Positions 1-64,000 of a stretch of 64,000 nucleotides of DNA are shown here, piece by piece. Source of the DNA: Balneolaceae bacterium (GTDB lineage Bacteria > Bacteroidota > Rhodothermia > Balneolales > Balneolaceae); the NCBI GenBank assembly GCA_017795005.1, contig CP051242.1, positions 2,968,119 through 3,032,118 on the forward strand, given 5' to 3'. The notes beneath the pieces are model-generated. The model ran no database searches. It saw nothing but the letters and a program-made list of their open reading frames with translations, and had not been told where the DNA came from. The number at the start of each line of letters is the position of its first letter. The first letter of the stretch is position 1. The position numbers and the translations under genes were made by a program.

Positions 1-948
1 ACTTTTAATGAAGCAGTTTCTATCGCTGATTCGGTAATAAACGATTTCCCAAATGAAGTTGATATCATGGGTGGATTAACACATTACACAAATGTTGAAA
101 TCCTTTTCAAAGGAGCCAAAAGTAAAGTTCCTGAATCCGTTAAATCAAAAGTTGTGAGTGCAATGGATGATCATGGTCCAACACCAGCTGGTACAGTTCA
201 ACCTGATGGACACGCATTTAGTTGGCAGGTTTTTGTATATGACAGTGATGTAGATACAGTATATATCATTAATGTTACTGAGTTCGATGCTTATGTTGAT
301 GGAGCAATGGGAAGTGATGATGTTGAGGAAGAAGTTGTATTCAGTGATATGATGCCTTTACCATTCACTCATATCGATAGCGATTCTGCAGCCGCTTTAA
401 TAGATGCTGAGGGTGCTTTAGCATTCAGAACAGCAATGCAGGAATCAGAACTTGACTGGTATTGGGAATCAGATCTACAGTTAATGCATCAATATTGGGA
501 TTTCCCTCCAAATCCAACTTCTACTGCTCCAATTACCTGGAGAGCTGAATATTATGCCTGGGCTTTTGATGAAGAAACGGAGGAATTTCATGAAGATTCG
601 CTAACCGTATTCCTTGATGCTGAAACAGGAGACGTTCTTTACTCAACTGTAATTGTTTCAAATGATGAAGAACCTGGCACTCCGGATAGATTTAGTCTGG
701 CTCAAAATTATCCGAATCCATTTAACCCATCAACTAATATCCCATTCGAGTTAAGGGAAGCTTCCAGAGTCGAGATAAGTGTCTACTCTATTCTTGGTCA
801 AAAAGTAGCTACGATTGTAAATGAGTTGTATCCCGCAGGATCACACCTCATAAATTGGAATGCCAGTGACCTTGCTAGTGGAGTTTATATTTACCGAATG
901 GAAGCCGGTGGATTTACACAAACACGAAAATTTGTTCTCCTTAAGTAA
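1..948 (+). CDS. T9SS type A sorting domain protein, 5' end cut by window
   Basis: The frame is open from base 1, so the gene begins before the window; the first ATG inside it (67) is probably internal. The visible part is an acidic extracellular-type domain with no motif I recognise; its stretch about a value converted from an attribute (DAETGDVLYS) recalls PepSY-like modules, but weakly. The last 85 or so residues are a typical T9SS type A sorting domain: the LAQNYPNPFNP motif, a VEISVYSILGQKV strand, SGVYIYRMEAGG and a basic end. Such tails send proteins through the outer membrane and are then removed or anchored. The gene ends at a strong hairpin. Function of the cargo part is unknown. 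Confidence 0.8.
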   Translation, partial: TFNEAVSIADSVINDFPNEVDIMGGLTHYTNVEILFKGAKSKVPESVKSKVVSAMDDHGPTPAGTVQPDGHAFSWQVFVYDSDVDTVYIINVTEFDAYVDGAMGSDDVEEEVVFSDMMPLPFTHIDSDSAAALIDAEGALAFRTAMQESELDWYWESDLQLMHQYWDFPPNPTSTAPITWRAEYYAWAFDEETEEFHEDSLTVFLDAETGDVLYSTVIVSNDEEPGTPDRFSLAQNYPNPFNPSTNIPFELREASRVEISVYSILGQKVATIVNELYPAGSHLINWNASDLASGVYIYRMEAGGFTQTRKFVLLK

Positions 949-970
949 ATCTATATAACCTTAATAAAAA

Positions 971-999
971 GCCTCATAGTTATATGAGGCTTTTTTTTT
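971..999. terminator. Bidirectional rho-independent terminator
   Basis: An 8-bp stem (GCCTCATA with TATGAGGC, 971-990) is followed by nine T on the + strand and preceded by a run of A, so it can end both the rightward sorting-domain gene and the leftward barrel gene, whose stop codon lies inside the T run. Confidence 0.85.
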
Positions 1000-2211
1000 A
1001 TTTGGAAACTATTCTGCCTACTAAATCCAAAGGTATATTCACAGAAAATTGATAAAATTCCGTTCCTCTAAGCGGGTTTCCCCTTTCTGGAACATCCATT
1101 TTAGCATAGTCGAACGAAAAATATTTGTAATGGAATCCTAAGCCAAACGTATCATATACCCGCGCTCCATTATTGGGATGTTCATAATAGTACCCGTATC
1201 TAAAACTAAAAAGACCCAATAAGATAACTTCCAAACCCCTGTGTGTTCTAAACTGGTCTTTGGGCTTCAATTCTATATACTCCTGACCATTAAACCGGTA
1301 AAATGAATCCCAGGAATTAAAAAGTGCTTCCCAAGGTCCTAAAGCTACATAAGAGGTATCAGAAACCCCTTCCGTATCCGTAATCTTTAGTTCTTTCCGT
1401 GCCATTACTTTACTTAAAGATGCATATATCCCAAAAGAGAAAGCTGGATTCCCTCTAAATTGTTCTTCGCTTTCAAGCCTGATACCAAAGCCACCTCGCA
1501 TAATTATGGGCATAGGGTCTTCCGGTCCAGAAGCAGTATAACTTATTGGGTAACCAAAGTCTGTAAGTGACCAACCAACAGAAGGTGTTATCAATAAATC
1601 TTGATACTGATAGGTATAATCTGCGTAGAGCCCGACATCAAAAGTAACCTGATTTGCAGAGTATACTCTATCTCCATTAATAACTGTTCTAGATGCAAGA
1701 CCAGATTTAATAAAGTTGGCTCCTAATCCTACATAAATATTTTTATTGAGTGAAAATGAACCTGATAAGGTATGAGCATATTCATAAGAATTAAAAGTAT
1801 TAATAAGTACGTTATTTTCATCAAAACGACTCTGCTTACCCAAATTCAGATAGGTGAATTGGTATCCCAAGGTAAAATCATCGAATCCAACTATTACATT
1901 AGGATTTTTGAGGTATAAATCATCGACATTAAAATTTGGAAGCCAAGGAGTAACAAAAAATCCATTGCCTGAATTAAAATAAAATGGAGAAGATATTTTA
2001 ATTCTATTTTTTGTCCCAAAAGTAGCCGGATTTAAATGCAACCCACCGGAACTATGATTTAATGCTACTGTAGCTCCTCCCATGCCCATACTTCTTGCAT
2101 TGTTATTGATCTCTAGAAAGGTACCGCTGTAATCCCAACCTGTGCCTGAAGCAATTCTGAAAAGCCTACAATCAAAAAAATAAATAGAGTAGATCTCTTG
2201 ATATTTCTCAT
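998..2211 (-). CDS. PorV/PorQ-family outer membrane barrel protein, frameshifted near its start
   Basis: The long frame (998-2089) starts abruptly at SMGMGGATVALNHSSGG, a motif that in PorV/PorQ/UPF0164-type barrels lies shortly after the signal peptide. The rest is rich in alternating aromatic beta-strands and ends in a strand rich in F/Y. Reading upstream in the same frame gives a plausible mature start (GWDYSGTFLEINNNARS) but no start codon before a stop. In the next frame an ATG at 2209-2211 opens a clean signal peptide, MRNIKRSTLFIFLIVGF followed by SELLQAQ. Inserting one base at about 2140 (CAG-G-TTGG) joins the two. PorV-like proteins serve T9SS cargo handling; paralogues have other or unknown roles. 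Either a base is missing from the sequence or the gene is dead. Confidence 0.7.
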
Positions 2212-2357
2212 ACTAAAAATTGGTTAGCCTTAAGCTATAAAAAATTGTCTTTATTTCACATAAAGTTGGGTATCTGAATGAATATAAAATGAAGTTATTC
2301 TTCCTGACTTTCAGGTCGTCTTTCAGTATTTTTGACCACTAATTAAAAAGTCAGTGA

Positions 2358-3524
2358 ATGAAAACTCTTTATCTGGATCACGCCGCAACTACCCCATTAG
2401 ATGAAAGGGTATTGGAAGCAATGCTTCCTTATTTAAAAGAAAACTATGGGAATGCAAATTCTGCACATCATCTAGGACAGCAAGCCAAAGTAGTAGTTGA
2501 AGACGCTCGTGAAAAAGTAGCTCAGTTAATCAATGCAGAACCTTCGGAAGTCATATTTACAAGTGGCGGAACCGAAAGTGATAATGCAGTTATTAAAGGT
2601 GTTTTAGCAGTTTCGGGAACTAAAAAAGAAGTTATCACTTCACACCTGGAACATCACGCCGTACTTCACCCAATTGAAATGTCGAAGATGACAGGATTCA
2701 AACCTGTTTTTGTTAAGTCTGAAGAATGTGGTCGAATTTCTGCAAGAAATGTCAATGAGGTAATCTCGGACCAGACTGCATTAGTAAGTCTGATGCACGT
2801 TAATAATGAGATCGGTTGTATCAATGAAGTAAAAGAAATTGCACAACTTTGTTCTGGAAACAATATCCCTTTCCATTCAGATACGGTTCAAAGTCTTGGT
2901 AAAATACCCATTGATGTAAAAGAGCTTGGATTGGATTTTCTAAGCGGCAGTGCTCATAAAATATATGGTCCTAAAGGAATTGGGATTATGTATGTGAAAA
3001 ATGGTTCACGATGGATTCCCTGGATGACCGGAGGTTCTCAGGAAAGAAGACGAAGAGGCGGAACCATTAATGTACCAGGTGTAGTAGGGTTTGCTAAAGC
3101 GCTTGAGCTTGCGGTTTCTGAAATGGAAGAAAACACTGCAAAATTCAATCATCTGCGTAATACATTACTTTATTCGCTGGATGAAAAACTCACAAGTTGT
3201 AGCTATTCAGTAAATGGAGGAAATAAAAACAAAGTACCGCATATCATTAACCTGTCATTTACAGATGACCAAGGGCATGGTGTAGATGGCGAAATGCTTT
3301 TATTAAATCTTGATATTGAGGGCATTTGTGTTTCAAATGGTTCCGCTTGCACTTCCGGAGCAGTTGAACCTTCTCATGTATTAATGGGGTTAGGAGTAGA
3401 AGAAACTGCTGCTAAATCCAGCATAAGGGTTAGTTTCGGAAAGAAAAACACAGTAGAAGATGTCCACTATTTTGTTGAAAAACTTGATGCTGTATTAAGC
3501 AGAATGTTTAATCTGGTTCAATGA
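2358..3524 (+). CDS. Cysteine desulfurase, IscS/NifS family
   Basis: A PLP enzyme that takes sulfur from cysteine, leaving alanine, to feed Fe-S cluster and thio-cofactor synthesis in the cytoplasm. The N-terminus YLDHAATTP is the family signature. GGTESDN (70-76) lies in the cofactor pocket, Lys201 in SAHKIYGPKG should bind PLP, and Cys331 in SNGSACTSG is the persulfide cysteine. The full length of 388 residues is normal for the family. The next gene starts in the last four bases, so the two are probably translated together. No iscU or other cluster-assembly gene is next to it, so I cannot tell IscS from NifS-like subtypes. Confidence 0.93.
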   Translation: MKTLYLDHAATTPLDERVLEAMLPYLKENYGNANSAHHLGQQAKVVVEDAREKVAQLINAEPSEVIFTSGGTESDNAVIKGVLAVSGTKKEVITSHLEHHAVLHPIEMSKMTGFKPVFVKSEECGRISARNVNEVISDQTALVSLMHVNNEIGCINEVKEIAQLCSGNNIPFHSDTVQSLGKIPIDVKELGLDFLSGSAHKIYGPKGIGIMYVKNGSRWIPWMTGGSQERRRRGGTINVPGVVGFAKALELAVSEMEENTAKFNHLRNTLLYSLDEKLTSCSYSVNGGNKNKVPHIINLSFTDDQGHGVDGEMLLLNLDIEGICVSNGSACTSGAVEPSHVLMGLGVEETAAKSSIRVSFGKKNTVEDVHYFVEKLDAVLSRMFNLVQ

Positions 3525-4057
3525 AAAACATCTGTGTGTATTGTGGTTCAAGAAAACCATTGAACCAAAAAATCAGTGATCAAGCTAAGGATTTAGGTCA
3601 GGGAATTGCATCCAGAAACTGGACCGTCGTTTATGGTGGTGGAAAGATTGGGATGATGGGTATTGTTGCAGATGCGGCTTTACAAAAAGGTGGTGAAGTA
3701 ATCGGAGTTATTCCAACTCATCTTAAAAAAGCGGAAGTTGCACACCCCGGTTTAACTAAACTTCATGAAACACAGGATATGCATACCAGAAAAGCACTTA
3801 TGGAAAGTCTTTCTGATTCTTTTGTGGTTCTTCCGGGTGGTTTCGGCACACTGGATGAATTTTTTGAAATCCTGACTTGGCGACAACTAGGAATACATTC
3901 AAAACCAATATTTCTGGTTAATATTGATGGTTACTTCGATGGATTACTACAGTTTGTGAGTCAGGCCTTTGAAGAGGATTTTATAAGAGAGAAAAGTATC
4001 GCATTATTTTCTGTTGTTGAATCTGTTGAGGAATGTCTTGAAATGCTGGAGCGCTGA
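3521..4057 (+). CDS. LOG-family protein (TIGR00730), putative nucleoside-5'-monophosphate phosphoribohydrolase
   Basis: A Rossmann-fold protein of the LOG family. Members of known function release the base from nucleoside 5'-monophosphates (cytokinin activation in plants, purine nucleotide turnover in bacteria). The hallmark PGGFGTLDE motif is at residues 105-113, and the N-terminal ICVYCGS strand and VVYGGGKIGMMG loop (37-47) fit the nucleotide site. The start ATG overlaps the end of the cysteine desulfurase by four bases. The length of 178 residues is typical. The substrate in this organism is not shown by the sequence. Confidence 0.9.
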   Translation: MKNICVYCGSRKPLNQKISDQAKDLGQGIASRNWTVVYGGGKIGMMGIVADAALQKGGEVIGVIPTHLKKAEVAHPGLTKLHETQDMHTRKALMESLSDSFVVLPGGFGTLDEFFEILTWRQLGIHSKPIFLVNIDGYFDGLLQFVSQAFEEDFIREKSIALFSVVESVEECLEMLER

Positions 4058-4499
4058 ATACGGTTTGAATCTTAAGATAACAGCAATCATAATTATTCTT
4101 GTAGGGCTTATTGCTTTAAGCTGTAGCTCCGATACACCATCTAACATGCCTGAAATTAGCAACCTATTACCGGAATGCCCTTCTACTCCTAATTGTGTGA
4201 GAAAAACTGTTTTCCTTGAATCAGATTCATCTCAAACTTTTGACGCAGCTAAAGCTGCACTGGAAAAACTGGGAGCAGAAGAAATCAACATACACTCAGA
4301 TCAAAATAAAATTGATGCTGTTTTTAAAATTCCCATTTTCGGATATCGGGATGATGTGTCAATTTTGATCCAAAAACAGGATGCTAAATCTGTTTTATTT
4401 ATCAGAAGTGCCAGCCGGGAAGGTCACTGGGATATATTTGTAAATGGAATTCGGGTCAAAAGAATTATCAATCAAACAAAGAAACATCTTTCAAATTAG
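4014..4499 (+). CDS. DUF1499 lipoprotein
   Basis: The C-terminal 110 residues match the DUF1499 pattern: CPSTPNCVRK at the start, then IDAVFKIPIFGYRDDV and VLFIRSASREGHWD. The function of the family is unknown. The ATG at 4014 would overlap the LOG gene by 44 bases and add an unlikely leader. A TTG at 4065, eight bases after the LOG stop, gives MNLKITAIIIILVGLIALSC, a good lipoprotein signal with Cys20 as the lipid site, and is my preferred start. The protein is therefore probably anchored to a membrane. It sits in the same rightward run as the desulfurase and LOG genes. Confidence 0.8.
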   Translation: MLNLLRNVLKCWSAEYGLNLKITAIIIILVGLIALSCSSDTPSNMPEISNLLPECPSTPNCVRKTVFLESDSSQTFDAAKAALEKLGAEEINIHSDQNKIDAVFKIPIFGYRDDVSILIQKQDAKSVLFIRSASREGHWDIFVNGIRVKRIINQTKKHLSN

Positions 4500-4503
4500 T
4501 CTT

Positions 4504-4875
4504 ATGCAAAATCTAACACTTTCACTTGGAATCTTATTATCTATCCTTGGACTTGCTTCCTACTTCGGAACCGGACAAGAAAGTATTACTGCATTAATTC
4601 CAATGTTTTTTGGGATTGTATTTGTAATCCTTGGCTTGGTAGCAAAAAATGAAAATTACAGAAAACATGCTATGCATGGCGCTGCAGGTCTGGCATTACT
4701 TGGAGCACTTGGTTCAGCAAGAGGTATTCCCGGCATAATTGATATCATTCAGGGAGCAGAAGTTGCCCGCCCTTTAGCTATTTACGCTCAGGTTGCAATG
4801 TTTCTAATGTGTGTGATTTTTATAGTACGAGCAGTACAATCATTCAGAGAAGCCCGTAAAAACGGATTCGTTTAG
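4504..4875 (+). CDS. Small four-helix membrane protein, unknown function
   Basis: The protein starting at ATG 4504 (four bases after the DUF1499 stop) has 123 residues and about four hydrophobic helices: LGILLSILGLASYF, LIPMFFGIVFVILGLVA, GAAGLALLGALGSA and AQVAMFLMCVIFIVRAV. The frame is open further upstream to 4444, but those residues would lie inside the DUF1499 gene and look unstructured. I see no catalytic motif. Its 3' end overlaps the end of the opposite-strand acyl-CoA ligase by four bases. Confidence 0.75.
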   Translation: MQNLTLSLGILLSILGLASYFGTGQESITALIPMFFGIVFVILGLVAKNENYRKHAMHGAAGLALLGALGSARGIPGIIDIIQGAEVARPLAIYAQVAMFLMCVIFIVRAVQSFREARKNGFV

Positions 4876-6755
4876 CCCTTATCGTCTTTAAATATATCGG
4901 CAATCTGATCGGCATATTTTTCAGCAATTACCCGGCGTTTAACTTTAAGCGTCGGAGTAATTTCTCCCGTCTCTACAGTAAATTCATTAGGCAATAGCCT
5001 GAAGTCTCTGATTTTCTCATGTGAAGCTAAGTCCTTCGAAAAAGATCTCATCTCCTTTTTATAGAGATTCAAAATCTCTTCTTGCTGAATAAGGTTTTCG
5101 ATAGTACCATTTTCTATGCCATTATCTCGAGCATATTTTTTAATTGCATCGAAGTCTGGTACAATTAATGCGGCCATGAAATTCTGAGCTTCTCCTACCA
5201 CCACAAGCTGATCAATCCATTTACTGGATTTGAACATATCTTCAATCGGACCTGGGTAGATATTCTTTCCACCTGCATTCACAATCATATGTTTGATACG
5301 ATCCGTTATTTGAAGGTTACCATCTACAAATCTGCCCACATCACCCGTATGAAGCCATCCATCATCATCGATCATTTCTTTGGTTGCTTCTTCATTCTTC
5401 CAATATCCTTTCATTACATTCGGACCTTTACAAAGAATTTCACCTGCCTCTGACGTAAGTTCTGTAGGGTAATCTTCGCCGCTGATTTCAGCTACGATTT
5501 TACCCGTATTCAAATCCTGAATTCCAACTGTTACTCCGGGAATCACCTGACCAACAACACCCACAACTTCTTTTCCGGGTTTATTTGCGGCCATTACCGG
5601 AGATGTTTCAGTTAAACCATATCCCTGAAGAATGGTAAGTCCGGCACAGCGGAAGAACATGTCGATATCCGGAGGGAGTGCTGCACCGCCAGCAACAAAT
5701 AATCTGATTTCGCCACCTGTTCTTTGTTTAAGTTTGTCGAAAACCAACTTATCAGCAATAACCTTCTGAACAGAAACGAAGCCTCGTTTTCCATCTGAAT
5801 ATTTTCGCCCTACTTCAACTGCCCAGTTAAAAATCTTTTTCTTGGTATCACTTCCATCCTCAACGCTTTTAACAATCAGATTATAAATCTTCTCAAACAG
5901 ACGTGGAACACTGATCATCACCGTTGGTTTCACCTCAGGCATATTTTTGGATACGGTATCCACGCTTTCAGCGTAGTAAATCTCTGCGCCACAAGAAATA
6001 ATCGCATAATATCCTCCTGTTCTCTCAAAAGAATGACAAAGAGGTAAGAAGGAAAGTAGCCTGTCTTTGTCGTCCCAGTAAATATGCTGAGTTGCTGCTT
6101 TAACATTACTCACAATGTTATTATGAGTAAGCATCGCTCCTTTTGGTTTTCCTGTTGTTCCGGAAGTATAAATAAGGGTCGAAATATCTTCTGGTTTAAC
6201 TTTACCAGCTCTTTTTTCAATCGCTTCTTTATGCTTTGGATAAAGTTTCGCTCCTTCCTCAAGTACATCTTCAAAAAGAGTAACGTGATCAGGGTCCATA
6301 AACTTTTCAACTTTTGGAACATCGAAGGCAACAACCTGTTTGAGATGCTCACAGTTGTCAAATACCTCAACAGCTTTTTTTAGCTGAATACCGGTAGAAA
6401 CAAAAAATAACTTCGACTCGGAATCCTGTAGAATATACTCACATTGACTTGGTGGAAGTGTTGTATATAACGAAACGTTTATCGCACCTAAAATCTGAAT
6501 GGCTAAATCTACCACAACCCATTCATATCGGTTTTCACTTAAGATGGCTACACGGTCGCCATGCTCAATACCTTTTTCAAACATATAAGCAGCCATTGCA
6601 TGCACATCTTCCGCCACCTGATCCCAATAAACCGGTTCATAACTACCGTTTGGATCTAATTTATGATGGAAAGCTGCTTTGTTATTACCAACGTATTTCT
6701 TTTTCAGATTTGTAAAGAGATCACTAATGGTCTCAAAGGGCACTATAATTGGCAT
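4872..6755 (-). CDS. Long-chain fatty acid--CoA ligase (AMP-forming)
   Basis: It activates long-chain fatty acids to acyl-CoA through an acyl-adenylate, at the inner face of the membrane. The ANL-superfamily motifs appear in order: the P-loop YTSGTTGKPKG (196-206), the GYGLTETSP adenine-site motif, DDGWLHTGDVG with the ribose-binding aspartate, and the hinge/C-terminal region IKHMIVNAGGKNIYPGPIED. The 627 residues match the FadD15/Faa-like long form. It is a single leftward gene, divergent from the Fur-family gene, with about 115 bases between starts. Exact chain-length preference cannot be read from the sequence. Confidence 0.93.
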   Translation of the reverse strand: MPIIVPFETISDLFTNLKKKYVGNNKAAFHHKLDPNGSYEPVYWDQVAEDVHAMAAYMFEKGIEHGDRVAILSENRYEWVVVDLAIQILGAINVSLYTTLPPSQCEYILQDSESKLFFVSTGIQLKKAVEVFDNCEHLKQVVAFDVPKVEKFMDPDHVTLFEDVLEEGAKLYPKHKEAIEKRAGKVKPEDISTLIYTSGTTGKPKGAMLTHNNIVSNVKAATQHIYWDDKDRLLSFLPLCHSFERTGGYYAIISCGAEIYYAESVDTVSKNMPEVKPTVMISVPRLFEKIYNLIVKSVEDGSDTKKKIFNWAVEVGRKYSDGKRGFVSVQKVIADKLVFDKLKQRTGGEIRLFVAGGAALPPDIDMFFRCAGLTILQGYGLTETSPVMAANKPGKEVVGVVGQVIPGVTVGIQDLNTGKIVAEISGEDYPTELTSEAGEILCKGPNVMKGYWKNEEATKEMIDDDGWLHTGDVGRFVDGNLQITDRIKHMIVNAGGKNIYPGPIEDMFKSSKWIDQLVVVGEAQNFMAALIVPDFDAIKKYARDNGIENGTIENLIQQEEILNLYKKEMRSFSKDLASHEKIRDFRLLPNEFTVETGEITPTLKVKRRVIAEKYADQIADIFKDDKG

Positions 6756-6870
6756 GAGCTAAAAATTTATTCCGTTTTATTCCGACTGAATATAATATTC
6801 TTCTGATCAAAAGCACGAGTTTCAAAAGCACCTAAACAAGTCTTATATTTAGCCAAACAAATTTGATTAC

Positions 6871-7371
6871 ATGGCACATCCGGCACACGAAGATACTATT
6901 CAACTTGTAAAAGAGATTTTCCGCTCTTACCTCAAAGAAGGTAACCAGAGACAAACCCCTGAACGTTTCATGGTACTTGAAGAAATATATCGTGCCGATG
7001 GACACTTTGATGCAGATGACATCTTTTTCCGTATGCAGGAAGGTGGCACACGTGTAAGTCGGGCTACCGTTTATAACACGCTGGATCTATTAGTTGAATG
7101 TGGATTAGTACAAAAACAGCAGTTTGGTAAAAGTCAGTATTACTACGAGAGAGCATATGCGTACCAGCAGCACGATCATATCATTTGCAACGAATGCGGA
7201 CATGTACTCGAGTTTTGTGATCCCCGTATCGGAGAAATCCAAGACATGCTGGGCAAAATCCACGGGATGAATATAGAATCCCATTCTCTTCATTTTTATG
7301 GAACTTGTGAGAATGTTGAAGCATGTGATAAGAGAAAGGAAGGCTTGAAGAAAGGCAGTTTGGTTAATTAG
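6871..7371 (+). CDS. Fur-family metal-responsive repressor
   Basis: A winged-helix DNA-binding domain (about 20-90, with RVSRATVYNTLDLLVECGLV as recognition helix and wing) is followed by the metal-binding dimerisation domain with HDHIICNECGHVLEFCD. Cys107 and Cys110 form the first structural zinc pair. The second pair looks like Cys146-x5-Cys152 rather than the usual CxxC. Fur, PerR and Zur cannot be separated safely by eye. A candidate -10 element lies 18 bases before the start. Divergent from the acyl-CoA ligase gene. Confidence 0.9.
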   Translation: MAHPAHEDTIQLVKEIFRSYLKEGNQRQTPERFMVLEEIYRADGHFDADDIFFRMQEGGTRVSRATVYNTLDLLVECGLVQKQQFGKSQYYYERAYAYQQHDHIICNECGHVLEFCDPRIGEIQDMLGKIHGMNIESHSLHFYGTCENVEACDKRKEGLKKGSLVN

Positions 7372-7377
7372 TTGTTG

Positions 7378-7411
7378 TTTATTTGTTAATGGTTATTTGT
7401 TATTCGTTAAA
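7378..7411. repeat. Copy of a dispersed AT-rich repeat (GTTATTCGTTAA core)
   Basis: Downstream of the Fur-family gene, the units TTTGTTAATGG and TTTGTTATTCGTTAA follow each other. The same core occurs inverted at the end of the next gene (7943-7960) and as a long perfect palindrome at 45184-45224. Confidence 0.45.
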
Positions 7412-7417
7412 TAGAAT

Positions 7418-7960
7418 ATGAGACCTTTTTCCAGAAATATACTCGAATATATTCCCGATGAGGAAACACTTCATCAGAAAATAGTTTCTTTTTTAGCTAT
7501 TGGAATAACTATTTCACTCTTGATTACTTGGATATACTACTATACAGTTTTAGCCCTGACCATATTGTCTCTTCTTTTCCTCTGGGTTATCTATTGGAGT
7601 CCAAAAGAAAATAAAAGATTAGCTAGAACTGCTGAATCACGAAAAGGAGAAACTATTTGTGAATTTGCACGTTCTTTTGACAGAAAAGAAATTGATCCAT
7701 GGATTATAAGAGCAGTTTGGCAAGAGCTTCAAGACTATTTGAAAGGAAAAGAATATGGAGAGTTTCCGATTAGAGAATCAGACCATATTGAAGAATTTTA
7801 CCGCATTGATTCAGAAGATATAAATGATATTGGAATAAGGATCGCAAAACGTATTGGAAGAGATTTAACTAGCAAATCAAAAAATCCATATTTCGATAAA
7901 GTTAATACTGTTGGTGATCTTGTCCTTTTTATGAATCACCAACCATTAACGAATAATTAA
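7418..7960 (+). CDS. Membrane-anchored protein of unknown function with acyl-carrier-like C-terminal segment
   Basis: The 180-residue protein has two adjacent transmembrane helices (about 23-60), then a cytoplasmic part of about 120 residues. Its final third (RIDSEDINDIGIRIAKRIGRDL, then NPYFDKVNTVGDLVLFM) has the helix pattern of small carrier-like domains, but there is no DSL serine motif, so a phosphopantetheine carrier is not supported. The last codons coincide with a copy of the GTTATTCGTTAA repeat. The stop overlaps the end of ftsX by four bases, tail to tail. I do not recognise the family with confidence. Confidence 0.7.
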   Translation: MRPFSRNILEYIPDEETLHQKIVSFLAIGITISLLITWIYYYTVLALTILSLLFLWVIYWSPKENKRLARTAESRKGETICEFARSFDRKEIDPWIIRAVWQELQDYLKGKEYGEFPIRESDHIEEFYRIDSEDINDIGIRIAKRIGRDLTSKSKNPYFDKVNTVGDLVLFMNHQPLTNN

Positions 7961-8841
7961 CCCGAAATATACGTCTCTTCGATAAACTTTCTGGCGGCGA
8001 GTCGACTTCCCCACCAACCCATCAATACAGCTAATCCGAACATAGCTCCGGTTAAGAAATACCATCGACCAAATGGCCATGAAAGTAAGCCCATTTCCGG
8101 GAGATATAATGGAATTACAAATTCAAAAATGAAAAATACACAGGTAACTGCCATTAACCCTGCTAGTACACCCTGAAGTACCCCTTCAATAATAAAAGGG
8201 CTTCGGATAAAACTGTTGGTAGCTCCTACCAGTTTCATTGCCCGAATGAGTTCGCGCTTTGCATAAATAGTAAGTCGAATGGTGTTATACACCAGGATTA
8301 CAGAAGCGAGTAGTATCAATAGTCCGATTCCCCCACCTACTAAAGAGAACATATTTAGGTTCGACTCCATAATTCTGAGCAAACCCTCATTGTATTGTAC
8401 TTCATCCACCCCTCTTAAATTCTGAATACCCGACACCAATGATTCGATCTGAGAAAGTCCTGCTTCTGAATCTACTTTTAGTTTAAAGGAAGCCGGTAAA
8501 AAGTTTAACTCCACCAACTCTTCTACTCCCGGACCAAATTCATTTCTCATAATTGCCGAAGCACTGTCTTTTGAGATATAAACAGCCTCAAGTACAATTT
8601 CTTCACTATTCAATCTTTGCTCGATGTCTTCTTTTGTTCGTTCATCCACATCAAACAGGAACACTTCTACTTCAATCAAATCTTTGATAGACATTGCCTG
8701 AACGTACACATTGTACCCTACTCTTGAGAGTATACCGAGTAAAAGAATCGCGACGAATAAGGAAAAAATAGAAGTTGTTGCGGCTAGCTTGGCGCGCCGG
8801 ATTCCTGCAAAACCTTCTTTAATTATATATTTAAAGCTCAT
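7957..8841 (-). CDS. ftsX: Cell division permease-like protein FtsX
   Basis: FtsX pairs with the ATPase FtsE and relays a cell-cycle signal across the inner membrane to peptidoglycan hydrolases. The 294 residues show the family layout: a short cytoplasmic start, TM1 (about 22-44), a periplasmic loop of about 120 residues with the SKDSAS(A)I segment, then three helices (about 168-190, 222-245 and 262-282). ftsE is not in the window, so the pair is split here. It lies one base after the outer membrane barrel gene and is the last gene of a cinA-led operon. Confidence 0.9.
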   Translation of the reverse strand: MSFKYIIKEGFAGIRRAKLAATTSIFSLFVAILLLGILSRVGYNVYVQAMSIKDLIEVEVFLFDVDERTKEDIEQRLNSEEIVLEAVYISKDSASAIMRNEFGPGVEELVELNFLPASFKLKVDSEAGLSQIESLVSGIQNLRGVDEVQYNEGLLRIMESNLNMFSLVGGGIGLLILLASVILVYNTIRLTIYAKRELIRAMKLVGATNSFIRSPFIIEGVLQGVLAGLMAVTCVFFIFEFVIPLYLPEMGLLSWPFGRWYFLTGAMFGLAVLMGWWGSRLAARKFIEETYISG

Positions 8842-8842
8842 A

Positions 8843-10819
8843 TTAATTTCTGAATTTGGCTCTTATACCAACTATAAATCTTCTGCCGCTCATAGGAAAT
8901 GAAGCCGCCTCAAAGTAGCCTAACTGACCAACTCCATCAAGTGCATTTTCCCATCTCATTACTATCATCATAGCACGAACCCGGGCTGAAAGTTCTGCAT
9001 CTAACCGAAAAAAAGCAGGTATGTCTACCTCAGCGCTATTTGCCTGCCAATACTGTAGTTCAGTATTATAAAACTTACTCCCATAAGAAAGCGGAGACAG
9101 TGTTGTTCTAACGCCAAGTTTAACATAGGTAGCACGATCGAATGCATAGCCTTTTATAAATGCATTATTTCTTATCCACAGCTTTTGCTCATCATAATCG
9201 AGGGGTGTACCAGAATTTTGAGGACTCACTTCATTAAATGCATCGATGGTTGCTGAGCTTTCAACTTCAAATAAATGATTTTCGAAACTGCCATACACTG
9301 TTCCTGAGATCAATGAGATATCTCCGCTATTTACAAATGTGGAATCATTCCCTAAAAATGCGTCATTATTAGACTGTTTAATTCGTCCCGAAGCACCAAT
9401 CTGAATCAGGTCACCTAAACCCATAGTTACTTCTGTATATACCGAAATACCTTCTTCATTCCTTAGATTGGAATTACTTGTAAAATTTTTGCCGCTCCAG
9501 TATAATTCCTGAATTGAAGGCATCCTGCTGAAGAATGTCCCACTAACCAGTACATCAATAGAGTTAATTTTCAGCTTAGCTCCTCCTCCGATTTCTGTAT
9601 CTGTGAATCCATCACTTCTTTGTAAAAATCTTCCCTTTCCGAAAACCTGAAGATTTTGATCCAGTTTGCTTTCAATTTCTCCCCCAACCTGGATGTCTGA
9701 CCAATCTTCCTTGTTAATATTCCTGTTTTTTTTGAAGGTATGGTAGCTTCCTTGCACATCCAGTTTCAAGGAAAATAAGTCTGAACCTATTACCCTAAAC
9801 GCTTTTCCTGAATAATTTCTTAAATCCCATTCTAAGGTATCTCTGGATGCAGAAGGTAAATCGAACTCATTTTTTGTGAGGGTGATTTCAAATCCAGTAT
9901 TTTCAACTGAGTTACTATCCGGACGGAAATAGATACCTGTGAGCCAGTCGCGCCGGGATGTTTCTGAGGAAGCTCCACTTACTTTAGGACTGGATACAAA
10001 ACGATCAAATGAAAAAGCTAATGGATTAGTGACTTGATAACCGAATGACTCATCAAGCTCAAATTGATTTCGAAGATATATGGTACGAAGCTGTACATTT
10101 TGGTTCAGATAATGATAGGCACGAGCCAGAATTTGATTTCCCAATACCTCGTTTCTTGGATAATTATCTCCATCTCTCCTGTCCCAGAACGAAAGTTCGA
10201 TATTTATCCTCTCCGTTAAATTCTGGGTAACCATAAATTCCAGGTTCCGGTAATTATACTTTGCTTCATCGTAATTCATATAACTTACCGGCTCTAAGAT
10301 ATAATACTTCTTAAGTTCTACATCAGCATGATAACCAGAAGATTTTTGGTCATGAAGACTACCTATTTTATGATGAGGGACGTAATTATAGTTTACTAAC
10401 CCGGTTATTGGATTGGAAAGATCGATTCCTTCCAGATTAAGTGTTTGCTCATAGGGATTGTAGCCCGAAATCTGAAAAGCATCAAATCTTCCTATAGTCC
10501 CCTGCCTGAATGAAATAACATCCTTTCTGTATGCATAATAATCTCCCCAGTTAGGCCAGATTTGCCATCTTAGTAAACTATCATCTGCTACCTCACCCGC
10601 TCCGGCGGATTTAAATTGTTGCCATGGAATAATTTTTTCAGGTCCTTTTGGAACTTCCCGCTCAGGCTCACTGATTTCAGGTACGTTTGTTGAATCTGGT
10701 TCAGAAATAGCTACAGTAACTGAATCAGACTGAAGAGAGTCAGGAGTCACCTGAGCCAGGATTTGAGATATGCTTCCTGTCAGGAGAACAAAAACCAATA
10801 AAAGTGCTGATCTTATCAA
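8843..10819 (-). CDS. Outer membrane beta-barrel protein, TonB-receptor-like with reduced plug
   Basis: A signal peptide (cleavage near LAQ at 21-23) is followed by a Pro/Glu/Ser-rich linker (about 24-60). A short plug-like stretch (GRFDAFQISGYNPYEQ, then LNLEGIDLSNPITG) comes next, and then about 500 residues of amphipathic strands ending in FIVGIRAKFRN. It resembles TonB-dependent receptors but is shorter (658 residues) and I see no clear TonB box, so the transport mode is open. It starts inside the last four bases of cinA and ends one base before ftsX, so it is very likely co-transcribed with both. Ligand unknown. Confidence 0.7.
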   Translation of the reverse strand: MIRSALLLVFVLLTGSISQILAQVTPDSLQSDSVTVAISEPDSTNVPEISEPEREVPKGPEKIIPWQQFKSAGAGEVADDSLLRWQIWPNWGDYYAYRKDVISFRQGTIGRFDAFQISGYNPYEQTLNLEGIDLSNPITGLVNYNYVPHHKIGSLHDQKSSGYHADVELKKYYILEPVSYMNYDEAKYNYRNLEFMVTQNLTERINIELSFWDRRDGDNYPRNEVLGNQILARAYHYLNQNVQLRTIYLRNQFELDESFGYQVTNPLAFSFDRFVSSPKVSGASSETSRRDWLTGIYFRPDSNSVENTGFEITLTKNEFDLPSASRDTLEWDLRNYSGKAFRVIGSDLFSLKLDVQGSYHTFKKNRNINKEDWSDIQVGGEIESKLDQNLQVFGKGRFLQRSDGFTDTEIGGGAKLKINSIDVLVSGTFFSRMPSIQELYWSGKNFTSNSNLRNEEGISVYTEVTMGLGDLIQIGASGRIKQSNNDAFLGNDSTFVNSGDISLISGTVYGSFENHLFEVESSATIDAFNEVSPQNSGTPLDYDEQKLWIRNNAFIKGYAFDRATYVKLGVRTTLSPLSYGSKFYNTELQYWQANSAEVDIPAFFRLDAELSARVRAMMIVMRWENALDGVGQLGYFEAASFPMSGRRFIVGIRAKFRN

Positions 10820-12102
10820 GCGAATTCTTTTTTTAGTGCATAAGGGAGCTCATCCATACCGGAAAGTAAACGCCTTATTATTTCCAGAGCTACTACAGAG
10901 GTTCGTTCTCTGTTTGCAATACGGTCTTTAGTGAAAAACGCTTTAACAGCAAAATGTTGCCCGAGCCCGAAAATTCCAATCCAAACAGTTCCAACCGGTT
11001 TTTCCTTTGTTCCTCCACCAGGTCCGGCTACTCCCGTTGTTGATATACCGACGTTGCTTCCCAGTTTCTCTGATACTCCTTTTGCCATTTGAAGAGCAAC
11101 TTCTTTACTCACAGCACCAACTTGTTCTAAATCTTCCTTTTTAACGCCAAGCTGATTCACTTTTACTTCATTAGCATACGAAACAATCCCACCGAGCATA
11201 TATTCACTGCTTCCGGGAATATCAGTAATTTGTGTTGCTATCAATCCACCCGTACAACTTTCTGCTGTAGCTATTGTCAGATTTTTTGATTTCAGTATCT
11301 CCCCAACAGCCTCACTCAATGTAGTTTCTTTTGAACTGCCATAAATAAATGGTCCTGCTTTTAGTTTAATAAAATCAACCAGCTTTTGTGACCGGTTCGT
11401 AGCCTGTTCTTTGGTTTCCCCTTTCCCTGTTACTCGTAAGGTTACCTGACCAAATGAAGGAAGAAACGCTAAAGATACATGTTCATTTAAAAAAGAAGTC
11501 AGGTCGCCAAGAACCTGATCGCTAAGGGTGCTCTCTCCTATTCCGGCAATTTTGAGATATTCTGTATGAATGTAGCCCACAGACTCCCAAACTTCCCTAA
11601 GTTTTGAAGCTACCCTTCTTTTCATCAAATATTTCATCTCATAGGGCACACCCGGTAGAACAGCCAGATAACAATCGTTCTCATGGAACCACATCCCGGG
11701 AGCAGTACCGGCTTTATTGAAAAGTACTTCACAGTTCCCGGGAACCATCGCCTGCCAGCTGTTTGATTCCGAAAAAGGAATATTCCTGCTCTTGAATAAG
11801 TCCCGAACATAGTTGTCAACCGATTCATCCTTTACCAGTTTTGCATTAAATAACTCGGCAATACATGTTTTAGTAATGTCATCATGGGTTGGACCTAAAC
11901 CACCAGTAGTGATTACCAAATCCGATTCTTCCATACTTTTCTGAACTGTTATTTTAATCAGGTCTTTTTCATCAGAAATTGTGTGGACACGGGTGACTTC
12001 AATTCCCAATTCATTTAAAAACTGTCCCATCCAGGAAGCATTGGTATTAATTGTGTCACCAATAAGAAGCTCGTTTCCAATCGAAATAAGTTGTGCTTTC
12101 AT
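10816..12102 (-). CDS. cinA: CinA-family nicotinamide-nucleotide amidohydrolase
   Basis: Two domains are visible. Residues 1-170 are a molybdopterin-binding-like COG1058 domain (ISIGNELLIGDTINTNA, then TTGGLGPTHDDITK), which in related proteins cleaves ADP-ribose. Residues about 260-420 are the CinA C-terminal amidase domain with the TAESCTGG serine motif and GVAGPGGGTKEKPVG. Together they recycle NMN and damaged NAD by-products in the cytoplasm. The 428-residue length is standard for the two-domain form. It leads the leftward operon with the barrel gene and ftsX. Confidence 0.95.
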   Translation of the reverse strand: MKAQLISIGNELLIGDTINTNASWMGQFLNELGIEVTRVHTISDEKDLIKITVQKSMEESDLVITTGGLGPTHDDITKTCIAELFNAKLVKDESVDNYVRDLFKSRNIPFSESNSWQAMVPGNCEVLFNKAGTAPGMWFHENDCYLAVLPGVPYEMKYLMKRRVASKLREVWESVGYIHTEYLKIAGIGESTLSDQVLGDLTSFLNEHVSLAFLPSFGQVTLRVTGKGETKEQATNRSQKLVDFIKLKAGPFIYGSSKETTLSEAVGEILKSKNLTIATAESCTGGLIATQITDIPGSSEYMLGGIVSYANEVKVNQLGVKKEDLEQVGAVSKEVALQMAKGVSEKLGSNVGISTTGVAGPGGGTKEKPVGTVWIGIFGLGQHFAVKAFFTKDRIANRERTSVVALEIIRRLLSGMDELPYALKKEFA

Positions 12103-12279
12103 AGACTCTAAAATTCTACATTACACATACTAAATTCCACTCCTTCTTTAGAAAATAATATCTAAAGACTTGGTCTTGCACACAAAATTCCTCCAATAAT
12201 TCATATACCTAAATCACTAAAAATTAATTTGTAACAAAAAATAAAATACTACATCTTTAATGAAAGTAAGAGAGAAATA

Positions 12280-13377
12280 ATGCCTGAATATTTTATTAAG
12301 TACACACTTTTCTTAGTCCTTGGAACTATTCTTCTAACTAGTTGTGGGTTGTTTGAGAATGAGCAGGATTCAACAATTGTTTGGCAAAAAGAAGATCTGG
12401 ATGACTTTATAATTTATGCTTATGCCCCGGATGGCGATTCCTTTGCCGTTATTGACTTGGTGACCGGCGAAATCTATCGACATATAGATGACTTCAAAGG
12501 TATTCAATCTGTAGCGGCTACCCAAGACGGCTCCCTCATCTATGTAAGTACGTTTCGGGTATCCGGCTCGGGAGATACCTATGAGGGAGAAATTTACGAG
12601 GTAAATACTACAAGTTGGGAGTATGAAATTGTCTATAACCAAGCTGCTCATCTGATAGAAAACCGAAATGGTGGCATATTTTTTATAACAAAAGGTATTA
12701 CTCGTCCCCTTTCAAAAAGAGTGTTTGGTGAAATTAATCCATCTACCGAAGAAATTACTGAGATCGATAGCATTGACGTTGACTGGGGGGCATGGTATGA
12801 TGATAGATTGATTGAAATTCACCCCTACAAACCACTGGTATTTGCAGTAGATGGTTGGCCTGGAAACCTATATCAGTATAATTATAATTCTCAAGAGATA
12901 GACTTTTTATTCCCAGAACTCGCCTTTTCTTCCTTGGCACGCATCACTTTATCTGGATACGGAGATTCATTGTTTATTCCTGGGGGACCGGTTCTGGACG
13001 TAAACCATGAGAAAATAGTGGGTACTATACCCGTATGGAGACTAGGTTCTGCAGCCACCCGAAAAGACAATATTGAAGTCTATATTACAGACCCAGGAGG
13101 ATATTTACGGGAGCCATACTCCAAGGGTAAGATCTTTGTCTATGATCCGGAGAAGAATGAGATGAAAGCGCCTATCAATGTTGGAAGCGTTACTGATGTG
13201 ATTTACCTGACCCCCAAAGAGCGTTACGCGGTGGTCAATAACTGGCTGTCTAAGTTTATCGTTGTGGATTTGAAAACCCGTAAAATTGTTTCGGAGCATG
13301 AATACATAGAAAACAATGTACAAACACAAAGCATACAAGGGATGTACCTGGCCCCAAAGCCACCTTCATTAAAATAA
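12280..13377 (+). CDS. Propeller-like lipoprotein of unknown function
   Basis: The signal peptide ends in the lipobox LTSC, with Cys22 as the lipid site, so the protein is membrane-anchored. The remaining 340 residues contain repeated blade-like units of the kind found in beta-propellers: SFAVIDLVTGEIYRH, SLIYVSTFRVSG, GKIFVYDPEKNEM and SKFIVVDLKTRKIVSEH. No catalytic site is apparent. The subtilase gene follows after 20 bases with its own Shine-Dalgarno sequence, which suggests an operon and possibly a shared surface role. A partner or ligand cannot be named from the sequence. Confidence 0.75.
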   Translation: MPEYFIKYTLFLVLGTILLTSCGLFENEQDSTIVWQKEDLDDFIIYAYAPDGDSFAVIDLVTGEIYRHIDDFKGIQSVAATQDGSLIYVSTFRVSGSGDTYEGEIYEVNTTSWEYEIVYNQAAHLIENRNGGIFFITKGITRPLSKRVFGEINPSTEEITEIDSIDVDWGAWYDDRLIEIHPYKPLVFAVDGWPGNLYQYNYNSQEIDFLFPELAFSSLARITLSGYGDSLFIPGGPVLDVNHEKIVGTIPVWRLGSAATRKDNIEVYITDPGGYLREPYSKGKIFVYDPEKNEMKAPINVGSVTDVIYLTPKERYAVVNNWLSKFIVVDLKTRKIVSEHEYIENNVQTQSIQGMYLAPKPPSLK

Positions 13378-13397
13378 ACTCAAAAAGGAGAAACGTC

Positions 13398-16211
13398 ATG
13401 AGAGTACAACCGTCACTTAAACAACATGTGATTTTAGTAATCACCTTGTTACTGCCATATATATGCTATGGGCAACAAGAATACTTCTATTCAACCAACG
13501 GAAAAAAAGTGTATATGGAAATAATGGAAAACCGGTTTGTTGTTAAACCAGCCTCACCAGTAACTGCCAAGCAGGCAGAAGAGTTATTAGGTCCAACATT
13601 TACAAATGCACGGGCAGAAACTATTACAGGAATTAATGATTTTTATGAGATCAAGTTTGATTCCGGTCTTTTTACCACACAAGCATTACAATCAGAGCTG
13701 GATGAGCAAAAGTCCAAAAACACTTGGAGCAAGGTGAATCCTGTGTACTTGATTGAGGGAAACCCGGCTATTGTGTACGATGTGTTTGTAGTTAACCTTA
13801 AAGACGAATCTGTATTTCAAAAACTCGAACAGTTAAATAATGAGTACGGAGTAGAGTTAATAAGCAGGAATACATTAATTCCTACTATGATTACCCTTCG
13901 CGTACCGGACAATTCCGAACACCAGCTTGTTGAATTAGCTCGGACTTACTTTGAACGCTTGGAATTAGAATGGTCGGCTCCCGATTTTAAAATGAAGACC
14001 GTGCTTCACACTAATGACCCTTACTATCCCTACCAGTTTTATATGGATATGATATCAGCAGATAAGGCATGGAATATTAGCTTATCCGATCAGGATATTA
14101 CGGTAGCGGTTGTTGACCAAGGAGTGGAAGCCCACGAAGACCTTCCTGCCGGGCAATTAGTAAACGGATATGATGCTTTCGGGCAAACCGGCGGAGCTCC
14201 AGGTGGAAACGAAGCGCATGGAATGGCCAGTGTAGGTATCATAGCGGCCAATCATAATACCGATGGGATAGCTGGTTTAGCCCCCAACGTTAGGATTATG
14301 CCTGTTCGTATTTTTAATGAACGAGGTAACGGTTCCACCAATAATGAAATTACATATGCAATGACTCACGCAATTACGAACGGTGCTGACATTATCAGCA
14401 ACAGTTGGGGATACAGTGATAACAATGGGAATAGTGTGACCACTGATGCAAATCCGGGACTAACCACTGTAATAAATAATGCAAGTCAGAATGGGCGCGG
14501 TGGCTTGGGCACTGTTATCATTTTTGCTTCAGGTAATAACGGTCAAGATGTTACTTATCCAGCTTTTTTAAATAGTGTAATTGCAATTGGTGCCATTAAT
14601 AGTTCTAATACTGCTTTTAACTATAGCAACACTGGATCTTCGTTAGATTTAGTTGCTCCAAGTGGTGAAGTTGGTACCGTAAGCGTAGTTAATTGTGGAT
14701 TTTCTGATTTCCGTTTTGAATACAGTTTAGATGGCACTGTATGGACTTTAGATCGAGAAGGGGCAAGTGGATGGAATCCTGGAGATCATGATATTGCCCC
14801 ACTTGATTGTTTTAGTGAGTATCAATGGTCTACCCATGGTGGGCTGCCTACTCCAAACACAGGTTATACATCTCATGATGGTGGTACATCTGCTGCTGCA
14901 CCTCAGGTAAGTGGGACAGTAGCACTAATGCTTTCAATAAACCCAAACCTTACCTTAAGTCAGATTCAAAACCGAATCCAATACACTGCTGACAAAGTAG
15001 GTCCATATACCTATACAAATGGTTTCAATGTGAATATGGGTTATGGGAGGGTAAATGCTTATAAAGCAGTTCGGGAAGCACTTCCCTCTCAATATTCAAG
15101 CCAAAATTTTACCTCCTCAACTTCACTTTCTAATTCGGCCCATATGTACGGAACCACCAATATTGGAAATTCAGTTACCGTTACAATTCCTTCTGGTCAA
15201 GTCATGGTTTTAAGAGGTACTGTTAACGGTGGTACAAACTCTAAAATAACTTCCTACGGAAAAGTAATCATTGAAGAAGGCACTGTTTTGAACGATGTAG
15301 AAATAGTAATGGAAAGCGGAGGAGAACTCCTTCCAAGTAACATCGAACTTGATGGTAAAGGCATTGTATTCAAAAGTGGTTCAGATGGAGAAATAAAAAA
15401 CAGTACCATTACAAATGCCAATCGCGGGATAGAACTAAATGGCTCGGCTACTCCTTTAATTGAAGGAAATATCATTGAAGATAATGCTCACGGAATTTGG
15501 ATTAATAGTGGAGTTGGAAGTGGGGCACAAATTATAAATAATGCTCTTTCTACAAACTCAGGATATGGAATTGCAAGTTATTACTCCTCTCCTACAATAA
15601 ACTATAACTATTTTAATGGTAATTACTTTTTTGGTTTAGGTTCTACCGCTAGTTTTTATCGTAACCGATTTAATAGTTCGAATTATGGGCTTCAATTATT
15701 AAACAATAGTGCTGTTCAAAATGCTACTCGTAATTTAGTAGTTTCAAGTGGAACCACGTTTCATGTAGAAAGCCCGGTTACCGTTCAATTACAATATAAT
15801 GATACGTGGGTTGCAGGTACTACTTATCTAGTTCGGGCTAATTATAACGCATTAGTATTTGCATATAATAATTACTGGGGTGGCTACCCATCTTCCAGTT
15901 ATTATTATTCTACTAATGGAGCAAATATTTATTACTCTCAGTCACCCACAGCATACGTCCCGGAATATCATAAAGTATCAAACCCAACATTGGTTGACAA
16001 TCCTTTCGAGGATGTGAATTGCACCGAGAAATACAATGAAGTTAGTGCCTTGCTTTCAGAAAGAACTGATGAAGAAACTAAGAGAGCTCTCTTAACAACC
16101 AAGGCTGGATGTTATAGGTCTATGGGCATAGATGGTTTTATTGAACACTTGCAGGAAGAAGTCCGCACTGGTCTTTCTACCTCCAGTAAACTGTATGCCA
16201 CTTCTTCTTGA
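13398..16211 (+). CDS. Secreted subtilisin-like (S8) serine peptidase with beta-helix region, frame broken before its sorting tail
   Basis: A signal peptide (MRVQPSLKQHVILVITLLLP, cut near GQ) and a pro-region of about 190 residues precede an S8 domain with a complete triad: Asp240 in VAVVDQG, His274 in EAHGMAS, Ser498 in GGTSAAAP, plus Asn380 of the oxyanion hole in FASGNNG. From about 560 to 850 a right-handed parallel beta-helix of the NosD type follows. The frame stops at 16211 after KLYATSS. A +1 shift at about 16200 continues into the next 184 residues, which end in a T9SS sorting domain; the intact protein would have about 1,118 residues. A good AAAGGAG sits 7 bases before the start. 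As written, the product would lack its export tail. Confidence 0.85.
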   Translation: MRVQPSLKQHVILVITLLLPYICYGQQEYFYSTNGKKVYMEIMENRFVVKPASPVTAKQAEELLGPTFTNARAETITGINDFYEIKFDSGLFTTQALQSELDEQKSKNTWSKVNPVYLIEGNPAIVYDVFVVNLKDESVFQKLEQLNNEYGVELISRNTLIPTMITLRVPDNSEHQLVELARTYFERLELEWSAPDFKMKTVLHTNDPYYPYQFYMDMISADKAWNISLSDQDITVAVVDQGVEAHEDLPAGQLVNGYDAFGQTGGAPGGNEAHGMASVGIIAANHNTDGIAGLAPNVRIMPVRIFNERGNGSTNNEITYAMTHAITNGADIISNSWGYSDNNGNSVTTDANPGLTTVINNASQNGRGGLGTVIIFASGNNGQDVTYPAFLNSVIAIGAINSSNTAFNYSNTGSSLDLVAPSGEVGTVSVVNCGFSDFRFEYSLDGTVWTLDREGASGWNPGDHDIAPLDCFSEYQWSTHGGLPTPNTGYTSHDGGTSAAAPQVSGTVALMLSINPNLTLSQIQNRIQYTADKVGPYTYTNGFNVNMGYGRVNAYKAVREALPSQYSSQNFTSSTSLSNSAHMYGTTNIGNSVTVTIPSGQVMVLRGTVNGGTNSKITSYGKVIIEEGTVLNDVEIVMESGGELLPSNIELDGKGIVFKSGSDGEIKNSTITNANRGIELNGSATPLIEGNIIEDNAHGIWINSGVGSGAQIINNALSTNSGYGIASYYSSPTINYNYFNGNYFFGLGSTASFYRNRFNSSNYGLQLLNNSAVQNATRNLVVSSGTTFHVESPVTVQLQYNDTWVAGTTYLVRANYNALVFAYNNYWGGYPSSSYYYSTNGANIYYSQSPTAYVPEYHKVSNPTLVDNPFEDVNCTEKYNEVSALLSERTDEETKRALLTTKAGCYRSMGIDGFIEHLQEEVRTGLSTSSKLYATSS

Positions 16212-16755
16212 GTTAGAAAACCTCTTCTTAATGGATGAAGGTAAGTATGATGAAGCTATTGCAAACTACCAAACCTTGAGAAGTAATTTTGACCATGATC
16301 CCATGCTTCATCAACACGCTTTATTTGGTTTGGGATATGTTTATAGCATTGCAAAGGAAGAACAAAAAACAGGGCTTTCCTTCTTTGAAGAACTCCAATC
16401 ACTTTATCCGGAATCGTCTATGGCAGAAAGCGCCAGAGAAATTTCGAAATCTTATGGTTTTGATCTAGCAGAGTTAGAATCAGAGGATAGTAACAAAGAA
16501 GTTTCTGTTTCCAATTTCCCAAACCCTTTCAATCCTACAACACAAATCAGTTTTATATTACCGGAACAAGCTTTTGTAAAACTGAGAGTGTTTGATTTAA
16601 TTGGTCGTGAAGTCGCTGAACTGGTAAACGGGGAACTAAAAGCCGGGAATCATAATGCTAATTTTAATGCTTCAAACCTTGCCAGTGGTATTTATTTGTA
16701 TCAATTAGAAATCGGGGATAAGATAATTACACAGAAAATGACGCTTATAAAATAG
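16132..16755 (+). CDS. Displaced C-terminal part of the S8 peptidase: TPR-like segment plus T9SS sorting domain
   Basis: From about 16201 this frame reads LLELENLFLMDEGKYDEAIANYQ and continues as a helical repeat segment. It then gives a type A sorting domain: VSNFPNPFNPTTQISF, LRVFDLIGREV, LASGIYLYQLEIGD and a final KMTLIK. The first 23 residues after the formal ATG are out-of-frame reading of the upstream gene and are not real. It has no start signal of its own and makes sense only as the C-terminus of the preceding peptidase, joined by removing one base near 16197-16200. Either a sequence error or a lesion. Confidence 0.8.
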   Translation: MVLLNTCRKKSALVFLPPVNCMPLLLELENLFLMDEGKYDEAIANYQTLRSNFDHDPMLHQHALFGLGYVYSIAKEEQKTGLSFFEELQSLYPESSMAESAREISKSYGFDLAELESEDSNKEVSVSNFPNPFNPTTQISFILPEQAFVKLRVFDLIGREVAELVNGELKAGNHNANFNASNLASGIYLYQLEIGDKIITQKMTLIK

Positions 16756-16778
16756 GTTACGCGAATTAATTTATCCAA

Positions 16779-16812
16779 GTCATCCTCATTCTTTGAGGAT
16801 GACATTTTTTTT
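16779..16812 (+). terminator. Rho-independent terminator after the S8 peptidase
   Basis: The stem GTCATCCTCA with TGAGGATGAC (16779-16803) around a short loop is followed by eight T. The GTCATCC core recalls the larger GTCAT palindromes at 26523 and 47681. Confidence 0.8.
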
Positions 16813-16848
16813 GAATAACCACTTCCTAAATAATTCCTATCTTCGGCG

Positions 16849-17433
16849 ATGCATCGAATTCCGAATATCCTCAGTTCAGTACGGATCATACTTTCTCCCA
16901 TTTTTCTGGTTCTTTGGTTTCAGGAAGAGTTTCTCCTGAAACTATTGGGATTGGTAGTCTATATTATCGCTGCTGTAACTGATTATTTTGATGGGTACTA
17001 TGCCCGGAAATTTGCGGTTGAAAGTAAACTTGGTGTATTTCTGGATCCACTAGCAGATAAATTCCTGACCTTCAGCGGCTTCATTGTACTTCCCTTTATA
17101 GATCCTGAACAATTTCCTTGGTGGGCAATCGGACTTATTATTTTCCGGGATATTGTAATTACCATATTCAGAATTTATACCAACAGGAAAGAACAGCCAA
17201 TGGTTACCCGTTTTACAGCTAAAGCGAAAACAACCATTCAGATGGTTTTTCTTTATATCGGTTTGGTAGTAGGCTTATTTCAGAATGTCGATTTCTTTGC
17301 AGGGGAATGGGTTCGTTTAATTCTTCAGACTGATATACTCCTTTACCTTATGATTTTTGTTACTTCGGTAACTCTCTACTCAGGAGTTGAATACATTGTT
17401 GTAAACAGAATGGTATTCAAGCCTGAAAAGTGA
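16849..17433 (+). CDS. pgsA: CDP-diacylglycerol--glycerol-3-phosphate 3-phosphatidyltransferase
   Basis: It makes phosphatidylglycerophosphate from CDP-diacylglycerol and glycerol-3-phosphate in the inner membrane. The CDP-alcohol phosphotransferase motif is perfect: Asp45, Asp48-Gly49, Ala52-Arg53, Gly62, Asp66 and Asp70. Several membrane helices follow. The N-terminus MHRIPNILSSVRIILSPIF is typical of the family, which supports the ATG at 16849. The stop overlaps the start of the gene for PgpA, the phosphatase that acts on the product, so the two steps to phosphatidylglycerol are coupled. Confidence 0.95.
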   Translation: MHRIPNILSSVRIILSPIFLVLWFQEEFLLKLLGLVVYIIAAVTDYFDGYYARKFAVESKLGVFLDPLADKFLTFSGFIVLPFIDPEQFPWWAIGLIIFRDIVITIFRIYTNRKEQPMVTRFTAKAKTTIQMVFLYIGLVVGLFQNVDFFAGEWVRLILQTDILLYLMIFVTSVTLYSGVEYIVVNRMVFKPEK

Positions 17434-17918
17434 TGAAGAGGTTAGAGCTTTTCATTGGTTCAGGTTTTGGTTCAGGCTATTTCCCGGTAGCTCCCGGAAC
17501 TGCAGGAAGCCTGGTTGCAACTGTCTTTATGTTTTTTGTGATATCCGGGGGTGAATTAATTGGAACTCCAATTGTAGTTGTATTAGCCAGCATTCTTACC
17601 CTTGCCGTAAGCAAAACCTGTGAACAGGAATGGGGAGAAGATCCCGGAAAACTAGTAATGGATGAGTTTGCAGGACAAGCTCTGGTTTTTATCACTATTT
17701 CATTTTCAGGGGATTTACAAAAAGATATCCTGATTCTTGGTCTCGGCTTTATTCTATTTCGGATTTTTGATATCTGGAAGCCTCTTGGGATTAACAGGGT
17801 CCAAAAAATTGGTGGAGGCAGCGGTATTTTATTGGATGACTTGCTTGCCGGTTTTTATGCGTTTATCTGCTTAAAAAGTGTTATTTTTGCCTTCCCTGAA
17901 TTTTTTGGGTTCGCATAA
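17430..17918 (+). CDS. pgpA: Phosphatidylglycerophosphatase A
   Basis: It removes the phosphate from phosphatidylglycerophosphate to give phosphatidylglycerol. The family motifs SGYFPVAPGTAGSL (about 15-28) and the acidic motif VMDEFAGQALVF are present, with a FRIFDIWKP segment and LLDDLLAGFYA near the end. Start is GTG at 17430 or the ATG at 17433; both overlap the pgsA stop. It is followed by pyrE after 42 bases and may be part of the same transcript. Confidence 0.92.
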   Translation: MMKRLELFIGSGFGSGYFPVAPGTAGSLVATVFMFFVISGGELIGTPIVVVLASILTLAVSKTCEQEWGEDPGKLVMDEFAGQALVFITISFSGDLQKDILILGLGFILFRIFDIWKPLGINRVQKIGGGSGILLDDLLAGFYAFICLKSVIFAFPEFFGFA

Positions 17919-17960
17919 ACAGCGAATAATACACTGTCAGATAAAAGATTTACAGAACGC

Positions 17961-18602
17961 ATGATTATTGATACCGCATTTGCACGCGAGTTGGCCGCTC
18001 ATTTATTGGATATAAATGCAGTGATCCTTCGACCTAATGAGCCTTTTACATGGGCATCGGGTTGGAATTCTCCTATTTATTGTGATAACAGACTTACCCT
18101 TCAGCATCCTGAGATAAGAAAGAAAATTGCCTCTAAATTAGCTGATATTATCACTAATGAGTTTCCAAAAACTGAAGTAATTACAGGTACGGCAACTGCA
18201 GGAATCCCTCATGCTGCATGGGTTGCTGATCTTTTGAATAAACCAATGGCTTATGTTAGAGCTAAAGCCAAGGCTTACGGAATGGGAAATCAAATTGAGG
18301 GCGGTGTAGCCAAAAATCAATCCACCGTAGTTATTGAAGATCTTATTTCAACTGGTGGATCAGCAATTTCAGTAATCAATGCATTACAATTTGTAGGTGC
18401 AGATGTTCAGGCTATAATTTCAATTTTTAATTATGGATTCGATAAATCTGTTGAAAATTTCAAAAAAGTAAATGTCCCGGTATTTAACCTTACCGACTAC
18501 ACCACTTTAGTTGATGTTGCGGTGGAAAAAGGCTTTGTAACTAGTGATGATCTTGAACACCTCTCAAACTGGAGAAATCATCCTGACATTTGGCCAAATT
18601 AA
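17961..18602 (+). CDS. pyrE: Orotate phosphoribosyltransferase
   Basis: It joins orotate and PRPP to form OMP in pyrimidine synthesis. The PRPP-binding motif VVIEDLISTGGSA is at residues 123-135, the substrate loop RAKAKAYGMGNQIEG at about 100-114, and WASGWNSPIYCDNR at 31-44 matches the N-terminal region of the family. Length of 213 residues is normal. pyrC lies far away in this window (47782), so the pathway genes are scattered. Confidence 0.95.
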   Translation: MIIDTAFARELAAHLLDINAVILRPNEPFTWASGWNSPIYCDNRLTLQHPEIRKKIASKLADIITNEFPKTEVITGTATAGIPHAAWVADLLNKPMAYVRAKAKAYGMGNQIEGGVAKNQSTVVIEDLISTGGSAISVINALQFVGADVQAIISIFNYGFDKSVENFKKVNVPVFNLTDYTTLVDVAVEKGFVTSDDLEHLSNWRNHPDIWPN

Positions 18603-18625
18603 AATAAAGACTGAAAGAAAAGATT

Positions 18626-19984
18626 GTGAGTAATAAAAAATTCTTTATTGAAACCTATGGCTGCCAAATGAATTTCGCAGACTCAGAGATCGTGAATTCA
18701 ATCCTGATTGAAGACGGTATGACCGTAGCACCAGATCCGGAGTCAGCTGATGTCATTTTGGTTAACACATGTTCTATCCGTGAAAATGCAGAGACTAAGG
18801 TTTGGAATCGACTTAAAGAACTCAAAACCATCAAAAAGACTAACTCTGATCTTACCGTTGGTGTACTCGGATGTATGGCAGAGCGTATTAAAGACCGGAT
18901 TATTGAAGAAGAAAATTTAGTTGATATCGTTGTTGGACCAGATGCTTACCGTGATATTCCCCGACTTCTAGCCGAAGTAGACGATGGACGAAAAGCAGTA
19001 AATGTGCTTCTATCACTTGAAGAAACATACGCTGATATTGCGCCTGTTCGAACTACCGGGAATGGCGTTTCTTCTTTTGTTTCTATTATGCGAGGATGTG
19101 ATAATATGTGCTCCTTTTGTGTGGTTCCATTCACAAGAGGAAGAGAGCGTAGCCGACCTCTGGAAAGTATTTTAAAAGAAATTCAACAACTGAGTGATGA
19201 GGGATATAAAGAAGTTACCCTGCTAGGACAGAATGTAAACTCGTATAAAGATGGAGAAAACACATTCACCACGTTGATGGATGCTGCAAGTCTGATAAAT
19301 CCTGAAGTTCGTTTCCGTTTTTCGTCTCCTCATCCTAAAGATTTCCCGGATGATTTATTATACCTGATTGCTGAACGTCCAAATCTTTGTAATTATATTC
19401 ATATTCCTGCTCAGGCGGGAAGTGATTCCATGCTGGAACGTATGAGAAGACCTTATACCAGAAAGCAATACCTGTCGCTTACTGAGAAGATGAGGGAAAT
19501 TATACCCGGTGTTTCGTTATCTACGGATATTATTGCTGGTTTCTGTGGTGAAACTGAAGAAGAGCATAATGGCACAATGACGCTTATGAAAGAAGTCGGT
19601 TATGACCTTGCGTATATGTTTGCTTATTCAGAACGGGAAAGAACCCTGGCTTACAGAAAATTTGAAGATGATGTTCCTGAGGAAATCAAAAAGCGAAGAT
19701 TATCCGAGATTATTTCTCAGCAAATGGAAATCCAGAAAGAACGAAATCTTACAGAAATCGGAACTCACCATCTGGTATTGGTAGAAGGAACAAGTAAAAA
19801 ATCTGAAGATCAGGTAAGTGGCAGAACTGATACCAATAAAATTGCCGTTTTCGATCGTCGGGATTTCCAAAAAGGCGACTATGTTGAAGTAGAAGTAACA
19901 GATTGCACTTCAGCTACCTTAATTGCAAAACCAATCAGAAAAACTACGATTTCTGAGTTTTATGGAGCTGCTGTAGAAGCATAA
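18626..19984 (+). CDS. miaB: tRNA-2-methylthio-N6-dimethylallyladenosine synthase
   Basis: This radical-SAM methylthiotransferase modifies A37 of tRNAs that read UNN codons. The N-terminal UPF0004 domain carries Cys13, Cys49 and Cys83 for one Fe-S cluster. The radical-SAM cluster is at Cys158-x3-Cys162-x2-Cys165 in [13 protein letters not shown]-terminal TRAM domain (about 380-445) binds RNA. The start appears to be GTG at 18626, giving [15 protein letters not shown]. The next gene begins at the base after the stop. Confidence 0.95.
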
Positions 19985-21454
19985 GTGAGAAGAGGAAAAA
20001 CATATCCAACTTACTTTACCTTATTTTTAGTCCTGATTACAGGCATTGCTTCAGGACTTTCTACCGCTCAGGAAACCACTAAAACTAATCTTGGTGTGGT
20101 TTGGGAATCAAATCCACCCGCATCTGAAATTTCTTCAAAATTATCGGATTATGAGCAATTGGGAATCTCATTTCTTGAACTTACTCACCCTGTTGAGAAC
20201 TTTGTTTTAGACTCCCTTGCAAATTATCCTTTTCGTGTATTAATCCGCTTCGAAAAAGAGTTCCTTATTACTGAAGAAATAAAACAACACAGGGACGAGT
20301 ATATCGAGGATTATCAAAAACTAATTCTGGAGTATTCAGAATATGAAAACGTGATTGCTTACGGACTCTTCTCTTTTAGTCAGTCTTTTAACTCAGAATT
20401 TATTGAGGAGATAAATGGAATCTCAGAACAGTTAAAATCTATGACAAATAGAGATTTCTATGAAATTTCCACTGGTCCTTATAATAGTCTTGATTTTTCT
20501 ATCACACAGATTGGGGATGAGTATATTCCCGAACAGTCTTCAATTCTTTTATTAAGTAAGGATTATGAGAGAAATGATATTCATCTTTTCTACAAGCTAA
20601 TGAGTCAAAAACCTGATGTTTTATTTATTGAAGGTACATGGCTTGATGAAGCTTTGAACGACTATACTCCTCTACATGAATCACTAACCGAATTCAATTC
20701 CGGTGAAAATTTTATCCTTCCTTTGCCTCAAAAAACTGCATTCAGTGCTGAATTTAATTGGTATGTGCTTGTATTCGTACTTATTTGGATAAGTATGGGA
20801 ATACACATATTCATTTCCCAAACTTACAAACCTCTTATTTTCAGATTTTTTACAGGCCACCGATTCTTTGTAGATGATGTAATGCGTTACAGGGAACGGT
20901 CTTTTTTAAGTGGTACTTTTTTGTTTTTCCAGCACGCTGTTTTTACAGGACTGGTTACTTATATATTAAGTTCTCTTCTTATTTCTGAAAAAGGACTTAT
21001 CGCATTTTTTGGATTTCTACCGCAAGCAGCAATTTTTGGACAAAACTACTTTTCTCTATTTATTATTGGAGTACTGATCTCAATTTTAGTACAACTTATT
21101 GGTCTTTTCTGGCTTTACTTCCCAAGTAAGTCGATGACTCATTTCAGTCAAGCCCTTAATTTATACACCTGGATTTTCCATATCGATTTCATTTTGGTAA
21201 GTATTATGCTCATTCTTTTACTATCCGATGGAAGTGGCACATTAATACTGATTCTGGGAGTTTTATTTGTAATCAATTGGCTTGCTGCGTTCTTAATTAC
21301 CTCTTTCGACAGTTCCAAATATCTCATCCAAAAGAGAGTAAGCTATATACTTTACACCTTTGGTTTACATACCATAGTAAATATTGTAGTACTGGTATTT
21401 ATACTTAGTAATAACTTCCTGATAGATGTGCTGGAGTTAATCTTTGTGATTTAA
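19985..21454 (+). CDS. Polytopic membrane protein with large extracytoplasmic N-terminal domain, unknown
   Basis: The GTG start immediately follows the miaB stop. A signal peptide (cut near STAQ) leads to about 230 residues outside the cytoplasm. These have alternating strands and helices (NLGVVWESNPPASEISSKL, then QLGISFLELTHP and VIAYGLFSF) suggestive of a barrel enzyme fold, but without a motif I can name. From about 258 there are seven or so membrane helices to the C-terminus; this part resembles uncharacterised Bacteroidota membrane domains. The 489-residue protein may share a transcript with miaB. No function is assigned. Confidence 0.7.
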   Translation: MRRGKTYPTYFTLFLVLITGIASGLSTAQETTKTNLGVVWESNPPASEISSKLSDYEQLGISFLELTHPVENFVLDSLANYPFRVLIRFEKEFLITEEIKQHRDEYIEDYQKLILEYSEYENVIAYGLFSFSQSFNSEFIEEINGISEQLKSMTNRDFYEISTGPYNSLDFSITQIGDEYIPEQSSILLLSKDYERNDIHLFYKLMSQKPDVLFIEGTWLDEALNDYTPLHESLTEFNSGENFILPLPQKTAFSAEFNWYVLVFVLIWISMGIHIFISQTYKPLIFRFFTGHRFFVDDVMRYRERSFLSGTFLFFQHAVFTGLVTYILSSLLISEKGLIAFFGFLPQAAIFGQNYFSLFIIGVLISILVQLIGLFWLYFPSKSMTHFSQALNLYTWIFHIDFILVSIMLILLLSDGSGTLILILGVLFVINWLAAFLITSFDSSKYLIQKRVSYILYTFGLHTIVNIVVLVFILSNNFLIDVLELIFVI

Positions 21455-21455
21455 C

Positions 21456-22961
21456 TCAAATAATCTGTTTCCTTAAACGAGCAACTGGCTCATTAAGCTG
21501 CTCTCTGTATTTGCTTACCGTTCTTCGGGCTACTTTATAGCCTTTTTCATTTAAGGCATCGGCGAGTGCCTGATCACTAAGAGGATTTCTTTTGTCTTCG
21601 TTATCAATTATTGTCTGAAGTATATTCTTCACTTCTCTGTTAGAAACTTCTTCCCCACTTTCAGTTTCTAATCCTTCGTTAAAAAAGTATTTAAGCTCAT
21701 ATACTCCGAAATTTGTCTGAACATATTTCCCGTTTACAACTCTGGAAACTGTAGAAATATCCATCCCTATTCGCTCTGCTACATCTTTCAGAATCATAGG
21801 TTTCAATCCATCTCCGAACTTGAAAAAATCTTCCTGAAGAGCCACCATTGTTTTCATGGTATTCATCAACGTATTCTGACGTTGCTTTATGGATTCAATA
21901 AACCAATTTGCGGAATCAATCTTACCTTTCATAAAGCGCTGAGTCTGTTCATCCGCTTTTTGCTTCTTTTCCTTAATTTCATCCCACATTTGCTTGTACT
22001 CAGGGGATATTCGTAAAGAGGGTGCATTCCGTTGATTAAGGTGAATAACAAATTCCCCTTTTCCATGTTCATTTTGTTCCGCTCCCCGCCAGTATACTTC
22101 GAAATCAGGTTCGATATAATTTTGAGTTTCCTCTAAGCCGCTTGATACAGCACCAGGTCGGGGATCCATATGCCTTATTGCTTCAAAAGCTTCTTTAAGC
22201 TCCTCTTCATCAATACCAAACTTTTGAAGAAGTTTATCAAAGTGTTTTTTCTCAAAAGCCGTCCATGCAGCTTCGATTATTTTAATTGCCAGCCTTCTGC
22301 CTGGAAGATTTTTATCCGATTCCTGAAGTTGAACAAGTAAACAATCCTGTAAACTGGTCGAAGCTATTCCTATTGGATCGAGTAACTGAATTTGCTTTCT
22401 CACCCGATCTACATCTTCTACTTCCAGATATATCCCATGATTAAAGGCAATATTATCAGCTACCGCAATTAAATCTCTTCGGAAATACCCGTCTTCGTCT
22501 AAAGATCCCAGAATTTGATCGGCAATTAATTCTTCCTCTTCAGACAGATCCAGCAACGCTACCTGATTTTCAAGTTCCTCAAGTAATGATTCATTGTATG
22601 GGTTAGGAAGGTCTTTCCATTCTTCAATATCCGGGTTTCTAGGAGCTGAATATGTTTCTCCATCATATTCTGTGTTTTCATCAAATTCGTCCCAGTCTAC
22701 TTCATGTTCTTCCAGACTTTCAAGTGCCTCTTCTTTCTCTTCTTTGATATCCTCCGTTTCTAATCGCTCCTGTCTCTGTTCCATAAAATCCTGCTCTTCC
22801 AGAACTGGATTCATTTCAATTTCCTCTTTTATTCTCTGTTCAAGGGCAATAGTTGGGAGCTGAAGCAACTTAATATACTGTAACTGCTGTGGCGACAGTT
22901 TTTGTTGCAAGCCTTGCTGAAGCTTCTGGCTGATATTCTGGCTTTGCTGATTTCTAAGCAC
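21456..22961 (-). CDS. rpoN: RNA polymerase sigma-54 factor
   Basis: Sigma-54 directs RNA polymerase to -24/-12 promoters that need an AAA+ activator. Region I is Gln- and Leu-rich (QKLSPQQLQYIKLLQLP, about 22-38), region II is a long acidic stretch (about 60-110), and the core-binding and helix-turn-helix parts follow. The RpoN box ARRTVSKYRE is at about 478-487, near the C-terminus. Length of 501 residues is normal. No sigma-54 activator is encoded nearby. The DUF3109 gene lies a few bases upstream and reads the same way. Confidence 0.96.
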   Translation of the reverse strand: MLRNQQSQNISQKLQQGLQQKLSPQQLQYIKLLQLPTIALEQRIKEEIEMNPVLEEQDFMEQRQERLETEDIKEEKEEALESLEEHEVDWDEFDENTEYDGETYSAPRNPDIEEWKDLPNPYNESLLEELENQVALLDLSEEEELIADQILGSLDEDGYFRRDLIAVADNIAFNHGIYLEVEDVDRVRKQIQLLDPIGIASTSLQDCLLVQLQESDKNLPGRRLAIKIIEAAWTAFEKKHFDKLLQKFGIDEEELKEAFEAIRHMDPRPGAVSSGLEETQNYIEPDFEVYWRGAEQNEHGKGEFVIHLNQRNAPSLRISPEYKQMWDEIKEKKQKADEQTQRFMKGKIDSANWFIESIKQRQNTLMNTMKTMVALQEDFFKFGDGLKPMILKDVAERIGMDISTVSRVVNGKYVQTNFGVYELKYFFNEGLETESGEEVSNREVKNILQTIIDNEDKRNPLSDQALADALNEKGYKVARRTVSKYREQLNEPVARLRKQII

Positions 22962-22964
22962 TTC

Positions 22965-23546
22965 TTATCCCTCGTTTGACCTCACATATTCGCAAGCCGC
23001 TAAAAACTCATCATACCATTCCTGACCGTATCTCCTGACTAAAGGTCGCTCTAAAAATTCGGCCAAATAAGTATTTTCTTTTTCTGCTTTTTCACAAGCA
23101 GCGGAACATATTTTTGGTACATATTCAAAATTAGCATAATCAAAACCAGCTATTTTTTTCAATCGGACTGGAAACAAATGACAACTCAAGGGTTTTTCCC
23201 AATTGAATCTACCTTCGAAATATGCTTTTTGTATAGCACAATATGCGACTTCATTCTCATCATATTTTACAAAAATACATTCTGCTTCATCCACACAAGC
23301 CAGCTCGTAACCTTCTTTCTCGCTCCCAATAACCACTCCTTCTCTCTCTGCTACTTCCACTGCTTTTGGACTTAACTCGTTCTTTAATTCTCTGTAAGCT
23401 TTATGAAGAATAGGTATTTCATCTTTAACTACCGGAGCTCCGGCATCACCAACAACACAACAAGCCCCTTTGCATCTTGGAAGGTCGCATGCGAACTTTG
23501 CTGTGGCTATATCATCAGCTAATATGGTATCCCCAACTTTAATCAT
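22965..23546 (-). CDS. DUF3109 family cysteine-rich protein
   Basis: The protein carries the DUF3109 pattern: FACDLPRCKGACCVVGDAGAP near the start, later AYCAIQKAYFEG, LSCHLFPVR and ICSAACEKA. The many conserved cysteines suggest metal binding, as in the related YkgJ family; the biological role is not known. The frame is open up to an ATG at 23633, but family members begin at the equivalent of MIKVGDTILADDIATAKF, so I place the start at 23546. It is three bases before rpoN on the same strand and probably shares its promoter. Confidence 0.85.
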   Translation of the reverse strand: MIKVGDTILADDIATAKFACDLPRCKGACCVVGDAGAPVVKDEIPILHKAYRELKNELSPKAVEVAEREGVVIGSEKEGYELACVDEAECIFVKYDENEVAYCAIQKAYFEGRFNWEKPLSCHLFPVRLKKIAGFDYANFEYVPKICSAACEKAEKENTYLAEFLERPLVRRYGQEWYDEFLAACEYVRSNEG

Positions 23547-23637
23547 ATGTGCAATATACAAACATCGTGCCATTAGGCTACATCTCTTTATTTTTTTATT
23601 GATGCATTCTTTAACATTTCCGGAAACTTCCACCTAC

Positions 23638-23646
23638 TATCTTTCG
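23638..23646 (+). promoter_or_regulatory. Candidate -10 element before the M16 peptidase gene
   Basis: TATCTTTCG resembles the Bacteroidota -7 consensus TAnnTTTG and lies 33 bases before the ATG. I found no convincing -33 element, so this is tentative. Confidence 0.3.
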
Positions 23647-23679
23647 TCAATAGCGGGTCATTACAAATAAACTCTGATT

Positions 23680-26517
23680 ATGAAAAAGATTTTATCCTCC
23701 TCTCTTTTAGTCATTTTACTCACTTTTTTTATTACTTCCTGTTCCAGATCGGGAGATCAGGAATTCTCTGTTGAATACGAAAAAATGGTTCTCGACAATG
23801 GTCTTGAAGTTATTTTTCATCAAGACGATTCTGATCCTGTAACAGCTGTAGCTTTAACTTTTCATGTAGGATCAGCACGTGAAAAAGAAGGACGAACAGG
23901 ATTTGCTCATTTATTTGAGCATTTACTTTTTCTTGAATCTGAAAACCTTGGTAAAGGTGGACTGGATAAAATGAGTAGCAGAATTGGTGGTTCCGGCGCA
24001 AATGGGTCGACCAGCAGAGACAGAACCAATTATTTCCAAACGGTGCCAAACAATGCTCTTGAAAAAATGATATGGGCTGAAGCAGATAAGTTAGGCTACT
24101 TTATTAATACAGTAACCGAAGCTGTTGTTGCTAAAGAAAAGCAGGTTGTAAAAAATGAAAAAAGGCAGGGAATTGATAATCAACCTTATGGACATGCTAA
24201 TTATGTGATTGGAAAAAATATGTATCCCGCCGACCACCCTTATAATTGGCAGGTTATTGGTTCTCTGGAAGACCTTCAAAACGCAACCTTAGCAGATGTA
24301 AAGGAATTTTATAACAAATGGTATGTACCAAATAATGCAACATTAGTAATTGCAGGTGATTTTGATGTAGATCAGGCAAAAGAATGGGCACATAAATACT
24401 TTGATGAGATTCCCCGTGGAGAAGAAATAACACCTCTGGAGGATCGACCCGTATCTTTATCGGAAACTAAAAAACTGTATTATGAAGATAACTTTGCCAG
24501 ACTTCCTGAACTCAGAATGTACTGGCCGGGAGTATATCTCTATCACGAAGATACATATGCTCTGGATATTTTAGCAGAGTTATTGGCTTCGGGGAAAAAA
24601 GCGCCATTGAATAAAGTTCTTATCGATGAAAAAGAACTTACGTCAAATGTCTTCTTTTTTAGTAACAACTCAGAAATTGCGGGTGAGGTTGCCTTAATTA
24701 CGCGTGCCTTTCCTAATACAGACCTGAATGATGTTCAATCTGCTGTAGAAGAAGCTTTTCAGCGTTTTGAAACAGAAGGTTTTAGTGAAGCCGATCTGGA
24801 TAGAATTAAAGCTGGAATTGAAACGCAATTTTATAACGGACTTTCAAGCGTTCTGGGTAAAGCTTTTAACCTTGCGCAGTATAATATCTTTGCCAACGAT
24901 CCCGGATATATCAATGAAGATATTAAGAAAACCCTCGCTGTAACCAAAGAAGATGTACTACGCGTTTATGAGCAATACGTAAAAGGGAAGGCATTCATCG
25001 CGACCAGTTTTGTTCCGCAGGGACAGGCAGAACTTGCGCTATACGGTTCTGTGAAAGCAGAAGTTGTTGAAGAAGTAATCGCTGAAAGCGGAGCTGATGA
25101 GTCATTTACTTTACCGGAAGAAACGGAATATAAGCGCACTGTATCCAGTTTCGATCGTTCTGTTGAACCACCTTATGGAGAAGCTCCAAATGTGAAAGTT
25201 CCAGATGTATGGGAGCGTAGTTTAGATAATGAAATGACAGTATATGGCATTCAAAATAATGAGTTACCACTTGTTCAGTTTGAATTGAAAATGGATGGAG
25301 GATTATTGCTGGACACTCCTGATAAAGTAGGAGTCGCTAACCTTGTTGCAGAACTTATGACCAGAGGAACAGCAAATAAAACTCCGGAAGAATTAGAAGA
25401 AGCAATTGATGAATTAGGTGCTACTATCAATATTAATTCTGGCAGACAAAGTATTAGTATTACAGGGAATGCATTGTCCAGAAATTTTGCAGCAACCATG
25501 AAACTGGTAGAAGAAATGCTACTTGAACCAAGATGGGATGAAACTGAATTTGAACTGGCAAAACAGAGTATTTCCAGTCAGATTGCTGCACAAAGCGCCA
25601 ATCCAAATAATATCGCTACCAATACGTATAACAAGTTGGTCTATGGTGAGGATAATATCTTGTCATTCAATCCAATTGGTACAACTGAAAGTGTCGAGTC
25701 GATAACTATAAACGACTTGAAGAGTTATTATGAAACCAACTTTTCTCCAAATCTCGCCAGCTTTATGGTGGTTGGATCTGTTTCTCCTAACGAGGTGCTA
25801 AATACATTAAGAAGTATCGAACAAAACTGGGAAGTGAAAGATGTGGAGTTACCTGAACTTAGCTTCCCTGAAGAACCTGATGAATCTACCGTTTATTTTT
25901 ATGATGTACCTGATGCCAAGCAATCCGTGATTCGTTTCGGATATCTTGCTATGCCGGAAACAGATGAAGATTACTACCCGGCCACTGTAATGAATTATAT
26001 TTTAGGAGGTGGCGGTTTTGCTTCCAGATTTACTCAGGAACTACGCGAAGGTAAAGGATACACCTATGGAATTGGTTCAGGATTTCAAGGATCTGAACTT
26101 CCCGGACCATTTACTATTAGCAGTGGAGTACGAACAAATGTTACCTATGAATCGGCTGCCCTGGTTAAAGAAATCCTGGAAAATTATCCGGATACCTTTA
26201 CAGAACAGGATCTGGAAACCACCAAAAGCTTCTTACTTAAGAGTAACGCCCGTCGCTTTGAAACTTTGGGTGCAAAGCTGAATATGTTGGAAGATATCAG
26301 CGATTATGGTTGGTCTCCTGATTACGTAAAAACCCGGGAGGAAATTGTTAAGAACATGACAATTGAAGAGATTTCAGAATTAGCAGATCAATATGCCAAC
26401 CCAAACAGGATGATCTATCTTGTGGTTGGTGACGCTAAGACCCAATTGGATCGTCTTGAAGCGCTTGGATTTGGAAAACCTATTCTAATAAGCCAGGATT
26501 TTAAAGAGGGTAATTAG
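23680..26517 (+). CDS. M16 family zinc metallopeptidase lipoprotein (double-domain)
   Basis: A lipoprotein signal (ITSC, Cys21) places this protease in the envelope. The inverted zinc motif HLFEH is at residues 77-81, with Glu80 as the base and Glu160 in VVKNEKRQ as likely third ligand. The second half (from about 490) is a second pair of M16 domains without the zinc motif, including the RFTQELREGKGYTYGIGS segment that shapes the substrate chamber. Length of 945 residues fits bacterial two-domain pitrilysin-type proteins that degrade peptides in the periplasm. Single gene, divergent from DUF3109-rpoN. Confidence 0.92.
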   Translation: MKKILSSSLLVILLTFFITSCSRSGDQEFSVEYEKMVLDNGLEVIFHQDDSDPVTAVALTFHVGSAREKEGRTGFAHLFEHLLFLESENLGKGGLDKMSSRIGGSGANGSTSRDRTNYFQTVPNNALEKMIWAEADKLGYFINTVTEAVVAKEKQVVKNEKRQGIDNQPYGHANYVIGKNMYPADHPYNWQVIGSLEDLQNATLADVKEFYNKWYVPNNATLVIAGDFDVDQAKEWAHKYFDEIPRGEEITPLEDRPVSLSETKKLYYEDNFARLPELRMYWPGVYLYHEDTYALDILAELLASGKKAPLNKVLIDEKELTSNVFFFSNNSEIAGEVALITRAFPNTDLNDVQSAVEEAFQRFETEGFSEADLDRIKAGIETQFYNGLSSVLGKAFNLAQYNIFANDPGYINEDIKKTLAVTKEDVLRVYEQYVKGKAFIATSFVPQGQAELALYGSVKAEVVEEVIAESGADESFTLPEETEYKRTVSSFDRSVEPPYGEAPNVKVPDVWERSLDNEMTVYGIQNNELPLVQFELKMDGGLLLDTPDKVGVANLVAELMTRGTANKTPEELEEAIDELGATININSGRQSISITGNALSRNFAATMKLVEEMLLEPRWDETEFELAKQSISSQIAAQSANPNNIATNTYNKLVYGEDNILSFNPIGTTESVESITINDLKSYYETNFSPNLASFMVVGSVSPNEVLNTLRSIEQNWEVKDVELPELSFPEEPDESTVYFYDVPDAKQSVIRFGYLAMPETDEDYYPATVMNYILGGGGFASRFTQELREGKGYTYGIGSGFQGSELPGPFTISSGVRTNVTYESAALVKEILENYPDTFTEQDLETTKSFLLKSNARRFETLGAKLNMLEDISDYGWSPDYVKTREEIVKNMTIEEISELADQYANPNRMIYLVVGDAKTQLDRLEALGFGKPILISQDFKEGN

Positions 26518-26522
26518 TCCTT

Positions 26523-26594
26523 GTCATTCCGGGCTTGACTCGGAATCTTGATTCTTATATTTACTCAAGATCGCGGGTCTAAGCCCGCGATGAC
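26523..26594. repeat. Nested palindromic REP-like element
   Basis: The element runs from GTCAT to ATGAC and contains two GC-rich hairpins, TTCCGGGCTTGACTCGGAA (about 26527-26545) and CGCGGGTCTAAGCCCGCG (about 26572-26589). Between them ATCTTGA pairs with TCAAGAT. Short intergenic elements of this look are common in many bacteria and often spread as non-autonomous repeats. It may also end transcription of the M16 gene. Confidence 0.6.
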
Positions 26595-26624
26595 TTTTAC
26601 AAAAAAATCACTAGAATATTATTT

Positions 26625-27131
26625 ATGCACTCCAGAGTAAGTGAATTAGTATCAAAGCTTAATCTTCAGGAACATGTAGAAGGAGGTTTCTACAAAGAAA
26701 CCTATAGAAGCGAAGGAATCATTAAAAGAGGAAGTACTCCCGAACATTTTGATGGAGATCGAAACTACAGTACAGGAATCTACTTCCTTCTTACCTCTGA
26801 TAACTTTTCCGCTTTTCACAGGATTAAACAAGACGAAATGTGGCATTTCTATGAAGGTTCTTCTCTAACCATTCATATGATTGATGAAAAAGGAACCTAT
26901 TCGTTTCAACGATTAGGGTTGGATTTCAATAACCATGAACTACCACAGTTCACAGTTCCTAAAAATACCTGGTTTGCATCTGAAGTTGAAGATCCAAATA
27001 CCTATTGTTTAGCAGGTTGCACAGTTTCGCCCGGTTTCGATTTTGCAGATTTTCAATTAGCTGAAAGAAAAGAATTGATAGAATCTTTTCCAGAGCATAA
27101 AGAAGTAATTCACAGGTTAACCAGATTTTGA
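26625..27131 (+). CDS. Cupin domain protein, DUF985 family
   Basis: The cupin barrel shows its metal-site motif in FSAFHRIKQDEMWHFYEGSS (His, Glu and His ligands, about 63-82), then LPQFTVPKNTWFASEV and YCLAGCTVSPGFDFADFQLA, both typical of DUF985. Members are small soluble proteins, some linked to sugar-nucleotide or polysaccharide genes, but the substrate is unknown. The neighbours give no hint. Length of 168 residues is normal. A strong terminator follows. Confidence 0.88.
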   Translation: MHSRVSELVSKLNLQEHVEGGFYKETYRSEGIIKRGSTPEHFDGDRNYSTGIYFLLTSDNFSAFHRIKQDEMWHFYEGSSLTIHMIDEKGTYSFQRLGLDFNNHELPQFTVPKNTWFASEVEDPNTYCLAGCTVSPGFDFADFQLAERKELIESFPEHKEVIHRLTRF

Positions 27132-27136
27132 TATAA

Positions 27137-27170
27137 AAAAAGCCGTTCACTTTTCAGTAAACGGCTTTAA
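27137..27170. terminator. Bidirectional terminator between cupin and LVIVD genes
   Basis: AGCCGTT pairs with AACGGCT (27141-27167), flanked by A and T runs. It is nearly the same hairpin as at 29314-29343, as expected if it was duplicated along with the LVIVD gene. Confidence 0.8.
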
Positions 27171-27187
27171 TCAAAAATTAAAAAAGA

Positions 27188-29173
27188 CTACATAGAAGCA
27201 AGGTCTTTAAGCGTACTTGCAAGTTTACCAACTTTATCTGAATCACTTGCCATACTTGCCATTTCACTTACTTCATCAGCAAGCTGTGATAGAATTTTAG
27301 TTTTTGCCTTACCTGAAGTAGCATCAGCATTGGCAAGCCCTTGACGAACCGCAGTGATGCTTGCCGCATCTAAACCATTGTCGCGATCTAACTGATCCAC
27401 ATATGCTTTTGCTAATACGGGAGTAGATGGCCACACAAACATTGGGTTACCCTGAGCATTCAAATAATCAAGTTTAACCGTATTAGCAGCAGCTATTTCG
27501 TTTTCAGTTAAGTATGGAGAAGGTTTTAATTCAAAAATATCCATACCTCTTGAAATCTCAGAGTTTACAATTACTCCATTATACCAGTAAACAGACCAAC
27601 TTCCACCACTTCCCATTCGATCTGCTCTTACAGGACCACGATCGTGGAAAGCAATCTCTACAGGATTCATTTTATCAGTCCAGTCGAATACCGAAATTCC
27701 TCCCTGATACCAGGATTGTACCATGATATCACGGCCCGGAACCGGAATCATTGAACCATTATGAGCTACGCAGTTTTCCTGTACTGTTTGTGGAGCTGGT
27801 AATTTATAATAGCTCTGAAAAACTAATTTACCATTTTCAATAGTGAAGATGGCGTTTGCTCCCCACTCATAAGGATCACTTTCACGGCACTTAGGTTGGC
27901 CACCACCACCCCACTCATCAGTAAATAGTACTGCGCTTCCATCATTGGTAAAAGTAGCGGAATGCCAGTAAGAAAAGTTAGAATCGGCTACAGCATCGAT
28001 ACGCTTTGGATTTTCAGGGTCAGAAATATCAAGCAGTAAACCATACCCTTCACAGGCACCACCAGCTAATCCGATTTCAGGATACAGAGTGATATCATGA
28101 CATTGGTTTGGTCCACGGTTACTTTCACCACTTCCAAACATTTCATTAATCATGTTGGTAGCATTTTCTCTTAAAAAGAGGGTATCTGCAGCATTAGGAG
28201 TTGCTCCTTCTCCGGCTCTTTCCTGAGCTATATTTTGTAAAAGACGTCCCGAAAAACCAGATGATAATACTCGTTCCTGTCCTCCTCTCACATAAGTAAA
28301 TGCGCCATTAGCTTTCGCTATACGCATAGCTTCTAAATCAGCTGGTGCAAGTCCGTGTCTTGGCGGAGCTGTCAGGTCTTCAAATATTCGTGGAGAAGTT
28401 ACAATTGCAGCATCTGTTGGTGAATCCAAAGGAACTTTAATTACTTCGATTCTGAATAATGCTGAGTTTGGATCATCTTCAGGAGCAAAATTAGAACATC
28501 CCGGTAGTTCTTCTTCCGGACGAACACCTGCTGAACCAGACACATATACATACACATTTTCATCGTCTTTAGGATCTTTTAAAACTGAATGAGTATGTGA
28601 ACCACGGCAAGTTTGAACATTGGCAATGTACTCCGGATCTTCAATATTGGTAATATCGAAAATTCGAATACCTCTTAGTCTGTCTTCACTTACCGATTCC
28701 TGGACACCCTCAGTACCACAGTCTAATCGACCACTATATCCCTCTCCGGAAACGAAAAGTAAGTTTCCATAAACCGATACATCACTCTGAGATGCAGGGC
28801 ATACGTAGTCTTTTACTAATACAGGTTCTTTTGGATTTGAAATATCCCAAATGATAACCCCATTATAATTACCCTGAATAGCAAAATTATCTTTAAATGC
28901 TAAATCTGAGTTAGTTTTTCCTACAAAATCTTCCGGAGGTGGTGTTTGTGAAACCAGTTCCAGATTCCAGATAGCTTCTTCAGCATCAAATAATCCTGCT
29001 CCAAGACCAATGCGAGGGTCAGGTGATGGAGGAGTTACCTCATCCATTGAAGCAACTTCAGGAGCTGAAAAAGGAGCCTGAACAGCTGGTGCTTTCGGCG
29101 AACATCCGTATGCTGTTACGAAAACAGCGAGCAGTGTAAGCACTGACAAATTTTTTGTTATAGAGTTTTTCAT
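27188..29173 (-). CDS. LVIVD-repeat lipoprotein, copy 1
   Basis: A lipoprotein signal (TAYGC, Cys24) is followed by a propeller built from LVIVD-type repeats such as GVIIWDISNPKEPVLVKDY, GIRIFDITNIEDPEYIANV and GLLLDISDPENPKRID. Short loops contain conserved His and Cys (CRGSHTHSVL, QCHDITLYPEIG, CVAHNGSMIPVPGRD), a pattern fit for metal or redox work, though none is shown. The last 90 residues are helical. It is the downstream member of a tandem pair; outside a variable stretch (about 285-345) the two copies are closely similar. The DUF305 gene lies upstream of both. Function unknown. Confidence 0.85.
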   Translation of the reverse strand: MKNSITKNLSVLTLLAVFVTAYGCSPKAPAVQAPFSAPEVASMDEVTPPSPDPRIGLGAGLFDAEEAIWNLELVSQTPPPEDFVGKTNSDLAFKDNFAIQGNYNGVIIWDISNPKEPVLVKDYVCPASQSDVSVYGNLLFVSGEGYSGRLDCGTEGVQESVSEDRLRGIRIFDITNIEDPEYIANVQTCRGSHTHSVLKDPKDDENVYVYVSGSAGVRPEEELPGCSNFAPEDDPNSALFRIEVIKVPLDSPTDAAIVTSPRIFEDLTAPPRHGLAPADLEAMRIAKANGAFTYVRGGQERVLSSGFSGRLLQNIAQERAGEGATPNAADTLFLRENATNMINEMFGSGESNRGPNQCHDITLYPEIGLAGGACEGYGLLLDISDPENPKRIDAVADSNFSYWHSATFTNDGSAVLFTDEWGGGGQPKCRESDPYEWGANAIFTIENGKLVFQSYYKLPAPQTVQENCVAHNGSMIPVPGRDIMVQSWYQGGISVFDWTDKMNPVEIAFHDRGPVRADRMGSGGSWSVYWYNGVIVNSEISRGMDIFELKPSPYLTENEIAAANTVKLDYLNAQGNPMFVWPSTPVLAKAYVDQLDRDNGLDAASITAVRQGLANADATSGKAKTKILSQLADEVSEMASMASDSDKVGKLASTLKDLASM

Positions 29174-29313
29174 ATATCCTAGGTAATTAGTTTGTGTCTT
29201 TTTTAAAACGTTGGTGCTATTCGTTATGAGTTAAGAGTTTAGCTTTTTTTCTACTAGTTGCAAAATCAATTAACTGCATACAATGCTGAATCAGCTTAAA
29301 TAGTGTAAAAAAA

Positions 29314-29343
29314 AAGCCGTTTACTTATTAGTAAACGGCTTTC
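29314..29343. terminator. Terminator between the two LVIVD genes
   Basis: AGCCGTTTAC pairs with GTAAACGGCT (29315-29340), with an A run before it and TTT after, so it works best leftward for copy 2. Close sister of the hairpin at 27137-27170. Confidence 0.8.
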
Positions 29344-29359
29344 AATTTTTTCTGCTTAC

Positions 29360-31360
29360 TTATTTTGAAGCTAGATCTTTTAATGTATTTGCAAGCATTT
29401 GAACTTTTTCAGAATCAGATGCACTTCCTGCCATCTCTCCTACTTCTTCTGCAAGCTGAGAAAGAATTTTAGACTGAGCGTTTCCGGTAGTTGCATCAGC
29501 GTTTGCAAGACCCTGTCTGATCGCTGTAATGCTGGTTCCATCAAGACCGTTATCCCGATCAAGTTGATCTACATAGGCTTTTGCTAAAGCTGGTGTAGAT
29601 GGCCACTTGAACATTGGATGACCCTGAGCATTAAGATACTCAAGCTTTACAGTCTTAGAAGCTTCAATCTCATTAATGGTTAGGAATGGACTTGGCTTCA
29701 GATCAAAAATATCCAAGCCACGTGCGATTTCAGAATTAACAATCATACCATTGTACCAGTAAACTGACCAGCTACCACCAGATTGCATTCTTTCAGCAGA
29801 AACAGGACCTCTGTCATGGAAAGCAATCTCAACCGGGTTAGATTTATCGGTCCAATCAAAAACTGAAATACCACCTTGATACCATGATTGTACCATAATA
29901 TCACGTCCCGGAATTGGAATCATACTCCCGTTGTGGGCAACACAATTTTCAGTAGCAGATTGAACAGCGGGGATTTTATAGTAACTTTGGAATTCAAGCT
30001 GATTGTCGTCAGAAATTGTGAATAATGCATTTGCTCCCCATTCCATTGGATCAGTATCCTGGCATTTAGCTCCTCCGCCACCGCCCCATTCGTCGGTAAA
30101 TAAGATTGCACTACCATCATTAGTAAAAGTAGCTGAGTGCCAATATGAAAAGTTAGAGTCAGCAACAGCATCAATTCTTACAGGGTTTACCGGGTCAGTA
30201 ATGTCGAGTAGTAAACCATAGCCTTCGCATGCGCCGCCTGCTAATCCGATTTCAGGATATAAAGTAATATCATGACACTGATCTGGTCCTGGCTCATCAC
30301 CATCACTTTCAGTAACACCACGAAGCTCATCTACGATTGCCTGCATGTTTTCTCTCAGGTAAGTACTGTCTTCGGCAGTTGGCTCACCTTCACCGCCACG
30401 CTCTTCAACGATTCTGGTTAATTGAGCTCTTACAAAGTTATCGTTACCAACCTGCAGGAATGGTCCAACAATAGTTTCAATAATGAATGGGAAACGACCT
30501 TGATCATATAAATCCTGGTATTGTTGCTTTTCAGCAGGGGTTAATCCGTGCTGAGGAGCTTTAGTTAAATCTTCAAAGATTCTTGGAGAGCTAACAATAG
30601 CGGCTTCAGTTGGGTTATCAAGAGGTACTTTAATAACTTCGATTCTGAAAAGTGCTGAATTTGGATCTTCTTCATCAGTTGAACATCCTGGAAGTTCTTC
30701 TTCAGAACGAACAGGCGCAGAACCTGAAACATATACATATACGTTTTCATCATCTTCAGGATCTTTTAATACGGAATGTGTATGAGAACCTCTACAAGTT
30801 TGAACATTTGCAATGTACTCAGGATTTTCAATATCTGTAATATCAAAAATTCTAATACCACGTAATCGTTCGTCACTTACAGCTTCCTGAACACCTTCTG
30901 TACCACAATCAAGACGTCCCCCAAAGCCTTCTCCAGAAACAAACATAAGATTATCGTATACGGAAACATCACTTTGTGATGCAGGGCATAAATAATCTTT
31001 AACCAATACAGGTTCTTTTGGATCAGAAATATCCCAGATAATCACTCCATTATAATTTCCCTGAAATGCATACTTACCTTGAAATGCTAAATCGGAGTTA
31101 GTAACTCCAACAAAGTCTTCTGGTGGAGTAGTAGTCGATACCAGTTCCATATTCCAAATTGCTTCTTCAGCATCAAAAAGTCCTGCTCCTAAACCGAGGC
31201 GTGGATCAGGTGTTGGAATTACAGCTTCACTAAGGGGAGCTACTTCCGGAGCAGTGAATTCTGCCTGAACAGCAGGGCCTTTAGGCGCACATCCATATGC
31301 TGTAACAATTACAGCAAGTAGAGTAAGTACTGATATGTTTTTCATTGAATAGTTTTTCAT
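29360..31360 (-). CDS. LVIVD-repeat lipoprotein, copy 2
   Basis: A tandem paralogue of the next gene leftward, 666 residues, with the same lipobox (TAYGC, Cys24), the same repeats (GVIIWDISDPKEPVLVKDY, GIRIFDITDIENPEYIANV) and the same His/Cys-bearing loops (CRGSHTHS, QCHDITLYPEIG, CVAHNGSMIPIPGRD). A central stretch of about 85 residues (about 280-365) differs almost fully from copy 1. The C-terminal helical part is conserved, including AYVDQLDRDNGLD. It follows the DUF305 gene by about 45 bases and likely shares its transcript. Envelope-anchored; role unknown. Confidence 0.85.
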   Translation of the reverse strand: MKNYSMKNISVLTLLAVIVTAYGCAPKGPAVQAEFTAPEVAPLSEAVIPTPDPRLGLGAGLFDAEEAIWNMELVSTTTPPEDFVGVTNSDLAFQGKYAFQGNYNGVIIWDISDPKEPVLVKDYLCPASQSDVSVYDNLMFVSGEGFGGRLDCGTEGVQEAVSDERLRGIRIFDITDIENPEYIANVQTCRGSHTHSVLKDPEDDENVYVYVSGSAPVRSEEELPGCSTDEEDPNSALFRIEVIKVPLDNPTEAAIVSSPRIFEDLTKAPQHGLTPAEKQQYQDLYDQGRFPFIIETIVGPFLQVGNDNFVRAQLTRIVEERGGEGEPTAEDSTYLRENMQAIVDELRGVTESDGDEPGPDQCHDITLYPEIGLAGGACEGYGLLLDITDPVNPVRIDAVADSNFSYWHSATFTNDGSAILFTDEWGGGGGAKCQDTDPMEWGANALFTISDDNQLEFQSYYKIPAVQSATENCVAHNGSMIPIPGRDIMVQSWYQGGISVFDWTDKSNPVEIAFHDRGPVSAERMQSGGSWSVYWYNGMIVNSEIARGLDIFDLKPSPFLTINEIEASKTVKLEYLNAQGHPMFKWPSTPALAKAYVDQLDRDNGLDGTSITAIRQGLANADATTGNAQSKILSQLAEEVGEMAGSASDSEKVQMLANTLKDLASK

Positions 31361-31403
31361 TCTTAATTAGTAGGTTTGTTGGTTTAAAATTCGAAAAGAC
31401 GGA

Positions 31404-32084
31404 TTAGAAACTATCAAGTTCCATATTCCTAAGCATTAATTTCATTCGCTCAATTTCGGTAATTTGATCTACATTTATATCTGTTGCCAGTCGAAAAGCA
31501 CCTTCATCCTGAACTGCACCATCAGTAGAAATTAACTTTTTTACCATAGTTACAGCTCCCTGATGATGTTGAATCATGTATGTTAGAAATAGCCGGTCAA
31601 ACTCTTTTCCTTTTGCTTCCGAAAGCTCGACCAATTGATCCTGAGATAACATACCTTCCATTTTCATATGATCATGATGTCCTCCTTCTATTCCATGAAT
31701 CATGAGCATTAATCCATTAATATGAACTTCCGGAACAGGTTGGTTTCTATCTTTAAGCCAGGTTTGCATTATAGCAATCTCATCTTTCTGAGCATTAATA
31801 ATTCGGGCAGCAAGTGTCTGAATAGCTGGACTTGCATTATTCTTAGGAGCAAGGTCTGACATAATTAATGCCTGAGCATGATGACCAATCATATCAGTCA
31901 TAAACTTCACATCAGCTTGTGTAAAATTCATTCTGGAACTATCGATTCTTGCCCAGAATAACTCTTCCAGTTCTTTTTTTGATTTTTCTTCTGATGATTG
32001 AGCTTTTGCATCAACATTGATGCCTGTTATCAAAAAAATGCTCCCAATAAATGAAACGAAAATTTTTACTTTTATACCTTTCAC
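31404..32084 (-). CDS. DUF305 family secreted His-rich protein
   Basis: A signal peptide (cut near AKAQ) precedes a four-helix DUF305 domain with paired histidines: FMTDMIGHHAQALIM and, later, LTYMIQHHQGAVTMV. An extra cluster HGIEGGHHDHMKM lies between them. DUF305 proteins are ferritin-fold-like, often sit near copper or heavy-metal genes, and are thought to bind metal; that link is from family context, not from this sequence. It is the first gene of a leftward cluster with two LVIVD lipoproteins, which suggests that they act together in the envelope. Confidence 0.88.
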   Translation of the reverse strand: MKGIKVKIFVSFIGSIFLITGINVDAKAQSSEEKSKKELEELFWARIDSSRMNFTQADVKFMTDMIGHHAQALIMSDLAPKNNASPAIQTLAARIINAQKDEIAIMQTWLKDRNQPVPEVHINGLMLMIHGIEGGHHDHMKMEGMLSQDQLVELSEAKGKEFDRLFLTYMIQHHQGAVTMVKKLISTDGAVQDEGAFRLATDINVDQITEIERMKLMLRNMELDSF

Positions 32085-32265
32085 GGCTCTGTAATTTTTA
32101 TCTGTTTTCTCTTTTTAAATAAGACGTTAATAATAACCCCAATCTTTGAAAAAAACCAACATTTGAGCATTTGATCAATATTTTTTTACGTCCTTTATTT
32201 TGTCAATTAAACCCTATTTTGACAAATATTAGTACACCTTTTTCTACTTATACTCCATAAATCGT

Positions 32266-32273
32266 TATCTTCG
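32266..32273 (+). promoter_or_regulatory. Candidate -10 element before the phosphosugar mutase gene
   Basis: TATCTTCG resembles TAnnTTTG and lies 33 bases before the ATG, the same distance as the candidate before the M16 gene. The rest of this 220-base gap is AT-rich without other signals that I could see. Confidence 0.3.
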
Positions 32274-32306
32274 AAATCCCACAACCATGAACTCTAATCT
32301 TAAGCT

Positions 32307-34043
32307 ATGAGTACTTTGGAATCTTACGTAAAAGAAAAAATTAATAACTGGTTAAACGGCGGTTACGACGAAAGCACAAAGAGTACAATTAGGACCATGT
32401 TAGAAAATGAGCAATTCACTGAATTGACTGATGCTTTCTACAAAGACTTAGAGTTTGGTACAGGTGGATTAAGAGGGATAATGGGAGTTGGATCCAATCG
32501 TGTTAATAAATATACGTTCGGAGCTGCTACTCAAGGCTTAAGTAATTTTCTCAAAAAAATTTACCCTGACCAAAAAATTAAAGTAGCGATCGCATATGAT
32601 TGTCGTAATAATTCAGATTCTCTTGCACAGGTTGTTGCTGATGTATTTTCAGCGAATGGAATTTATGTCTATTTCTTTGAAGCCCTTCGCCCTACCCCTG
32701 AACTATCATTCGCCATACGTGAGCTTAACTGTCAAAGTGGTGTTGTACTAACAGCTTCTCATAATCCAAAGGAGTATAACGGATTTAAAGCTTATGGATC
32801 CGATGGAGGTCAATTCGTGGCTCCTTACGACAAAATGGTAATGGAAGAAGTGCAAAAAATCAGAAATGTAGAAGATATAAATTTCGATCGTGTTGATGAG
32901 AATATTGAAATCATTGGAAAAAAAATCGACGACCGTTTCCTGGAAGAATTGGTTAAGCTTTCTGTTTCTAAAGAAGCTATACGGCGACAAAAGGACATTA
33001 GCATAGTTTTCTCTCCTATTCATGGAACCGGCGGAGTTTCCGTTCCTCCCGCACTGGAGGCTTATGGATTCGAAAAGGTTACTTTAGTGAAAGAGCAAAT
33101 GGTTGTGGACGGTAATTTCCCAACAGTTGTATATCCGAATCCTGAAGAGCAGGATGCTTTAAGTATGGCTATGACCAAAGCAAAAGAAATTGACGCCGAA
33201 CTGGTTATGGCAACAGATCCGGATGCAGATCGTGTTGGTATTGCAGTAAAAAATGATAAAGGGGAATGGATTCTTTTTAACGGGAATATGACTGGTACGC
33301 TTATTATTAATTACATGCTTACAGCATGGAAAAATGCCGGAAAATTAACAGGTAACCAGTATATCGTAAAGACAATTGTTATCTCCTACCTCATAGACCG
33401 AATAGCAAAATCATATGGAGTAGAGTGTTACAATACTCTTACAGGGTTCAAGTATATCGGTGAATTGATGACGGGGTTTGAAGGAAAAAAAGAATTTATT
33501 GTGGGCGGTGAGGAAAGTTATGGGTACCTGGTCGGAGAACATGTTCGGGATAAAGACGCAGTAGTTTCCTCCGTCATTATTGCAGAAATGGCTGCGTATT
33601 ATAAAGATCAGGGTAGCAGCTTATTCGAAGCATTAGTTGAAATGTATGTGGAGCATGGATTTTTTAAAGAACGACTCGTCTCAGTTACCAAAAAAGGAAA
33701 AGCCGGAGCTGAAGAAATTCAACAGATGATGAAAGACTTCAGGAATAATACTCCTAAAACTCTTGGCGGCTCAAAAGTGGTAGTTCTTAAAGATTACAAA
33801 AGTCAGCAGGAAAAAAATCTGGAGACTGGTGAAGTGACTTCAATTGACTTACCTGAAGCGAATGTTCTTCAGTTTATCACGGAAGATGGAGGTATCATTT
33901 CTGCCCGACCTTCTGGCACTGAACCTAAAATTAAATTTTACTGTAGTGTAAATACTGATCTTAAAAGCGCTGATAGGTATTATGAAACTGATGCTTCTCT
34001 TGATTTTGTGATTGATGCTATTTTGAAGGATTTGGGGGTTTAA
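32307..34043 (+). CDS. Phospho-sugar mutase (phosphoglucomutase/phosphomannomutase family)
   Basis: It moves phosphate between C6 and C1 of a hexose phosphate through a phosphoserine. Ser151 in LTASHNPKEYNG is the phosphorylated residue, the magnesium loop is ATDPDADRVG (Asp304, Asp306, Asp308), GGEESYGYLVGEHVRDKD binds the sugar, and RPSGTEPKIKFYCS near the C-terminus binds the phosphate. The 578-residue length matches PgcA-type alpha-phosphoglucomutases better than the shorter GlmM. Single gene, followed by hairpins and the first riboswitch. Confidence 0.93.
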   Translation: MSTLESYVKEKINNWLNGGYDESTKSTIRTMLENEQFTELTDAFYKDLEFGTGGLRGIMGVGSNRVNKYTFGAATQGLSNFLKKIYPDQKIKVAIAYDCRNNSDSLAQVVADVFSANGIYVYFFEALRPTPELSFAIRELNCQSGVVLTASHNPKEYNGFKAYGSDGGQFVAPYDKMVMEEVQKIRNVEDINFDRVDENIEIIGKKIDDRFLEELVKLSVSKEAIRRQKDISIVFSPIHGTGGVSVPPALEAYGFEKVTLVKEQMVVDGNFPTVVYPNPEEQDALSMAMTKAKEIDAELVMATDPDADRVGIAVKNDKGEWILFNGNMTGTLIINYMLTAWKNAGKLTGNQYIVKTIVISYLIDRIAKSYGVECYNTLTGFKYIGELMTGFEGKKEFIVGGEESYGYLVGEHVRDKDAVVSSVIIAEMAAYYKDQGSSLFEALVEMYVEHGFFKERLVSVTKKGKAGAEEIQQMMKDFRNNTPKTLGGSKVVVLKDYKSQQEKNLETGEVTSIDLPEANVLQFITEDGGIISARPSGTEPKIKFYCSVNTDLKSADRYYETDASLDFVIDAILKDLGV

Positions 34044-34072
34044 TCCTCCTAACAATCTATACCGCATAACTA

Positions 34073-34149
34073 GCTACGATGCTCCGCGTCGTAGCGCATA
34101 CCCTGTTCGTTCCGACGCCGGGAGTGCGGAACGAGAGGAAATTGTTTCC
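34073..34149. repeat. Cluster of three hairpins between the mutase gene and the riboswitch
   Basis: First, GCTACGATGC pairs with GCGTCGTAGC around TCC (34073-34095, 10 bp with one wobble). Second, TCGTTCCG (34107-34114) pairs with CGGAACGA (34127-34134). Third, GGAAA pairs with TTTCC (34137-34149). The first two are GC-rich against an AT-rich background and look like REP-type elements; one may end the mutase transcript, though no long T run follows. Confidence 0.5.
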
Positions 34150-34254
34150 ACAACAATGCATTTTAATCACATTCACTCTCCTTCGTGGATAACTTCGGCA
34201 TTTTGTGGGAAAGTAATTTTGATAATACTCTATTAATATCTCATCTTAATTACG

Positions 34255-34449
34255 TGCTAATGGTGTTCAGCATAGAAAGTTTTTGTGTTGGATGAAAAGG
34301 GAATCCGGTGGCCTGTATTCGCAGGGAATCCGGAACTGTACCCGCAACTGTAAGCTGTTTTAGTTTTTTCACTCAAGCCACTGTCTCAGCCCCAAACAAG
34401 ACGGGAAGGCGAAAAAAATTCAGCAGTAAGTCAGGAGACCTGCCTTAGC
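34255..34449 (+). promoter_or_regulatory. Cobalamin riboswitch controlling nrdBA
   Basis: The conserved core elements appear in order: AAAAGGGAATCCGGTG (34296-34310 region), GGGAATCCGGAACTGTACCC, GCAACTGTAAGC, GCCACTG, GGGAAGGCG, and the B12 box AAGTCAGGAGACCTGCC at 34428-34444. CTAATGG near 34257 can pair with CCTTAG at the 3' end as the closing stem. Cobalamin binding normally lowers expression of the downstream gene, here nrdB, 118 bases on. Confidence 0.93.
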
Positions 34450-34566
34450 CGAGTAAACGAGGTTTCGGGATTAAAACCAGGTTGAAGCGAATATGTTCTT
34501 ATAGGATTATTGTATGGATGATCATACTCGCTCCTGTCCCTCCTCATCATTTTTAAGAAACAGGCT

Positions 34567-35550
34567 ATGAAACAATTAATTGGCAAAACCTCGGTGCGGG
34601 ATAACATCGAGCTTAGTGAAACACCTTCCTATCCCATTTTCAGAGAATTGTATGAGAAACAAAAAAAGGCCATCTGGTTTCCGGAAGAACTAAATATTCA
34701 GCAGGACGCCCTCGATTACCATGCCCTTTCCCCCGATGAAAAAGATCTGTTTGACACAGCCGTTGGATACTTCTGCTCTTCAGAATTACTAGTACAAAAT
34801 GTGCTGGTTAATTCCTTCTTCCCAATGCTGAGCGACCCTCACGCTAAAATGAGTTTCAGCACTCAGTTGTTTATGGAGAACATCCACAGTGACTTTTTTG
34901 AGATTGTGCTCCAGTCTTTTAACATGGACCGGGAAAAAATGTATAAGGTTGCTTTCGACGACCCCATCCTTAAAAAGAAGATGGACTTGATTGTGGAAGA
35001 AATCGACAATATCAGCTATGGTAAGATTGATCCGGATACTTTGCAGGGCAGAAAGGATGTTTTACGTGCTATTCTGATCAACAACATCATCATGGAAGGT
35101 ATCTTCTTCTATTCCTCCTTTGCGCACTTCTTTGCACTCAAAGACATGGGAAAAATGAGAAATGTGGTTTCCGGTGTGGAACTCATCTTAATTGACGAAT
35201 CATTGCACCTCCAAAATGGAATTGAAGCCATTCTGATCATGCTGGAAGAAACCCCGGAAATTGTAGATGATGCTCAGTTTGTGAGAGAAATCAGAGAAGT
35301 GATTCTGAAAGGCACTTACCTCGAAATCGAATATGTTCAACATAAATTCGACAACAAAACCATTCTGGGGATTTCCAGTTCAGAACTGGAGCGCTACCTC
35401 AAATACATCACCGACCGAAGACTGGAAGAACTTGGATTTACTCCTGAGTTCAACATTACTGAAAATCCGTTGAGATTCCTTCAGAAAGAAGATGTGAAAA
35501 AGCTCATCAACTTCTTTGAGGTTTCATCTACAGAATACACGAATTATTAA
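34567..35550 (+). CDS. nrdB: Ribonucleotide reductase small subunit, class Ic-like (no radical tyrosine)
   Basis: The metal-cofactor subunit of an aerobic ribonucleotide reductase. The six ligands can be placed: Glu73 (SSELLV), Glu104 and His107 (MENIHSDFF), Glu177 (IIMEGIFF), Glu211 and His214 (IDESLH). The residue four after His107, where class Ia/Ib enzymes have the radical tyrosine, is Phe111, and the first ligand is Glu instead of Asp. Both match the Chlamydia-type class Ic enzyme with a Mn/Fe cofactor. The length of 327 residues is normal. The gene follows a B12 riboswitch and overlaps no other true start; nrdA follows after 16 bases. Confidence 0.93.
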   Translation: MKQLIGKTSVRDNIELSETPSYPIFRELYEKQKKAIWFPEELNIQQDALDYHALSPDEKDLFDTAVGYFCSSELLVQNVLVNSFFPMLSDPHAKMSFSTQLFMENIHSDFFEIVLQSFNMDREKMYKVAFDDPILKKKMDLIVEEIDNISYGKIDPDTLQGRKDVLRAILINNIIMEGIFFYSSFAHFFALKDMGKMRNVVSGVELILIDESLHLQNGIEAILIMLEETPEIVDDAQFVREIREVILKGTYLEIEYVQHKFDNKTILGISSSELERYLKYITDRRLEELGFTPEFNITENPLRFLQKEDVKKLINFFEVSSTEYTNY

Positions 35551-35552
35551 TA

Positions 35553-35558
35553 AAGGAG
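35553..35558 (+). promoter_or_regulatory. Ribosome binding site that fixes the nrdA start
   Basis: AAGGAG lies 8 bases before the ATG at 35567. The frame is open further upstream to 35516 inside nrdB, but this site and the conserved start MQRTVIKRDG favour 35567. Confidence 0.75.
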
Positions 35559-35566
35559 ATATCAAC

Positions 35567-38038
35567 ATGCAGCGCACAGTAATTAAACGAGACGGCTCAC
35601 AGGAAAAATTTGAAACCCAGAAAATCATTAATGCGATCTTTGAGATTTTAGTTGGCCTCGAAATCGAGGACAATTACGAGATTGTATTTCGCATTATGAA
35701 GGAACTGGATCTGAAAGTTCCGGAGCTTGTTAAAACGGAGGAATTGGATCAGCTTCTGCTGAAAGCCATCGAGCAGCTCATTCCCCAACACCCGATGTTC
35801 GACACATTGGCCACTCGTCAGCTTCTCAAGCAAATCAACAAAAAAATTGACCGACAACTTGTAAGTTTCACCGAATACCTGGATCACGCCATTAATGAGA
35901 AACTGGTAAAAGAAGAGCTTCTGGAATTTGATTTGGACATCCTTCAATCTGCCATGGATTACGGTCGGGATGAACTGTTCGGCTACTTCGGTCTCACTAC
36001 GCTCCGCGATAGATATTTGATGAAAGACCGTTCCCAAAATATCATTGAGAAACCGCAATGGTTTTTTATGCGGGTAGCAATGGGTATCGGCAATACCAAT
36101 GAAGAAGTGGTGAAAGTGTACAACAAACTCTCGCAGTTAGAATACATGCACTCTACACCAACCTTGTTCAATTCCGGCACGCCGATGTCTCAGTATTCTT
36201 CCTGCTATGTGAGTGTAGTTGATGACTCACTTGATTCCATCATGGCAAAAGCTACCGAAACGGCCTTCCTTGCAAAACATGCCGGGGGAGTCGGCACCGA
36301 TGTCAGCCGGGTTCGTGCTACCGGTTCCCTCATCAATTCCTTGAATGCGAAGTCTTCCGGGGTAATCCCTTTTATAAAAGTATTTGATACGTTGGTAAAC
36401 TCGATTCAACAAGGTGGCCGACGAAGAAGCTCTCAGGTGATCTCCATCCAGCCCTGGCACCTCGACATTGAGGCTTTTCTGGATTTAAAAGAAACCACCG
36501 GAAATGCGTATTTCAGAACACCTTCTCTGAATACCAAACTCTGGACGCCGGACGAGATTATGCGTCGTATCGAGCACAAAGAAGATGTGTATCTGTTCGA
36601 TCCGGGTGAATGCCCTGAACTGGTGGAAGCCATCGGTGCTGATTTCACTGAAAAGTATAATCAGCGCATTAAAGAAGCTGAGGCTGGAAAAATTCAACAA
36701 TTCAAAAAAATTGAAGGCGAAACTTTCTACAAGAAATACCTCTTCAAGCTGGCAAAAACTGGTCATCCGTGGCTGATCTTTAAAGACGAGCATAATCGCA
36801 AGAATCCCTGCCCGGATTACAGTGTAATCAACAGCTCGAATTTGTGTACAGAGATTTCCATCCCCAACCGGCCCGATTCCACCGCTGTGTGTACGCTGGC
36901 TTCGCTGAACCTCTCTAAACATGTAAAATCTGACGGCTCGGATTTCGATTGGGACAAAATCCAGGACACCTTGGAAACGATGGTGCTGGCACTGGATAAC
37001 ATTCTCGATAAAAATTTCTATCCCTCAGAAGAAGCCAAACGCAATACCATGGATTTGCGTCCACTGGGGATTGGTTTAATGGGATTCGCAGAAGCATTAG
37101 TCGATCTTAAAATTTCATATGATTCCGAAGAGGCAGTGATAGCGGCCCGTAAGCTGGGACAATTCATGCGAAAAACCTGCTATGCGAAGTCTGAAGAACT
37201 GGCACAGGAACGCGGAGCCTTCAACCATTACAAAGAAGCCAAGTACGACTACTCTCCACGTCGAAACGCTGTACTTCTTGCTATCGCTCCGACTGCGACT
37301 ATTTCTATTATTTCCGGAACTACCTCTTCTATCGACAGCTACTTCAGTAACCTGTATTCAAGGGATACGCTTTCCGGGAAACATATCGTCATCAACAGCC
37401 AATTGATCTTTGATCTTGAAGAAAAAGGGCTTTGGGATGACCGTATGGCTACCCTTATCAAACAACACAGCGGCTCAGTGCAGCTTATTGATGAATTTGA
37501 AGGAAAGATCGACAAAGAGATTTATAAAACGGCCTATGAAATCCATCCAAACCGACAGGTGGATATTGCTGCTGCCTTCCAGGAGTCGATTGACCAGGCA
37601 GTATCCAAGTCATTGTACATCGACGAACAGTTACGTGGAGACATGCCCGAAATTTATCTTTATGCCTGGAAGAAAAAGCTCAAATCTACCTACTACTGCT
37701 TCATCGACAAAGTGGTAAAAGGTGAAAAATATACTTCTAAAGTAAATAAACGAGGCAGCCGCTCCGGATTTGGCGGAGGTTCTGAGAAAGAAGAAACAAG
37801 CAAAGTTTCGGTTGACGAATCAGAAACTACAGCGGAAAGCATTTCTTCCACTCCAACCTCAGTCCGCCGGGGATTCGGTCAGCCAGCAGCAACGGAAACA
37901 GCTGAATCACAGGAAGCACTTATTCTCGAAGCCCGCGCAAAATTTGGTGACGAACGGGTAGAAGAAGTTTTGGCTGCTGGTGAAGATGCCTGTCCGACTG
38001 ATCCGCTGCTGAGAAAAATCTGCCCGAGTTGTGAATAG
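35567..38038 (+). CDS. nrdA: Ribonucleoside-diphosphate reductase large subunit with ATP cone
   Basis: It reduces ribonucleoside diphosphates to deoxy forms with NrdB. An ATP-cone (about 1-90, VIKRDGSQEKFETQKI) gives allosteric activity control. Active-site residues are Cys213 (SSCYVS) paired with Cys442 (VCTLASLNLS), the thiyl cysteine Cys427 with Asn425 and Glu429 (NSSNLCTEI), and the tyrosines near DPLLRKICPSCE and elsewhere complete the route. The C-terminal CPSC pair, after a low-complexity Ser/Thr/Glu linker (about 725-790), should shuttle electrons from thioredoxin. It forms an operon with nrdB. Base composition looks a little richer in GC than neighbouring genes. Confidence 0.95.
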   Translation: MQRTVIKRDGSQEKFETQKIINAIFEILVGLEIEDNYEIVFRIMKELDLKVPELVKTEELDQLLLKAIEQLIPQHPMFDTLATRQLLKQINKKIDRQLVSFTEYLDHAINEKLVKEELLEFDLDILQSAMDYGRDELFGYFGLTTLRDRYLMKDRSQNIIEKPQWFFMRVAMGIGNTNEEVVKVYNKLSQLEYMHSTPTLFNSGTPMSQYSSCYVSVVDDSLDSIMAKATETAFLAKHAGGVGTDVSRVRATGSLINSLNAKSSGVIPFIKVFDTLVNSIQQGGRRRSSQVISIQPWHLDIEAFLDLKETTGNAYFRTPSLNTKLWTPDEIMRRIEHKEDVYLFDPGECPELVEAIGADFTEKYNQRIKEAEAGKIQQFKKIEGETFYKKYLFKLAKTGHPWLIFKDEHNRKNPCPDYSVINSSNLCTEISIPNRPDSTAVCTLASLNLSKHVKSDGSDFDWDKIQDTLETMVLALDNILDKNFYPSEEAKRNTMDLRPLGIGLMGFAEALVDLKISYDSEEAVIAARKLGQFMRKTCYAKSEELAQERGAFNHYKEAKYDYSPRRNAVLLAIAPTATISIISGTTSSIDSYFSNLYSRDTLSGKHIVINSQLIFDLEEKGLWDDRMATLIKQHSGSVQLIDEFEGKIDKEIYKTAYEIHPNRQVDIAAAFQESIDQAVSKSLYIDEQLRGDMPEIYLYAWKKKLKSTYYCFIDKVVKGEKYTSKVNKRGSRSGFGGGSEKEETSKVSVDESETTAESISSTPTSVRRGFGQPAATETAESQEALILEARAKFGDERVEEVLAAGEDACPTDPLLRKICPSCE

Positions 38039-38116
38039 TATTTCCAGATTGACATTTTGCGAATCGTAAATTATCGGTTTCATTTAACCAATTATGTATT
38101 TAGCTTAAAATGTAAC

Positions 38117-38316
38117 CAATGATGGTCTCATTGAAACGGTACTTGTACCAACTTTGAGTTAAAAGGGAATTCCCGTGAAAATCGGGAGCTGTTCCCGCAA
38201 CTGTAATTCTGTCCGTGTTTATGCGGAGTCGCAGCCTCATCTTTGCCACTGTTCTCCTGAGTATTTGGAGGGCGGGAAGGCGCTGCAGCAGAAAAGCCAG
38301 GAGACCTGCCATCATT
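38117..38316 (+). promoter_or_regulatory. Cobalamin riboswitch controlling btuB
   Basis: A perfect 8-bp closing stem (AATGATGG at 38117-38124 with CCATCATT at 38309-38316) encloses the conserved parts: AAAAGGGAATTCCCGTG, ATCGGGAGCTGTTCCCGC, AACTGTAAT, GCCACTG, GCGGGAAGGCG and the B12 box AAGCCAGGAGACCTGCC (38294-38310). The btuB start is 49 bases downstream with AAAGGAG between, so ligand binding probably hides the start site or stops transcription. Confidence 0.94.
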
Positions 38317-38364
38317 TAACCATCGCATTTCCTTCGGGTAAAAGGAGCTGTTGATATCGATGCT

Positions 38365-40284
38365 ATGCGTCTTCTTTTATTTATAACCGTATTTATCAGC
38401 TTTAGCAGTGCTTTTGCTCAGACTCAACCTGATACTGTAATTCTCAAAGAAATTACGGTTAAGGCGACCCGCATTCATCAACCTCTACTTAAACAACCCA
38501 TCTCTGTTACCACTATCAATTCGATAAAAATCGACGCACTATCAGGAGGTACTATTTCGGAAGTGCTTAATGCTCACGCCCCGGTGTATGTTCGAACAAA
38601 CGGCCCGGGTGGACTTAGTACGCTTTCTCAGCGAGGGTATTCTTCATCACAGACCCAGATATTGTGGAATGGCTTTCAACTCAATCACTCCATGCTGGGG
38701 TTAACGGATCTTTCCTTGATACCGGCATTTGCAGTTGGTCAAATTACCGTTGCGTCCGGAAATGGAAATACCTCTTTTGGTGAAAAAGGAGGTGGAACTG
38801 TTGCCCTTCAGACGAAAGAGCCTGAAAATGAACTGGGAGTCTCTCAAACCATTGGATCTTTTAACAAGTCTATTACTGAAACCTATGCGGGAGTCCATCT
38901 TGGAAAATGGAGTTTCAGCTTAGTTACTGGTTTAGAAAAGTCGGACAATAATTTTGGTTATTCAACCCGTGAATTCAATAACGAAGCAGGTGGATTTATC
39001 ACCGTAAGGAAACAACGTTCCAATAACGAAGTGTCTTCCAAAACAGGAATCCTTTCAATTGGCTGGAAAGAACACCAGAAAAATTTTATTTCTACTTTTT
39101 GGCTGTATGACGCCTCTAATAACATTCCGGGTGGGATTTCAAGTCCATCTCCCCAGGCTAGTCAGGAAGATTCATATTTCCGATGGATGAGCCGTTTTAC
39201 TACAACAACTTTTGGGCAGAAACTAACTTCAAAACTATATGTTAACAGACAGAAATTGGATTTTTTCAATCCTGCCAGTAATATTGATAGTCGTAGTACC
39301 AGCAACTCGGTTATTGGTGATGTTGAACTCTTAAGCGAACTCCACCAAACGCTGGATTTAGTCTCTTCTCTACAAATCGGACATTCCTATGTTAACGCCT
39401 CTGACTACTCAGGAAAAGCTGATCGGTCACAGTTTTCACTTCAAACTCATCCACATTGGCAGCCTGTTGAACGGGTAAATCTGTACGGGGGACTTCGTTT
39501 TGATTACTATTCTGATTTTAAAGAGGCATACAGCGCTAGCTTTGGAACAAATATCGAAATTCTTACTGATCATTTATTTCTAAAAGGGCAAATAAGTAGA
39601 AATTTCGTTGCCCCAACTTTTAATGATCTGTACTGGCCGGGGCTCGGTAATCCTGATTTGAATCCCGAAACCAACATAAAGTATGAAACCGGTTTATTGC
39701 TAGATCAAATGTTCTCCGGATTCGCCCATTCTACTGAACTCACCTTGTATGATGGCATTGTTGAAGAAGGCATTCGCTGGCTTCCGATTGGCGGAAGTGA
39801 TTTCCGACCTGTAAACCTGGAAAGTGCTCGCCTTTTCGGGTTTGAAATCAAAGAAAATCTACAATTCTGGTCCAGAGATTTTCATCTTGATCTGCAAACG
39901 ACACTCCTTCACACTAAAGCGACACTAACAGAACCCCGCTTCGAAGGTGACCGCGCAGAAGATAAACAACTAAGATATACACCAGAATGGCAGCTAAAAG
40001 CTAGTGCATTTCTAAAGTGGAAATCTCTGGTTTCAGTATTTAGTTACAACTTTACAGAAGAAAGATTCAGCTCGGCTGATCATCAAAGTCCGTTCGACCC
40101 ATTACCGTCCTATGAGGAGGCAACATGGAGTACTTCTATCAAAATTAAAAAGGGCAACTTCGGGATTAGCCCTCAATTCACTGTTCAAAACCTGTTTGAT
40201 GAAGACTATGTCGTAATTCTCGATTACCCGATGCCCGGAAGAAATTATCAACTCAAATTAACGATCAACTATAAACTCAATTAA
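38365..40284 (+). CDS. btuB: TonB-dependent vitamin B12 receptor, BtuB-like
   Basis: The signal peptide (cut after SSAFAQ) is followed by a TonB-box-like DTVILKEITVKATR. The plug domain (about 45-150) has ISEVLNAHAPVYVRTNGPG, LSTLSQRGYSSSQTQILWNG and the VASGNGNTSFGEKGGGTVAL motif. About 480 residues of barrel strands end with LFDEDYVVILDYPMPGRNYQLKL, the usual TonB-receptor finish. With 639 residues it is the size of BtuB, and the B12 riboswitch right before it supports cobalamin or a related corrinoid as ligand. The secreted propeller gene follows after seven bases. Confidence 0.88.
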   Translation: MRLLLFITVFISFSSAFAQTQPDTVILKEITVKATRIHQPLLKQPISVTTINSIKIDALSGGTISEVLNAHAPVYVRTNGPGGLSTLSQRGYSSSQTQILWNGFQLNHSMLGLTDLSLIPAFAVGQITVASGNGNTSFGEKGGGTVALQTKEPENELGVSQTIGSFNKSITETYAGVHLGKWSFSLVTGLEKSDNNFGYSTREFNNEAGGFITVRKQRSNNEVSSKTGILSIGWKEHQKNFISTFWLYDASNNIPGGISSPSPQASQEDSYFRWMSRFTTTTFGQKLTSKLYVNRQKLDFFNPASNIDSRSTSNSVIGDVELLSELHQTLDLVSSLQIGHSYVNASDYSGKADRSQFSLQTHPHWQPVERVNLYGGLRFDYYSDFKEAYSASFGTNIEILTDHLFLKGQISRNFVAPTFNDLYWPGLGNPDLNPETNIKYETGLLLDQMFSGFAHSTELTLYDGIVEEGIRWLPIGGSDFRPVNLESARLFGFEIKENLQFWSRDFHLDLQTTLLHTKATLTEPRFEGDRAEDKQLRYTPEWQLKASAFLKWKSLVSVFSYNFTEERFSSADHQSPFDPLPSYEEATWSTSIKIKKGNFGISPQFTVQNLFDEDYVVILDYPMPGRNYQLKLTINYKLN

Positions 40285-40291
40285 ATACACT

Positions 40292-41638
40292 ATGAAAAAA
40301 ATCAGATACTACCTCTTAATTGCCGGGCTTTTTGCCTCAGCAAATCTTTTTGCGCAAAACAAAGAACTCGTAAACGTAGTAGTAGGAAACGAAGGAAATT
40401 TTTTGGCTTCGAATGCTACCATAACCAATTATTTATTGGAAACTACCACCGCCACAAACGGAGTTTTTCTGTCTGCAAATGGTGTAAGCATTGGGGATGT
40501 AGTACAAAGCCTAGCATGGATTGATGGTAAAATCTTTGCTGTGGTTAATAACTCACAAAAAATTGTGGTTGTAAATCCTCTCGATTTTACCCAAACAGGA
40601 CAGATCACTTTTGGAGAAGGAGCAAGTCCCCGGGAAATTGTTCAAGTAACAGATTCAAAAGCCTATGTTACGGACTTATATGGTTCAGCTGTTCATTCAG
40701 TAAATCTGAATGATCTTTCAGTAACTACTGATACAATTTCGGTAGGAATTAATCCAGATAGAATTATTGAACATAATGGATATGCTTATGTAGGGAATAA
40801 TGGTTTTGGCAGTGACAGTACTATTTTTAAAGTTGATGTATCAACCAATGCCGTGGTAGATACATTTTATGTAAGCAGGGGACCCGCGGGTATGGTTGTA
40901 GATTCACAAGATAACCTTTGGGTTGTTTGTACAGGTTATGCTGGTGATTACGATACTGAATGGAATTTAATACCGGGAACCGCGCGAAATGGTGGTATTC
41001 ATGGGATTAATCTTCAAAATGGAATTGAAATTGCATTTGAAGAGTTAGCATCTGCTGATTCTGATATTGCATTGGATGAACAGAACGGAGCGTTATATGT
41101 AAACAGTGGTGGAGTTCGGGTATTTAATCTGGCAAATAATGAAATGGCTGCTGATACTTTAATTCCTGGCTTTTTCTATGCCATGGGCTACGAATCGGTA
41201 GGCGGATCAATTTATCTTGCCAATGCAAAAGATTTTTCCTCTACAGGAGAGATTCTTATGTACAGTAATTCAGGTGAGGAAAAAGGCAGCTTTGATGCAG
41301 GTATTATTCCGGGAAGTTTTCTTTTTGTTTACGATGATATGATTAGTACTTCCAATGAGTCAGAAGAAAAAATCCAGTTATTTGCACTTGCGCAGAATTA
41401 TCCAAATCCATTTAACCCAACTACCAATATTGAGTTTTCTCTTCAGCAACCGGGTAATATTATACTTCAGGTATACAGTTCAAACGGACAAAAAGTAGCC
41501 GAACTGGCTAACGGTTACTATACTACTGGTTCACATTCTGTCACATTCGATGCTTCTAAATATGCATCCGGTATATATATTTATAGAATAGTAACCGAAC
41601 AAGGATCAATTTCAAGAAAAATGATGCTTATCAAATAA
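40292..41638 (+). CDS. Secreted beta-propeller with T9SS sorting domain, candidate B12-capturing partner of BtuB
   Basis: A signal peptide (cut near LFAQ) precedes about 330 residues of YVTN-type blades: GKIFAVVNNSQKIVVVNPLDF, SKAYVTDLYGSAVHSVNLND, GYAYVGNNGFGSD and NLWVVCTGYAGDYD. The C-terminal 85 residues are a T9SS type A sorting domain (LAQNYPNPFNPTTNIEF, then SGIYIYRIVTEQG). It starts seven bases after btuB, under the same B12 riboswitch. In Bacteroides a seven-bladed lipoprotein, BtuG, sits on BtuB and captures B12; this protein has the same fold type and gene position but a T9SS tail in place of the lipid. B12 binding is inferred, not shown. Confidence 0.8.
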   Translation: MKKIRYYLLIAGLFASANLFAQNKELVNVVVGNEGNFLASNATITNYLLETTTATNGVFLSANGVSIGDVVQSLAWIDGKIFAVVNNSQKIVVVNPLDFTQTGQITFGEGASPREIVQVTDSKAYVTDLYGSAVHSVNLNDLSVTTDTISVGINPDRIIEHNGYAYVGNNGFGSDSTIFKVDVSTNAVVDTFYVSRGPAGMVVDSQDNLWVVCTGYAGDYDTEWNLIPGTARNGGIHGINLQNGIEIAFEELASADSDIALDEQNGALYVNSGGVRVFNLANNEMAADTLIPGFFYAMGYESVGGSIYLANAKDFSSTGEILMYSNSGEEKGSFDAGIIPGSFLFVYDDMISTSNESEEKIQLFALAQNYPNPFNPTTNIEFSLQQPGNIILQVYSSNGQKVAELANGYYTTGSHSVTFDASKYASGIYIYRIVTEQGSISRKMMLIK

Positions 41639-41649
41639 ATCAAAATCTA

Positions 41650-41686
41650 ATACCGAATAAGGTACTTTAAGTACTTTATTCGGTAT
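41650..41686. terminator. Long hairpin after the btuB operon
   Basis: ATACCGAATAA pairs with TTATTCGGTAT, continued inside by GTACTT with AGTAC, giving a near-perfect 37-base palindrome. No T run follows, but its place between convergent genes suggests a terminator for both strands. Confidence 0.6.
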
Positions 41687-41732
41687 AACTAATAGCATTT
41701 ATTACTGTCTATCTTTGTAAAGAAAACAGGTC

Positions 41733-42929
41733 TCAATCAATAGAAAAGACAACTTTAAACTCAGAACCTATTCCCTCTTTTGACGTTGTTTCCAAGTTCC
41801 CATCAAGTTCTTTAATGTGATGTTGAACCAGACTTAATCCCAATCCATAACCACCTTCACCGTTCGTTCCCTTAGTTGAAGTAACTTTATTTTCAATTAT
41901 TTCAGATACTTTACTTTCACTCATTCCAACACCACTATCTTTTACTGTTATCTTTAACGATTTATTCTTGAAAGTATCCTTTTGTGAGTCAGAATTTAGT
42001 ATTTCAAAATGTACATCAACACTTTTTTTAGGCTCTGTAAATTTAATAGCATTTGAAATCAGGTTTCCAACAATTTGAAGTATTTTACCATCATCAATGG
42101 AATAACTGTTAGAGTCTCCAGAGTGACTAATATTAAGTGAGACTCCTTTTTTAAGAGATAAGGGTAAATATAGCCGCTTTATTTTCTCAACTAAAGCTTT
42201 AGTTGAAATTGTGTCATCTTCTATTTCTTCTTCCTCAAGCTGATTAGATAAAACATTTTCTGAATAGCTTAACATCTCCTTTCCACTTTTTTTAAGTAAA
42301 GTGAGGTATTTTTTTATCTCCTCACTATTCCCATCGTATTCCATTTGGATTAACTCTCCTAATCCAATTAAACCATTTATCATCCCTCTTAAATCATGAG
42401 CTATCTCTCTTTTAGCTGTTTTTTGATCTTTAAGAGCTTTCTTCATTTTATTCTTTACTCGTATACTTTCTAATCGTGATACAATGTCATCTGCTAGGAT
42501 ATTGATAAATTCCTTTTCTGTATCTGTAAGTGTTAATTCTCTAAGGCTGATAACACAAAACGATCCGACACTAAATCCTTCTTTTGAAATTAATGGAACT
42601 CCGTAATAATATTTAGCACCGGCTGCTTTAATACTTTCGATATTCATAAATCTATCGTCTTTGCTGAGATCAAAGACTTCCATAGGTTTTTCCCTCTCAA
42701 CAGTATAGGAACAAATCGTTTCGTCTCTTTGAACGATTAAATCTTTGGTTCCAATCTGAGAAACGGACCATTGGAAGGAGCTATCTATAAAATTAAGTTG
42801 AGAAATCTCGGTCCCTGCCAGCTTTGCAGCCAATTTATTTAAATTAATGAACTCGCTCTCTAATGACTCATAGTCCAGATTAAAATCCGATAGGTTAACC
42901 AGACGCTTAAATTCCTTGTCTTTATTCAA
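41733..42929 (-). CDS. Soluble GAF-domain sensor histidine kinase
   Basis: Residues about 20-155 form a GAF domain (ICSYTVEREKPMEVFDL, YYYGVPLISKEGFSVGSFCV). A dimerisation segment follows with the phosphorylated His178 in REIAHDLRGMINGL; here the usual Pro after HDLR is Met. The catalytic ATPase has its N box (IVGNLISNAIKFTEP) and G boxes (VKDSGVGMSES, GGYGLGLSLVQHHI). There is no membrane helix, so it senses a cytoplasmic signal. No response regulator is adjacent, making this an orphan kinase. Confidence 0.9.
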   Translation of the reverse strand: MNKDKEFKRLVNLSDFNLDYESLESEFINLNKLAAKLAGTEISQLNFIDSSFQWSVSQIGTKDLIVQRDETICSYTVEREKPMEVFDLSKDDRFMNIESIKAAGAKYYYGVPLISKEGFSVGSFCVISLRELTLTDTEKEFINILADDIVSRLESIRVKNKMKKALKDQKTAKREIAHDLRGMINGLIGLGELIQMEYDGNSEEIKKYLTLLKKSGKEMLSYSENVLSNQLEEEEIEDDTISTKALVEKIKRLYLPLSLKKGVSLNISHSGDSNSYSIDDGKILQIVGNLISNAIKFTEPKKSVDVHFEILNSDSQKDTFKNKSLKITVKDSGVGMSESKVSEIIENKVTSTKGTNGEGGYGLGLSLVQHHIKELDGNLETTSKEGIGSEFKVVFSID

Positions 42930-43055
42930 ATGACTCCTTTTTTAAACCTATTCCAACATACAATATAAAGTTGACCTTCTTACAACTTATTTAACGTACG
43001 TAATAACCTGTAGATTGGATTTATTCGATTTTATCTTATAAAAAAATCTTTTCTC

Positions 43056-44192
43056 TTATTTCAGGCTGAATATTTTCCCCGCTTTCTGAATAACCAGATC
43101 CTTCATTTCAAGCTGTAGCAGACTAACCAGCAGCTGGCTGGTATTTACTTCCAAATCATCCCCGATGCTGTCTATTTGAGCTTCTCCCTTTTCAAGATAT
43201 TCACAAACTTTCTGACTTAATTCATCTAACTCTTCTTCTTTCCAGAGTTTTGGGTTAGGTATAATCTGCTTTTCTGATGAGTTCTTTTTTCCGGTTTCGA
43301 GTGGTAGTTCGTCCAGTATATCATCAATAGTTTGAACCAATTTTGCCGCACCTGTTTTGATAAGGTAATTGCAGCCCGAGCCGGAAAGATTTTCTAGTGA
43401 ATGAGGTATAGCAAACACTTCCCGGTTTTGATCCAGTGCTAGATCGGCAGTGATCATACTCCCCCCCTGCATTCCCGATTCTACAACCAAAACACCCAAA
43501 CTCATCCCACTTACAATCCTGTTTCGAACCGGGAAATTACCAGCATCCGGAATAGTACCTAAAGGAAATTCAGTTATTACAGCTCCCCCTTCCCTTACAA
43601 TCCTGTTTGCTAAATCAGCGTTCTCTCTGGGGTATAGATTATCAATTCCTGAACCTAATACTGCCACAGTAGGTGCTCCAACATCCAGTGCTGCTTTGTG
43701 AGCAAAAGCATCAATACCATGAGCCAGACCACTAAAAATGCATAATCCTTGATTTCCGATTTCACTGGAAAATTTTTCCGCCATCTTCTTCCCATAATTT
43801 GTTGCGTTACGTGTCCCGATTACGCCAACACCAGGTTTTGATAAAGCTTCAGGATCCCCCTTTAACCAAAATAAAGCAGGGGGATCATAAATCTGCTTCA
43901 ATAAACCGGGATACTCGGGATCAGCAATGGTTATAATCCGTGCTTTTACCTTTTCGGTATTTTTTATGATCTGATCTACTTCTTCCCATTTACCAAAAGA
44001 AAGAATAGATAGTGCTGATGCTTCACCAATAGTTTCTACACTACGAAGTTCAGTTTTGGAAAGATTGAAAATCGTAGATGGCTCATCAAAAGCCTTTGCC
44101 AAAAACTTGATACGCTTGGAACCCAGTCCCGAAATGAGACTAAGGGCAAGGAAAGTTCTAAGATTCGGATTCTGATTCGAGTTCTCTTGCAT
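43056..44192 (-). CDS. dprA: DNA-processing protein DprA
   Basis: DprA loads RecA on incoming single-stranded DNA during natural transformation. An N-terminal helix-hairpin-helix-like part (about 1-75) precedes the Rossmann-type domain with GVIGTRNATNYGKKMA, FSGLAHGIDAFAH, AVLGSGIDNLYPRENADLA and RNRIVSGMS. A C-terminal winged-helix segment (about 310-378) has the CEYLEKGEAQIDSIGDDL pattern. Length of 378 residues is normal. Its start overlaps the end of obg by 35 bases, so the two are translated from one message. Confidence 0.95.
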   Translation of the reverse strand: MQENSNQNPNLRTFLALSLISGLGSKRIKFLAKAFDEPSTIFNLSKTELRSVETIGEASALSILSFGKWEEVDQIIKNTEKVKARIITIADPEYPGLLKQIYDPPALFWLKGDPEALSKPGVGVIGTRNATNYGKKMAEKFSSEIGNQGLCIFSGLAHGIDAFAHKAALDVGAPTVAVLGSGIDNLYPRENADLANRIVREGGAVITEFPLGTIPDAGNFPVRNRIVSGMSLGVLVVESGMQGGSMITADLALDQNREVFAIPHSLENLSGSGCNYLIKTGAAKLVQTIDDILDELPLETGKKNSSEKQIIPNPKLWKEEELDELSQKVCEYLEKGEAQIDSIGDDLEVNTSQLLVSLLQLEMKDLVIQKAGKIFSLK

Positions 44193-45165
44193 GCTGGATT
44201 CTCTCCCATAATGTTTCTCTTAACTCATCTACTCCATGACCGGTAGCAGATGAAATAAGAATAACGGGAATTTCATCCTCAAAATGAAACTCTTCTTCAA
44301 GCTTAAATCCTTGTTTTAAATCCATCTTAGTGATAGCTAACACCCTTGGCTTGTCAAGCAAATCGGGACGGTATGATCTTAACTCATTAAGCAATGCATT
44401 GTATTCGTACTCAATATTAGTCTCAGCGCTCACCATAAAAAGCAACACATTATTGCGTTCAATATGTCTTAGAAATTGAATCCCTAATCCTTTCCCCTGA
44501 TGTGCTTCTTCGATAATTCCGGGAATATCTGCCATCACAAAACTCCGGTAATCAGCAAATTTTACCACTCCAAGATTTGGTTCTAACGTTGTAAAAGGAT
44601 AATCCGCAATTTTAGGTTTTGCTTCAGAAAGGGCTGATAGTAAGGTACTTTTACCTGCATTTGGAAAACCAACTAACCCGACATCAGCAATTAGTTTAAG
44701 TTCAAGTTCTATCGTCTTTTCTTCACCAGGTTTTCCTTCCTGAGCAAATTGTGGTGTTTGATTAGTGGCACTTCGAAAATGCCAGTTTCCTAACCCTCCT
44801 CTACCACCTTCAGCAATAACCAACGATTGTTCATCTTCAGTAATTTCTCCTAAACGTTCTCTGCTATCTGCATCAAAAGCAACCGTACCCAGTGGAACTT
44901 CCAGAATAATATCTTCTCCGTTAGCTCCGGTTTTCCTGCTTTTTGCACCATGTTCACCGGCCTTTGCTTTGATAAATTTTTTGTAGCGTAAATCCAGAAT
45001 AGTATTTAACTGCTTATTACCCTTTAAAACAATATCGCCGCCTTTTCCCCCATCACCGCCATCAGGGCCACCTTTTGGGACAAACTTTTCTCTGCGAAAA
45101 TGAGCGGAACCATCCCCTCCTCTTCCGGCAGTTACATAAATTTTAGCGTAATCAGCGAATCTCAT
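44158..45165 (-). CDS. obg: GTPase Obg/CgtA
   Basis: An essential ribosome-associated GTPase involved in large-subunit assembly and stress control. The Gly-rich Obg fold fills residues 1-158 (KFVPKGGPDGGDGGKGGDIV). The G domain follows with its P-loop GFPNAGKSTLL (166-176), the switch region DYPFTTLEPNLGVV, DIPGIIEEAHQGKGLG and the ITKMDL specificity motif. The C-terminal OCT extension is absent, as in many members. Upstream is a perfect 16-bp palindrome before accD. Confidence 0.96.
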   Translation of the reverse strand: MRFADYAKIYVTAGRGGDGSAHFRREKFVPKGGPDGGDGGKGGDIVLKGNKQLNTILDLRYKKFIKAKAGEHGAKSRKTGANGEDIILEVPLGTVAFDADSRERLGEITEDEQSLVIAEGGRGGLGNWHFRSATNQTPQFAQEGKPGEEKTIELELKLIADVGLVGFPNAGKSTLLSALSEAKPKIADYPFTTLEPNLGVVKFADYRSFVMADIPGIIEEAHQGKGLGIQFLRHIERNNVLLFMVSAETNIEYEYNALLNELRSYRPDLLDKPRVLAITKMDLKQGFKLEEEFHFEDEIPVILISSATGHGVDELRETLWERIQHARELESESES

Positions 45166-45183
45166 TTCGTTATTCGTGAATGG

Positions 45184-45224
45184 TTATTCGTTAATTGTTT
45201 CTACTATTAACAATTAACGAATAA
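45184..45224. repeat. Perfect 16-bp inverted repeat between accD and obg
   Basis: TTATTCGTTAATTGTT (45184-45199) and AACAATTAACGAATAA (45209-45224) pair perfectly around a nine-base loop. The same core appears near 7378-7411 and 7943-7960. It may act as a transcription end for accD; there is no T run. Confidence 0.65.
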
Positions 45225-45259
45225 GAATGATGAGTTTTGGTTTACATAAGTATTGGTAT

Positions 45260-46114
45260 TTACTTCTTATGCAATATAAGTTTAAGCAACTGAGTAAGCT
45301 TATCTTTCATTTCGGTTCTGTCTACAATGAAATCCAGAAAACCGTGTTCGAGCAAATATTCTGCAGTTTGAAAACCTTCCGGTAAATCTCGTCCAATTGT
45401 TTGACGAACGACACGAGGACCGGCAAAAGCAATTAATGCTCCCGGCTCAGCAATATTAAAATCACCAAGCATTGCATAGCTTGCTGTAACTCCACCGGTA
45501 GTTGGGTTAGTTAGATATGAAATAAAAGGGATTCCTTCTTCATCAAGCTGAGCCAGTTTAGCGGATGTTTTAGCCATCTGCATCAAACTAAGAACGCTTT
45601 CCATCATACGTGCACCACCCGTTTGAGAAATAATAATCAAAGGGACTTTCTTTTCTCTGGCAGTATCGATAGCAACTCCCAACCTTTCACCTACAACCGA
45701 ACCCATACTTCCACCGATAAAACCAAAGTCCATACATCCTACAACGAGTTCAAGACCATTCATTTTTCCAACACCAACACGAGCTGCATCAGAAAGACCG
45801 GTTTTCTTTTTTGATTCTTCTAAGCGATCGGTGTATTTCTTACGGTCGGTAAATTCTAGTGGATCAGTAGAGATAATATCCTGGGCAATCTCTTTAAATT
45901 TCCCCCCGTCGAAGATGATCTCAAAATACTCTTTACTTCCAATTCTGAAATGATATCCACTTAACGGGTCAACAAACAGGTTCTCCTCTAATTCGCGCCG
46001 GTGTATGGTTTCACCAGTAGTAGGCACTTTAACCCAAACTCCTTCGGGCATTTCCTTCTTTTCAGAAGTTTGAATGTTATCGTCTTTTCTTTTAAACCAG
46101 GACATAGACTCCAT
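45260..46114 (-). CDS. accD: Acetyl-CoA carboxylase carboxyltransferase subunit beta, zinc-cysteine-free
   Basis: With AccA it transfers the carboxyl group from biotin to acetyl-CoA, the first step of fatty acid synthesis. The crotonase-type core is intact ([66 protein letters not shown]). The N-terminal zinc ribbon seen in E. coli is recognisable, but its four cysteines are replaced by Val30, Thr33, Asp49 and Ser52. I recall similar loss in other Bacteroidota AccD proteins. Start is ATG at 46114, or Met4 (46105). accA is not in the window. Confidence 0.93.
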
Positions 46115-46149
46115 TTTTCAAATTTTGCTTAAAATAAAGATAATCGAGC

Positions 46150-46998
46150 TTAATTAAGAATGTTTTTCAACCATTGTTCAACCAATCCCGGCCATGTTTC
46201 TGCAGCTGAATTTCCTTTTCTTAGACCAAATCCATGTCCTCCTTCCGGGTAAACATGAAGCTCATATTTTAATCCTTCTTCATACAGTGCCTTTGCAAAA
46301 ACTAACGAGCTGCTTGTATATGGATCATCGACAGTAGCAAATATAAATATTGGTGGAACATCCACATCCAGCGTTATTTCGGGTGTAAGTGATTTATTCC
46401 TACCTCGATCCAAATAAGCAGGGTAAATCAAAATGGCAAAATCAGGTCGGGCTGAAATTTTATCCAGCTCATCAATATGATCATACAAATCTTCTTCAAA
46501 ACGAGTACTTGCCCTGGCGCTTAAACTACCACCTGCGGAAAATCCAATTACCCCGATTTTATCGGTATCAATTCCCCACTTTTCCGCATTCCCTCTAACG
46601 ACCCGAATAGCTCTTTGTATATCATATAATGCTTCGAGTTCTTTATCAGGAGTTCTGTATTGCAACACAAATGCAGTATAGCCGAGTGTATTCAGCCATT
46701 TCGCAATCGGAGTTCCTTCAAAATTATATGCCAGATACTGATACGCTCCTCCGGGTGCAATTATTAGCGCCCCTCCATTTTTATGGGACGCTTCTGACTC
46801 AAATACTTCTAAAAGAGGGTTGGTGATATTCGTTAGACGGATAATTCCCCTACTGGTATCCGGAGTTTGAACCGGAGGATTCTTTGGCAAAGAAGAACCG
46901 GGAACCTCATCCGGCCATAGAAAAAGTGTATCAGGTATTTGTGCGGAAACAGTTATGCTAACACAGATCAAAAAGGTAAACAAAAAAATAGTTTTCAT
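46150..46998 (-). CDS. Secreted alpha/beta-hydrolase, BD-FAE-like esterase
   Basis: The signal peptide MKTIFLFTFLICVSITVSAQ sends it to the periplasm or beyond. The hydrolase fold shows an oxyanion motif IIAPGGAYQYLA (79-90), the nucleophile elbow GFSAGGS with Ser154, an acid in ATVDDPYTSS and His in PEGGHGFGLRKG. This arrangement is that of small-ester and xylan-ester hydrolases (acetyl or feruloyl esterases); the substrate is not shown. It lies one base from the end of tsaB's reading frame and runs the same way, so it may be co-transcribed with it. Confidence 0.88.
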   Translation of the reverse strand: MKTIFLFTFLICVSITVSAQIPDTLFLWPDEVPGSSLPKNPPVQTPDTSRGIIRLTNITNPLLEVFESEASHKNGGALIIAPGGAYQYLAYNFEGTPIAKWLNTLGYTAFVLQYRTPDKELEALYDIQRAIRVVRGNAEKWGIDTDKIGVIGFSAGGSLSARASTRFEEDLYDHIDELDKISARPDFAILIYPAYLDRGRNKSLTPEITLDVDVPPIFIFATVDDPYTSSSLVFAKALYEEGLKYELHVYPEGGHGFGLRKGNSAAETWPGLVEQWLKNILN

Positions 46999-46999
46999 A

Positions 47000-47659
47000 T
47001 CATTTGGAATTATTTACCTGCCCACTGCTGATATAGTTTGGATTTAACTCTTCGGGAGAAGTTTTAACGCAAAAATCCAGAAAGTTTGGAACCTGATAGA
47101 GTTTTATAAGTGAGCTTGCAGATATAGAAGTCTCATCGAATAACTCTGCTTTTGAAAGTGATTCCTTATCTAATCTATTGATACCTGTCCCAATAATGGT
47201 ATCCCCATCTTGAATAAAATCTTCAAACTCTGAGATTTCAATAATATCAGGTTCAGATTTTGAAATTAATCCATCTTTACTTGAAAAAGCCTGATGGTAT
47301 ACATGTGTTCTCCTTGCATCTATGATGGAGTGAATAATACCAATCCTCTCTTCTACTCCCATTGCAAAAGAAGCCAGAGTATTCGCTGCATAAAGGGGAA
47401 CATCGGTCCCAAAAAGTATCCCCTTGATAGCACTTGCCGCAATTCTTAGTCCGGTATATGAACCCGGGCCGTTACTCACCAATACCGCATCCAGATCTGC
47501 GATCTTAAAATTATATTCATTCATTAGTTCCTGAGTAAACAAAAACACATGATCGGAATGTACTCCCCGACCTTGTATTCTTTTCTCAGTAACCCCTCCA
47601 TCTTTATCCTGAAAGGAGACTGAACAAACATTAGTAGCTGTTTCGTAGGCCAGGATCAT
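47000..47659 (-). CDS. tsaB: tRNA threonylcarbamoyladenosine biosynthesis protein TsaB
   Basis: TsaB partners TsaD and TsaE to place threonylcarbamoyl on A37 of tRNAs that read ANN codons. Its ASKHA-fold N-terminus is clear: MILAYETATNVCSVSF, then VHSDHVFLFTQELM and the signature VSNGPGSYTGLRIAASAIKG (about 61-80). Length of 219 residues is normal for TsaB and much shorter than TsaD. A REP-like element lies upstream, between it and pyrC. Confidence 0.94.
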   Translation of the reverse strand: MILAYETATNVCSVSFQDKDGGVTEKRIQGRGVHSDHVFLFTQELMNEYNFKIADLDAVLVSNGPGSYTGLRIAASAIKGILFGTDVPLYAANTLASFAMGVEERIGIIHSIIDARRTHVYHQAFSSKDGLISKSEPDIIEISEFEDFIQDGDTIIGTGINRLDKESLSKAELFDETSISASSLIKLYQVPNFLDFCVKTSPEELNPNYISSGQVNNSK

Positions 47660-47680
47660 TTAATGATTATTTATTTTTTC

Positions 47681-47775
47681 AAAGTCATCCAGAGCGAAGA
47701 CGATGGATCTGCAAAACAAAAAATAGTAATGATTTCATTGTGCAGATTCTTCGGAAGTATTCTCAGAATGACTTT
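47681..47775. repeat. Imperfect palindromic intergenic element (GTCATCC type)
   Basis: AAAGTCATCC at the left end mirrors GAATGACTTT at the right, and GGATCTGCA near 47704-47712 mirrors TGCAGATTC at 47741-47749. It looks like the REP-like element at 26523-26594 and like GTCATCC-type repeats known in many bacteria. Confidence 0.55.
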
Positions 47776-47781
47776 ATTTCG

Positions 47782-49062
47782 TTAACGAAGTTGATTAATC
47801 ACCAACTGCCCTTTATTAAAAATCCCAACAACACGTCCTGTTAATTTCTTATCCAGGTATGGCGAGTTTTTAGATTTAGAGCGAACGTTATTTTTGTCAA
47901 AGGTCCATTCTTCATCGGTATTGAAAAAGGTCAGATTAGCGGTTCCTCCTTCTTCCAGCTTGAGTTCTTCCAGATTTAAGATCTCTCTGGGATTGTAACT
48001 CAGCTTTTCTACCAATTGCTGCAAATCCAGCTTATTAGTTTTGAAAAGCCTCATATTGGAAATCGACCAGGCTGTTTCCAATCCGATAATTCCATTGGGA
48101 GCATAAATAAATTCCACTTCTTTCTCTTCTATAGAATGCGGGGCATGATCGGTACAAATCACATCGATGGTTCCATCTACCAATCCTTCTATCATTGCAT
48201 CTACGTCTTCCTGAGTTCTTAGCGGTGGATGCATTTTAAAATTGGTATCAAATTTCTGGCGATCAATTTCCTCATCAGTAAGATCAAAGTGATGTGGACA
48301 TACCTCAGTGGTTACCTTAATTCCTTTTGCTTTCCCTTTTCGTACTAAATCAACTCCTTCTTTGGTACTGATGTGCGCTACATGAACATGACCTCCTGTA
48401 TATTCAGCCAGTAAAATGTCGCGAGCAATCATTACTTCTTCTGCAATTCCAGGAGTTCCATCCAGTCCCAATCGGGTAGAAACTCTTCCTTCATTCATAT
48501 GTCCGGGGCGTGAAAGCGCTAAATCTTCTTCATGGTTAATAATGGGGACACCCAGCATAGATGAGTATTCCAAAGCAACACGCATAACCTGAGAATCATA
48601 TACCGGATCACCATCGTCGCTGAATGCAACTGCTCCACCATCTTTCATATCGGCCATTTCAGCGATGGATTTCCCTTTGCGTTCTTTAGTCACACAACCT
48701 ATTGGATGGACATCAACCGGAGTACTTTCTGCTTTTTTGATAATAAACTCGACTACGTCACGGGTATGAGTAGCGGGACTTGTGTTTGGCATACACGCAA
48801 CTGCCGTGAACCCTCCAAAAGCTGCTGCATCCGTTCCGGTTTTGATTGTTTCTTTGTGCTCATATCCAGGCTCACGTAAATGAATATGCATATCCATCCA
48901 GCCCGGACTTACATACGCCCCACCAAAATCATGACTTTCTTCCCCTTTTTCTTCTTTTAATCCACTTCCGATTTCTTTGATGATTCCATCCACAATTCGA
49001 AGATCAACGGTTTCATCCCCTTTATGGGTTTTGCTTACTGGTCGAAGGTTTTTGAGGAGCAT
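47782..49062 (-). CDS. pyrC: Dihydroorotase
   Basis: A cytoplasmic amidohydrolase that closes carbamoyl-aspartate to dihydroorotate. Metal-binding residues are visible in WMDMHIHLREPGYEHKE (His59, His61), the substrate motif AFGGFTAVACMPNTSP follows, then HVHVAHIST and ICTDHAPHSIEEK with the catalytic Asp. The 426-residue length matches the type I (PyrC of Bacillus type) family. It is alone on its strand between the REP-like repeat and the transposase region. Confidence 0.94.
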   Translation of the reverse strand: MLLKNLRPVSKTHKGDETVDLRIVDGIIKEIGSGLKEEKGEESHDFGGAYVSPGWMDMHIHLREPGYEHKETIKTGTDAAAFGGFTAVACMPNTSPATHTRDVVEFIIKKAESTPVDVHPIGCVTKERKGKSIAEMADMKDGGAVAFSDDGDPVYDSQVMRVALEYSSMLGVPIINHEEDLALSRPGHMNEGRVSTRLGLDGTPGIAEEVMIARDILLAEYTGGHVHVAHISTKEGVDLVRKGKAKGIKVTTEVCPHHFDLTDEEIDRQKFDTNFKMHPPLRTQEDVDAMIEGLVDGTIDVICTDHAPHSIEEKEVEFIYAPNGIIGLETAWSISNMRLFKTNKLDLQQLVEKLSYNPREILNLEELKLEEGGTANLTFFNTDEEWTFDKNNVRSKSKNSPYLDKKLTGRVVGIFNKGQLVINQLR

Positions 49063-49130
49063 AATTTTTAGCTAAGAATTCTAATTCGGGTCAAATATAG
49101 GGGTTTTGAAGAATTGAAATGGAAGCTTTT

Positions 49131-49168
49131 ACAACCTAAGCTTCTCCCTCGAAACCACTTTTTCTACT
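49131..49168. repeat. Second copy of the 3' end of the CDF transporter gene
   Basis: These 38 bases match 49952-49989, the last codons of the CDF gene, at 35 positions. The copy sits on the far side of the transposase gene and encodes nothing itself. Confidence 0.7.
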
Positions 49169-49178
49169 CATTAAATAC

Positions 49179-49198
49179 CGAAGGGTTGAAACCCTTCG
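49179..49198. repeat. REP hairpin left of the transposase gene
   Basis: CGAAGGGTT pairs with AACCCTTCG around a two-base centre (20 bases, perfect). A sister copy is at 49732-49751 on the other side of the transposase. Such hairpins are substrates of REP-associated Y1 transposases. Confidence 0.7.
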
Positions 49199-49273
49199 CT
49201 GGTGTACCTGAAGATTTTGAAGCAACGATACGCTGGTCAAGTAAACAAGCAAAGAAATTCAATCCTTCGCAAC
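49199..49273. repeat. 75-base direct repeat, left copy
   Basis: Identical to 49845-49919 apart from one base. The right end runs into the last codons of the transposase gene (stop at 49259-49261). Confidence 0.85.
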
Positions 49274-49702
49274 AGGTAGAATTGAACTCCTTTTAACTAA
49301 TTCTTTAATCTCGATTGTATAGCTTTTTGTTTTATGATGCTTTTCCTGATTAAAGATATATGATCTCACCTGATTGATATCACTCTGACTTACCGAAAAA
49401 ACTCCATACCCTTCCTGCCAGGCAAACCCTTTTTCCCAATTATATTTTTGATTAAGCCAAAAGGACGAACTTCCTTTTATCCATTTGACAACCTCAGCTG
49501 CGCTTTGTGAAGTTTTGAGTTTTATCAGAAGATGAAGATGATCTTCAAATCCATTTACCACATCAATTTGAATTCCCTCTTCATTTCCATGCTTCTTAAT
49601 CCATTCACAAACTTCACCTCTGATATTCCAGGTTAAATATGGAATTCGATCTTTCGTACTAAATACTATATGTACCCAAATAGAATTGAAGGTCTTTGGC
49701 AT
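49259..49702 (-). CDS. IS200/REP-associated Y1 (HUH) transposase
   Basis: A single-strand-DNA transposase of the Y1 family. The HUH pair is His55 and His57 in FEDHLHLLIKL, and the nucleophile is probably Tyr115 in VRSYIFNQEKHH. The start IWVHIVFSTKDRIPYL and the WQEGYGVFSVS segment are typical. With 147 residues it is full length and likely active. There is no tnpB. Flanking CGAAGGGTT hairpins, rather than simple insertion-sequence ends, suggest a REP-associated transposase (RAYT). Confidence 0.9.
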   Translation of the reverse strand: MPKTFNSIWVHIVFSTKDRIPYLTWNIRGEVCEWIKKHGNEEGIQIDVVNGFEDHLHLLIKLKTSQSAAEVVKWIKGSSSFWLNQKYNWEKGFAWQEGYGVFSVSQSDINQVRSYIFNQEKHHKTKSYTIEIKELVKRSSILPVAKD

Positions 49703-49731
49703 GTTCTAAGATTTAATCCAGTTCACAAGCG

Positions 49732-49751
49732 AAGGGTTTCAACCCTTCGTA
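49732..49751. repeat. REP hairpin right of the transposase gene
   Basis: CGAAGGGTT pairs with AACCCTTCG around a two-base centre, as in the left copy but with TC in the middle. It lies about 30 bases upstream of the transposase start. Confidence 0.7.
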
Positions 49752-49844
49752 ACTAGGTGTAGGACCTGCTAAAACCCTTTTCCTTACAAAACTAATTTCA
49801 AAAATGAATACTCATCCTTAAGTCCGAGAGTCTAACGACCTTCA

Positions 49845-49919
49845 CTGGTGTACCTGAAGATTTTGAAGCAACGATACGCTGGTCAAGTAAACAAGCAAAA
49901 AAATTCAATCCTTCGCAAC
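49845..49919. repeat. 75-base direct repeat, right copy
   Basis: Differs from 49199-49273 at one base (A for G). Its right end lies 33 bases before the CDF gene's 3' end. Confidence 0.85.
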
Positions 49920-49949
49920 GATGAGTATGATTAAAACCAGCCTTATTCC

Positions 49950-50969
49950 CTACAACCTATGCTTCTCCCTCGAAACCACCTTTTCCACTGTCCATTCCAT
50001 TTCTTGTTTAAACGGTGATTTTCTGACTTCACACTCTTTTATATCACATAAAGAACAGGAATAATCCTGGCAATAATCGGTATGAATATTGAGCTCAATC
50101 CGACTACCAAATCGTTCTGAAATTAGTTCATCCAGACGGTCAGTCTCGTCATGACCTTGCCTGATATTGAAATACCATGGCAGTGTAAGATGACAATCGA
50201 TATGGAGCACACTTCCATATTTAACAATCCGAAGATTATGCAGATCTACCCAGTTTACGTGACGATTTTCCTGTAAGTAACTCACCATTTCTTTAAGTAA
50301 CTGCTGGTCTGATTCATCCATAATACCTGCAATGGCTCTTCTGAGAATTTTATATCCCATTCTGATTATGAGCAATGCAAAAATAATTGCCACTGCTCCA
50401 TCCAGCCAAAGTGCATCTGTGACTGAAAGCAGAAATAGCCCAATAATTATACCCAGCGTGGTATAGGTATCGGTTTGCAAATGTCTTCCACTTGCCATCA
50501 ACGCCAGAGAATTATTCCTTTTTCCTGTCCTGTATGCCCAAGTTCCGAAACCATAGTTAACCAACGCAGAAAAACTGATGATGGCAATCCCCCAGTTTAA
50601 TTGTCCTAGTTCCGGAGGTTCTATGAAACTCATTCCAGCTTCATAAATAATAAATAGTCCTGCAACGGTAATTAGTGTCCCTTCAATCCCAGCTGAAATA
50701 AATTCGATTTTGCCATGTCCGTATGGGTGACTCCGATCTCTGGGACGCGCAGCAATTTTTAGGCTCATCAATCCAATTATCCCACTTACCACATTTACTA
50801 TGCTTTCCAGTGCATCGGTAAGGATAGCTACCGATTGTGTCAGGTACCAGGCAACAACTTTTATTGTAAAAAGAATCACCGCAATTCCAACTATAAATTT
50901 CTGTACGGTGATATTTTCCTGACTTGTACCCATCACTATTAAAGTACATTTATTTAAGATGATTCTCAT
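49950..50969 (-). CDS. Cation diffusion facilitator (CDF) metal exporter with Cys-rich tail
   Basis: A proton-driven exporter of Zn, Co, Fe or Mn. Membrane helices fill about 20-210, with SVAILTDALESIVNVVSG and SHPYGHGKIEFISAG as the family signatures; the first metal site reads TDALES, with Glu where many exporters have His or Asp, so metal choice may differ. A cytoplasmic domain (about 220-300) ends in an unusual motif with four cysteines, YCQDYSCSLCDIKECEVRK. ATG at 50933 (MGTSQENITVQKF) is a better start than 50969. The last codons are duplicated beyond the transposase at 49131. Confidence 0.88.
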   Translation of the reverse strand: MRIILNKCTLIVMGTSQENITVQKFIVGIAVILFTIKVVAWYLTQSVAILTDALESIVNVVSGIIGLMSLKIAARPRDRSHPYGHGKIEFISAGIEGTLITVAGLFIIYEAGMSFIEPPELGQLNWGIAIISFSALVNYGFGTWAYRTGKRNNSLALMASGRHLQTDTYTTLGIIIGLFLLSVTDALWLDGAVAIIFALLIIRMGYKILRRAIAGIMDESDQQLLKEMVSYLQENRHVNWVDLHNLRIVKYGSVLHIDCHLTLPWYFNIRQGHDETDRLDELISERFGSRIELNIHTDYCQDYSCSLCDIKECEVRKSPFKQEMEWTVEKVVSREKHRL

Positions 50970-50997
50970 TCCTGATTACTTCAAGAAGAATCAAAAA

Positions 50998-51024
50998 AAG
51001 TACGAAACTTTCAATTTCGTACTT
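50998..51024 (-). terminator. Terminator of the small barrel gene
   Basis: AGTACGAAA pairs with TTTCGTACT; on the minus strand it is followed by a T run, so it ends the leftward gene at 51053-51721 and separates it from the CDF gene. Confidence 0.8.
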
Positions 51025-51052
51025 TACATGTACCTATTTTTATTTATCTGGT

Positions 51053-51721
51053 TTAAATCCTAAGAAAGAATTTTATTCCAATCTGATTTTGTCCGCTCCT
51101 GCCATTCTGTTTGCCTGTTAACAATTCTTCATCAATTACAGAAGTATCCAGATCACCCATAAACAGCATATATGGAGATATAGAAATCACTTTTGAGAAA
51201 TCGAACTGAAGAAATAGTTCTTTACTTACATACAGTTCCTGAATCCCTTTATTCCAGGGTTCATTTTCTAATTCGTCCTGATCAGCAAAACGGTAATCCA
51301 GATACACCAAATCCATTCCTACATTTAAACCAGGAGTTATTTCCAAAGCATCGATATTAAGAATTCTGATCCCGGCACCAAGTTGAAAGCTATACCGCAT
51401 ATATCGTATATCAGCTTGATTGGTCTCATTAGTTTGGGTTGAAGTCCAGGTAGAGCTGGTCTTCTGAATCATAAAAGAATTCCCTAGAGAACCATAAAGA
51501 GGAGAGTCTGCAATATGTTCTCCATACTTTAGTGTGAAACCGTGGATATACTCCAGGTTTTCGAATTTTGTATTTAACTGAAAGTTGGAATTCCAATAAT
51601 CAATCGATTCATTCACACCTTCAAAATCTCCCGTATTAGCACTGTACCCAAAATAAACCTGAGCCTGACTATCATTTGAGACAAATAAAAGAGTGGCGGT
51701 AAGAAGAAAGAGTCTTATCAT
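51053..51721 (-). CDS. Small outer membrane beta-barrel protein, unknown
   Basis: The signal peptide (cut near DSQAQ) is followed by about 200 residues of alternating strands such as QVYFGYSANTGDF, YMRYSFQLGAGIRI, LEITPGLNVGMDLVYLDYRF and a last strand NQIGIKFFLRI, the usual end of an 8-stranded barrel. No ligand motif is seen. It is followed by its own terminator and has about 60 bases of AT-rich DNA upstream of its start before the next gene region. Confidence 0.7.
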   Translation of the reverse strand: MIRLFLLTATLLFVSNDSQAQVYFGYSANTGDFEGVNESIDYWNSNFQLNTKFENLEYIHGFTLKYGEHIADSPLYGSLGNSFMIQKTSSTWTSTQTNETNQADIRYMRYSFQLGAGIRILNIDALEITPGLNVGMDLVYLDYRFADQDELENEPWNKGIQELYVSKELFLQFDFSKVISISPYMLFMGDLDTSVIDEELLTGKQNGRSGQNQIGIKFFLRI

Positions 51722-51837
51722 AAAAACCAGAATTAAGTCAATAGGAAAGCTAAAGTGTTTTATTTCTGACTCAATAAGGCATATGCCGTATTCTATTGTC
51801 CCCTTTTTATTCCTCCATTTGTTATATCAAAAACGAT

Positions 51838-52153
51838 ATGAAACCTGAACAACTCCTTTTTTAAAGAAATCAGAACCGAGATGGTTGAAGACCATGTACC
51901 TATTGAAGCGGGAAATATGATGGGTTCCCCCTCGATCACTCAGAATGGAAAAGTGTTCGCCTTTCTTTCAAAAAAATATCTTATGGTTTTCAGGTTGGGA
52001 AAAGATTTTGATCCTACATCGCAGGATTTTGAAATACGACCATTTAATCCTTTTAAGAAAAAAGGTCCACTTGCAGGATGGTTTGAAGTTCCTTATTCAG
52101 AACACATACACTGGAAACCACTAACTAAAGAAGCACAGGAGATAAACGCATGA
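51838..52153 (+). CDS. TfoX-N/YjbR-like small protein, frameshifted in a T run
   Basis: The long frame begins at ATG 51881 (MVEDHVPIEAGNMMGSP). An ATG at 51838 in another frame reads MKPEQLLF and stops at once. Removing one T from the run at 51857-51862 joins them into MKPEQLLFKEIRTEMVEDH, a natural start, giving about 104 residues. The fold cues MMGSPSITQNGKVFAFL, LMVFRLG and GWFEVPYSEHIHW resemble TfoX N-terminal or MmcQ-like small proteins, whose function is poorly known. The stop overlaps the start of the DUF2461 gene. Confidence 0.6.
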
Positions 52154-52809
52154 TCACTCAGAAATACATCACTTTTTTTGAAGAACTTGAAGCTGATAAC
52201 AACAAAGAATGGTTCGATAAAAATAGAAAACGATACGAGGATCATGTAAGAACGCCCTTCATTGAATTGGTAGAATCGATTATTCCCGGATTATTAGCAA
52301 TTGAACCCTCTATCCTTCCCGATGCTAAGAAATCACTATTCAGAATAAACAGGGATATTCGCTTCTCATCCGATAAAACACCCTACAATGTTATGATGAA
52401 GGCCGGACTTTCACCCGGAGGCAGGAAGTCTGAACTACCTGGTTTTTATTTAGGAATTGGAGCAGATAACGTTCATATGGGAGGCGGGCTGTATCAATTG
52501 GATAAAAACGCCCTCAAAAAAGTTCGCCTATTAATTGCCGGAAATACAGATGAGTTTCTTTCAATTATTGGTGGAGCTGATTTTAAAAAACGCTTCGAAA
52601 AACTAAAGGGAGAACAAAACAAGCGTATTGATGCAGAATTTCAGCCTGTAATTGAACAAACCAATTACATTTTAAACAAGCAGTTTTACGCTATGGCAAC
52701 TTTGCCAACTTCTCAGTTTATTAATGAATCTAACCAGGCAGAAACGCTCATGGGGTACTATAGAGCGGTTCAGCCTCTACATTCATTTTTAAACAAAGCC
52801 TTTACATGA
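52150..52809 (+). CDS. DUF2461 family protein
   Basis: The protein has the DUF2461 (TIGR02453) pattern: FFEELEADNNKEWFDKNRKRYE at the start, SLFRINRDIRFSSDKTPYN (about 62-80), then GFYLGIGADNVHMGGGLYQ. The function is unknown. The start overlaps the end of the preceding small gene and the stop overlaps the start of the YCII-like gene, so the three form a tight operon. Length of 219 residues is normal. Confidence 0.9.
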   Translation: MITQKYITFFEELEADNNKEWFDKNRKRYEDHVRTPFIELVESIIPGLLAIEPSILPDAKKSLFRINRDIRFSSDKTPYNVMMKAGLSPGGRKSELPGFYLGIGADNVHMGGGLYQLDKNALKKVRLLIAGNTDEFLSIIGGADFKKRFEKLKGEQNKRIDAEFQPVIEQTNYILNKQFYAMATLPTSQFINESNQAETLMGYYRAVQPLHSFLNKAFT

Positions 52810-53129
52810 AAAAATACATGTTGATTTTTCGGGGTCAGGAAGGCGTAGATACCTCGGATGATGCCTTGCGGGAGCGCATTCAACAGCACGTAAACTGGAT
52901 CGAAAAATTAGGAGATCAGCATATCGATTCACAACGACTGGAAGATGTCGGAGCTCACATTATAAACCATAATACCGTCGAAACAGACGGGGCATTTATA
53001 GAAGCCAAAGAAATCATTCTAGGATATACCATTATTGCCGCGAAAGATCTGGATGATGCCATATTCATGGCGAAAACTTGTCCTTTGTTGAATTACTTTG
53101 AGATTATGGTTCGCCCTGTGGTTTCCTGA
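52806..53129 (+). CDS. YCII-related small protein
   Basis: A 107-residue protein with the ferredoxin-like YCII fold: MKKYMLIFRGQEG, HVNWIEKLGDQHIDSQRLED, TDGAFIEAKEIILGYTIIAAKDLDDAIFMAKTCPLL and EIMVRPV at the end. Family members often work next to ECF sigma factors, but none is adjacent here. The start overlaps the DUF2461 stop by four bases. Its 3' end overlaps the opposite-strand thioesterase gene by 26 bases. Confidence 0.85.
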   Translation: MKKYMLIFRGQEGVDTSDDALRERIQQHVNWIEKLGDQHIDSQRLEDVGAHIINHNTVETDGAFIEAKEIILGYTIIAAKDLDDAIFMAKTCPLLNYFEIMVRPVVS

Positions 53130-53583
53130 AATCAGATCTACCTTCCCCAATAATTACATACGTACCCTGAAAGGATGCGTATGTAATTCCCTGTTTCTCA
53201 ATTACAGCCGTGAGAGTTATTTTAGCCTTTAAGTTTGCTTTATAGCATTCCAGAAAAGATTCTATTTGTGAGTTCTCAGGGATTATTAAGTTGGTATAAA
53301 ATTCCTCTTTTACGGGTTTGTAAAATTCAACTTCTCCTTTGCTTCCAATGATTTTTGGCTCCGGATTAAATTCTTCAATTAACAATTTTAAAAAAGCCCA
53401 TCCGGTTGTAAAAAATAAACTATCAATACTACCACCAAAAACAGAACCTACATGATTCCTATTATTATCAAGTGGTGCTGATAACTGAACTTTCTCTCTG
53501 GATAATTCTTCAACTTTAAGTCCCATTGATTTGGTAATCGGGATATTGGTATGTAAATAATTCTGCGCTTCTTCTTTGGTCAT
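53104..53583 (-). CDS. Hot-dog thioesterase, YiiD C-terminal type
   Basis: The 159 residues match the YiiD C-terminal thioesterase-like domain: LHTNIPITKSMGLKVEEL, the NHVGSVFGGSIDSLFFTTGWA helix motif (about 42-62) and EVEFYKPVKEEF. Such proteins hydrolyse acyl-thioesters, with unknown physiological substrate. It stands alone on the minus strand and converges with the YCII-like gene. Confidence 0.85.
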   Translation of the reverse strand: MTKEEAQNYLHTNIPITKSMGLKVEELSREKVQLSAPLDNNRNHVGSVFGGSIDSLFFTTGWAFLKLLIEEFNPEPKIIGSKGEVEFYKPVKEEFYTNLIIPENSQIESFLECYKANLKAKITLTAVIEKQGITYASFQGTYVIIGEGRSDFRKPQGEP

Positions 53584-53647
53584 ATCAATTATTGATTCTG
53601 AATCGGGACTAAATTATATGTATCATTGATTGAAATCCAAGTAGTTT

Positions 53648-54841
53648 ATGTCTGACCAAATTCCTTTTCTTTTTGATATCCCCTCTGTCACCGAACTAAC
53701 CGGAAAAATCAAAAATATCCTTGAGCAGAATTTCAATGATATACTGGTTGAAGGCGAGGCTAGTAATGTTAAACAAAGTGCAAATGGTCATATTTATTTT
53801 ACTCTTAAAGATTCTGGAGCTCAACTTCCATGTGTTATCTGGAGAAGTACTGTTCAACGTGCAGGAATTAATTTAACCGATGGCCAACAAATTGTTGTCG
53901 GTGGTGATGTCCAGGTATATGCACCACATGGAAGATATCAATTGATAGTAAGTCTGGTTCAACAGGCTGGAATTGGGAAACTTCAACAGGCTTTCGAGGA
54001 GCTGAAAGCTAAACTTAAAGCCGAAGGGCTATTTGAAGATATTCATAAGAAGGCACTCCCTAAATTCCCAAGTCGAATTGGAGTAGTCACTTCCAAGACA
54101 ACAGCAGCTTTTCAGGATATTCGTTCTACTCTGGAAAAAAGATGGCCATTAGCCGAAATCAAACTTTTTCATGCCAGTGTTCAGGGCGTTAATGCTGCTC
54201 CTGAAATTGTTCAGGGAATCGAATATTTCTCATCCCAAAAAAATGTGGATGTAGTCATTATTAGTCGAGGAGGTGGATCTTTAGAAGACCTCTGGCCTTT
54301 TAATGAAGAAGCTGTGGCAAGAGCTGTATTTGCCTGTGAAATTCCGGTCATTAGTGCTGTAGGTCATGAAGTCGATTTCTCTATTTCAGATTTTGTGGCT
54401 GATACACGGGCAGCTACACCAACCCAGGCTGCAGTAATAGCAACACCGGACATAAATGAAGTAAGAATGCAGGTTGAGGACTTACTCAGACGTGTTGAAC
54501 TGAATACCAAAGGTGCTATCCAATATTATAAAGACAGAGTTTCGGGACTGGCAAAATCGCATGCTTTGTTAGCTGTTCAACAAAAAATGAATCAAGCCGC
54601 TTCAGAAATCCAAAGACTTACTGATCGATTAACATATCAAACCGAATCACTACAAAAAAACAGGCTACGAAAACTTGCAGAACTCCAACACCGGCTGGAT
54701 AAACAAGATCCCAATGGACCTTTGGAAAAAGGATTCGTTCGTGTGTGGCAAGGTGATAAATGGATTCGAACTGCAACAAATTTTAACAGAAAAGCTCCTC
54801 TCGATCTGGAATGGAAAGATTCTAAACTATCTTTGAAATAA
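53648..54841 (+). CDS. xseA: Exodeoxyribonuclease VII large subunit
   Basis: With XseB it digests single-stranded DNA in repair. An N-terminal OB fold (about 1-105, VEGEASNVKQSANGHIYFTL) is followed by the catalytic domain with RIGVVTSKTTAAFQDI and the signature ISRGGGSLEDLWPFNEE, plus SAVGHEVDFSISDFVADTRAATPTQA, then a coiled coil. At 397 residues it is shorter than E. coli XseA but within the family. xseB is not seen next to it. Confidence 0.95.
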   Translation: MSDQIPFLFDIPSVTELTGKIKNILEQNFNDILVEGEASNVKQSANGHIYFTLKDSGAQLPCVIWRSTVQRAGINLTDGQQIVVGGDVQVYAPHGRYQLIVSLVQQAGIGKLQQAFEELKAKLKAEGLFEDIHKKALPKFPSRIGVVTSKTTAAFQDIRSTLEKRWPLAEIKLFHASVQGVNAAPEIVQGIEYFSSQKNVDVVIISRGGGSLEDLWPFNEEAVARAVFACEIPVISAVGHEVDFSISDFVADTRAATPTQAAVIATPDINEVRMQVEDLLRRVELNTKGAIQYYKDRVSGLAKSHALLAVQQKMNQAASEIQRLTDRLTYQTESLQKNRLRKLAELQHRLDKQDPNGPLEKGFVRVWQGDKWIRTATNFNRKAPLDLEWKDSKLSLK

Positions 54842-54870
54842 TAAGTATTAATCGAAGTGTATTCTTAAGA

Positions 54871-55929
54871 ATGAAGAAACTATTCACAATTTTATTTTTA
54901 TCGCTAAACTCAATTTCTGTAACTGCACAGGATTCTGAAAACTTTTCTATTGATGGTGATTTTCGCCTCAGTTATAATAATTCAGGCCAGGAATTGGATT
55001 TGGATAATGGGTTTATAGGACTGAAATCTCGTATTGGAACTTTATATACATTAAGTTCAACTCATTCATTGCGTGTGCGTTTTGCAGGTACGATTACTGA
55101 GGAATTTGAACCTTTACGTTTTACTATTACAGCGGATGGAGGTGGATTAAACTTTGGCTCCTTTTCTTTTGATGAATTTTACTATCGATATAAATCCACT
55201 GATTTGGATTTGAAACTGGGAAGGTTTCAACATTCAATACCTGCACTGACTAACGCCAAACGAAGTATCCTTCGCTTTCAAAGTAATAACCTTAGTATTC
55301 ATTGGAGTGATGGAATTTATCTTAAACGAAATCTTCAAAAAAATTGGTCCACTGAATTCATTGGGGAATATCAACCTCGAAATCATACTACCTATCAATA
55401 CCGTGGCAATCTTGATTTCGGTAATAATAAACATAATGTGACCACATATCTGGCCGTTGAAAACCGTACTCGTGATGATTTAAACATCATCCAAAAAGGG
55501 TTCGGGATATTCTTTGCTCCTAATAGCTTTAACAAAAATGGGGAGTATACTCATTATGCTGCGGTTACCAGCAGAATTGCATTGGATTTCCCTCAGAAAG
55601 AAGTGTTAAATGGAGGATCCATCAGAATTGCCGGGGAATTAGGTCAAAACCTTAATACGAGTTTTGACAAAGGAACTATTGTTGTTGCTTCATTTGGTGT
55701 GAACAACGTTGCGGATAAACACGAGTTCATGGTTGAGTTTGCTAAATCAGACCGGGATTGGTTATTGGCAAATGTTTATGGTTTAAATACAGATGAAGTG
55801 GAATTCAGATACCGCTTCTTTATTCTGGATAATCTAAACTTTGATGCCCGTTTCAGAATCAGAGATTTCAGAGATCCCATTAATTCAACAAACCGGAATT
55901 TGTTTATCCGATTAACATACTCTCTCTAA
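54871..55929 (+). CDS. Outer membrane porin-like barrel protein, unknown
   Basis: A signal peptide (cut near SVTAQ) leads into about 330 residues of beta-strands with hairpin turns: FSIDGDFRLSYNNSGQ, SLRVRFAGTITEEF, SFDEFYYRYKSTDLDLKLGRFQ, GIYLKRNLQKNW and a final strand NRNLFIRLTYSL. The KLGRFQ element is common in porins of the alginate-export or OprO type. I cannot name a substrate. It follows xseA after 29 bases and overlaps the 3' end of the gene for PheA, opposite strand, by four bases. Confidence 0.72.
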   Translation: MKKLFTILFLSLNSISVTAQDSENFSIDGDFRLSYNNSGQELDLDNGFIGLKSRIGTLYTLSSTHSLRVRFAGTITEEFEPLRFTITADGGGLNFGSFSFDEFYYRYKSTDLDLKLGRFQHSIPALTNAKRSILRFQSNNLSIHWSDGIYLKRNLQKNWSTEFIGEYQPRNHTTYQYRGNLDFGNNKHNVTTYLAVENRTRDDLNIIQKGFGIFFAPNSFNKNGEYTHYAAVTSRIALDFPQKEVLNGGSIRIAGELGQNLNTSFDKGTIVVASFGVNNVADKHEFMVEFAKSDRDWLLANVYGLNTDEVEFRYRFFILDNLNFDARFRIRDFRDPINSTNRNLFIRLTYSL

Positions 55930-57062
55930 GTTAGCTGCTTCGCATACGAGCCAAAGACTTTCACTTCTTCGGCTTCTTTTGATAATTCTTCCAAGGCATT
56001 AGATACATCCGGATCATTCCAGTTTGATTCGATATCTATATAGAAGGCATACCTGAATGGCTCGTGAATAATAGGTCTGGATTCCAGCTTACAGATATTT
56101 ATTCCATGTTTATGAAGAACGTTCAAACAATCAACCAGAGATCCTTCATTATGCGAAGTAACCATCATTAATGAAGTTTTGCAGGGAATCTGTAAATCAA
56201 CCTGTACTGAGGTTGGCGAAACCACTACAAAGCGGGTAAAATTTTCTTTTTGATTGGCAATGTCGTGTGCAATTACATGTAAACCGTAATGATCGGCAGC
56301 GTGCGCACCCGCAATTGCAGCCTGAGACAAATCGCCGTCTTCAAGCACTTTTTTTGCTGAAATAGCGGTGTCCAGATAAGATTCCACTGTACAGCGTGGA
56401 AGTTTTGCAAGAAAATGAGTGCATTGTTCAATCGCTTTTGGGTGAGACAGAATTCTTCTGATCTGAGAAACTTCAACCTGCTCTACTGCAAGCAGACAAT
56501 GAACTACCTTGATTATTTCCTCACCTACTATATGCAAATCCGACTTTCCCAGAATATCATAAGTATCGTTAATAGAACCTGCCGTTGTGTTTTCAATGGG
56601 GAGAACAGCATAGTCCACATGCTCTTCCTTTACAGCTTTTGCAGCTTCTTCAAAAGTATCGTACCCGTAGCAGTCAACATGCTCAAAGCGTTCACTGAAG
56701 TGGCGAACAGCAGCAAGATGACTATATGCTCCATCCGTCCCCTGGTAACTTACTCTGATTGAGTTTGCATCATTTTTATTTTGATGATCAACTAATGAAT
56801 GAGTTTGAAACCGAACCGAATTCGTTATGATTTCTCGAAAAAGATGTTCTGCATAATATCTGTCCAGACCTACTTCCGCGGCTATATCACGGATTTTATT
56901 AAGCAGTTTTTCTTCTCGTTCTAAATCCCGGATACCGGTATTGGTTTCCAGCTTAAAAGAAGAAACTTCTTTTACCAGCCCCTGTCGCTCTGCCAGCGCT
57001 TTAATAATTGAACGATCTATGTCATCGAGTCTTTTTCGTATCGACTCTAATTCTTTCTTCAT
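55926..57062 (-). CDS. pheA: Bifunctional chorismate mutase/prephenate dehydratase
   Basis: It converts chorismate to prephenate and then phenylpyruvate for phenylalanine. The chorismate mutase helices are residues 1-85 (RLDDIDRSIIKALAERQGLV), the dehydratase domain spans about 105-280 with YAVLPIENTTAGSINDT and NFTRFVVVSP, whose Thr-Arg-Phe is catalytic, and the C-terminal ACT domain (about 292-370) has the ESRPIIHEPF phenylalanine-binding motif. Feedback control by phenylalanine is therefore likely. Single leftward gene. Confidence 0.96.
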   Translation of the reverse strand: MKKELESIRKRLDDIDRSIIKALAERQGLVKEVSSFKLETNTGIRDLEREEKLLNKIRDIAAEVGLDRYYAEHLFREIITNSVRFQTHSLVDHQNKNDANSIRVSYQGTDGAYSHLAAVRHFSERFEHVDCYGYDTFEEAAKAVKEEHVDYAVLPIENTTAGSINDTYDILGKSDLHIVGEEIIKVVHCLLAVEQVEVSQIRRILSHPKAIEQCTHFLAKLPRCTVESYLDTAISAKKVLEDGDLSQAAIAGAHAADHYGLHVIAHDIANQKENFTRFVVVSPTSVQVDLQIPCKTSLMMVTSHNEGSLVDCLNVLHKHGINICKLESRPIIHEPFRYAFYIDIESNWNDPDVSNALEELSKEAEEVKVFGSYAKQLT

Positions 57063-57128
57063 AACAAAAAATTCAACAAAAGTGAGTGTGAGTGCTGAAT
57101 GTAGTAAGATTGAGATGAAATTGAATGA

Positions 57129-57512
57129 TTATTTATCAGATAACTTTTCTGTTAGTACAGCTATCTGAAATTCAAGGCGTTTAACTTCCAGCAAGATTGA
57201 GTTTTTGTCCATTTGCATCCAGTGCCATTGCTTGAGTAAGCCATTCATAATCACTCCAATCAAAAGCCCCACACCATATTTGGCCATCAGTATGGTATCT
57301 TCGACGGTGAAGAATTTGTAGCCGAACCAGAAAGCCAACAGTGTTATCGCAATTTGAAAAGTTGTAACTACTACTGCCCATTTACCGAGTTTTCCGCTAT
57401 AAAGGCCGCCCCATTGCTTTAGCATTCCCTGCTCGTCCAGATCATGATAAAACTGGGCATCTTCTTTACTAAGGGATTCTTCAATCAATTTATCGATTTC
57501 TTCTTTTTTCAT
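57129..57512 (-). CDS. DUF6768-type membrane protein next to an ECF sigma factor
   Basis: The 127 residues begin with a short acidic helix (EEIDKLIEESLSKEDAQFY), have two membrane helices (about 45-68 and 76-95) and end in a coiled-coil-like segment (ILLEVKRLEFQIAVLTEKL). The layout fits DUF6768, a family I associate with Bacteroidota. It lies 16 bases after the sigma factor gene, in the usual position for an anti-sigma factor, and may hold the sigma factor at the membrane; that is inference. Confidence 0.75.
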   Translation of the reverse strand: MKKEEIDKLIEESLSKEDAQFYHDLDEQGMLKQWGGLYSGKLGKWAVVVTTFQIAITLLAFWFGYKFFTVEDTILMAKYGVGLLIGVIMNGLLKQWHWMQMDKNSILLEVKRLEFQIAVLTEKLSDK

Positions 57513-57528
57513 GATATCACCTAACTGT

Positions 57529-58080
57529 TTAGTTTAAAATTTCCTTTAAGTGTTCCCTGGCATTAAATAGCCTTGACTTCACCGTACCTCCGGAAATTCT
57601 CAATACTTCTGATATTTCCTTAACCGAGTAATTCTCCAGGTAAAACATAGTGAGCACTATTCGCTGAGAATGAGGAAGTCCGGAAATAGCTACTTTCAAT
57701 CGTGCTTTCCTTTCAAGAATTATATCGAGAAAATCCTCTTCTGAAGGGTTTTCTGTCTTTTCTTCCTGAGCTATCATTTGAGCTCTTTTTCTGGCTCTTT
57801 GTTGCTCCCGAATCCAATCGATGGCTTTTCTTCGGGCAATACTTAAAGCCCAGACTTCAAAACTTATCCTAAGGTTCACCGAAGCAAGACCTCCGATTAT
57901 GGCATACCAACTTTCCTGAACCAAGTCATCCAATGATGTCTTATCTCTGGTTTGAGCAAATATTTGCTGCTCAATTCGAGGATGGAACTGTTTAATTAAA
58001 AGCTTTAATGCTTTTTGGTCTCCATTCTGATATTTAGCTACCAGATAGTCATTTAAAATATGTTCCTTTTCTTTTCCCAT
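57529..58080 (-). CDS. ECF-type sigma-70 family RNA polymerase sigma factor
   Basis: Region 2 is seen in YQNGDQKALKLLIKQFHPRI, then LDDLVQESWYAII and FEVWALSIARRKAIDWIREQ. Region 4 is the C-terminal helix-turn-helix: LPHSQRIVLTMFYLENYSVKEI followed by SEVLRISGGTVKSRLFNAREHL. Between them is a charged linker. The 183 residues are normal for an ECF sigma factor. The downstream membrane protein may be its regulator. The gene is divergent from azurin. Confidence 0.93.
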   Translation of the reverse strand: MGKEKEHILNDYLVAKYQNGDQKALKLLIKQFHPRIEQQIFAQTRDKTSLDDLVQESWYAIIGGLASVNLRISFEVWALSIARRKAIDWIREQQRARKRAQMIAQEEKTENPSEEDFLDIILERKARLKVAISGLPHSQRIVLTMFYLENYSVKEISEVLRISGGTVKSRLFNAREHLKEILN

Positions 58081-58238
58081 GACTTCTTTAAAGTCGTCGA
58101 TAAAAACAAAAGGTTCATTTTTTTCTAAAAAATTTTTAATTCGATATTAGATGTATAGGTCTCCTAAATTCATATTATCTTCATATTCAATTCGCAACTT
58201 TGTTGAATATAATATTCATCAAAAATTATAGAGGTATT

Positions 58239-58697
58239 ATGAACTTTTTCATTTCAATGTTAATGGTGCTTTTTATTAGTAACCCATTTAACACATCTGA
58301 AGTTACTCCAGAAATTGATACTCAAAAAACTGAGATTGTAATCGAGGGGACAGATCAGATGAAATTCAATCTTTCCGAGATTAACGTGAAAGCGGGAGAA
58401 ACGGTAACCCTTACTCTAAAGCATACAGGGAAACTTCCTAAAGCAGCTATGGGGCATAATTGGGTATTACTTGCTTCAGGAACAGATGTTAAAACTTTTG
58501 CAATGGAAGCTTTAAAAGCAAGAGATAATGAATACATACCGAAAGGAACTGAGCAAGTTCTTGCGTACACTGCACTAGTTGGTGGTGGCGAAGAAACAAC
58601 AATTGAGTTTACTGCACCTGCAGCCGGAGAATATGACTTCATTTGTACTTTCCCCGGGCATTACGCTCTTATGAAAGGTAAATTGATAGTAGAATAA
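58239..58697 (+). CDS. Azurin-type blue copper protein
   Basis: A periplasmic single-electron carrier. All copper ligands are present: His73 in MGHNWVLL, Cys136, His141 and Met145 in FICTFPGHYALMKG. Pseudomonas azurin has a disulfide near the N-terminus, but here Cys136 is the only cysteine, so that bond is missing. The signal region has a weak hydrophobic stretch (about 2-15). I prefer ATG 58239, with GAGG before it, over 58200. Redox partners are not encoded nearby. Confidence 0.9.
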   Translation: MNFFISMLMVLFISNPFNTSEVTPEIDTQKTEIVIEGTDQMKFNLSEINVKAGETVTLTLKHTGKLPKAAMGHNWVLLASGTDVKTFAMEALKARDNEYIPKGTEQVLAYTALVGGGEETTIEFTAPAAGEYDFICTFPGHYALMKGKLIVE

Positions 58698-58716
58698 CTC
58701 TACTTACTTATTTAGA

Positions 58717-58748
58717 AGCCACTGATTTTTAGTCAGTGGCTTTTTTTT
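58717..58748. terminator. Bidirectional terminator between azurin and DUF4386 genes
   Basis: AGCCACTGA pairs with TCAGTGGCT (58717-58741), followed by eight T on the + strand. The minus-strand gene's stop lies in the T run. Confidence 0.85.
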
Positions 58749-59440
58749 GTTTCAGGTTTCTTTGCCCCTTTTAATGTAAGCCAGATCGCAAAACTTACTT
58801 CAGCAATTAATGCCGCTGCAATTACCAAATATTCGGTGATTTCCGAAAACTGAGGAAATAAAAACTGAGTAAAGCTATCTATTACATAGAATCCTCCGGC
58901 AATCCCTATTAAAGGTCCGAAGATAGAGGGTAACCAGATTGAGTTTCGAATAAGATACCCAAGAATAATACAGCTTAATCCAAAGAAAACGCCGCTTAAC
59001 AAGTACCCATATGAGTGTACTTCCATAAAAAACATCACTATTTCCTCCAACTCACCGCTATTAAGTGAAACGTTCAACTCACTGGAATTCAGTACCAGAA
59101 CAACAGCGAAGTGATTTAATAAATTTACAGCAATGATTATAGCCTGTGCCAATCTGAAAATCATAGCTGTCAAAGACAATGATTTATGAACGGGTTTAAG
59201 CATCCAAAAGAACACTAAAGCTATTCCGATATCTGCAATTACCATTACAAGGTCGCTGGTAAAACCTAATCGAAATAAAAGTTCTGAGTTACGAATGTTT
59301 TCTACTGTAAGCAGAGCATCACCTGGAGTTATTAATGTCGATCGGACATAACCTTCACTAAAAATTCCGCTTACAATAATTATCAGGTAAAGGAAGCCTG
59401 CTATCCTTCCGTATCGTTTTTGTTTGCTATATTCAGTCAT
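58733..59440 (-). CDS. DUF4386 family membrane protein
   Basis: The 235 residues contain about six membrane helices. The start RIAGFLYLIIIVSGIFSE, RLGFTSDLVMVIADIGIALVF and the later SYGYLLSGVFFGLSCIILGYL are typical of DUF4386. Function is unknown. The start overlaps the end of the upstream reductase gene by eight bases, indicating an operon. Confidence 0.9.
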   Translation of the reverse strand: MTEYSKQKRYGRIAGFLYLIIIVSGIFSEGYVRSTLITPGDALLTVENIRNSELLFRLGFTSDLVMVIADIGIALVFFWMLKPVHKSLSLTAMIFRLAQAIIIAVNLLNHFAVVLVLNSSELNVSLNSGELEEIVMFFMEVHSYGYLLSGVFFGLSCIILGYLIRNSIWLPSIFGPLIGIAGGFYVIDSFTQFLFPQFSEITEYLVIAAALIAEVSFAIWLTLKGAKKPETKKSH

Positions 59441-60434
59441 TTTCTTCTCCTGTTACATTAACTACCACGTTCCCTTTTTTGTGACCCTTTTCCACATAGC
59501 GATGAGCTTCAGCTACTTGAGGTAAATGGTATACACGGTCTATTACAGAGATAATCTCTCCATTTTCCAAAAGCTCCTTCAATAACTTGAAATCCTCGAG
59601 TTTGGCTTCATTATCTCTCAAACCGGTCGCTGCGAAAACAGCCTTCTTTCCAGCAGATCTTGATGTTTTAAGCATATCAAACATCAACCCCATGCCTAGT
59701 ACCGGACTCATATAAATTCCATCGTCCGTAAGCACGTTTTTGGAATCTTTGAAACTTGACTTCCCTACTGTATCAAAGATCACATGATACTTTTCCTCTC
59801 CTTTTGTGAAATTGTCTTTGGTATAATCGATCACATTATCCACTCCTAAAGATTTTACCATATCAACATTCGAAGTACTGCAAACCCCAGTTACCTCAGC
59901 TCCAAAGTACTTAGCAAGTTGTACTGCAGCTGTACCGATACTACCTGAAGCTCCGTTAATCAGTATTTTCTGACCTTTCTTTATCCCTGCATGTTCTTTT
60001 AAAAAAGGCATCGCTGTGGTTGCGCCATCGATAATTGCAGTAGCCTGATTGTAGCTTAGGTTTTCGGGAATTGGTAAAATCACACCATCCTGAGAAACTT
60101 TAACATATTCAGCATACGTGCCTCCATCAATATCTGTTGACCCAAAAACTCGTTCACCAATGTTGAATTTCTTTACATCGGTTCCTACAGACACAATTTC
60201 ACCAGAGAAATCAGTACCCGATATCGGATTCTTTGGCTTTAATAATCCCATGAATAACCTTCCAAATAAAGGGTAACCGGTACGCATCATAGTATGCGCT
60301 TTCGTTACTGAGGTAGCATGAATTTTTACAAGTATTTCATTTGGTCCTGGAATAGGTTTTTTAGCCACTCCAAATGTAAAAACATCGGCTGATCCATATC
60401 CTGTTGTTATTGTTGCGTTCATTGTGGTAGTCAT
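59433..60434 (-). CDS. NAD(P)-dependent medium-chain reductase/quinone oxidoreductase
   Basis: A two-domain MDR protein: the N-terminal GroES-like domain (about 1-125, ISGTDFSGEIVSVGTDVKKFNIGERVFGS) and a Rossmann domain with the cofactor motif ILINGASGSIGTAAVQLAK (about 151-169). The zinc-binding cysteines of alcohol dehydrogenases are absent, so a zinc-free quinone or enoyl reductase is more likely. Length of 333 residues is normal. Operon with the DUF4386 gene; a nucleotide-cyclase regulator gene lies upstream on the same strand. Confidence 0.9.
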   Translation of the reverse strand: MTTTMNATITTGYGSADVFTFGVAKKPIPGPNEILVKIHATSVTKAHTMMRTGYPLFGRLFMGLLKPKNPISGTDFSGEIVSVGTDVKKFNIGERVFGSTDIDGGTYAEYVKVSQDGVILPIPENLSYNQATAIIDGATTAMPFLKEHAGIKKGQKILINGASGSIGTAAVQLAKYFGAEVTGVCSTSNVDMVKSLGVDNVIDYTKDNFTKGEEKYHVIFDTVGKSSFKDSKNVLTDDGIYMSPVLGMGLMFDMLKTSRSAGKKAVFAATGLRDNEAKLEDFKLLKELLENGEIISVIDRVYHLPQVAEAHRYVEKGHKKGNVVVNVTGEEND

Positions 60435-60526
60435 AACACGTAATTTTTTGTTGATGTTAATTTCTTACACCAACTTATCACTGCCACAAAAAGGAAACGT
60501 TCGGGTTTATAAATCCGAACCTGTTC

Positions 60527-62839
60527 TTATCGTACTGATTTCAAATAGGCACTTGGGGTAGTACCTGTAGCCTTTTTAAAGAAACTGTTGAATACTGTTT
60601 TTGAATTAAAACCACTTTCAAAAGCCAAAGCAAGAAGAGTAAAGTTCTGCTTTTCGGGCTTCTTGATTTCCTCTTTAAAGTGATTTAATCGATAGTTATT
60701 CACGAATTCAGAGAAGTTCTGATCAAAGCCTTTATTTAATAACTGAGATAAATGGTTCGAGGGAATTCCAAGCGTTTTAGCCAGATCATTTAAGGTTAGA
60801 TAAGGATTCAAAAATAATCGTTCATCCTTCATAATATGAGAAAGTTGCTTACGGTATTGTTGGAGATCTTCATCTGAAATCAATGATTTTGCATACTGAT
60901 ACTCTTTCACAGATTCTCCGCCTACATGTTCAGGTAGCGGCTTCATAAGCTCCTGAAACCTTTTATTATCTGCCAGGGGCTTAATCAATGGATCCAGATT
61001 CAGATACAAAAGCAAAGGAAGTCGGTAAGAAACCGCGTGTTCCACATAATCGATAGCCTGATCAATATTCCCGGAAATTGTTTCGATCAGAATCAAAAAA
61101 CTTAGTGCCCGTTCCATCTGATCGGACTGTAGTGCCTGCTGAAGTTCTATTCTTCCTTCCTGAACTACATCCGTATTCCCAAGAGCTGCTTCAGCCAAAG
61201 CTATTCCACCGGTTTTAACAAGTTCTGAAGCTTCGTCAGGTAACTCTTTAAAATATCTGAGTGCTCCTTCAGCATTACCCATTAATATCAGGGATTGACC
61301 CATTTCCATATACGAAACTTCCGATCCAGGCTTTAATTCTATACTTCTTTTGTAATGAACAATCGCTCGTTCATAGTCTTCCTGAACATAATAGACATAC
61401 GCTTTTAAATGGTGCGTGATATCAGAAAAAGGATCCAGTTTCAAAGCGGTATCTATATATTGTTCAGCCGCCTCAAACTTCTTTTCTGTGATAATAACTG
61501 AGGTCATAGTTTGATAGTAATCAACAATCGGGCGTTCCTGATGTACTTTTTGAAGATGTTCGTACGTAGCCTTTAAGTCCCAATCCTGAAGAAAACTCAT
61601 CCACGCCAGCTGGAGCTGACATTCCGGTAAACCGTGATCCAATTCAATAGCTTTACCTAAATACTGTTGTCCTTCTGCGAAAGCCTGCCCTGCTGGAATT
61701 ATTCCCAGCGTACCTTTTAATATAAATGCCATATGCATACCTAGCCAGCCATACACATAACCGGGGTACTCTGTGATCACATTCTGAAGAATAGAAATTC
61801 CTTCTTCTATGTTTTTTGAATTCATCTTCAATAAATGAAAACGGCTTTTCAGATAATTCTTATAACCCTCTACCGTTACATCCTTCTGTTCCACAAGTTG
61901 TTGATCAATTTGCAGATCTCCGAGGTGCTCCCGCAATCTTTCCGCGATAATCAGGCTTATTTCATCCTGCAAAGCAAATAGGTTTTCAAGGGTTCGGTCA
62001 AAAGTCTCCGACCAGAAACTATAATCATCCTGCACATCAATTAACTGAGTGGAAATCCTCATCTGAGTTCCTCCCAGACGTATACTACCAACAACAATCG
62101 TTGAAACCTTAAGCTGATCTCCGATTTCTTTCAGGCTTAGCTTTTTGTTTTTAAAGTGGAATGATGAAGTACGAGAAGTAACCTTCAGCTCTTTGATTTT
62201 GGTTAACGCGTTAATAACCTCTTCGGTGATACCATCACTTAAATATTCATTTTCGGAAGATGCGCTCAGGTTTTCGAAAGGAAGTACCGCAACGGACTTG
62301 GTATTAGAAATTCGATCAGGAAGCCCTTCAGAAGTGGGAACTACAAGATCATCACCAGAAATGGCAAACACTTCCAATGCATCCGTAATGTTTTTGAACT
62401 GAAAGCTCCCAAGAGAAGTCGTATTAAACTGAGTCTTGTTTTTGAGTTCTTTATTTATGTTTTCGGAAATCAGTACCGCACCTCCCTTGCTTATAGATTC
62501 TACTCTTGCAGCAACATTTACCCCATCCCCAAAAATCTCGGTGCCATCGTAAAAGATATCTCCAAGATGGAGCCCGATTCTTACAGGTACCGTTATTTCT
62601 CCTTTTCGAAAATCCTTTTGTAACTCAACTGCACAAGAAACCGCATCAATAGCACTGTCAAAAAAACTTAGTGTACCATCTCCGAAATACTGAACAATGG
62701 TTCCATTAAAAGTCTGATGCTGTTCTTTAAAAACTTTTCGATGTTTCGCTCTGATTTCAACCGCAGCTTTTTCATCTTTCTGCATTAATGCAGAATACCC
62801 CACAATATCCGTAAACATAATTGCTGCTAAGCGACGCAT
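60527..62839 (-). CDS. Class III nucleotide cyclase - TolB/FlgO-like - TPR - AraC-type HTH fusion
   Basis: Residues 1-165 are a class III cyclase domain: metal Asp11 (FTDIVGYSALM), Asp54 (YFGDGTLSFF), and Asn108/Arg112 (GVNVAARVES) are present, but the adenine-selecting Lys position is Gln50. Residues about 185-320 form the SVAVLPFENLSASSENEYLS domain found in cyclase-TPR proteins, followed by TPR repeats (about 340-600). The last 100 residues are an AraC-type helix-turn-helix (LNDLAKTLGIPSNHLSQLL, FESGFNSKTVFNSFFKKATGTTPSAYLK). No membrane helix. It likely controls genes directly, perhaps the leftward reductase genes; that is inference. Confidence 0.9.
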   Translation of the reverse strand: MRRLAAIMFTDIVGYSALMQKDEKAAVEIRAKHRKVFKEQHQTFNGTIVQYFGDGTLSFFDSAIDAVSCAVELQKDFRKGEITVPVRIGLHLGDIFYDGTEIFGDGVNVAARVESISKGGAVLISENINKELKNKTQFNTTSLGSFQFKNITDALEVFAISGDDLVVPTSEGLPDRISNTKSVAVLPFENLSASSENEYLSDGITEEVINALTKIKELKVTSRTSSFHFKNKKLSLKEIGDQLKVSTIVVGSIRLGGTQMRISTQLIDVQDDYSFWSETFDRTLENLFALQDEISLIIAERLREHLGDLQIDQQLVEQKDVTVEGYKNYLKSRFHLLKMNSKNIEEGISILQNVITEYPGYVYGWLGMHMAFILKGTLGIIPAGQAFAEGQQYLGKAIELDHGLPECQLQLAWMSFLQDWDLKATYEHLQKVHQERPIVDYYQTMTSVIITEKKFEAAEQYIDTALKLDPFSDITHHLKAYVYYVQEDYERAIVHYKRSIELKPGSEVSYMEMGQSLILMGNAEGALRYFKELPDEASELVKTGGIALAEAALGNTDVVQEGRIELQQALQSDQMERALSFLILIETISGNIDQAIDYVEHAVSYRLPLLLYLNLDPLIKPLADNKRFQELMKPLPEHVGGESVKEYQYAKSLISDEDLQQYRKQLSHIMKDERLFLNPYLTLNDLAKTLGIPSNHLSQLLNKGFDQNFSEFVNNYRLNHFKEEIKKPEKQNFTLLALAFESGFNSKTVFNSFFKKATGTTPSAYLKSVR

Positions 62840-62924
62840 TTATTCAAACTAAAAAGAAAAGAATCTAGTTAACCATTATAGATTTTGAAACCCTAAAAAA
62901 TCATTTCTCTAATTTTCCCTAACT

Positions 62925-63338
62925 ATGGAATCAACCTACATCTTCGTTTATGGACTCCTGAAATCAATGTATGATAATGAACCAGCTAAATTCATTCGTA
63001 AAAATTGCACTCTAGTAGATGAAGGATGGTTTCCCGGTACATTGATTGATATCGGTTCTTATCCTGGTGCTCTATTTAAACCTGAATCTGAATCAAAAGT
63101 ATTTGGTGAAGTTTATAGGATCGATAAAAACGAAACGGAATTGGTCGAGTTTCTGGATCATTTTGAGGGAGTAGGTAATCAATTTGAACAACCCAATGAG
63201 TATGTTCGGAAAGTAATTCCTGTTACTATGAAAGAGAGTTCGGTAAAGGCATCCTGCTATTTATACAATTGGAACTACGATAATCTAAAAGTGATTAGCA
63301 GTGGCAGATATAAAAATGCAAAAGGAAACAGAGATTAA
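62925..63338 (+). CDS. Gamma-glutamylcyclotransferase-fold (GGCT/AIG2-like) protein
   Basis: The protein begins with the family signature FVYGLLKSMYDNEP and contains TLIDIGSYPGAL, EVYRID, FLDHFEGVG with the probable catalytic Glu, and ends with ISSGRYK. GGCT-like enzymes turn gamma-glutamyl-amino acids into 5-oxoproline; several bacterial members have unknown substrates. It has 137 residues, normal for the fold. It is followed after two bases by a small membrane protein gene. Confidence 0.88.
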   Translation: MESTYIFVYGLLKSMYDNEPAKFIRKNCTLVDEGWFPGTLIDIGSYPGALFKPESESKVFGEVYRIDKNETELVEFLDHFEGVGNQFEQPNEYVRKVIPVTMKESSVKASCYLYNWNYDNLKVISSGRYKNAKGNRD

Positions 63339-63340
63339 GT

Positions 63341-63751
63341 ATGACAGCCGGAGAAGAAGCGAAAAATAAATCCAGAATGGGACTTGGTTTCCTGGTTGGT
63401 ATACTCGGCGGTTATTTTGTTGTTGAAGTATTTGTCAGGTTGGGATATTCGATTGGTTTGTATGAACTTACATCAAAGACCAATATGAATTACCTGATAA
63501 GTATTGCTTCGGGGTTAGCTACGGGTATTCTCACCGTATTCATTAGCAAAGAGCGCCAATTAAGAATTCTGCTTTTTGTCGTGGGATCCTTATTAATCAT
63601 GGATCATATCGCTTTTTTCTCGAATACTAATTTCAGCCTTTCCAGGATGATTAACCGAATGTTGATTGATTTCAGTTTACTCTTTGGGGGCTTAATTGTC
63701 TATAAACTAATACAGAAACCACCTGCCCGCACATCTCCCGAAGAATTGTAA
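63341..63751 (+). CDS. Small membrane protein, unknown
   Basis: A 136-residue protein with about four membrane helices (about 13-35, 49-66, 72-90 and 98-118) and a hydrophilic C-terminus. No motif is recognised. The start lies two bases after the GGCT gene stop, so the two are probably co-transcribed. About 150 bases of AT-rich DNA follow, in which I see no feature before the next partial gene. Confidence 0.7.
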   Translation: MTAGEEAKNKSRMGLGFLVGILGGYFVVEVFVRLGYSIGLYELTSKTNMNYLISIASGLATGILTVFISKERQLRILLFVVGSLLIMDHIAFFSNTNFSLSRMINRMLIDFSLLFGGLIVYKLIQKPPARTSPEEL

Positions 63752-63912
63752 TCGAAGGTCTTACTCTACTTAAAAGTCAATACCTACTTTGTGTATAATT
63801 CGATACCGATATAAGGTATTAATTACTGTTTTATATAAATTTAGTTGACTTCAATTCTTAATCAATTAACTTTTGGGATGCATAATGCTTATAACTAAAA
63901 ATGAGGATTGAA

Positions 63913-64000
63913 ATGAGTAATTCAGTAATTGATTCAAAAACACAAGAACATAATTTTGGGTTTTGGCCTGTAACCGAAAAAGTAAAAACAACCTTAAACC
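63913..64000 (+). CDS. Start of a gene cut by the window end
   Basis: An open frame from ATG 63913, with an AGGA-like site upstream, runs to the end of the window and reads MSNSVIDSKTQEHNFGFWPV and onward. An in-frame ATG at 63901 is an alternative start. Too short to identify. Confidence 0.55.
   Translation, partial: MSNSVIDSKTQEHNFGFWPVTEKVKTTLN

Follow-up and report, generated by a model that had tools for sequence, protein, structure and literature searches.

The window, a stretch of 64,000 nucleotides from a Balneolaceae bacterium whose genome is a single 3.75-Mb contig, holds two cobalamin riboswitches, the second of which heads btuB and a gene for a 448-residue propeller protein (Table 1). 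The original prediction had placed these two genes 7 bases apart behind one cobalamin riboswitch, and both the spacing and the riboswitch were borne out. No second homologous copy of the propeller gene, here termed btuG, was found in the host genome. Downstream of btuG lies a convergent gene for a GAF-histidine kinase (41733–42929, minus strand), which has a 53% identical homologue at the G040 site (a congener discussed below) and gives no sign of membership in the B12 operon.

Table 1. Features of the B12 uptake operon, in positions of the window
Feature	Position	Strand	Basis
Cobalamin riboswitch RF00174, head of operon	38106–38327	+	cmscan 88.5 bits, E = 1.6e-20
btuB, TonB-dependent transporter for corrinoids, BtuG-partnering type as in Bacteroides BtuB2/BtuB3	38365–40284	+	PDB matches
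BtuB residues 472–484, WLPIGGSDFRPVN, equivalent of EL8	39778–39816	+	alignment; EL8 role from PMC10404256
btuG, T9SS form, 448 residues	40292–41638	+	sequence, AF2 model, Foldseek
Signal peptide, lipid-free (SPI-type), residues 1–21, no lipobox cysteine	40292–40354	+	cleavage site by eye
Predicted seven-bladed BtuG propeller, residues 26–347	40367–41332	+	PDB phmmer 5e-29 over residues 30–344; AF2 model, Foldseek
NEGNFLASNAT, residues 33–43, counterpart of the BtuG2 B12-holding loop Asn54–Thr64	40388–40420	+	loop role from PMC10404256
Linker of ~22 residues, propeller to sorting domain	41333–41398	+	21–25 residues in 41/41 tailed homologues
T9SS type A C-terminal sorting domain, residues 370–445	41399–41626	+	PF18962 1.6e-10, TIGR04183 5.2e-12

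The best PDB sequence matches of the window propeller are BtuG structures, aligned over its full length. The AlphaFold2 model (pLDDT 92.6) contains about 28 strands, forming seven blades and a separate C-terminal β-domain, and the top 16 Foldseek matches are all BtuG, with TM-scores (normalised to the BtuG chain) of 0.81–0.89 over the propeller and 0.46 for the two-domain BtuG1 chain 8blw. An archaeal propeller (0.64) and Escherichia coli YncE (0.66) follow. The blades were originally described as YVTN-type; seven are present in the model, but the YVTN repeat TIGR02276 reaches only 17.3 bits in this protein, below its cut-off. The proposed correspondence to BtuG was supported by the structural comparison that had been suggested as a check; judged from sequence and model, the window propeller is a BtuG homologue by descent and not merely a functional counterpart.

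Residues were mapped using chain 8bmx_D, whose numbering is that of PMC10404256, so that the residues named in that paper could be located in the window protein. In BtuG2, B12 is gripped by loop Asn54–Thr64 together with loop β5A (PMC10404256), and nine of the 11 residues of the former are identical in the window protein. Among five aromatic positions around the corrinoid, three remain aromatic (Trp194 to Phe172, Tyr316 to Tyr296 and Tyr335 to Phe315) and one is lost (Trp272 to Ala255), while Tyr239 depends on the alignment, corresponding to Tyr220 in one and to Ala217 in another. The expected match of top-face residues therefore holds for the loop and for three aromatics, but not for Trp272, and is uncertain for Tyr239. 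This comparison is confined to the loop and the five aromatics, without the hydrogen-bonding residues of BtuG2 being taken one by one. The window propeller domain is strongly acidic (net −25), and the binding face of BtuG2 is likewise negatively charged.

The adjacent BtuB comprises a Plug domain and a TonB barrel. Its best NCBIfam match is TIGR01779 (TonB-B12, 3.3e-25), but the 88.7 bits lie under the cut-off of 599.7, and the identity of the protein rests instead on its PDB matches to BtuB2 (1.1e-47) and BtuB3 (3e-45), compared with only 1.5e-6 for E. coli BtuB. The role of loop EL8 in BtuB has been described (PMC10404256). An EL8-like segment, W-x-P...F-x-P-x-N, is kept in the window BtuB, where Phe480 aligns with Tyr538 of BtuB3 and a Phe of BtuB2. 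The segment is found in the BtuBs that accompany both anchor types of BtuG described below, with the aromatic itself retained in only part of them.

The signal peptide of the window BtuG, MKKIRYYLLIAGLFASANLFA with cleavage before Q, has no lipobox cysteine, and the published picture of BtuG as a surface lipoprotein, with lipobox cysteine and lipoprotein export signal (PMC6143338), does not apply: a cysteine is missing from the signal region and a T9SS tail is present. This tail scores above the cut-offs of both PF18962 (41.5 bits, cut-off 27) and TIGR04183 (45.6 bits, cut-off 23), which upholds the signal peptide and sorting tail originally reported. The host genome encodes the PorU sortase (1058.7 bits, cut-off 420) and the SprA translocon (1477.1 bits, cut-off 200), on which the evidence for T9SS machinery rests, and dozens of its proteins carry sorting tails. 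The earlier description of the protein as secreted is right in so far as T9SS export is predicted, but 'exported by T9SS, probably surface-tethered' is the better wording, with export, cleavage and tethering all inferred.

BtuG was found in 33 of 92 Balneolaceae genomes, as 14 tailed forms (one only partial) and 19 lipoproteins; a 34th match was weak and was rejected as not BtuG. A further 80 loci were fetched across the class and phylum, with long frames included on purpose, so that proportions outside Balneolaceae are not prevalences. Among 112 Bacteroidota BtuG loci, a T9SS tail is combined with a lipid-free signal peptide in 41, and the other 71 carry a lipobox without a tail; no locus has both or neither. 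The NCBI-curated model TIGR04183 finds 34 matches among the 74 sequences of alignment A2, equal to the number of its tailed rows. A scan of genome contigs with the full-length protein returned mostly unrelated T9SS tails. With 41 tailed homologues in many genera, the window gene can be neither a peculiarity of a single assembly nor an accidental fusion.

The further btuB–propeller pairs behind B12 riboswitches that the original prediction anticipated do exist, the riboswitch–btuB–btuG order recurring in ~100 loci. BtuB lies directly upstream of BtuG in 107 of 112 loci, and one of the five exceptions ends at a contig edge. A riboswitch motif lies ahead of all 37 tailed loci not cut by a contig end, and the full Rfam cobalamin riboswitch was recovered in 11 of 11 tailed loci tested (73–113 bits) and in nine of 10 lipoprotein loci tested, at a distance in one (L235). 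Both anchors are held at short range: the propeller and the sorting motif are 21–25 residues apart in every tailed form, and the lipobox cysteine is 11–23 residues from the propeller (with one of 32) in the 70 measurable lipoproteins. The two forms are equally similar to BtuG2 (26.3% identity for tailed, 26.6% for lipoprotein), both are strongly acidic, and a BtuG fold is likewise predicted for the most remote tailed clade (L245), with TM-scores up to 0.83.

Neighbours with T9SS tails adjoin at least eight of the lipoprotein-type loci, so lack of a T9SS does not by itself explain the lipid route; the idea that this route occurs only where the system is missing is unsupported. Some lipoprotein BtuGs have a longer open frame (L212, L213, L214, L222, L224 and L226), and in L212 inspection by eye suggests that a PKD-like stretch of ~80 residues, similar to the PKD domains in BtuH2, separates the lipobox from the propeller. 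At one tailed locus (L114, 6422–8750) btuB appears to be split into two frames of 555 and 204 residues beside an intact T9SS-type btuG, by a frameshift or an assembly error, and at another (L193, 5242–5466) two Acido-Lenti-1 RNA matches of 45–47 bits lie on opposite strands just past the 3' end of btuG.

Femtomolar corrinoid binding and complex formation with BtuB, two further criteria for a BtuG, can be ascribed to the window protein only by analogy. Our preferred reading, to which we assign a probability of roughly 0.82, is that the window BtuG is the B12-catching lid of BtuB, T9SS export and, probably, a C-terminal tether taking the place of the N-terminal lipid. It draws on the observed homology, operon, riboswitch, sorting tail and core T9SS genes, on the predicted fold, on co-conservation with a BtuG-type BtuB and on the finding that lipobox and tail never occur together; that the protein binds B12, works as a lid, is exported and is tethered is inference. 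Under B12 shortage the riboswitch would allow joint production of btuB and btuG. BtuG would then be carried across the outer membrane by the Sec pathway followed by the T9SS, and once PorU had removed the sorting domain the propeller would either stay attached through its C-terminal linker or be released. These steps of export, cleavage and C-terminal attachment are extrapolated from general knowledge of T9SS. The acidic face of BtuG would bind B12 while the propeller caps BtuB like a lid, and BtuB would use its EL8-like loop to eject the vitamin into the barrel for TonB-driven import; corrinoid capture, lid closure and EL8 ejection are inferred by analogy with the work on Bacteroides (PMC6143338, PMC10404256). 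Against the lid stand the loss of Trp272, the uncertainty over Tyr239, the absence of binding or localisation data and the failure to find a riboswitch-linked BtuFCD.

The position of the tether is a further point against it. In the Bacteroides 'pedal-bin' complexes BtuB2G2 and BtuB3G3, the N-terminal lipid linker of BtuG is held by EL2 and EL11 of BtuB, and that of BtuG2 may act as a hinge (PMC10404256). Any tether on the T9SS form would sit at the opposite end, and a lid held by its C-terminus would require a hinge of another kind. It may be hypothesised, without coordinates in support, that the termini of the propeller lie close together, in which case the anchor could swap ends with the hinge unmoved.

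The main rival to the lid is a freely released scavenger, in which the cleaved propeller would enter the medium, pick up B12 and go back to BtuB, much as a siderophore made of protein might. This would be compatible with the lipid-free signal peptide and the cleavable tail, as T9SS cargo can be soluble, but a type A tail usually leads to surface attachment. Vesicle-borne B12-binding proteins of B. thetaiotaomicron have been proposed to act in a siderophore-like manner (PMC12751083). However, strict 1:1 pairing with BtuB and the tight linker of 21–25 residues suit the lid better, and release seems to us unlikely, if still possible.

Quick phylogenetic trees bear on how often the anchor of this presumed lid has changed. 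The BtuG tree needs five changes, at least three of them on well supported branches, and the tree of adjacent BtuBs needs six, at least four on well supported branches. Balneolaceae and two other families of Balneolales contain tailed clades, as do several families of Rhodothermia and f45, a family of another class, and the tailed form is placed in at least four spots on the tree. The switch number is approximate and no direction is inferred, as the trees are quick and contain long branches. It is hardly credible that the tailed proteins are one ancient, vertically inherited subfamily without repeated anchor swaps: all complete tailed propellers within Balneolaceae do form one clade, but a single tailed clade overall is rejected by the AU test (p = 6e-49), changes are required on both trees and two families (f1 and f45) contain both anchor forms. 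T9SS in place of lipid delivery was the original inference for this lineage; a tail without a lipobox agrees with it, export itself being inferred, but its restriction to one lineage does not stand. On the evidence of these quick sequence trees, the T9SS form arose or was exchanged several times.

The coupling of BtuG to a particular type of BtuB is seen at the window locus itself. In two congeners (G039 and G040), the syntenic site between phosphoglucomutase and dprA also carries a riboswitch, the single cobalamin riboswitch of the genome, and a TonB receptor for B12, but the cassette is a different one: its BtuB is of the E. coli lineage (3e-42 to E. coli BtuB for G039, with no match to Bacteroides BtuBs), and BtuG is absent. 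BtuB type therefore changes together with the presence of BtuG, and B12 cassettes seem to be exchanged at this site. The alternative cassettes occupy L277 (5892–10066) and L278 (5372–7312), the former also encoding a BtuF-like protein and a Dph6-like ATP pyrophosphatase. It is most improbable that the window protein is merely a generic YncE/YVTN propeller of the cell surface that lies beside btuB by chance and binds no corrinoid: propellers are common T9SS and surface modules, and a YVTN-type HMM matches 70 of 74 family members with E-values of at most 0.001, but the family profile prefers BtuG2 (2e-60) to E. coli YncE (9e-10) by 50 orders of magnitude, gene order is kept as described above and BtuB type varies with BtuG at one site within one genus; this reading was rejected on the sequence and fold rankings.

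The gene content of the host is consistent with a B12 requirement that has to be satisfied by import, since its genome encodes the B12-dependent class II ribonucleotide reductase NrdJ (elsewhere than the window nrdBA), CbiE of de novo corrin synthesis was not found in it, and it has two cobalamin riboswitches in total, both inside the window. The other riboswitch (107.7 bits) heads nrdB-nrdA, encoding a class I ribonucleotide reductase (34244–38038), apparently a B12-free back-up to NrdJ that is switched on at B12 scarcity; in the congeners NrdJ is present and nrdAB is missing at the corresponding site. The inner-membrane step is unresolved, as no riboswitch-linked BtuFCD was found in the host genome and neither of its two FecCD permeases, one BtuC-like and the other, in our reading, beside a heme-type ABC set, has a riboswitch upstream. 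A set of two tandem lipoproteins resembling ABC substrate-binding proteins, a BtuC-like permease and an ATPase, without a riboswitch link in the host genome (L280, 495–5122), is a candidate route for B12 across the inner membrane.

Compared with BtuG2 and BtuG3 of B. thetaiotaomicron (BT1954 and BT2095), the window protein has the same predicted propeller, Asn54–Thr64 loop, btuB operon, riboswitch, BtuB type and acidity; it differs in replacing lipobox and lipid anchor by a lipid-free signal and a T9SS type A domain, at ~28% identity. BtuK1 of B. thetaiotaomicron (9s6c) is also a B12-binding propeller from a Btu operon, but it is a lipoprotein and clearly more distant in fold (TM 0.71–0.74, against 0.81–0.89 for BtuG). 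The window BtuB, for its part, matches those of the pedal-bin complexes first and has the EL8-like segment in common with them (PMC10404256). In a 2018 survey of 313 gut genomes BtuG was confined to Bacteroidetes, and almost all of its homologues were interpreted as lipoproteins of the cell surface (PMC6143338). The BtuG, BtuH, BtuJ and BtuK entries of B. thetaiotaomicron that were consulted are lipoproteins or are shown with lipidation signals. The window protein shares its type of signal peptide and sorting domain, and core T9SS genes in the genome, with other type A cargo, but its partner is a TonB-dependent vitamin transporter and it is not an enzyme or adhesin; we know of no T9SS cargo with such a partner. 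No description of a T9SS BtuG was found in the openly licensed literature, where the sole paper containing both terms concerns the BAM complex; subscription papers were outside our scope. Within this limit the original statement that no such variant was known holds, and although BtuG itself is known, a T9SS-tailed BtuG without a lipobox is apparently undescribed.

Our results point to a second, unrelated export and anchoring route for BtuG in many Balneolota/Rhodothermia-type genomes, swapped several times, which separates the B12 lid from its anchor. Whether TonB-dependent transporters can in general carry T9SS-delivered lids tethered to LPS by the C-terminus, with lipid and T9SS anchors interchangeable and repeatedly swapped around a BtuB–BtuG capture mechanism that is itself conserved, and with the N-terminal lipid hinge inessential, is a matter on which we find ourselves evenly divided. 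The swapped anchors amount to a natural experiment on which elements of the pedal-bin mechanism are essential; they would also link the T9SS to vitamin uptake and indicate that a capture system already known operates in further lineages.
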